A stretch of DNA of 26,105 nt, taken from the IMG/VR virus record IMGVR_UViG_3300023179_000450, positions 1 through 26,105 of that record, one strand, 5' to 3'. Positions 1 through 26,105 of this stretch are shown piece after piece; the stretch's first letter is position 1, and each line of letters starts with the position of its first letter. Both the position numbers and the translations under genes were made by a program. The DNA is from a virus. Below the pieces are notes generated by a model. It searched no databases and was not told the origin of the DNA. It saw nothing but the letters and a program-made list of their open reading frames with translations.

Positions 1-811
1 ACTTCATATATGTGAAGTAAACTTTGCTTGCTAAATCGTGTTCTTGTATTAATTCTGGTAAGTCCCAACCCAAGTCTGGATAGCTTGTGTGACAATATAA
101 AAAATATTTTTCTGGATTAGGTACTAAGTTTAATAGTTTTTTAAAAGCTATGAATAAATCTGGATATAATTTTCTCCTTTGATTTCTCATAACTGTTCCT
201 ACTATATTAGCATTGATATCAATACCTAGACTTTGCCTTAGTGCTTCTTTATTTTCTATAGGCTGATAAGCAGAATCGGCAGATGGTGGCGCACTACCTA
301 GATAATTAATCTTGCCGCCGGATTGATCAATTAATACCCTTCCAGCCCAATCAGAGTATGTAAAACACGCATCAGCGTTTGCGTATGTAGCAATCCATTG
401 TCTTGCTTGTGGTGCTGCATCTACCGTTGGCATTATTGCCCACTTAAAGAATTTTCTAAATGGCGACCTTTCAGCAAAATCTAACATCCAAAAATCTCTA
501 ATATCGCATACAACGTCTGGCTTAAAATCAAGACAAACATCGTTGAATATAAATTCACCAAATTGATTGGTTGGTATTGAATTATAAGCTTCGTGTTCTT
601 CCTTGGAGCATTTATCGTCTGGAGCTACTCCATAATATTTCCAAGGTAGATTACTACCTCTTTGGTCGTGCCTATGACCATAAGCTGCTAATTCTGCTAA
701 TTCATACTTATTAGTACTATGTAGATAATTTAATATTTCTCTTGTGTATGTTGCATATCCAGTATTTAAAAATGTAGCTTCACTGCAAAATAAAATTCTT
801 TTTTTTCTCAT
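1..811 (-). CDS. GT4-type glycosyltransferase, N-terminal part (runs off window)
   Basis: Reading from an ATG at 811, an open frame of 270 codons runs to the window edge without a stop, so the C-terminus is missing. The protein opens with MRKKRILFCSEATFLNTGYA, the beta-strand plus glycine loop typical of the first Rossmann domain of GT-B glycosyltransferases. Later come a 'PDVVCDIRD' strand, 'FTYSDWAGRVL' (the usual 'counting on' segment before the second domain) and 'NIVGTVMRNQRRKLYPDLFIAFKKL', which matches the start of the GT4 nucleotide-sugar domain. GT4 enzymes transfer sugars from nucleotide sugars. In phages they may modify DNA, virions or host surface, and the substrate here cannot be told. 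It follows the SSB-like gene by 4 bases and is probably in the same transcript. Confidence 0.8.
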   Translation of the reverse strand, partial: MRKKRILFCSEATFLNTGYATYTREILNYLHSTNKYELAELAAYGHRHDQRGSNLPWKYYGVAPDDKCSKEEHEAYNSIPTNQFGEFIFNDVCLDFKPDVVCDIRDFWMLDFAERSPFRKFFKWAIMPTVDAAPQARQWIATYANADACFTYSDWAGRVLIDQSGGKINYLGSAPPSADSAYQPIENKEALRQSLGIDINANIVGTVMRNQRRKLYPDLFIAFKKLLNLVPNPEKYFLYCHTSYPDLGWDLPELIQEHDLASKVYFTYMK

Positions 812-815
812 ATTA

Positions 816-1130
816 TTAATCTCTATTTTCTAGATTGCAAATATCAAATTCGTTAATTCTAAATACTATTCTGTCATCATTTTTTTCTACTTGTCTAGCA
901 CTCGCATTAATAGTTATTTTTGTGCCTTTTTTAGCAAATTTGGCAATAGTTTCAGCGCCAGTATGCCAAGCCTCACAATATATGTGAGTAGCTATTTTTG
1001 TTTTTTCTCCAGTACTCTTAGTCTTCCTATAAGAGTAGACTACTAATATAAACTCTGCCAATGTTACACCATCCATTTTACTAATTAAAGGGTCTTCTGT
1101 CAGATAACCCGTAAATAAACAAGAATTCAT
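816..1130 (-). CDS. ssb: SSB-like OB-fold single-stranded DNA-binding protein
   Basis: A 104-residue protein. The opening 'MNSCLFTGYLTEDPLI' and the following beta-strands ('LAEFILVVYSY', 'IATHIYCEAWHTGAETIAKF', 'KGTKITINA') match the OB-fold layout of bacterial/phage SSB: strand 1 with G-L-x-x-D-P, then the conserved 'W...A' segment and the 'KKG' turn. SSB coats single-stranded DNA at the fork. The usual flexible tail with an acidic tip is absent, so partner recruitment through that tip is not expected. The start at 1130 is chosen over an upstream ATG at 1154 because GGAGA lies 8 bases before it, and because it begins just after the stop of the polymerase C-piece, where SSB homology starts. 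Its place behind dnaE fits a replisome role. Confidence 0.78.
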   Translation of the reverse strand: MNSCLFTGYLTEDPLISKMDGVTLAEFILVVYSYRKTKSTGEKTKIATHIYCEAWHTGAETIAKFAKKGTKITINASARQVEKNDDRIVFRINEFDICNLENRD

Positions 1131-1131
1131 T

Positions 1132-2691
1132 CTATGTCTCCATAATTTTTTCAATGATTAAAGAATCGTTTTTACCCTTAGAATTACAACAAAGAACTAA
1201 ATTATTGCCTTCATATAATATATATTTGTATTTTTCTTTAATGGATGGAAAAGCTACAACATTATCTAATATACATGTGTCATCTTCAATAGTCAAAAAT
1301 GCCATCTTTTGTCCTTTAGATTCTCCATTTTTAATAGTATATTCTGATATTTCTTTTATGTTAGCTACTATGCAAATATTATTGCCCTTTTTACCGTTAG
1401 CTACTTCTTTACACGTAGTATTTGCTAAAGAAGTATCAGCAGTTTCTACTTTAGTAAATGTTATTGGACAACCTAAAAATTTGATTTCTTGATCTATTAT
1501 CCATTTTGTGCTATCTTCTAAACTATATGGTGGATTAAGAAGTAACTGTATTTCATTTTCAACAATTTGCTGTCTTTCCTTTTTACTAGTTCCACCACCA
1601 AGTTTTTTTGTCGGCGCTAAAGATCTTAATGCCTGTAATAAATTAGTCCATTGCAATGTATTATACTCTTCTGTCAGCCATTTTTGTTCAGCTAGTGTCA
1701 ATGTTTTAAAAATTTCATATTCATATAAAGCCCTTGTTCTACTAATAGATCCATTAAAATCTCTAAAGAATCCTATAGAAGCTAAAGCCTTAAAAGCCGT
1801 CGAGTTTATTCTACTACTTAAATATAGAAGTATTTCTAGCCAAGTAAATTGTGTTATCTTTTTATTTTGTTCTTTTTCTATTTCTTTAATTGCTTCTATT
1901 ACAGCTTCGCCTGTCTTTCCGGTAAGTGATTTTATATCTTTTATACCAAAATATATCTTCCCACCTTGAATATTAAATTTCTCCTTAAAGTTCTTTAAGC
2001 TAGGAGTTGTTACTTGTATATCAAATAGCTTTGCTTCGGAAATAAGTTCATATATTTCTTGGTGTGGGTCTTGCTTTTCATTAGCGTAATATAAATAAGA
2101 TAAAAAAAACTCTTTTGTGTTATGGGTTTTATAATATGCGCTTAGATAAGAGCAAGCTGCATATGAAACACTATGAGATTTATTGAAAGCGTACCTTGAA
2201 GATTTTTCAATCCATCCAAAAATTTGCTCTGCCTCTTCCTTAGTAACGATTCCAACGCGCTCTGCTCCAGCTATAAATGATTTTTTGACTTCATTCATGA
2301 GGTCAGCCTTCTTTTTTCCAATCGCTTTACGAAGAATGTCAGCTTCTTGTAGATTGAAACCAGCTATTTTCTCAGCAATGCGCATAGACTGTTCTTGATA
2401 AACTAAAACACCATAAGTTGGTTTAAGTATATCCTCAAGCGATGGGTGTAAATAGGTTACTTCTTCTCTACCGTGTTTTCTATCTACGTAGTGTTGAGTC
2501 ATAGACTTACCATCTAACATAGATTTTAAAGTTCCCGGCCTAATAATAGCAATAAGTGCTGATAGTTCTTCTAAGTTAGTTGGAGCAACTTTTTTAGACC
2601 AAGACTTACCAAGGTTACTTTCTAGCTGAAATATACCCTTAGTTCTTCCTTCTGCAAATAATTTCCAAGTATCTATATCTTTATAGTCCAT
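1132..2691 (-). CDS. dnaE: DNA polymerase III alpha subunit, C-terminal piece (fingers, HhH, OB)
   Basis: A 519-residue protein that is the C-terminal half of a bacterial DnaE. Residues 19-25 are GIFQLES. Then come 'RPGTL' (51-55), 'YVDRKHGREE' (68-77), 'PTYGVLVYQEQ' (91-101), 'EADILRKAIGKKK' (116-128) and 'FNKSHSVSYAACSY' (169-182), all hallmark DnaE fingers motifs in the right order. A helix-hairpin-helix region ('IYFGIKDIKSLTGK') follows, and an OB-fold occupies about 403-519. It lacks the PHP domain and the catalytic aspartates, which are encoded at 5249-6346 and 4381-5199. An in-frame TAG lies 4 codons before the ATG, so this is a separate polypeptide, not a frameshifted continuation. 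The ATG sits inside the last codons of the endonuclease VII-like gene with no clear ribosome binding site, which suggests translational coupling. Confidence 0.93.
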   Translation of the reverse strand: MDYKDIDTWKLFAEGRTKGIFQLESNLGKSWSKKVAPTNLEELSALIAIIRPGTLKSMLDGKSMTQHYVDRKHGREEVTYLHPSLEDILKPTYGVLVYQEQSMRIAEKIAGFNLQEADILRKAIGKKKADLMNEVKKSFIAGAERVGIVTKEEAEQIFGWIEKSSRYAFNKSHSVSYAACSYLSAYYKTHNTKEFFLSYLYYANEKQDPHQEIYELISEAKLFDIQVTTPSLKNFKEKFNIQGGKIYFGIKDIKSLTGKTGEAVIEAIKEIEKEQNKKITQFTWLEILLYLSSRINSTAFKALASIGFFRDFNGSISRTRALYEYEIFKTLTLAEQKWLTEEYNTLQWTNLLQALRSLAPTKKLGGGTSKKERQQIVENEIQLLLNPPYSLEDSTKWIIDQEIKFLGCPITFTKVETADTSLANTTCKEVANGKKGNNICIVANIKEISEYTIKNGESKGQKMAFLTIEDDTCILDNVVAFPSIKEKYKYILYEGNNLVLCCNSKGKNDSLIIEKIMET

Positions 2692-3025
2692 TGTTTTTTT
2701 CTAATAAGTAATTTAAAGCTTTAACGATACCGTCTATATTATCTCCAAGTTTTCCAAGCCCAGTATTGCAACGCTCACACAACCAACCCCTAAATTTATT
2801 ATTTGAGTGATCATGATCTAAACACCACTTTAATGGTATTTTTTTACAACACTCGCACACGCTGGGTTTATTTGGTGCCTGCTTATGTAACTCTCTTCTT
2901 ATTAATGAGTGTTCTTTTATGCACTGTCTACATCTCATGTCTAATTTATCTTTGTACATATTGTGTTTTGGAAATTGATTTAGCGATTTTTCTTCTTTGC
3001 AATAAATACAAATTTTACTTGACAT
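2681..3025 (-). CDS. Recombination endonuclease VII-like HNH (His-Me finger) nuclease
   Basis: A 114-residue protein. The C-terminal half, 'VCECCKK' (C57, C59, C60), 'WCLDHDH' (DHDH at 70-73), 'FRGWLCERCNTGLGKLGDN' (C83, C86), is the signature of the endonuclease VII family (T4 gp49, Pfam Endonuclease_7): a zinc-anchored beta-beta-alpha nuclease that cuts branched DNA. A second N-terminal cysteine pair arrangement (C6xxC9 and C32xxC35) forms another likely zinc site. Start 3025 (MSSKICIYC) is chosen because it lies where homology begins and overlaps the exonuclease stop by 11 bases; an ATG at 3061 in the same frame would overlap far more. In T4 this enzyme resolves DNA junctions before packaging. 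Here it lies between two pieces of the polymerase, where many relatives act as free-standing mobile nucleases. Both roles are possible. Confidence 0.85.
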   Translation of the reverse strand: MSSKICIYCKEEKSLNQFPKHNMYKDKLDMRCRQCIKEHSLIRRELHKQAPNKPSVCECCKKIPLKWCLDHDHSNNKFRGWLCERCNTGLGKLGDNIDGIVKALNYLLEKNNGL

Positions 3026-3695
3026 ATAGATTACCATTAGCAAAAGCTTTATCAAATTCAATATTTTGATATACAGCCCTATGGGTTTTTAGTAACTTGA
3101 TAAATATGTTGGCGGTATCTTTAACGTCTTGTAGAGCATCATGTGCATTATCTAAGCTTAATCCCATTTTTTCTCTTAGTGAATCCATACTTATAGACTT
3201 AACACTTGGATCTGCTTCTGTCCACATAAAAATATTATCCATAAGATCTACTTTATAAACTTTGCTAAACAATTTTTGATGATCTTTTGTTTTATCCCAA
3301 GGTCCAAATTCTCTACACAGTCTATCAATAATGATTAGATCAAAACCTATAATGTTATATCCAACTGGTATTGGGTTAAAAAACGGTTCACCCTTCCAAT
3401 TATATTGGTCTACAAACTTTGTAAATTTTGCCCATACTGATTTTAAGCATGGTGCTTCTTCTAGTTTTTCTCTAGACTTTCCAGTTATTTTTAAAGCACC
3501 ATCCTCTATTGGATCTAGTCCAGCACTAATAGCTTGATCATCATCTAATATAGGTTTAATTTCACTATTAAATGTTCCCTTTACTGATAAATTTCTACCG
3601 TCTAAAGCTATAGCAGCAATTTGAGTAGGCTGCGTCTTGTGGGGGTTTCTTGATCCTGTCTCCCAGTCAAACACAATAAAATCACGATTTGCCAT
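3015..3695 (-). CDS. DEDDh 3'-5' exonuclease (proofreading/epsilon-like)
   Basis: A 226-residue protein with all five DEDDh residues: D10 and E12 in 'VFDWETG', D119 in 'GYNIIGFDL', H185 and D190 in 'NAHDALQDVKD'. Family members (DnaQ/epsilon, exonuclease I, RNase T) remove nucleotides from 3' ends with two metal ions. A bacterial replicative alpha subunit normally borrows proofreading from such an enzyme, and this gene lies between two pieces of dnaE, so proofreading for the phage polymerase is the most likely role (inference). The ATG has AAGGAG 7 bases upstream and overlaps the preceding HNH gene by 14 bases. No clamp-binding motif was identified. A DNA repair or degradation role is the alternative. 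Confidence 0.88.
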   Translation of the reverse strand: MANRDFIVFDWETGSRNPHKTQPTQIAAIALDGRNLSVKGTFNSEIKPILDDDQAISAGLDPIEDGALKITGKSREKLEEAPCLKSVWAKFTKFVDQYNWKGEPFFNPIPVGYNIIGFDLIIIDRLCREFGPWDKTKDHQKLFSKVYKVDLMDNIFMWTEADPSVKSISMDSLREKMGLSLDNAHDALQDVKDTANIFIKLLKTHRAVYQNIEFDKAFANGNLYVK

Positions 3696-4320
3696 GAATA
3701 TGCTCCTTGTGTGGCGTAGAACTATACAACGTCTTAAAAATTCTTTGATCCTTATTTTGCTTAACTATTGCCTCGCAAAAATCTAGAAACTCTTGCTCTA
3801 ACATATTGCCTTTCATTATATTAACTCTTTTGTGTACCCATTGTACATTTCCTTCTACATACCCCTTGGATGGGTCAATTCTATCTAATGATGCTGTCCC
3901 ATGTCCCATTGCGTGTTCTAAATTATTACGCGAAAAAAATATTGGCAACCCGGTATATTTGCACTTTCTTTCTTGGGCAATAAAAAGATTCCAAATATAC
4001 TCTTTGGTTACAAGAAATTCTAATCCTCGGCTTTTGGCCCCGGCTTTTATAGATGATAAAAATGTCCCCTGCATATCCTCATAGCCAGTAAATCTTGGAT
4101 TTTTGATACCGCTTAAATAACAGCGTTTTTTTCTAAATTCTATCCCATTTGCTGCTAATATTTTTCTAATTTTTCTTGGATATGAATTTACCTCATTAGC
4201 AATTTGTAAAGCGCTCTTTCCATCACCATATGCCTTTATGACATATTCATGATCGATATCTTGTGCATATTTCCTGTCTGGAATGAATCTGCCATTATCT
4301 TTATTTCTTTTAGTTGCCAT
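3682..4320 (-). CDS. HNH endonuclease, probable free-standing homing endonuclease
   Basis: A 212-residue protein. The N-terminus (about 23-58) reads like a helix-turn-helix: 'VIKAYGDGKSALQIANEV' followed by 'RKIRKILAANGIEF'. The nuclease half has 'CKYTGLPI' (C120 with the T-G turn) and 'ASLDRIDPSKGYVEGNVQWV' (143-162), then 'HKRVNIMKG'. These are typical of phage HNH enzymes in which a CxxTG strand precedes the 'LDRID...Y..GN..WV' core. It starts 61 bases after the stop of the DnaE middle piece, with GGAG 8 bases before the ATG, and it overlaps the exonuclease gene. Its position at the second break of dnaE suggests it is the mobile element that opened the gap, cutting an unbroken dnaE allele to spread. 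That is inference, since no cut site can be read from sequence alone. Confidence 0.87.
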   Translation of the reverse strand: MATKRNKDNGRFIPDRKYAQDIDHEYVIKAYGDGKSALQIANEVNSYPRKIRKILAANGIEFRKKRCYLSGIKNPRFTGYEDMQGTFLSSIKAGAKSRGLEFLVTKEYIWNLFIAQERKCKYTGLPIFFSRNNLEHAMGHGTASLDRIDPSKGYVEGNVQWVHKRVNIMKGNMLEQEFLDFCEAIVKQNKDQRIFKTLYSSTPHKEHIHGKS

Positions 4321-4340
4321 AATTTTTCTCCGCGTAACTT

Positions 4341-4380
4341 CCGTTCCAAGATAATATACACAAAAAGACTTTGGAACTGG
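4341..4380 (-). other. Hairpin immediately after the DnaE middle-piece stop codon
   Basis: Arms GTTCCAA (4343-4349) and TTGGAAC (4371-4377) are perfect 7-base inverted repeats. Two further C-G pairs close the base of the stem across a one-base bulge, and a 21-base loop separates the arms. The stem starts directly next to the stop codon of the preceding gene and ends about 20 bases before the HNH start. No U-tract follows it on the transcribed strand, so it is not a standard terminator. It may protect or process the mRNA at this junction, or be a remnant of whatever inserted here. Folding has not been computed. Confidence 0.45.
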
Positions 4381-5199
4381 TTATACCTTTACAGTTTCCT
4401 GTATCTTCATTATTTTATCAAGTAAAGTTAAACCTAAAACATCAAATTTAACATGACCTAACGCTTCTAGATCTGTCATTTCTAATCCTGCAATTTTTTC
4501 TGATGAACCTTTCTGCTTAACCATTGGGCATACTTTGTGTAATGGTTCTTTAGATATAACAACACCAGCAGCGTGTTTACCTTGAGTTTTAAACGTACCT
4601 TCTAACTTAATTGCCTGTTCAAAGTATTCAGCATAGTCTCCATCTAATGATCCATCATCATTTATTCTGCAAAAATCTTGAAGCTCGTCTGCGTTATTTA
4701 TTAATGCCCATCTAATAATAGATCTATCATCGTCATCCATTTCTGCTAACTGGTCTGATATTTCTGCTTCATTTGGTATAATTTTTGTTATTGCGTTCAT
4801 TTCTGCAAAAGAGCAAGCTTCATTTACTCTCAATACTTCTTTGATAGCACTCCTTCCTTGAAGTCTACCAAATGTAATCATCTGACTAACCTTATCGTGA
4901 CCATATTTATCTTTAAGATATTTGATGACATCATCTCTATGATTAGCTGGAACGTCCATATCTATATCTGGTAAGGATATATGATCTTCTGTATTTCTAC
5001 CGGCGTTATAAAATCTTGCAAACAAAAGATCAAATTCAATTGGGTCTATTTGTGTAATTCCAATTAAATATGATATTAGACATCCAGCTGCTGAGTTATG
5101 TACACCTAAACCTTCTACATTGTAAGTATGGCTATTCTCTACAGAAATGTCGTGTACTTTACCTTTGTACTTAATTACTTTCTTTTTTGTAAGTTTCAT
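4381..5199 (-). CDS. dnaE: DNA polymerase III alpha subunit, middle piece (catalytic palm) preceded by split-intein C half
   Basis: A 272-residue protein in two parts. Residues 1-35 are the C-terminal half of a split intein, ending 'EGLGVHN'. Residue 36 starts DnaE again with 'SAAGCLISYLIGITQIDP', the exact continuation of GPGRG at the end of the upstream piece. The polymerase part carries 'SLPDIDMDV' (75-83, two or more catalytic aspartates), 'ITFGRLQGRSAIKEVLR', 'GKHAAGVVIS' and 'HVKFDVLGL' (D253, the third palm aspartate), so all active-site carboxylates of the C-family polymerase are on this piece. It ends naturally 19 residues after that motif, in the linker before the GIFQLES region. 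AGGAAAG lies 6 bases before the ATG. After predicted protein splicing the joined N plus middle product would be about 513 residues. Confidence 0.93.
   Translation of the reverse strand: MKLTKKKVIKYKGKVHDISVENSHTYNVEGLGVHNSAAGCLISYLIGITQIDPIEFDLLFARFYNAGRNTEDHISLPDIDMDVPANHRDDVIKYLKDKYGHDKVSQMITFGRLQGRSAIKEVLRVNEACSFAEMNAITKIIPNEAEISDQLAEMDDDDRSIIRWALINNADELQDFCRINDDGSLDGDYAEYFEQAIKLEGTFKTQGKHAAGVVISKEPLHKVCPMVKQKGSSEKIAGLEMTDLEALGHVKFDVLGLTLLDKIMKIQETVKV
5095..5199 (-). other. Split intein, C-terminal half (IntC, 35 residues)
   Basis: Codons 1-35 of the DnaE middle piece. It has the intein C-terminal blocks: 'KVHDISVENSHTYNVEG' followed by 'LGVHN', with the penultimate histidine (H34) and the terminal asparagine (N35) that cyclises to free the C-extein. 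The +1 residue is Ser36, a suitable nucleophile. The first 14 residues carry seven lysines. The length is typical for IntC of naturally split inteins (about 35-40). No homing endonuclease domain is present in either half. Activity is predicted from conserved residues, not shown. Confidence 0.92.
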
Positions 5200-5248
5200 T
5201 ATGAACTTTCCTAGCGGTTTTATAAAATTTTCTTACTGGATCATCCTT

Positions 5249-6346
5249 TTACACTTCTAAAATATCGTCTTTTTCTGTTAAATATTGAGCCTCCACCCAT
5301 CCCCTATTAGTAGTTAGAAATTTATGATCTTTTGTGCATCTTATGACAATTTTGCCAAACCATAATTCTAAAATTTCTTCTTCAACATCATAGATTAGAG
5401 TGTCGTAAACTCTTTGCTCTTTACCTTCACAATCTACAACTTTATCTCCAATTTTTATATCGGATATATTTTTCATTAAGCCGCTTGACATTTTAACTCT
5501 AGTATCTGGTAGAAAACATCCCCTTCCCGGCCCGCTCATCCATCCAGAGTCGTTCACGTATTTAATGATATCTTGCACTATCAAAAAATAACCAAACAAA
5601 TTAGCATTTTTGATTACGTCAAACTCTTCTTTAAATCTATCTAGATACTTCTGCTTGTTTACTTCGTCAGACACTTTCCCCTTATCAATTAGTAATGATT
5701 TCCAGCCTTTTCTGCATAACTCTTTCAAATACTCTTCTTCTGACAAATTATTTGGGCATTTGAATTTTGGCAGAATTGGCTTATTTAGGATATCATAATC
5801 TTCGCATTGATAATAAATGTCATCTAACAACTTTGATGATTTACCCTTGATTATATAATTATTTTCAGATATAGATATTTCGTTTTTCTTTATCTGTTTG
5901 TTTAGATTTGGAAGAGTTGTCTTAAGCTCTGAACATAACAATATTCTATGTAGACTAGCTTGTTCTTTATAACAATAAAAACTGGTTGGAATACCAACAT
6001 CATGACTTAGAAATATAAGATTATTTTTAGCCAATATATTTTTTACTAAAGACTCATCAACATTATTATTATCATCTATAGATGAAATTATCTCTATAAG
6101 ATTATACCAACCGTCCTTGTTTTTTGCGTATAAATTATATCCATCGAATGAACATCCTAATATTGGCTTAATGCCAGCGTCTTTGCAAGCCTTGTAAAAA
6201 GAAACGCATCCAGATATTGTTTTATAATCCGTAATGCCACAAGCCGGATATTCATTATCTTTACAAATCTTTGCTAATTCTTTAGGTTTAGAAAAACCTT
6301 TGAGCAAACTATAGTGCGTATAATTGTTTAATGGAAACCAATTCAA
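5249..6346 (-). CDS. dnaE: DNA polymerase III alpha subunit, N-terminal piece (degenerate PHP) fused to split-intein N half
   Basis: A 365-residue protein. Residues 1-276 are the N-terminus of a DnaE: a shortened PHP domain ('THYSLLKGFSKPKELAK', 'GITDYKTISGCVSFYKACKD', 'AGIKPILGC') and the start of the palm ('LFGYFLIVQDIIKYV', 'GWMSGPGRG' at 268-276). Residues 277-365 are an intein N half. The PHP metal ligands are lost: the HxH of the first motif aligns with NNY and the histidine of 'TDH' is tyrosine, so PHP nuclease activity is not expected. The start codon is TTG at 6346, chosen because AGGTGAT lies 5-6 bases upstream and homology begins at once. A strong hairpin terminator lies 23 bases upstream. 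Two other genes supply the remaining polymerase parts. Confidence 0.92.
   Translation of the reverse strand: MNWFPLNNYTHYSLLKGFSKPKELAKICKDNEYPACGITDYKTISGCVSFYKACKDAGIKPILGCSFDGYNLYAKNKDGWYNLIEIISSIDDNNNVDESLVKNILAKNNLIFLSHDVGIPTSFYCYKEQASLHRILLCSELKTTLPNLNKQIKKNEISISENNYIIKGKSSKLLDDIYYQCEDYDILNKPILPKFKCPNNLSEEEYLKELCRKGWKSLLIDKGKVSDEVNKQKYLDRFKEEFDVIKNANLFGYFLIVQDIIKYVNDSGWMSGPGRGCFLPDTRVKMSSGLMKNISDIKIGDKVVDCEGKEQRVYDTLIYDVEEEILELWFGKIVIRCTKDHKFLTTNRGWVEAQYLTEKDDILEV
5252..5518 (-). other. Split intein, N-terminal half (IntN, 89 residues)
   Basis: Starts at Cys277 of the N piece with CFLPDTRV (splicing block A), directly after GPGRG. Downstream 'IKIGDKVVD' and 'ELWFGKIVIRCTKDHKFLTT' supply blocks N2 and B, the latter with the TxxH motif (T62, H65). 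'GWVEAQYLTEKDDILEV' closes the half before a TAA. The segment is rich in acidic residues ('DVEEEILE', 'TEKDDILEV'), complementary to the lysine-rich IntC. Together the halves make a 124-residue mini-intein without endonuclease, split at the position where naturally split inteins usually break. The halves are encoded 49 bases apart. Confidence 0.92.
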
Positions 6347-6360
6347 TATATCACCTCAAT

Positions 6361-6390
6361 AAAAATATGTGGGGGATTTTACTCCCCCAC
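6361..6390 (-). terminator. Rho-independent terminator
   Basis: An 8-base perfect GC-rich stem, GTGGGGGA at 6369-6376 pairing with TCCCCCAC at 6383-6390, with a 6-base loop. On the minus strand it is followed by ATATTTTTATT, a U-rich run. It lies 11 bases after the stop of the Ig-like gene and directly before the first dnaE piece, separating the two transcription blocks. Confidence 0.85.
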
Positions 6391-6401
6391 AGTAAACTTC
6401 A

Positions 6402-6692
6402 TCACTCTTCTCTTAATAGTTGAACATTTAATGCTGGACTAGAAGGAGCAATTGTATCAGAAGCAACAAAAGTTACAACTGCCGGTTCACTCACATTGCC
6501 AACATCATCAACGTCTACTAGTGATAATACTACACTGTCTCCATGTACAAAAGATCGCTCACCTAAATTTGTTACGTCACTACTAAAAACATCAGTACCT
6601 AAAACAACACCATTTACTGTCACTGTTAGTCTACGCTCCATTACATCAGCGTCTACTGGTGCGGCACAGGTTAATTCATAAACTAAACCCAT
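6402..6692 (-). CDS. Ig-like/FnIII-like beta-sandwich phage protein
   Basis: A 96-residue protein made of short beta-strands: 'LVYELTCAA', 'RRLTVTVNGVVLGT', 'DSVVLSLVDVDDVGNVSEPA', 'VVTFVASDTIAPSSP'. The last part resembles the G-N-x-S-x-P...V-x-D-x-x-x-P edge of Ig/FnIII modules that decorate phage virions or bind carbohydrate. No enzyme motif is visible. The start at 6692 has AAGGAG 6 bases upstream and gives a clean single domain. The frame stays open upstream to an ATG at 6842 that also has a ribosome binding site (see separate entry), so a longer membrane-anchored form is possible. A terminator follows the stop. A role as a small virion decoration protein is inference. Confidence 0.7.
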   Translation of the reverse strand: MGLVYELTCAAPVDADVMERRLTVTVNGVVLGTDVFSSDVTNLGERSFVHGDSVVLSLVDVDDVGNVSEPAVVTFVASDTIAPSSPALNVQLLREE

Positions 6693-6842
6693 ATCTATCT
6701 CCTTTTTAAGAAATTTGTAACTTATAAAGCTGGGGCGTAACTCTGATTGACGCCTCCACTTCATAGAATAATAAGACAAAACAACAATACTACTCTCTAG
6801 TAATATAACTAACAAGACAAGAAATAAAAGATGATTTTCCAT
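6693..6842 (-). other. In-frame upstream extension of the Ig-like gene with a membrane segment
   Basis: This 150-base interval between the DUF6356-like gene and the Ig-like gene is open in the frame of the latter. It starts at ATG 6842, which has AAAGGA 6 bases upstream. It would encode 50 residues: 'MENHLLFLVLLVILLESSIV' as a transmembrane helix, then a basic stretch with KWRRQ. It also contains a weak GGCGT/ACGCC inverted repeat with an 11-base loop. It could be a true N-terminal anchor, a small leader, or a non-coding spacer that is open by chance. No strong promoter was recognised in it. Confidence 0.35.
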
Positions 6843-6866
6843 TAACGATCCTTTAGGCTCAAACTA

Positions 6867-7109
6867 TTATAGCTCTGTTCGCCCATTATTGCAGTTTCTA
6901 GATCCCATGAGTTGATCAAAAAATTTATTAAGTTTTCTAATCAATAATGTTCCAGCCTCTTCAAAAAAGCAAGGGAAAAATCCGTGAATAATTAGTAACA
7001 ATCCAGCTTCTAAACATACCAGACCATGACCTACCGCAAACTTTAAATGTTCACAATAAGTCATATTATTATCTTTTAGGTGCTTAGTCCAGTCTTTGTA
7101 AAGCTTCAT
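6867..7109 (-). CDS. DUF6356-like small membrane protein
   Basis: An 80-residue protein. 'DWTKHLKDNNMTYCEHLKFA' followed by 'GHGLVCLEAGLLLIIHGFFPCFFEEAG' fits the DUF6356 family as I know it: small phage and bacterial proteins with an 'HL...N.TY..H..FA...G......A......H...P..F' pattern. The middle (about residues 30-50) is hydrophobic and could lie in or against the membrane. Its function is unknown. The ATG at 7109 overlaps the stop of the GIY-YIG gene as ATGA; an alternative ATG is at 7118. No strong ribosome binding site is present, so translation is probably coupled to the gene before it. Confidence 0.65.
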   Translation of the reverse strand: MKLYKDWTKHLKDNNMTYCEHLKFAVGHGLVCLEAGLLLIIHGFFPCFFEEAGTLLIRKLNKFFDQLMGSRNCNNGRTEL

Positions 7110-7825
7110 TTTATCCATAATCTATATACTATAGCCTTGCTTTGACTTATAGTTAATCCAGACTTTAGAGAGTATTCATTAATTATATCTTGTTTTTTTC
7201 TTGTATCTTTATTTGCAATAGATTTAAATATCTCACTTTTTCTTCTTTTTGTTAAGCCTATATATTGCGGCCTATACAGTCTAATCCAATCTTTTAACTT
7301 CGATCTTGATATTCCGTTCCTGTTCGCAAAATCTTGCTGTGACTCCAGTGGATTTTTAGCCCAATCTTCTATTAATTTTATTATTTCATCATATGGTTTA
7401 GTTAAATTTCTATCTCTATTAGCTAATCTTACGTTTTTTTGCTCGTTAATTTTTTTTAAAGCCTTTGATATTTTCTGTTTAGTTGTATCAGTTTTTGGTC
7501 TATGGCATAGAGAAAGATCATATGTAGACGATAAAATATTTGTTAATGTGCCTCCCTCTGACTTTTTTCCAAACCATCTTATTAAGAATTCTTCTCTATC
7601 TTTTGATTCTTGACTATTTTCTGTTGTCCATAATATTTTTAATTCAAAATCATATTTAGCTATTATATTTAATTTGAATGGATTAGATTTATCTAATTTA
7701 TGATTTTTGCTTCTGTGATATAAATTTTTTTCGTTACTAGCTATTCCTATATAAAATAAATGTTCATCTATAGTATTAGTAGCATAAGTTATGTTCTTTT
7801 TGTATAGGCCATAAATATAGTTCAT
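7106..7825 (-). CDS. GIY-YIG homing endonuclease
   Basis: A 239-residue protein. The N-terminal domain has 'YIYGLYKK' (the GIY strand as GLY) and 'FYIGIASN' (YIG), followed by the 'R..NH' helix (LYHRSKNH) and the glutamate of 'DREEFLIRWFG', the catalytic layout of GIY-YIG nucleases. The C-terminal half has helix-turn-helix stretches ('SQQDFANRNGISRSKLKDWI' and 'IINEYSLKSGLTISQSKAIV') that would read the target site. The start at 7825 has GGAGG 8 bases upstream, and the domain begins there even though the frame stays open to 7882. Such genes are usually mobile and inserted between phage genes. The neighbour ending at 7883 is a candidate target region. DNA repair is the less likely alternative. 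Confidence 0.85.
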   Translation of the reverse strand: MNYIYGLYKKNITYATNTIDEHLFYIGIASNEKNLYHRSKNHKLDKSNPFKLNIIAKYDFELKILWTTENSQESKDREEFLIRWFGKKSEGGTLTNILSSTYDLSLCHRPKTDTTKQKISKALKKINEQKNVRLANRDRNLTKPYDEIIKLIEDWAKNPLESQQDFANRNGISRSKLKDWIRLYRPQYIGLTKRRKSEIFKSIANKDTRKKQDIINEYSLKSGLTISQSKAIVYRLWIK

Positions 7826-7882
7826 TTTGGTGATCCTCCAGTTTATTATACACATAATTGAAGGATCGCCTAAAATAACCAA

Positions 7883-8764
7883 TTAGTCTTCTACTGGTGA
7901 GCTTGCTCTCCACTGCCTGCAACTCCAGTATCTTGCTTTATATTTTGGACCCGGATTTTCATCGCATCCATGTCTCGCTCTAAAACTTTTACGCCTCGCT
8001 GGATCATCTCTTTTAATTTCCATGTCTGGGCTTCCAAAATTTACTTTAACTACATTACCCTTCTCATTCTTAACATAAACAGCAAATTTCTTTGGACCTT
8101 TTGGTGTTCTAAAAGGTTTATTCAAAGTTACTTTTCTTCCTTGATATTCTACTGCTGATGACTGTTCAACATCTCTTATATCTGTATATTTCATATAATC
8201 ATATGCCGATGACATATGTGTTTCTGCTTTAGAAATACTATCTTGAACCCAAGCTTCTAATTCCATGCCATCCGTCATCATGTTGTATAGCTCTGTAGCT
8301 TGCATAGCTATTTTCTTTAATTGAGATTTAGACATTCCACCTTCACCACCGCTATCAGATTGTGCCTTTTTCCAAGCTTCTTTAGATGGTCTGTCCTTAT
8401 CTCCAGGTTTTGCAGGCTTATAGTTTTTACCTTCACGCTCTTTCTTTTTGCGGATATTTTCCCAAAGTCCAGGCTTTGCTATAGAAATATCATACTCTTC
8501 TGTCTCTTCACCAAAATCTACATAATCTGCTTCTGCTGGAACTTCGAAGTTATATTCTGTAATTTCTTCTTCAAATCCATATGTGTTAAAATTAAACTCA
8601 AAGTCTACCGCTTCTATTTTATCACAAAATTCTGTAGCCTTAGACATGCAAATTGCAGTTCTTTGGTCACTATTTGGATATTCTTTTTTCATTGTGCCAT
8701 CTGACATACAGCGAGACATGAAATCATTTTTATCTTCATTTTCTTTTTTCGAAGGAATTGGCAT
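7883..8764 (-). CDS. Conserved phage protein with two cysteine-flanked end modules, possibly structural
   Basis: A 293-residue protein in three parts. The N-terminus 'MPIPSKKENEDKNDFMSRCM' continues to 'YPNSDQRTAICMSKA', a module I know from many phage proteins, often at ends of virion-associated proteins. Residues about 50-95 are strongly acidic with regularly spaced aromatics ('FEFNFNTYGFEEE', 'EYNFEVPAEADYVDFGEE'). The C-terminus ('KFAVYVKNEKGNVVKVNFG', 'MEIKRDDPARRKSFRARHGC', 'KARYWSCRQW') is another phage-conserved module with a cysteine pair. No catalytic motif is recognisable. Its AAGGAG site and isolated start suggest good expression. A virion or head-assembly role is a guess from the family pattern; its place next to replication genes does not help. 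Confidence 0.6.
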   Translation of the reverse strand: MPIPSKKENEDKNDFMSRCMSDGTMKKEYPNSDQRTAICMSKATEFCDKIEAVDFEFNFNTYGFEEEITEYNFEVPAEADYVDFGEETEEYDISIAKPGLWENIRKKKEREGKNYKPAKPGDKDRPSKEAWKKAQSDSGGEGGMSKSQLKKIAMQATELYNMMTDGMELEAWVQDSISKAETHMSSAYDYMKYTDIRDVEQSSAVEYQGRKVTLNKPFRTPKGPKKFAVYVKNEKGNVVKVNFGSPDMEIKRDDPARRKSFRARHGCDENPGPKYKARYWSCRQWRASSPVED

Positions 8765-8773
8765 ATTTTCTCC

Positions 8774-9799
8774 TTATCCCGGTGCCTCATAAAAGCCTAT
8801 GTTAAAGTTTTCTCTTGTGCAATTAGCAATAGTTTTTTCCATACCATGCTTTTTTAAGTGGTTCTCTATATACATACACATACTTTGATCTGTGTCTTGC
8901 CAATTGTTTTTGCAAAAATGGCATAGTTTTGTACATTTCCAATTATTTCTATCTTCTGATATAGGTTTTGGGTTATTATTATCTTGTATTTGTTTAAATC
9001 TTAATCTTAACATATCTAAAAATTTATCATGATCTGATTTATCAAAACACATAGAGAACGGCCCACCATCTTTAATAAAGAATATAGACATAATAGCTTG
9101 ATCATATTCGGGAAATAATTTAGAAATAGCATAATTATATAGTAGTAGTTGTGGATCTGAACACAACTTTTCATAATCTTTTTCTACGCCCGTTGCCCAA
9201 TCTAACCTACGTCCTGTTTTATAGTCTACCACTTCTATAACTTTTTTGTCTACTCTAGTTACTAAATCTATAGTACCCTTTATTGCCAGTTGCCCATTTA
9301 CAATTTTGCCATCTGGTAATGTATAAGTATATTTTGCCCAATCTTCTTCTATAGGTATATCAAAGTGAGGCTCTGCTGCAACTATATCTCTATTTCTTGG
9401 ATCAAATTGACCATTATTAAAATTTAAAGTTGACCACACTAAAGTTTTACATAGCTCCTTATCAGATTTAGTAAAATCATGATGAGAATTAGCTGTATAA
9501 TATGAGAAACTTTTATCTAACATAGTTTGAACTACATCATCTGAAAATAATTCATTTTTATCTATGTTAATTTTTCCAATCGCATCATCAACAAATAACA
9601 ATTTTTTTACTTTGTTATTGCTATCTTGATAAACTTTTTTAAGAGATGCTAATAGCTCTAAAGTCTTATGAGTTATAGTTCCAATGTCAGCTTTTTTACC
9701 ACTTATTGATTGATGTCCAAGGACATAGGTGATAAAATATTGCATTTGACAATAGTCATAATTGTTATAACTAGATGATCTTATATATGTTACTAGCAT
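8774..9799 (-). CDS. PD-(D/E)XK exonuclease, RecB/Cas4-like with cysteine cluster
   Basis: A 341-residue protein. Motifs in order: 'SSSYNNYDYCQMQY' (the start of RecB/Cas4 folds, C17), 'GTITHKTLE' (H44), 'KGTIDLVTR' (D178), 'IEVVDYKTG' (D192, K194) and 'DPQLLLYNYA' (Q217). These form the full RecB-family nuclease site. 'KCTKLCHFC' (C289, C293, C296) together with C17 could hold a 4Fe-4S cluster as in Cas4 and AddB; this is likely but not certain because the spacing differs a little. Such phage enzymes resect DNA ends for recombination or degrade host DNA. It starts 1 base after the dNMP kinase gene, with GGAA upstream, in the replication operon. Confidence 0.88.
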   Translation of the reverse strand: MLVTYIRSSSYNNYDYCQMQYFITYVLGHQSISGKKADIGTITHKTLELLASLKKVYQDSNNKVKKLLFVDDAIGKINIDKNELFSDDVVQTMLDKSFSYYTANSHHDFTKSDKELCKTLVWSTLNFNNGQFDPRNRDIVAAEPHFDIPIEEDWAKYTYTLPDGKIVNGQLAIKGTIDLVTRVDKKVIEVVDYKTGRRLDWATGVEKDYEKLCSDPQLLLYNYAISKLFPEYDQAIMSIFFIKDGGPFSMCFDKSDHDKFLDMLRLRFKQIQDNNNPKPISEDRNNWKCTKLCHFCKNNWQDTDQSMCMYIENHLKKHGMEKTIANCTRENFNIGFYEAPG

Positions 9800-9800
9800 G

Positions 9801-10538
9801 TTATTTCCAAATAAAATCTATTTTATCTAGTTCTCTACACGTATCAGTAATAGAAAAATTCTCATTATCTATAACGTAATCAAATAGTGACCAATCAAAA
9901 TTGTCTCTGTCTAATGCCTGTTCGCACTCGACTTTAGATTTGCATATATCTCTAGTTAATCTTATGACTATACCACCATTTTCTTTTATTGCATTTACTT
10001 CATTCGGGAATCTAATATCTGGAATAATAGCTAGTTCAGAGTTTTCCGCAAATATTTTATTGATAGTTATATTGACCCAAGCATCATTTTTGATTTTACG
10101 AACAATACTAGTACCAAAATATTCAAGAAATTCCCTATGAGTTAGATATCCAGTTTTATTTTCATTTGTTGGCAAATTTTCCCACTGTAATTTTGTTTTA
10201 GCGTTTTTCTGTCTATCAGTACCGTATAGGTTTTCTATCTTAAGTCCAAATAAAGATGAAGATATATCTTTAAGAGCATCTGCGAAATGATACACTTTAA
10301 TATAGGGCCACAGTTGATAGTCTGCATATTCTATAAACGCTTTATCCTTCCTACACACATCAAAAATTCCCCAACCCATTTTTTCATTCTGATCTTTAGT
10401 ACATATTTCTAATAAACCTTCAGTATTTATTTTGAAATCTTCTACCATATTCTTATTTTTAAGAATAACACCATTTATGTAATTAGCCGCTGTGTTTTTA
10501 CCAGACTGTTTTCTTCCAGATATACCTATTATTTTCAT
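9801..10538 (-). CDS. Deoxynucleoside monophosphate kinase (T4 gp1-like)
   Basis: A 245-residue P-loop protein. The N-terminal 'IIGISGRKQSGKNTAANYI' is a Walker A loop (GRKQSGKNT, residues 8-16) with the 'SGRKxSGK' form typical of phage dNMP kinases such as T4 gp1. 'TGYLTHREFLEYFGTSIVRK' followed by 'DAWVN', and 'IIPDIRFPNEVNAIKENGG', are further hallmarks: the FGT...R...W substrate region and the D-x-R-F-x-N-E strand. The enzyme phosphorylates dNMPs toward dNTPs, recycling degraded host DNA and complementing the ribonucleotide reductase and dUTPase upstream. The ATG overlaps the primase stop as ATGA with AAGGG ahead of it. Confidence 0.85.
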   Translation of the reverse strand: MKIIGISGRKQSGKNTAANYINGVILKNKNMVEDFKINTEGLLEICTKDQNEKMGWGIFDVCRKDKAFIEYADYQLWPYIKVYHFADALKDISSSLFGLKIENLYGTDRQKNAKTKLQWENLPTNENKTGYLTHREFLEYFGTSIVRKIKNDAWVNITINKIFAENSELAIIPDIRFPNEVNAIKENGGIVIRLTRDICKSKVECEQALDRDNFDWSLFDYVIDNENFSITDTCRELDKIDFIWK

Positions 10539-11548
10539 ATTAAGCCCTTAATTTGTGGAATAAAATCCTTTTTAATTAAATCAACTGTCATATCACCAAT
10601 GTCTTTAGACTCTATTGTTGGAAAAATTAGATTATAACTACGATTAAATTTACGAAAAATTTCTATTTTAGATTCATTACCAGCTTGATCGTTATCTGTA
10701 ACAACTACTATATTAGTTATTGGTAACTTATATAATATTTCTTCTTGCGTATCCATAAAAGATTTACCAAAAATTCCAACAGCGTTTTCTATACCAGCCT
10801 CAAAAAGCCTCCATATATCACTCTGGCCTTCTGTAATGATTATAGTCTTAGTGTCGCAAATTTTCTTATATGCTCTATGGTAGTTGTATAGATATTGATT
10901 CTTATTAAACCCAGTAGGATAAAACAAAAATTTAGGATCTCTATATTCTTTAATAGATCTACCAAGTAATCCCACAATACTAGACCCGTCTTGATTATGT
11001 ATCGGTATTACCGCCCTATCTTTTAGATTGTCATATTTTGAATAATCACTAACCTGAAAGTATTCTAGTGTTTTTGATTCAAATCCTCTACTAATAAAAT
11101 AGTTGGATGGTGCGGTAAAATTATAACTTAGCGTACTATCTTCTACATATGTATTCTTTTTAGAAAATATCTTTACGATATCAAAAAATTCATCTTTGTC
11201 TTGAACTGGTTTATGTTTGGTAATTGTTTGATTACCTAAGTGCTTAATATTAGTATTTATCCATTTTAAAACTTCTTTAAATTCAACATTTTTACCACAC
11301 TTTTTAGATAATGCTCCACGTATTAACCCAAAGACATCATTACTAAAGTCATGCTGACAATTTCTAGTCCAACATTTCCAAATATATTTCTTAGTAGAAA
11401 ATGAGAATCCTCTTGGATTATCACTTTCTTCATGCGCTGGACAGTTAGAGTATATATTGTCTGAAAACTTTTCATAATCCATGTCAAGTTTTTGTAAAAC
11501 TAATTCTATATTATTATTTAGTTCAGACTTCAGATTCTGCAAGTTCAT
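10535..11548 (-). CDS. DnaG-like DNA primase (zinc finger plus TOPRIM)
   Basis: A 337-residue protein, much shorter than bacterial DnaG (about 580). A CHCC zinc site lies at the N-terminus: C36 and H39 in 'NCPAHEE', C59 and C64 in 'WKCWTRNCQ'. A TOPRIM core follows: 'TIIITEGQSDIWRLFEAG' with E240, and 'VVVTDNDQAG' with D285 and D287, the metal-binding acid set. 'DRAVIPIHNQDGSSIVGLLGRS' is the strand pair typical of the primase catalytic core before TOPRIM. It makes RNA primers at the fork with the helicase encoded just upstream. It overlaps the helicase gene by 26 bases, has only a weak ribosome binding site, and lacks the C-terminal helicase-binding domain of DnaG. Confidence 0.9.
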   Translation of the reverse strand: MNLQNLKSELNNNIELVLQKLDMDYEKFSDNIYSNCPAHEESDNPRGFSFSTKKYIWKCWTRNCQHDFSNDVFGLIRGALSKKCGKNVEFKEVLKWINTNIKHLGNQTITKHKPVQDKDEFFDIVKIFSKKNTYVEDSTLSYNFTAPSNYFISRGFESKTLEYFQVSDYSKYDNLKDRAVIPIHNQDGSSIVGLLGRSIKEYRDPKFLFYPTGFNKNQYLYNYHRAYKKICDTKTIIITEGQSDIWRLFEAGIENAVGIFGKSFMDTQEEILYKLPITNIVVVTDNDQAGNESKIEIFRKFNRSYNLIFPTIESKDIGDMTVDLIKKDFIPQIKGLI

Positions 11549-12983
11549 TTATAATCTTTTTCATTGTGTCTTTGTCTATTAGTCCAGCGTCACCCACTGG
11601 TTGATTTTTAAATTCGTTTCTTGTTTTTAATTCAGTCAATTTTGCGTGTGAACCATCCATTTGCATATTGATATAATCGCCATCATTTAGCCCAGCACCA
11701 TGCCTAGTCACTACCGTTACTAATTTTCTATTTCCAGCTTTTGGGCCATCTTCTGCAAGTTCTTCTGGTGATTTTATTTTGAATATACTAAAAGATGTAC
11801 ATAGCCATATTAATCTGTCAGATCCGCTTACCGCATCCGTACTTTCTTTAGTTATACCATCACGATTAAGCTGCACAAATGATAAGCATGGTATATCAAG
11901 TTTGACGCATAGATTATGCAATGATGTAATTTGAAATCCTAAAGCTTGATATTCTTGCATATGATTATTTATTGATTCCGATGACATCAACTTTAGATAA
12001 TCATATATAATTAAACACTCATTCGTTTGTCCATATTCATTTGTCTTTACTTCTTGGGTCACCCAACGCTTTATTACATTTAATATCTGTTCAAATGGTT
12101 TACCAGCTACGCTTATATAGCTATATGGCACAGATGATAATTTTTCAACCGCTTCTTTTACTTTGTTATACTTTTCTACATCATCAACAAATTTACCAGT
12201 AGCAATTTCATTTATTGGAACACCACTCAGGTTAGCTATTAATCTGTTTAAATGATCTTCTTTAGACATTTCTGTATCTAGTACTAATACTGGTATATTT
12301 TTAGATGAAACGTTAATAGCTACATTATCAGCAAAGACAGATTTTCCAACCTTTGGTCTAGCAGATACTAAATCAACGCACTTTCTTCTTAATCCACCAC
12401 CTATAGCTTCATCATAGTGCTTAAATCCTGTTGGTATTCCTATTATATCGCATTTGTTTTCTGCTAAAAACTTTATATAATTATCTGCATCACTACCTAT
12501 CTTTTCTGGATGTTCACCACCATCATCTTCTCTTAGAAAGTCTGTAACTGGATTTTCTAAAATATTAATTATGTCAGAAATTTTTTCAGTACCATCTATT
12601 TTTTCTATATCTTGATGAATCTTTTGTGTTAGTTTACTAATCTTTCTAGCAAATTCAAACTTCTTAATCTGAGCAGCAAATGGTAATATATTTTCTATAT
12701 TGATTGGAAATATCATTAATGATTTGATATATTTTAATTCTTGTTCCGTATTAATAGTCTCTTCTAATCCTAAATTCTTTGCCGCAGCAAGTATAGATGG
12801 TATATCTATTTTTTGATCATTATTTATGATACTTTCTAAGCACTTGTAGATGACTTGATTATTTGAGTGATCAAACGTATCTATTGATATTAAGTCTGAA
12901 ATAGTCACATATCCATCTATTCCATGCTGTAATATACCAGCTAATACGGCACGTTCTGCACCTATATCATTTAATTTACCCAT
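11523..12983 (-). CDS. dnaB: Replicative DNA helicase, DnaB-type
   Basis: A 486-residue protein. The N-terminal domain 'GAERAVLAGILQHG' matches the start of DnaB. The RecA-like motor begins with 'IGIPTGFKHYDEAIGGGL' and has a Walker A 'SARPKVGKSVFADN' (about 207-220), 'VLVLDTEMSKEDHLNRLIA' (the E and M of motif H1a), a Walker B 'ECLIIYDYLKLM' (about 322-333) and 'PCLSFVQLNRDG' for the sensor and arginine region. It unwinds DNA at the fork as a hexamer. The ATG at 12983 has GGGG about 5 bases upstream and follows the previous stop by 2 bases; a TTG 15 bases earlier is less likely. It lies between the zinc-ribbon gene and the primase, the usual primosome order. Confidence 0.95.
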   Translation of the reverse strand: MGKLNDIGAERAVLAGILQHGIDGYVTISDLISIDTFDHSNNQVIYKCLESIINNDQKIDIPSILAAAKNLGLEETINTEQELKYIKSLMIFPINIENILPFAAQIKKFEFARKISKLTQKIHQDIEKIDGTEKISDIINILENPVTDFLREDDGGEHPEKIGSDADNYIKFLAENKCDIIGIPTGFKHYDEAIGGGLRRKCVDLVSARPKVGKSVFADNVAINVSSKNIPVLVLDTEMSKEDHLNRLIANLSGVPINEIATGKFVDDVEKYNKVKEAVEKLSSVPYSYISVAGKPFEQILNVIKRWVTQEVKTNEYGQTNECLIIYDYLKLMSSESINNHMQEYQALGFQITSLHNLCVKLDIPCLSFVQLNRDGITKESTDAVSGSDRLIWLCTSFSIFKIKSPEELAEDGPKAGNRKLVTVVTRHGAGLNDGDYINMQMDGSHAKLTELKTRNEFKNQPVGDAGLIDKDTMKKIINELAESEV

Positions 12984-12985
12984 GT

Positions 12986-13345
12986 TTACCCCGTACAATT
13001 GTTACATCTGTAGAATTCACCATACACAAATCTACTATCTACTTCAGTTGATCTTCCGCATATGTGACATTTGATTGTTATTTTAGTTGGGGTTTCTCTT
13101 GTTCTCGCCACTGGGGTAAAATGTGGTGTTGTGATTTCTTTTTTTTCTCCAGTATCAACCCAATTATTACCCTTCGCTTTAACTGGTTCTTTTCTTTTGC
13201 GATTACTCTCTATTGATCTATTCATTCTAAAATCATTTTTATCATTTTCTACTACTTCTTCTTTAGATTTTATTTGTAGAAGTGCGGCTTTTAATGACTC
13301 TATTTGATCTTCACTTAGTGTCTCAATAAATTTATTTATATTCAT
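12986..13345 (-). CDS. Small zinc-ribbon protein of the replication operon
   Basis: A 119-residue protein. The N-terminal 30 residues are helical ('SEDQIESLKAALLQIKSKEE'). A basic, probably disordered middle follows, then a C-terminal zinc ribbon with C93xxC96 and C114xxC117 ('KCHICGRSTEV', 'YRCNNCTG'). No family name is recognised. The ribbon and the basic linker suggest binding to nucleic acid or to a partner protein. It lies directly before the helicase gene with a 2-base gap and starts at an ATGA overlap with the gene before it, so it is co-translated with the primosome. A loader or accessory role is possible but not shown. Confidence 0.7.
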   Translation of the reverse strand: MNINKFIETLSEDQIESLKAALLQIKSKEEVVENDKNDFRMNRSIESNRKRKEPVKAKGNNWVDTGEKKEITTPHFTPVARTRETPTKITIKCHICGRSTEVDSRFVYGEFYRCNNCTG

Positions 13346-13803
13346 GATCTTTTACCCTTCTCTAATAGTATATCAGCTTTTCTTTTTAGCTCATAAACTT
13401 TACCATCTAAGCTCTGTAATCTAGCGTGTGCTATATTTTTATAATTGTCTATAGATTTCGCGTATTCATTTTCATTTATTATAAGCTGTATCTTAGCCTC
13501 ATGCTTAGTATATTTGCTAAATTCTTCGCTATGTTGAGCAACTAGTTTTTCTAATTGATCTGCACATAAGTCATATACAACTTTCTGTTTATTAATCTGA
13601 TCCTGTATGTATGAAGCATAACTGTATAATATATATGAAGCGTCGAATAGTTCTTCCTTAGTCAACTGTTTTAATTTTTCATCTGATAAATCTGCTACTA
13701 TTAAGAATTCTTCTCTGAAGTTAGCAAAATTAGTATTTGTTTGATGTATAAAATCGTCTAAAGATTTTAAAAAATGTTCTATAGTTTCTTTAGCTGTTTT
13801 CAA
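13342..13803 (-). CDS. Hypothetical helical/coiled-coil protein
   Basis: A 153-residue protein from a TTG at 13803, or 160 residues from an ATG at 13824. TTG is preferred because TTGGAG lies 8 bases before it, while the ATG has no ribosome binding site and overlaps the previous gene by 35 bases. The sequence is almost wholly helical and charged ('AKETIEHFLKSLDDFIHQ', 'KLKQLTKEELFDASYILYSY', 'RLQSLDGKVYELKRKADILL'), without glycine or proline breaks, and looks like a coiled coil. No motif or family is recognised. It sits between a nuclease gene and a zinc-ribbon gene in the recombination and replication block, so a structural or accessory part there is conceivable. Confidence 0.65.
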   Translation of the reverse strand: MKTAKETIEHFLKSLDDFIHQTNTNFANFREEFLIVADLSDEKLKQLTKEELFDASYILYSYASYIQDQINKQKVVYDLCADQLEKLVAQHSEEFSKYTKHEAKIQLIINENEYAKSIDNYKNIAHARLQSLDGKVYELKRKADILLEKGKRS

Positions 13804-14212
13804 TTTGCTTTCTCCAATCTTCATCGCTATTAGAATATTTTAAAACTATAATATCTATACCGTTTATATTACACCATTCAATTTTATCTTCGTCCTTCGC
13901 TTTGGCTATTGTAAAATCTGCTAGATTCTTATGAAAAAAATTACAAAACTCGTAATGTTGCTGACCATGTACTTCTATAGCTTTCATTATTTGTGGTATA
14001 TAAAAGTCTAAATATAGAACGCCTTTTCTATGAGTTGCTGTGCTTCCAGGCAATTTTACTTCCTCTAGTATTCTGTAACTATGATATATTTCCTTTAATA
14101 GTTTTCTAGCCCTAAGATGGTATTTAGACCTTTTTCTATTGTCATCTGCTTTAATATCATACCCGTTAAGATTCCAAGAGTATATCTTACCATTAAGTCC
14201 AGTGACTTTCAT
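13790..14212 (-). CDS. Vsr/DUF559-like PD-(D/E)XK nuclease
   Basis: A 140-residue protein. After a basic N-terminus, 'SYRILEEVKLPGS' and 'VLYLDFYIPQIMKAIEVHGQQHY' give an E...(P/L)DFYIP...IEVxGxQHY pattern. This is the restriction-endonuclease-like core of Vsr, DUF559 and the EDxHD homing nucleases, with acidic D, E and a Q-H in place of the usual lysine. 'DEDKIEWCNINGIDIIVLKY' is the next helix-strand ('K..WC...GI.VI.L'), common in that fold. It would nick or cut DNA. It starts on the recombinase stop (TGATG) with AAGGA upstream. It may process recombination intermediates with the neighbouring RecA-like protein, or be a mobile endonuclease. Confidence 0.7.
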   Translation of the reverse strand: MKVTGLNGKIYSWNLNGYDIKADDNRKRSKYHLRARKLLKEIYHSYRILEEVKLPGSTATHRKGVLYLDFYIPQIMKAIEVHGQQHYEFCNFFHKNLADFTIAKAKDEDKIEWCNINGIDIIVLKYSNSDEDWRKQIENS

Positions 14213-15318
14213 CAATATAATTCCTTAATTTTATCATAAACAAAACTAGCTAAAGATTCATTTTGTGTCAAAAATTCATATAGATTATTAGCACCTTGAA
14301 ATTTAAAGAATTTTTCTATATCTTCAGGCGTATCTTGAATATTATTAGTCAATAATATATTTTTAATCACATCATGGTCTTTATTGTCTACGGCACATTG
14401 TATAGTGTACCACGCTCCAGAGGTTTTGATTAGTCTAAATTCACATGCTATCTGTGTTATTTCTTGTACTTCATCTATTCCTATACCATATCTTATCCAG
14501 CTTTCAGCCGTACTGTTTGGTTTACCACCAGCACAAGAAGTTTTTATACTCCAATTTGCAATCTGTCCTACGTGTGGCCCAGTGTCTTTAGGAACTTGCC
14601 ACTTCCCCCTGTGTGTTATAACCATATTAGTACCAGCTTGATATTGCAACATGTTTCCACAATCTGCCATTTTAGATGGTGCATATGGCGAACCGCCAGT
14701 ATTAGCTATATTATGTGTGATGCAAATTAATATAGTTTGATTCTTCATCAATGTACCGCTAATTCTTTTAAAGAACATTGATAATAATCTAGGCAAAGCA
14801 TTTCTTACACCTGTTCTTACTTCACCCTCTAACTCACAAGCTGGCACCATATTAGATAAAGAGTCTGTAATAATCAAACATCCAGGATCATTGTTAATAT
14901 AATATTCTACTATATTTAGAAAATCTTCTGCCGTTAAAATTCTATCATCTGTAGATTCTACTATAAGTATCTTATCTGAATCCAAACCTTTTATACCCTC
15001 AAAGTTTTGTTTGGATAACCTTCCCTCTGTGTTTACATAAATTATCTTTTTATTATGTTTTTGACATTTAGCGGCAAAGTGTAAAGCACTAGTAGTTTTA
15101 CCACTCTTAGGATCGCCCGTCATAACAACTACTGATCCTTCACGCAATCCTCCACCTAGCGCTATATCTAAAGCTGGAGATATACTAATAACCTTAAGAT
15201 TATTAATAGACTCTAGTACCTCCGTTCCACTACGCACAATATCTCCATACTTACTTAGTATAGAACTTGTTGTTGCATCTTCTCCAAATTTATTAGAGCC
15301 ATCCTTTTTCTTCTTCAT
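14212..15318 (-). CDS. RecA-like recombinase
   Basis: A 368-residue protein. 'ISISPALDIALGGGLREGSVV' followed by 'MTGDPKSGKTTSALHFA' is the RecA strand and Walker A (GDPKSGKTT, 68-76). 'IIYVNTEGRLSK' carries the catalytic glutamate region and 'GCLIITDSLSNMVP' is Walker B (about 147-152). 'QTILICITHNIANTGGSPYA' fits the L2-preceding strand with its QxR-like motif altered to T-H-N. This is the ATPase core of strand-exchange proteins (RecA, UvsX). It would pair homologous DNA during phage recombination-dependent replication or repair. The ATG overlaps the previous stop as ATGA, with GAGGG ahead. A typical RecA C-terminal domain is not clear. Confidence 0.88.
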   Translation of the reverse strand: MKKKKDGSNKFGEDATTSSILSKYGDIVRSGTEVLESINNLKVISISPALDIALGGGLREGSVVVMTGDPKSGKTTSALHFAAKCQKHNKKIIYVNTEGRLSKQNFEGIKGLDSDKILIVESTDDRILTAEDFLNIVEYYINNDPGCLIITDSLSNMVPACELEGEVRTGVRNALPRLLSMFFKRISGTLMKNQTILICITHNIANTGGSPYAPSKMADCGNMLQYQAGTNMVITHRGKWQVPKDTGPHVGQIANWSIKTSCAGGKPNSTAESWIRYGIGIDEVQEITQIACEFRLIKTSGAWYTIQCAVDNKDHDVIKNILLTNNIQDTPEDIEKFFKFQGANNLYEFLTQNESLASFVYDKIKELY

Positions 15319-15848
15319 AAATCCCTCAGTTTATTAATCATCGACTTAGGTTTAATAATAGATTGTGTTCTTCGCACTCTATCGTCTGTTATTTCTTGTA
15401 CTATATCTATTGTATTAGTTTGTTTTTCTATTTCTTTAGATTTAGATATTGCTACAACTTCCTTTTTGTAATTTTCAATTGCCTTCACTGCCAATTGATT
15501 ATACTTCCAACCTCTTGGGCCATAACATTTTAGTCCAAGGTGATAAATTTTATCAAAGTGTTTAGATTTAATTGCTTCAAGTATTAATTTTTCTTCAAAT
15601 TTTTTCTTTAGAGATTTAGCAGCTTTCATATTCCTCATAAACATGTCGTGATATTTATCACCAACAGTCCAAAATTTATAAGATGGTTTATCCATCTTAA
15701 AAGCTTCTGTCCATCTGAGTATTAATAACTCTGCTAAGTAAGCTTCAAAAGTGCAATATTCACCGGTATGAATATGTTTGTAATTGTAATCTTCAGACCA
15801 TTCTTTTTGAAATTTTTTATTGAATAGTTTCGGTTTTTTGTTTGTCAT
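15315..15848 (-). CDS. Hypothetical protein, basic, before the recombinase gene
   Basis: A 177-residue protein from ATG 15848, or 193 from ATG 15896. The shorter form avoids a long overlap with the previous gene and begins 'MTNKKPKLFNKKF'. The composition is lysine- and aromatic-rich: 'KKFQKEWSEDYNYKHIHTGEY', 'TFEAYLAELLILRWTEAFKM', 'PSYKFWTVGDKYHDMF'. The C-terminal third is helical and basic ('VRRTQSIIKPKSMINKLRDL'). No known family is recognised. Close linkage to the RecA-like gene (ATGA overlap) suggests a DNA-binding partner of recombination, but nothing in the sequence proves it. Confidence 0.6.
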   Translation of the reverse strand: MTNKKPKLFNKKFQKEWSEDYNYKHIHTGEYCTFEAYLAELLILRWTEAFKMDKPSYKFWTVGDKYHDMFMRNMKAAKSLKKKFEEKLILEAIKSKHFDKIYHLGLKCYGPRGWKYNQLAVKAIENYKKEVVAISKSKEIEKQTNTIDIVQEITDDRVRRTQSIIKPKSMINKLRDL

Positions 15849-16257
15849 TGTAAATGATTGCTTCTTCAAAACAGTTTTCAACTTTATCTTGATCATTTAA
15901 TTGTTCAACTAGCTCTGGAACAACCCACATAGTCTTATATACTATACTGTTATACAATTTACCTATAGTTATAGTCTGTTTAGTCATTTCACCAATCGTG
16001 CCAAGTGCAGACCTTACTAAGTATACCCCATCAGCATCTATTGTGTCAACGTTGCAAGAATTAGATTTATATTGTAAACCAATACAAATTACATTTAAGT
16101 TATATGTTAAACAAATCTTTTTTATATCAAACCAATCTTCATACTTATTAAAGTAATAATCTAACTTATCAGAGAGCGTAACTTTAAACCAAGTTAAAGT
16201 TTTGTCTTTTTTATATTCTGATAACCAATCTTGATATGTATGTATAAATGTTTTCAT
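15817..16257 (-). CDS. Hypothetical protein
   Basis: A 146-residue protein of unknown family. It is mixed alpha/beta with several strand-like stretches ('NLNVICIGLQYKSNSC', 'ADGVYLVRSALGTI', 'TKQTITIGKLYNSIVYKTMWVV') and an acidic C-terminus. No metal, nucleotide or membrane motif is seen. The ATG overlaps the stop of the HTH gene as ATGA and has no good ribosome binding site, so it is likely translated by coupling. It lies in the run of small genes between PhoH and the recombinase. Confidence 0.6.
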   Translation of the reverse strand: MKTFIHTYQDWLSEYKKDKTLTWFKVTLSDKLDYYFNKYEDWFDIKKICLTYNLNVICIGLQYKSNSCNVDTIDADGVYLVRSALGTIGEMTKQTITIGKLYNSIVYKTMWVVPELVEQLNDQDKVENCFEEAIIYNDKQKTETIQ

Positions 16258-16550
16258 CGCTTTATTTTAGTTATGCATGGGGGCTGTTTACGATTTAATT
16301 TTCTTGTACTATCAGAAAGCGTCGAAGCATTTTCTGTCATAATTGTAGCGCCATTTTGACTAATAAATTGACTACCAACATTAAAAGGATTTGAAGTACT
16401 TGGTTTTGTGTAGTGCTTATCTATATAATTTTTAATCGTGCTTAAATTTCTATTCAAATCATTAGCAATTTGATCTAAGCTTAAACCTAGTTCTAGATTC
16501 TTTTCAAGGTAGAATATTTCTACCTTTCCTAATGGACCCTTTTTAACCAT
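16254..16550 (-). CDS. Small helix-turn-helix protein
   Basis: A 98-residue protein. 'KVEIFYLEKNLELGLSLDQI' continues with 'ANDLNRNLSTIKNYIDKHY', which reads as a helix-turn-helix: helix, 'LSLDQIANDL' as helix 2, and 'NLSTIKNYIDKH' as the recognition helix, as in Sin3/AraC-type or sigma-region-4-type small regulators. The rest is polar and ends in a basic tail ('RKLNRKQPPCITKIKR'). It probably binds DNA and may control phage transcription; the operator is not known. AAAGGAG lies 8 bases before the ATG. A terminase small-subunit-like role is less likely given its size and place. Confidence 0.65.
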   Translation of the reverse strand: MVKKGPLGKVEIFYLEKNLELGLSLDQIANDLNRNLSTIKNYIDKHYTKPSTSNPFNVGSQFISQNGATIMTENASTLSDSTRKLNRKQPPCITKIKR

Positions 16551-16866
16551 TTATAAAACTCCTTTGCGCTTTAGTTAAGTATGTACTGTTTCTTGTTTGC
16601 AAGTAGGCAGTATATAATTCAAATGTCTTCCTGTCTACATCTTTAGTATTCAACTCTAAGTAATTTTCTCTATGAGAGTCTATGCCGTATGGATCATATA
16701 TAATATTTCTAAAAGTTGTTAGATAATACTTTGTATTTCCATTTGTAAAAATAGTTTTTGCATAAGATTCTTTTTCATTATTTGTGACTTTACCAACCTT
16801 ATCATAATATATAGTTGTAATATCTTGTTTAAAATCGTCCTTATTATATTCATTAATAAACTTCAT
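16543..16866 (-). CDS. Hypothetical protein
   Basis: A 107-residue protein, lysine/tyrosine/asparagine-rich, without a recognised family. 'QDITTIYYDKVGKVTNNEKE' and 'TKYYLTTFRNIIYDPYGIDS' look like beta-hairpins, and the end is helical ('RKTFELYTAYLQTRNSTYLT'). There is no signal peptide or membrane segment. A GGTGA site lies before the ATG, and the gene overlaps its neighbours by 4-8 bases, so it is part of the same transcript as phoH and the HTH gene. Confidence 0.6.
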   Translation of the reverse strand: MKFINEYNKDDFKQDITTIYYDKVGKVTNNEKESYAKTIFTNGNTKYYLTTFRNIIYDPYGIDSHRENYLELNTKDVDRKTFELYTAYLQTRNSTYLTKAQRSFING

Positions 16867-17198
16867 TTTTCACCTGTTGTTATAAACTTTTTTTTCTGCG
16901 CAGCACTCATTTTATTAATCTCTCTCAAAAGCTTTTGTTTATTTTTAGCTTCTATTGCTGGCTTATTTTTTTCTTCAATTTCTGATCTTTTATAAGATCC
17001 CATCTTATGCCAATTTTTTTCTGCAAGTTGTCCAATAGTTTTTGTGTCTTTCATAAATGACCCAAGCCCACCATATATTACCCTGTTGAGGCTTTCTTTG
17101 CTACATGATGGGCATTTTGTTAGACATTCATCCTTTATGGATTGATATACATCTTCCATAAAATATCCACATTCTTCACACTTATAATCGTATAACAT
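16863..17198 (-). CDS. FmdB-type zinc-ribbon protein
   Basis: A 111-residue protein. The N-terminus 'MLYDYKCEECGYFMEDVYQS' with C7xxC10, and then 'LTKCPSCSKESLNRVIYGG' with C29xxC32, is the FmdB/CxxC-regulatory zinc ribbon: M-x-Y-D-Y-x-C-x-x-C-G at the start, C-P-x-C and 'GG' at the end. A charged helical tail with repeated KNK follows. Phage copies are common and uncharacterised; regulation or nucleic acid binding is assumed from the ribbon. The ATG at 17198 overlaps the PhoH stop (TGATG) with GGAG 5 bases upstream. A GTG one codon earlier is unlikely. Confidence 0.8.
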   Translation of the reverse strand: MLYDYKCEECGYFMEDVYQSIKDECLTKCPSCSKESLNRVIYGGLGSFMKDTKTIGQLAEKNWHKMGSYKRSEIEEKNKPAIEAKNKQKLLREINKMSAAQKKKFITTGEK

Positions 17199-17875
17199 CA
17201 CTTCTCCAAGGCGTATAACACTGCTCCTAGTATACCATTTCTTTGTATATCATTATAGTCTAATTTACATATTCCAACACCGGGAACCTGAGATAATCTT
17301 TCTATACAGAAATCTAACCCACTATCTCTATATAAATCAGTCTGTTTGATATCTCCATTTATTAAGACCTTTGAATCCTGTCCCATTCTTGTTATAAACA
17401 TTTTAATTTGTTCCAATGTACAGTTCTGAGCTTCATCCAGAATCATATAAGCATTATGAAATGTGGAACCTCTCATAGTTTCTAATGGTTCAAATCTAAT
17501 TCTACGCTGATTAAAATATAAACCAAATTTATCTCTTCCTAGAAAGTATTTTAAATTTTCTTCCATTGGTTGTAGATATGGTTTTATTTTTTCCCCAAGC
17601 TCTCCCGGCAATGATCCTATATCTTTACCCGTACATACTAATGGTCTTGTAATAATTAAAGTATCTATTTCATCTTTTAGTAGTTTCTGTGCCGCTAGAC
17701 CCGCTGCTATAAAAGATTTACCACTTCCAGACGGGCCTGAACAAAAAATAATATCATTTTCTACAATTAGTCTTATGTATTTTTTTTGATTTTCCGTCTT
17801 AGCTTCTAATTGATTTTGTTTAGGTTTTTTTTCTTCTTGACGTTTTTTTCTGTTGTTATGTGCTTGTGCTGCCAA
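17198..17875 (-). CDS. phoH: PhoH-like ATPase
   Basis: A 225-residue P-loop protein. A lysine- and glutamine-rich N-terminus leads to Walker A 'SGPSGSGKSFIAAGLA' (47-54) and 'IITRPLVCTGKDIGSLPGEL', the diagnostic PhoH stretch (RP...G.DIG.LPG). Walker B is 'AYMILDEAQNCT' (143-150) and 'LINGDIKQTDL' is the sensor (GD..Q.D). PhoH proteins are RNA/DNA-associated ATPases, very frequent in phages; the exact role is unknown. The start is TTG at 17875, with GGGAG 8 bases upstream and no in-frame ATG before the domain. It overlaps the dUTPase gene by 20 bases. Confidence 0.92.
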   Translation of the reverse strand: MAAQAHNNRKKRQEEKKPKQNQLEAKTENQKKYIRLIVENDIIFCSGPSGSGKSFIAAGLAAQKLLKDEIDTLIITRPLVCTGKDIGSLPGELGEKIKPYLQPMEENLKYFLGRDKFGLYFNQRRIRFEPLETMRGSTFHNAYMILDEAQNCTLEQIKMFITRMGQDSKVLINGDIKQTDLYRDSGLDFCIERLSQVPGVGICKLDYNDIQRNGILGAVLYALEK

Positions 17876-18284
17876 AGCCGTTACTCCCGCGTTGCGAGGA
17901 ACCTAACGATTCATGGACTTCCATAATTACACGAGGAACCTCTTGGAATATAATCTGAGCGATTCTATCCCCAGTACGTATTACTACATCGCTGTCTGAT
18001 GTATTATATAAACATACCATTATCTCTCCTCTATACCCACTATCTATTACTCCAGCTAAAACATCTATGCCCTGTTTAACAGATAGGCCAGATCTAGGCC
18101 ATATCAAACCGGCTATATTGTCAGGCATTTGTAATGCTATCCCAGTATTGACAGTCTTTCTTTGTTTTGGTTCTACAACAATATCAATAGTAGAATATAG
18201 ATCAAAACCAGCATCATTGCAATGAGCTTTTTTTGGTACTTGAGCTAATACATCTACTAATTTTACTTTAATAGAATATTTCAT
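17856..18284 (-). CDS. dut: Trimeric dUTPase (dUTP diphosphatase)
   Basis: A 142-residue protein with all five dUTPase motifs: 1 'DAGFDLYS' (24-31), 2 'PRSGLSVKQGID' (63-74), 3 'AGVIDSGYRGEIMV' (about 77-90, with the catalytic aspartate and the uracil-binding tyrosine), 4 'GDRIAQIIF' (105-113), and 5 'RGSNGFGSTS' (132-141). The third glycine of motif 5 is asparagine, which is unlikely to abolish activity. The enzyme hydrolyses dUTP to dUMP, keeping uracil out of DNA and feeding dTTP synthesis. AGGAG lies 10 bases before the ATG, and the start overlaps the nrdB stop (ATGA-type). Confidence 0.95.
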   Translation of the reverse strand: MKYSIKVKLVDVLAQVPKKAHCNDAGFDLYSTIDIVVEPKQRKTVNTGIALQMPDNIAGLIWPRSGLSVKQGIDVLAGVIDSGYRGEIMVCLYNTSDSDVVIRTGDRIAQIIFQEVPRVIMEVHESLGSSQRGSNGFGSTST

Positions 18285-19360
18285 AAAGAAAATTCTCCTA
18301 AATCAATTTGTTCAAGATCATTTGTGCTTGCGCCAATTTTATATGATGTTATCTCATGTTCTTGTGGTGCTACTTGTACAGCTTCACTATTCATCCAAGG
18401 ATCAGTCCATCCAGCAATGGGATTTTTCTTTCCCTTTTCATATGGCAATCCTATATTTTTACGTCTACTCATACATAGCCAATCAACATATTCACATAAA
18501 ACTTTTTCGTTTAATCCTATGATAGACCCATCTTTAAACAAGTATGCCGCCCAAGCCTTTTCTTCGTTAGCGGCAGAATCAAACATCTTACAGGCTTCTT
18601 CTTCACATTCCCGTGCGATTTCTAGGAAGCCCTCTTCTGGAACTGTTCTTAAGATTTTAATTATTTCTTGAGTATTATACAAGTGCAAAGCCTCGTCGCG
18701 TTTGATTAACTTTATTATATCTGCATTACCTGACATTTTCTTATTTTCAGCGAAAGCAAATGAACAGATGAATGATACATAAAATCTTATTGCCTCTAAT
18801 ATGTTTACACTAATCAATGTAAGATATATTTGTTTTTTAATATCACTTTCCTTACCAGAGTAACCGATATTTCTAAGGGCATTATATTCTCTGACGGCAA
18901 CTTCAGATCTCTTTAAAATCTCTTTATTAATTAAGCAACTATCTAGAACTTCTGTTGGGTTGCTATATACGTTTTTAATGATATATGTATAACTATAGCT
19001 GTGAATTTGCTCAAAGAATTGCCACACGTTCATACACGCTTCTAATTCTGGATTAGATACGTGCTGTAGTAACGTTGGTACTCCGCGACATATAACGCTA
19101 TCTAAAGCAGTTTGATACAATAGATTAGAAGTAAAAATAAATTTCTCATTTTCACTCATTACGTCTTCATTTTTGAAGTCGTTTCTGTCTTTCTTAAGCT
19201 CAATTTCTTCTGGCCTCCAAAAGAATTCAAGTTGCTTCTTGTATAGATCGAAGAAAACTGGATACTTAAATCTGTCGTATCTTTGTAATGAAAGGTCTTC
19301 GCCCATGAAGAGTGGTTGTAATGTATAATCTACATTGTTTTTATTTAATATAGTCTTCAT
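18281..19360 (-). CDS. nrdB: Ribonucleoside-diphosphate reductase, class Ia beta subunit
   Basis: A 359-residue protein. Diiron ligands and the radical tyrosine are all in place: D87, E117, H120, E189, E223 and H226, with Y124 in 'EQIHSYSYTYII' matching E. coli Y122; spacings equal those of E. coli NrdB. The C-terminus 'DLEQIDLGEFSL' is the acidic tail that docks onto the alpha subunit. It generates the tyrosyl radical needed for dNDP synthesis with NrdA. The start at 19360 overlaps the nrdA stop (ATGA). An alternative ATG at 19369 lies only 3 bases from the ribosome binding site and is too close. Confidence 0.94.
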   Translation of the reverse strand: MKTILNKNNVDYTLQPLFMGEDLSLQRYDRFKYPVFFDLYKKQLEFFWRPEEIELKKDRNDFKNEDVMSENEKFIFTSNLLYQTALDSVICRGVPTLLQHVSNPELEACMNVWQFFEQIHSYSYTYIIKNVYSNPTEVLDSCLINKEILKRSEVAVREYNALRNIGYSGKESDIKKQIYLTLISVNILEAIRFYVSFICSFAFAENKKMSGNADIIKLIKRDEALHLYNTQEIIKILRTVPEEGFLEIARECEEEACKMFDSAANEEKAWAAYLFKDGSIIGLNEKVLCEYVDWLCMSRRKNIGLPYEKGKKNPIAGWTDPWMNSEAVQVAPQEHEITSYKIGASTNDLEQIDLGEFSL

Positions 19361-21597
19361 ATAGCGCATGAACCTCCTTCGCAAGTTTCTTTCTTGTGCA
19401 TATCTTTTTCTGTATCACCATCAGAGTCTGGAGTATTACAGTAATAAAAATTTTTGACTCCATATTTAAAACCGTACAACTGATCTTTAATTAATACACT
19501 CAATGGGATATTCCCTTCTGGATAATGTGCATAATTATAATACAAATTAACGCTAATACTCATATCTACAAACTTCTGTAAAATTGCACAAATATTAAGT
19601 ATTGCTTTATTATCTTTCATATCCCAAGCTAGCGTGTAATAGCTTTTACGACTAGAATAATTTGGTACTATCTGTTTTAATATTCCGTTCTTTGCTTTTT
19701 TATACGACATTAAGCTTCTTACTGGCTCAATGCCGTTTGTACTGTTCTGAATGACGCTGGATGACTCACAGGGCATGATAGCAGTTAGGGTGGAGTGACG
19801 TAGGCCAAACTTTTTAATTCTTTCTCTAAGCCCCTCCCAATCCATAGTATACTCTGGAGACACTAGTTCGTCAACTGTTTTTTTGTACCAATCTATTGGT
19901 AACAATCCACGAGAATACTTTGTCTCTGAAAACTTGCTGCATGGTCCTAATTTTTCAGCAAGCTTGCAAGACTCATTAAGTAGATGCCATTGAATTTTTT
20001 CCATAGTTTTATGTGTCAATTTTAATGTTTCTGCATCATCGTACTTAAGCTTATTTTTAGCTAGAAAAGCAGCAAAGTTAGTTATTCCAATACCTAAAGA
20101 TCTACGGTTCTTAGTAAAATTTTCTCCAGCTAAAATTGGATAATCTTGATAATCAATGATGGATTCCAACATTTTTACAGCCATACCGCAAGCATTTTCT
20201 ATACTTTCATCACTATTTAATTCTAACAGATTGAGTGCTGATAAAATACAGATTCCGATCTCACCCTCTTTATCATCAATAGATGAAATAGGTTTTGTTG
20301 GATGAATAATTTCTTGACATAGATTACTCATGTATACAGGAGCGTCCCAAGACCCATGCTCATTAGCATTATCTATATTCATCACGTAGATACGCCCAGT
20401 TTCTAGTCTTTCTTTAGTAAATATTTCTGCTAATTTTCTAGCATTAATCTTTTTCTTCATTTTGATTTGGCGACTATTCTCATATTTTTCATATAGCTTT
20501 TTAAAGTCTTCATTATCATTCATTGAGCTATAAAGACCGCCCGTTTCTTCTGGACTAAAAAGTGTAATGTCTTCATTTTTGATGAATCGTTCATAGAATA
20601 ATTTATTAAACTGAACTGAGTAATCTAGTTTACGTACTCTATTATCGTCAGTTCCCGCATTGTTTTTTAGAACGATAATGTCTTCAATTTCATAATGCCA
20701 AAATGGAACGTGTACTGTGGCTGAACCGCCGCGTATTCCATTCTGACTTGTTGCCTTTACGGTAGACTCAAAGATTTTTAGATAAGGAATTAATCCAGTA
20801 TGTATTACTTCTCCACCGCGAATTTCTGAGTTGATTGGCCTAACTCTTCCAATATTTAGACCTATACCAGCCCTACGTGCTGTATATTTGCCAACTGCGT
20901 GTACGCTAGAAAAAATAGAAGCAAGATTGTCTTCCACATCTACTAAAACACAGCTAGCAAACTGCTTAATCTTTGTTCTTACGCCAGCCATGATTGGTGT
21001 GGGTAAGTTAATCTTGAATGTAGAAAAACACTCATATGCCTCTTTAACTTCGTCTACAGAATCAAAAAGGGCCATTGCTATACATACGTAAGCAAACTGT
21101 GGGGTTTCATAAATCTTTCCAGTAATTCTATTCTTGACAAGATATTTGTCAATTAACTGTTGTAACCCAGCATATGTAAAAAGATAATCTCTATTGTGAT
21201 CAATGCACTGTTCAATTGAGACTATATCTTCCTTAGTCCACTTGCTTAATAAACTATCATCATATACTGCATAGTCAATATTTTTTTTAATATGATCATA
21301 TAGAGGGGGTGGGCAATCATACTTATCCCACAAATCTTTTCTCAAAGACATATTCAATAGTCTTGATGCCACATATTGATAATTTGGATTTTGCGGGGAT
21401 GTTAAATCATTTGCTGACTTAATAAGAATCTGATGTATCTCTTTAGTAGTAATGCCATCTCTGATAGATAGATTAGCATTCATCTCTATTTCTGACAAAG
21501 ATACGTTATTTAAGCCGCGAATCGCCCAATCTACAACCTTGTGAATTTTTTCCACATTATATATTTCAATATTTCCATTACGCTTAGTTACATTCAT
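19357..21597 (-). CDS. nrdA: Ribonucleoside-diphosphate reductase, class Ia alpha subunit
   Basis: A 746-residue protein with an N-terminal ATP-cone (about 1-90, opening 'MNVTKRNGNIEIYN') followed by the 10-stranded barrel. Active-site residues match E. coli: C216 and C450 (redox pair), C427 (thiyl radical), N425 and E429 in 'SNLCQEI'. 'CESSSVIQNSTNGIEPVRS' binds substrate phosphate, Y718-Y719 in 'NFYYCNT' form the radical path, and 'TCEGGSCAI' at the end gives the shuttle cysteines C739 and C744. It reduces NDPs to dNDPs for phage DNA synthesis. It is intact, with no intein or intron signature. AGGA lies 6 bases before the ATG. Overlap with nrdB couples the two subunits. Confidence 0.96.
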   Translation of the reverse strand: MNVTKRNGNIEIYNVEKIHKVVDWAIRGLNNVSLSEIEMNANLSIRDGITTKEIHQILIKSANDLTSPQNPNYQYVASRLLNMSLRKDLWDKYDCPPPLYDHIKKNIDYAVYDDSLLSKWTKEDIVSIEQCIDHNRDYLFTYAGLQQLIDKYLVKNRITGKIYETPQFAYVCIAMALFDSVDEVKEAYECFSTFKINLPTPIMAGVRTKIKQFASCVLVDVEDNLASIFSSVHAVGKYTARRAGIGLNIGRVRPINSEIRGGEVIHTGLIPYLKIFESTVKATSQNGIRGGSATVHVPFWHYEIEDIIVLKNNAGTDDNRVRKLDYSVQFNKLFYERFIKNEDITLFSPEETGGLYSSMNDNEDFKKLYEKYENSRQIKMKKKINARKLAEIFTKERLETGRIYVMNIDNANEHGSWDAPVYMSNLCQEIIHPTKPISSIDDKEGEIGICILSALNLLELNSDESIENACGMAVKMLESIIDYQDYPILAGENFTKNRRSLGIGITNFAAFLAKNKLKYDDAETLKLTHKTMEKIQWHLLNESCKLAEKLGPCSKFSETKYSRGLLPIDWYKKTVDELVSPEYTMDWEGLRERIKKFGLRHSTLTAIMPCESSSVIQNSTNGIEPVRSLMSYKKAKNGILKQIVPNYSSRKSYYTLAWDMKDNKAILNICAILQKFVDMSISVNLYYNYAHYPEGNIPLSVLIKDQLYGFKYGVKNFYYCNTPDSDGDTEKDMHKKETCEGGSCAI
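19373..19379 (-). promoter_or_regulatory. Ribosome binding site of nrdB inside the nrdA 3' end
   Basis: AAGGAGG, a near-perfect Shine-Dalgarno sequence, lies within the codons for the last redox motif of NrdA (the EGGS of CEGGSC). It is 12 bases from the ATG at 19360 and 3 bases from the ATG at 19369. Confidence 0.75.
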
Positions 21598-21616
21598 TAT
21601 TTATCCTATGTTTTAT

Positions 21617-22237
21617 TCAACTATATAATCTACTTAAAATTTTCGCAACAACCCACTTAATAATCATCGGAAGCACTACATAAATAAATAGCCAAGTTAG
21701 TATGACTGAGCCATACTCTTTTTCAAGTTCTTTATGTACGTTTTCTTCTACGAATGAATAGCACTCTCTTTTTAGTTTTCTTCGCGTCTTGATATCAGCG
21801 TTACTAAAATCTACACCAGACGATTGACATATTGTAGCCCACTCATTAGCAAATTTCAAGCACATCTTTGCGACTTCACGATCTTGCTTGTTACCATACT
21901 TATTATCAATTTCTAAATACATTGGATCAAGACTTACACATTGATCACATTCATTAAAAACCTTGTCGTATGAAAATCTAATAATTGGAAAATATTTAAA
22001 CTTTATGTAACCGCCAGTATTTTCTAAGCATATTTGCTCAACATTAACAGATAGTGTGATAATCTTTTTTATAGACGCTTTAGGAGTATTGCCATTAAAC
22101 GTAATAAGAATATTATTGTCTTTATTTTCTATTTTAGTATCTAGTGGCGTATTGCACTTAATATTAAATCCATTCAATATGAATCCATTTGGTGAAAATA
22201 TACTATTTAAAGCAGACTTTAATTCTTCTGGCTTCAT
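21617..22237 (-). CDS. Hypothetical tail-anchored membrane protein
   Basis: A 206-residue protein of unknown family. Residues 1-175 are soluble, with beta-strand stretches ('IKKIITLSVNVEQICLEN', 'YIKFKYFPIIRFSY') and six or more cysteines; the rest is helical and charged. A single hydrophobic helix near the C-terminus ('VILTWLFIYVVLPMIIKWVV', about 177-196) is followed by a short basic end, which fits a tail anchor. No enzyme motif is seen. AAAGGA precedes the ATG. It is the last of four small membrane or exported proteins just upstream of nrdA. Confidence 0.65.
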   Translation of the reverse strand: MKPEELKSALNSIFSPNGFILNGFNIKCNTPLDTKIENKDNNILITFNGNTPKASIKKIITLSVNVEQICLENTGGYIKFKYFPIIRFSYDKVFNECDQCVSLDPMYLEIDNKYGNKQDREVAKMCLKFANEWATICQSSGVDFSNADIKTRRKLKRECYSFVEENVHKELEKEYGSVILTWLFIYVVLPMIIKWVVAKILSRLYS

Positions 22238-22238
22238 A

Positions 22239-22709
22239 TCATTTCCTTTGTATTAGAACCCAAGCAACGCCATCAAAATGTGCGCTGACTGTATTTTTTT
22301 CTTCTTCTGTCAATACGTGATTCTCGTCAGTCAATAGTTCTTTTAATAAGTCGGTAATGTTTGTAGACAACCCGCTATATTTATTGACTAAAGAATCTTG
22401 AAAAAATATTTTACCAGCTAATGTATATACGTCGTTTACTTGTTGATTATTTGTTTTCCAGGTTTTTATCCTGTTCGCAAAATCATTATTAAATATAGCT
22501 ATCTTTGCTCTATCAGTTGGGTCTGTAATTAAGTTAGAGAAAACTTGTACTCTAGCTATAATACTATCAGTTGGCCTATCTATATTTAGTATTGCTACAG
22601 GCTTTGGCTCTGGTGATGGTTTTGGTATGATGTTCTTTAAAACGTCTGACAATCCACCCCCAAAAAGAGCATACAAAATAAGCACTAATGCAATGAGATT
22701 CTTATACAT
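22239..22709 (-). CDS. Hypothetical membrane-anchored/exported protein
   Basis: A 156-residue protein. An N-terminal hydrophobic helix ('MYKNLIALVLILYALFGGGL') is followed by a proline-rich linker ('IPKPSPEPKPVAI') and a helical domain ending 'VLTEEEKNTVSAHFDGVAW'. The layout is of a signal anchor with an extracytoplasmic domain. No family is recognised. GAGGA precedes the ATG, and it overlaps its upstream neighbour by 8 bases. With the adjacent genes it may form an envelope-directed group such as a lysis accessory or superinfection exclusion set; this is speculative. Confidence 0.65.
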   Translation of the reverse strand: MYKNLIALVLILYALFGGGLSDVLKNIIPKPSPEPKPVAILNIDRPTDSIIARVQVFSNLITDPTDRAKIAIFNNDFANRIKTWKTNNQQVNDVYTLAGKIFFQDSLVNKYSGLSTNITDLLKELLTDENHVLTEEEKNTVSAHFDGVAWVLIQRK

Positions 22710-22953
22710 TTTCTTCCTCTTTATTCAACAGTGGAAAAGTCTCATCTAGCTTTATTACCGCATCTTTTAAATTTGCTTGTTCGCACTTATCTCTTAGGAT
22801 ATGCCATAAATTAACAATTTCAATAAAAGTGTCTGTTTTACCCTTTAGTTTTTGTGATAAAAATTGGTATGCAGACGTTAAGTTCATGCTTGATAGCATC
22901 AATAATATGGCAGCTAAAACAGCAACAGTTCTTAAAACATTATCAATATTCAT
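22702..22953 (-). CDS. Small single-pass membrane protein
   Basis: An 83-residue protein. An N-terminal hydrophobic helix ('VLRTVAVLAAILLMLSSMNL', residues 6-25) is followed by about 55 mostly helical, polar residues ('FIEIVNLWHILRDKCEQANL', 'IKLDETFPLLNKEEENV'). The size and layout resemble small phage membrane proteins (holin-, spanin- or Rz-like), but no specific family is recognised. The start overlaps the stop of the preceding gene (ATGA), with GGAG upstream. Confidence 0.65.
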   Translation of the reverse strand: MNIDNVLRTVAVLAAILLMLSSMNLTSAYQFLSQKLKGKTDTFIEIVNLWHILRDKCEQANLKDAVIKLDETFPLLNKEEENV

Positions 22954-23339
22954 TTGTTCTCCAATATTATAAGTGGCTTAAATTTTAAATCTTTTTCCTT
23001 GAGTATTTGTTTGTTTACTCCATGATATTGACATGGGGTTTTATGACCGTCTCCATGTACTATTATACCCGTACCCTTACAAATACATTTTGCTGGATCT
23101 GGATCTTCCATAGGTATTACAACTACTGGAGGTTTAGGTACAATAAATATTTTAGCTTCTGCCTCATCGAAAGCCTTTTTGGATTGTAGCTTCCAATCTT
23201 CTACATAGTTTTTGTACATATCAGTAATATCTTTTGTTTCAAGATTATAGCAAGTGCGATCTTGCAAAGTCATATTAAAACATGAAAATATTAAACTGAT
23301 GCCTATGAGAGAAAATAGCAATATATCTTTTTTTTTCAT
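22950..23339 (-). CDS. Exported or lipoprotein-like protein with cysteine/glycine motif
   Basis: A 129-residue protein. An N-terminal signal segment ('KKKDILLFSLIGISLIFSC') is followed at C20 by a possible lipobox (I-F-S-C, not ideal). A helical part, a proline-rich stretch ('VPKPPVVVIPMEDPDP') and then 'CICKGTGIIVHGDGHKTPCQ' follow. The latter is a CxCxGxG motif with a later cysteine and histidine, reminiscent of a half DnaJ-type zinc module. The function is unknown. It could sit in the inner or outer membrane and bind zinc. GAGGA lies before the ATG, which overlaps the stop of the preceding large gene. Confidence 0.65.
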   Translation of the reverse strand: MKKKDILLFSLIGISLIFSCFNMTLQDRTCYNLETKDITDMYKNYVEDWKLQSKKAFDEAEAKIFIVPKPPVVVIPMEDPDPAKCICKGTGIIVHGDGHKTPCQYHGVNKQILKEKDLKFKPLIILENK

Positions 23340-25066
23340 TATTTGTCCTCGTTTGATTTTGCAATAAATAAATATTGTAGTTCTTGTATTCCAGAATCGC
23401 TTGTCAGACCGCTAAGAGCAACGCCGTTTGGTAGAGTTGTATATATTGGGCTGAATATTAAACCGCCATCAACTCTATTAGTACCTAGAACACCGCTTCT
23501 CAACGGTAAGCCACTACCTTGTTGTAATACAGAATATTCCACATAATCATTTGCGTTTATAGAAAATCCATATGTAGTATTTTGAATAGCAATTACTTCT
23601 TCTTTAATCCCACTTTCGGATGATGAGAATGATGTGTTTCTAAATACACCGCTTTGTTCTAAGCGATCAAAAATAATAGAATCAAGTAAACTTGTAGTTC
23701 CAGCAAATGTTTCTGAAGCTTGAACTAAAGTGCCACTTCCAGCAGTATTTGTTACTGTCGTATCAAAATTTGTTTTTCTACAAGCAATTGGACCTAAAAA
23801 TCCAGAAGGAGATAATCCATCTTCACAATCTATAATGTATATGTCATCTATGAGTGTAGAATATTGTGTCGTAAATGGAGAAATGCCATAAAATTTCAAT
23901 TGCCCAAAAGCAATATTTGATAGACTTCTACTCCTTGGTGTGTATTTTGTTACAACTGCGTTTATATCGAATCCATTATCTTCATTGCCGGGGAATGAAG
24001 TTACTATAGTATTTTTTCTTACTGGAATATTAACAGTTAAGTAATCATATCCACCACCAAACGAGTTATTATACTCAATATTATTAATTTTAAATTTTGA
24101 AAATCTACTATCAGATGAAGCAGTTACAACTTTTATATTTCCATCCTGTAAGACTGTAAAGCTTGAACCGTTACTAGCAACAGCTGGATTAGTTAATGTT
24201 CCACTTTGACTTACACCAGAAACTAATGGAAGTCCAGGATTAAATGGCCCAAAAGATCCATCTATCTTTCTACTAGTTTCGTTTCTATTAATTCTAATCT
24301 TAAATTGTTCTCTATTATTTCTTAAGTCAAATTCAATTTCTATATAATTCCAATAATTAAAATATACTCTATTATTTTTATTAGGGGTTACTATTAAGGG
24401 TGGTGCTATTAAACTTAGATAATTTGTATCATTTATATTATTTGAAGCCATATTTAAAAGTGGTGCTTCTTGTAAATCTCCATTTCGATCAAAACTCATA
24501 GAATAATATTGGTATGAAGAGTTGAATATAGTTACCCCAATAGTTCCGTTAACGCTAGATTCATGGTTAGACTCATTAGTTCGAAAAGATCTATGAGATT
24601 TATAGTGAGATAATATAACTTGCCCACTACTATTTAAAGAAACAACTAGAGATGGACTATATTCACTGTCCGCTATCAATGCTATTGGCGAGAATTGCAT
24701 TTCGTCACCTAATGCCCCATAAGAGCCGCCGTTTGGAATAGATGGCAAAATAGAAAAACCAACAATACCATGTTCAATATTTTTGTTAAATGGAATGTTT
24801 ACCAAGGGAGAAAAATATCTACCATTTATAGATGCAGGATTACCACCAAATGAACTAGCGCTTACTGTATCAATTTTGATAAATTTTAAATTAGGAAGAT
24901 CATTTTTATTTTTGATATTGTTTCCATATAGCAACGTAGAATTTTGCAAAGATATAGGTGGGGTTGCAGAGCCTGGAAATAAATTTCCAGAAGGCATATT
25001 AAGTGTTCTAGCAACATCTTTGTATGATGAATATCCCTCAAAACCTTCAAAATTTGTTATACCCAT
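23339..25066 (-). CDS. Phage structural protein, probably tail fibre/tail-associated
   Basis: A 575-residue protein, Ser/Asn/Gly/Thr-rich, almost wholly beta-strand by composition, with almost no cysteine. It starts 'MGITNFEGFEGYSSYKDVA' and shows patterns like 'YFNYWNYIEIEFDLRNNREQ' and 'FKIRINRNE', which are of the kind seen in concanavalin-like jelly-roll domains in phage tail proteins. 'LIDDIYIIDCEDGLSPSGFL', a typical 'IDDIYI.D' edge strand of such jelly-rolls followed by a G-P turn, supports that. No enzyme motif is evident. AGGAG lies before the ATG. A carbohydrate-binding or fibre role is inference. Confidence 0.65.
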   Translation of the reverse strand: MGITNFEGFEGYSSYKDVARTLNMPSGNLFPGSATPPISLQNSTLLYGNNIKNKNDLPNLKFIKIDTVSASSFGGNPASINGRYFSPLVNIPFNKNIEHGIVGFSILPSIPNGGSYGALGDEMQFSPIALIADSEYSPSLVVSLNSSGQVILSHYKSHRSFRTNESNHESSVNGTIGVTIFNSSYQYYSMSFDRNGDLQEAPLLNMASNNINDTNYLSLIAPPLIVTPNKNNRVYFNYWNYIEIEFDLRNNREQFKIRINRNETSRKIDGSFGPFNPGLPLVSGVSQSGTLTNPAVASNGSSFTVLQDGNIKVVTASSDSRFSKFKINNIEYNNSFGGGYDYLTVNIPVRKNTIVTSFPGNEDNGFDINAVVTKYTPRSRSLSNIAFGQLKFYGISPFTTQYSTLIDDIYIIDCEDGLSPSGFLGPIACRKTNFDTTVTNTAGSGTLVQASETFAGTTSLLDSIIFDRLEQSGVFRNTSFSSSESGIKEEVIAIQNTTYGFSINANDYVEYSVLQQGSGLPLRSGVLGTNRVDGGLIFSPIYTTLPNGVALSGLTSDSGIQELQYLFIAKSNEDK

Positions 25067-25078
25067 TTTATCTCCTAA

Positions 25079-25303
25079 TTATGCTCCGATTATAGTAGTG
25101 TTACCAAGAGTGTAATAAGTAACATCATCGAACCTGTTGGTGAATTTATTTTCTAAAGTATTGTACATTACATTGGTTTCAAAAACTGAATCTATTTTTT
25201 TATAAGAACCTGTTGGTAAACATGATACTATAATACTTCCATTATTACTAATTTCTTTATTTGTCACTATGTTTGTACAAACGTCTGTAGTTGTTATTGG
25301 CAT
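25079..25303 (-). CDS. Hypothetical small protein, probably virion-associated
   Basis: A 74-residue protein of unknown family. Strand-like and polar ('DVCTNIVTNKEISNNGSIIV', 'TYYTLGNTTIIGA'), with two cysteines and no membrane segment. AAAAGGGG lies 6 bases before the ATG. It is placed between the peptidase gene and the tail-like gene with small gaps of 12 bases on both sides, so it probably belongs to the same structural group. Confidence 0.6.
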   Translation of the reverse strand: MPITTTDVCTNIVTNKEISNNGSIIVSCLPTGSYKKIDSVFETNVMYNTLENKFTNRFDDVTYYTLGNTTIIGA

Positions 25304-25314
25304 ATATACCCCTT

Positions 25315-26105
25315 TTAGAAAATTTTGTCTATTGTCCAGTTTACTTTTCTTGGTGGAAAGCCATCCACATCACTAAATACCCAAGAACCATTACCGGAAA
25401 GCATTTCTGCTGCATCTTTTTCTCTAATCCAAAAACTTCCATCTGGTTGATCATGTCTTTTAGGGCCATTATTCCAAATTCCCCAAGAATTTTGTACCAA
25501 GAATAAAGTTTCTTTGTAAATCTCATGAGTATCGTCCATTCCTACCCAAGCCATCGCGTGCGCCCAAGACCCAGAGCGTGAAGCTATACCATGCTTATCT
25601 CTGCGACTAGAAAAGCCAGACATAGAACATACACTAATACCATAACCATTAGCAATAGCATCTCTTGCTTGTTCTATTGTGCTAATGAGTGAGATTGTTT
25701 TAACTGGATTCTTTTTTGCTTCATTAATTAGCTCTTGTGGAATTCCAGTTCTACCCCACTTGCCACCAATGCTAGAATATGTAGATAAATCTATGTCTCC
25801 GTATTGTTTGCGTATTAACAATCCACCTACTTTATTAACAAATCGTGCAGCTACAGAACATGACATTCCTTCTCCACCATGACCTCTGGAGCCATAGATT
25901 CCTTCTACAGCCCCTCTTGCTATAAATTCTTCACGTTCCCCATTTATTATTTCGCATGAACGTGTTACATCTACAGCATTTCGTGTAGAATGTGAAACAC
26001 AATCTCCTTGAACTTGTTTTTCAGATGGTCCAAAATTAGGATCAAATTTTAACAAATTTTTAAATGGTAGTGCAAGTTTACCTTTTCCATTTCCATATAA
26101 ATCAT
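25315..26105 (-). CDS. Papain-family (C1) cysteine peptidase, partial at right edge
   Basis: The frame is open to the window end, beyond the first apparent start at 26055 (a TTG), so the true N-terminus lies outside. At least 262 residues are seen. 'KQVQGDCVSHSTRNA' holds the catalytic cysteine with its oxyanion glutamine, 'GSWAHAMAWVGMD' the histidine and 'FLVQNSWGIWNNG' the asparagine, the C1A triad in order. 'DGSFWIREKDA' and the 'SISVCSMSGF' region also fit. Such peptidases in phage structural regions may process virion or host-surface proteins. Its substrate is unknown. It lies at the head of the structural group. Confidence 0.88.
   Translation of the reverse strand, partial: DLYGNGKGKLALPFKNLLKFDPNFGPSEKQVQGDCVSHSTRNAVDVTRSCEIINGEREEFIARGAVEGIYGSRGHGGEGMSCSVAARFVNKVGGLLIRKQYGDIDLSTYSSIGGKWGRTGIPQELINEAKKNPVKTISLISTIEQARDAIANGYGISVCSMSGFSSRRDKHGIASRSGSWAHAMAWVGMDDTHEIYKETLFLVQNSWGIWNNGPKRHDQPDGSFWIREKDAAEMLSGNGSWVFSDVDGFPPRKVNWTIDKIF

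What the first reader, a model, noticed from the sequence alone, without database searches (positions are those of the whole stretch)
4381..6346. DnaE replicative polymerase split in its active-site motif by a naturally split mini-intein
Seen: the gene at 5249-6346 ends DnaE at GPGRG and continues as CFLPDTRV and an 89-residue intein N half with block B TxxH. The gene at 4381-5199 begins with a 35-residue intein C half ending GVHN, then resumes DnaE at SAAGC. The exteins join without a missing residue in the conserved GPGRGSAAG motif. Known: split inteins join polypeptides in trans (cyanobacterial DnaE; gp41, NrdA and NrdJ fractured genes in environmental phage data). The cyanobacterial split sits elsewhere in DnaE. 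Inference: the phage makes a working polymerase only after trans-splicing.
Basis: partly seen in the sequence, partly recalled or inferred. Interest (0 to 1): 0.85.

Follow-up and report, generated by a model that had tools for sequence, protein, structure and literature searches.

The report
Phage polymerase joined by split intein
In this uncultured phage the gene for the replicative DNA polymerase is cut inside its active-site motif by a two-piece intein that should rejoin the protein after translation, and the gap between the pieces still holds the tail of a lost gene-spreading endonuclease, so it records a late step in how naturally split inteins arise.

Summary
On the minus strand, DnaE is interrupted at GPGRG|SAAG by an 89-residue intein N half (5252-5518) and a 35-residue C half (5095-5199). 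All splicing residues are invariant in 23 related inteins. Close relatives without the intein encode GPGRGSAAG in one frame, with no residue missing. Both halves are under purifying selection.

(1) The 49-bp gap is a scar. About 20 distinct phage contigs carry the same split intein at the same site with a PD-(D/E)XK endonuclease-like gene between the halves, whose 3' end overlaps the start of the C half, usually by 29 nt. The window keeps only the last ~25 codons of that gene. (2) Splicing does not make DnaE whole: a second break, without an intein and holding a proofreading-exonuclease gene, separates palm from fingers in every close relative with both parts in view.

Intein and polymerase trees conflict, so the intein has moved between phages. 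It belongs to the published 'fractured gene' class. I found no published DnaE case at this site, but could not read the founding paper (Dassa 2009). Splicing itself is inferred, not shown.

The parts
5519..6346 (-). DnaE N extein (PHP domain and start of palm, 276 aa, ends GPGRG; TTG start)
   Evidence: Pfam PHP and DNA_pol3_alpha; aligned to E. coli alpha through a relative; dN/dS 0.088
5252..5518 (-). Intein N half, 89 aa, C1 and T62xxH65; TAA stop at 5249-5251
   Evidence: Invariant residues in 23 relatives; dN/dS 0.108; profile matches to NrdJ-1, Npu DnaE, gp41-1 structures
5171..5248 (-). Scar: last ~25 codons and stop of a deleted endonuclease gene; overlaps the first 29 nt of the C-half gene out of frame
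   Evidence: E 3.5e-11 against the gap; 0 of 2000 shuffles; best profile hit in the whole window, 1.5e-5, next 0.38
5206..5212 (-). AGGAAAG, likely ribosome-binding site of the C-half gene, inside the scar
   Evidence: Sequence; similar purine-rich sequences at the same place in relatives
5095..5199 (-). Intein C half, 35 aa, D106, H123, N124 (counted through both halves), +1 Ser
   Evidence: dN/dS 0.043
4384..5094 (-). DnaE middle extein (palm with the PDIDMD and KFD Asp motifs, 237 aa); stop at 4381-4383
   Evidence: Pfam DNA_pol3_alpha 1.2e-50; dN/dS 0.036
3682..4320 (-). HNH/endonuclease-VII-like gene inside the second DnaE break
   Evidence: PHROG endonuclease 6.5e-29
3015..3695 (-). Proofreading-type exonuclease gene inside the second DnaE break
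   Evidence: Pfam RNase_T 6.3e-13; PHROG DNA polymerase exonuclease subunit 5.5e-24
2681..3061 (-). Endonuclease VII-like gene inside the second DnaE break
   Evidence: Pfam Endonuclease_7 2.4e-12
1132..2691 (-). DnaE C part (fingers to C terminus, 519 aa), a separate gene with no intein C half
   Evidence: Pfam DNA_pol3_finger 4.5e-47

Best explanation
A phage DnaE gene is interrupted between G and S of its palm GS motif (E. coli G363|S364) by a naturally split class 1 intein. The two halves are translated from adjacent genes, associate, and splice in trans (Cys1, Thr/His of block B, His-Asn at the end, Ser+1), giving one PHP+palm chain of about 513 residues. That chain then works with the separately encoded exonuclease and fingers polypeptides. 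The intein came as a 'fractured gene' element with an endonuclease gene between the halves. In this phage the endonuclease was deleted just after the N-half stop codon, leaving its last ~25 codons, which hold the ribosome-binding site and start of the C-half gene. Shown by sequence: intein identity, site, scar, purifying selection, tree conflict. Inferred: splicing, DNA cleavage and homing by the endonuclease, and non-covalent assembly across the second break.
For: Splicing residues invariant in 23 N/C pairs. Intein-free relatives join the exteins exactly. dN/dS 0.11 and 0.04 in the halves, 0.09 and 0.04 in the exteins. About 20 distinct relatives have the endonuclease gene between the halves, and its tail is retained in the window. 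L062 (= L111) independently shows the same state in another DnaE lineage. Intein and extein trees conflict.
Against: No spliced product or endonuclease cleavage has been seen. Curated Pfam intein models are matched only below their cut-offs. The endonuclease model has no significant fold match; the nearest homing endonuclease is I-Bth0305I at E 0.36. Assembly of the DnaE parts across the second break is untested.
Confidence: 0.87

Rival explanations
1. It is an unsplit mini-intein that sequencing or assembly errors have broken.
For: The gap is only 49 bp, and an unsplit relative exists (L125).
Against: The gap matches an endonuclease tail, not an intein linker. Stops lie in both relevant frames. 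The N-half stop and C-half start sit where they do in some 20 relatives. L111 shows the same state independently.
Confidence: 0.02
2. The halves no longer splice, and the DnaE pieces work by non-covalent assembly, as in Aeh1 NrdA or phage 25 gp43A/B.
For: Such working splits are known (PMC2988022), and this DnaE has a second break without an intein.
Against: All catalytic residues are kept under strong purifying selection. The cut lies between G and S of the palm GS motif, and an unspliced chain would carry 89 and 35 extra residues there.
Confidence: 0.07
3. The whole DnaE locus is a decaying pseudogene cluster and the phage uses another polymerase.
For: Several endonuclease genes crowd the locus and DnaE is in three genes.
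Against: dN/dS 0.04-0.11 in the parts tested. The catalytic Asp motifs are kept, and the fingers and SSB genes are intact.
Confidence: 0.03

Closest known systems
'Fractured genes': phage split inteins with a free-standing endonuclease gene between the halves (Dassa et al. 2009, cited in PMC3653736 and PMC12350094; e.g. gp41-1, NrdJ-1, NrdA-2)
   Same: Phage DNA-metabolism gene, split at the usual endonuclease position (long N half, ~35-aa C half), endonuclease gene between the halves in relatives; profile matches to NrdJ-1 (3.6e-10) and gp41-1.
   Different: Target is DnaE at GPGRG|S; endonuclease has a PD...ExK core rather than a demonstrated EDxHD motif; in the window the endonuclease is gone and only its tail remains. 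Whether Dassa lists DnaE could not be checked.
Cyanobacterial split DnaE intein (Ssp/Npu)
   Same: A split intein in DnaE without an endonuclease; profile match 3.3e-6 to Npu DnaE.
   Different: Different insertion site (fingers gene, FNKSHS) and only distant similarity; there the gene halves are far apart, here adjacent (established knowledge for the former).
Contiguous inteins at the same DnaE site: Bacillus phage G gp329, Lactococcus phages 949 and P1048
   Same: Insertion between GRG and S.
   Different: One chain, about 31% identical over the matched stretch.
Split UvsW of Salmonella phage S16 (gp114, gp114.1, gp115)
   Same: Intein N half about 40% identical, an ORF between the halves that overlaps the C-half gene.
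   Different: Other host protein; the ORF between is only marginally similar to this endonuclease (E 0.006).
Split Pol III alpha of jumbo phages (PMC7824862) and split gp43 of Aeromonas phage 25 (PMC2988022)
   Same: Phage polymerase in two separate polypeptides, a precedent for the second, intein-free break.
   Different: The jumbo-phage version is minimal and encoded by distant genes; here PHP, palm and fingers are present and adjacent, with the exonuclease gene between.

Membership tests
Class 1 intein (Hint splicing domain) | Cys1, block B TxxH, block F Asp, terminal His-Asn, nucleophile at +1 | tested here: met
   C1, T62, H65, D106, H123, N124 invariant in 23 pairs; +1 Ser
Class 1 intein (Hint splicing domain) | Protein splicing activity | not testable with these tools
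   Needs co-expression; only purifying selection is shown
Class 1 intein (Hint splicing domain) | Hint fold | tested here: inconclusive
   Profile matches solved intein structures; the only fold attempt, on unsplit L125 without an alignment, failed (pLDDT 33)
Fractured gene with split intein and endonuclease | Halves on two adjacent genes, exteins exactly contiguous | tested here: met
Fractured gene with split intein and endonuclease | Endonuclease gene between the halves | tested here: not met
   Deleted in the window, tail retained; met in about 20 relatives. So: derived from the class, in a state that has lost one feature
Fractured gene with split intein and endonuclease | Endonuclease of the EDxHD/Vsr-like family (half of Dassa's loci, from memory of the abstract) | tested here: inconclusive
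   Invariant E160, D197, E207xK209; weak fold match to I-Bth0305I
Cyanobacterial split DnaE intein | Insertion at Y|CFNKSHS of DnaE | tested here: not met
   Junction at GPGRG|S; AFNKSHS is uninterrupted in the downstream gene
DnaE (Pol III alpha) | PHP, palm with GS and catalytic Asp motifs, fingers | tested here: met
   Across three genes

The most novel reading that the evidence does not exclude
The window and its relatives preserve, at one site in one protein, nearly all steps from an unsplit mini-intein, through an N-half/endonuclease fusion and a fractured gene with an endonuclease, to decay and deletion of that endonuclease. If the order is right, loss of the endonuclease from a fractured gene is a general route to endonuclease-less naturally split inteins, and the overlap between the endonuclease tail and the C-half start helps lock the gene in the split state.
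Probability: 0.45. Interest if true: 0.75.

Novelty: new variant of a known kind. Interest (0 to 1): 0.6.

Why it matters
Naturally split inteins without an endonuclease are widely used protein-ligation tools, but how they arise is open. Here the imprint of the lost endonuclease is still readable and relatives at the same site show other states, so the order of events can be tested. The cut lies between the G and S of the palm GS motif of a replicative polymerase, so this phage's replication should depend on trans-splicing. The family also supplies some 20 uncharacterised phage split inteins as candidates for protein ligation.

Tried and rejected
Self-splicing RNA: an Rfam scan of the whole window at E <= 1 found nothing, so a group I or II intron is not indicated at either DnaE break. 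Assembly artefact: rejected, see rivals. Cellular origin: a scan of genome contigs with the N+C profile gave nine weak hits, mostly over one short motif; their host genes were not examined. Cultured phage with the same split DnaE: none seen in the phage collection with N- or C-half queries (best rows only). AlphaFold of the unsplit L125 intein without an alignment: pLDDT 33, discarded. Endonuclease fold search: good model (pLDDT 87) but no significant match; the best-ranked include PD-(D/E)XK nucleases. Dassa 2009: not held. Literature searches for a phage DnaE split intein found none.

Full report
What was checked. The window is itself a whole IMG/VR virus record of 26,105 bases. The two ORFs are as described. 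The first encodes PHP and the start of the palm up to GPGRG, then 89 residues beginning CFLPDTRV with TKDH as block B. The second begins with 35 residues ending GVHN and resumes DnaE at SAAGC. Against E. coli Pol III alpha, using the intein-free relative L088, the junction is G363|S364. From established knowledge this is the GS motif of the polymerase-beta-type nucleotidyltransferase palm.

Relatives. A scan of IMG/VR with the second ORF gave 80 loci. Most are intein-free and encode GPGRGSAAG uninterrupted; the closest (L004, L005, L006, L088) are 80-82% identical in the first extein part and 94-97% in the second. L002/L003, L062 and L063 carry the split intein. A scan with an alignment of four N halves raised this to about 20 distinct DnaE loci with a split intein at this site and an endonuclease gene in the gap; several contigs recur under more than one locus number. 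In 23 N+C pairs (one of them the unsplit L125) C1, T62, H65, D106, H123 and N124 never vary.

The gap is a scar. In those loci the gap holds a gene of about 260-340 codons. Fourteen aligned copies share an invariant E160...PD197...E207xK209 nuclease core and a cysteine-rich N part; matches to TnsA-like and phage endonuclease I families are weak. Its 3' end overlaps the start of the C half out of frame, by 29 nt in most loci and 17-41 nt in the others measured. In the window only the last ~25 codons remain, immediately after the N-half stop codon, and their stop codon also lies 29 nt past the C-half start. The match is E = 3.5e-11 against the gap, scores 96 against at most 42 in 2000 shuffles, and is the best hit of the endonuclease profile in the whole window (1.5e-5, next 0.38). 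Part of that match lies in the overlap with the C half, which is conserved for its own reasons, but the 49 bases before the ATG alone align at 78% to L100 and 80% to L099. The retained tail carries the ribosome-binding-like sequence of the C-half gene, which may be why the deletion stops there (inference). L062 (= L111), in another DnaE lineage, has lost its endonuclease the same way and keeps its own tail.

Other states at the same site. L099 has an otherwise full-length endonuclease with one in-frame stop; L103 has frameshifts and losses. L115 has the N half fused in frame to the endonuclease, with a separate C half; L125 has an unsplit mini-intein. Bacillus phage G gp329 and Lactococcus phages 949 and P1048 have contiguous inteins there. 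The order of these states is inference.

Function and movement. dN/dS between the window and L100 is 0.09 and 0.04 for the exteins, 0.11 for the N half and 0.04 for the C half; synonymous sites are near saturation, so the ratios are rough. The window's intein is 86% identical to that of L099, whose second extein part is only 57% identical, but 80% to that of L100, whose second extein part is 97% identical. Intein data reject the extein grouping of L099 with L124, L120, L119 and L116 (p-AU 0.0002), and extein data reject window+L099 (p-AU 1e-35). The groups were chosen after seeing the trees, so these p values are somewhat optimistic. The conflict means the intein moved between phages; the intein tree does not settle the direction.

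Second break. The palm part ends near E. coli residue 567 and the fingers part starts as a new gene at 2691. Between them lie a proofreading-type exonuclease gene and, in the window, two endonuclease genes. In the intein-free relative L033 the order is a 521-aa PHP+palm gene, exonuclease, then a 527-aa fingers gene, each overlapping the next. All close relatives with both parts in view have this break; the more distant L109 and L182 encode palm and fingers together. There is no intein motif at this break. Working split phage polymerases without splicing are known (PMC2988022) or proposed (PMC7824862). After splicing the phage would therefore still have a two-chain polymerase plus an exonuclease.

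Known or new. Split inteins with an endonuclease gene between the halves are the 'fractured genes' of Dassa et al. 2009, which the library does not hold. The joint profile matches NrdJ-1 and gp41-1. A similar plan, not annotated as such, is in UvsW of Salmonella phage S16. No paper found describes a phage DnaE case at this site, and none of the listed rows of the phage collection shows it. I rate it a new variant of a known kind: a known mechanism at a site not found reported, in a derived state that records the loss of its endonuclease.

Noticed in passing
L114:8574-11442: This DnaE carries a second split intein, again with an ORF between its halves, at VFQ|C (N half at the end of the 8574-9758 ORF, C half from 10546). 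Its DnaE is thus in three pieces joined by two split inteins. L102 also ends its middle part in a second N half.
   Followed up: partly
L107:5588-8508: Second split intein in the same DnaE, at about FNK|SHAMAY, a few residues from the cyanobacterial DnaE split site; it seems to start with Ser.
   Followed up: partly
L125:6001-6951: Unsplit mini-intein at GPGRG|S followed by what looks like a second intein at the catalytic PDID|C motif.
   Followed up: no
L098 (Salmonella phage S16) 2814-5540: gp114, gp114.1 and gp115 (UvsW) look like a split-intein gene with an endonuclease-like ORF between; annotated as helicase, hypothetical protein and helicase.
   Followed up: partly
L097 (Campylobacter phage CPt10) 2187-6254: NrdA annotated as a disrupted pseudogene looks like a split-intein gene with two ORFs between the halves, plus a contiguous intein further on.
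   Followed up: partly
L093 (Cellulophaga phage phi13:1) 2705-6305: DnaE in two adjacent genes broken between GRGS and PDID; the first ends in about 50 extra residues. L071 and L115 are interrupted in the same stretch.
   Followed up: no
window 1132-4383: DnaE palm/fingers break holding an exonuclease gene; L002 has an FkbM-type methyltransferase gene where the window has an HNH-like gene, so the break collects accessory genes.
   Followed up: partly
L100, L103, L104, L106, L124, L182, just after the N-half stop: The leader between N half and endonuclease shows recurring motifs (AAGAACCYC..., GGTGTATA or AT-rich hairpin-like stretches) that could control the endonuclease gene; deleted in the window.
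   Followed up: no
window 7106-7882: GIY-YIG homing-endonuclease-like gene with an HTH region upstream of DnaE.
   Followed up: no
window 25315-26055: Protein with QGDCVSHSTRN, SWAHAMAW and QNSWG motifs that looks like a papain-type cysteine peptidase (by eye).
   Followed up: no
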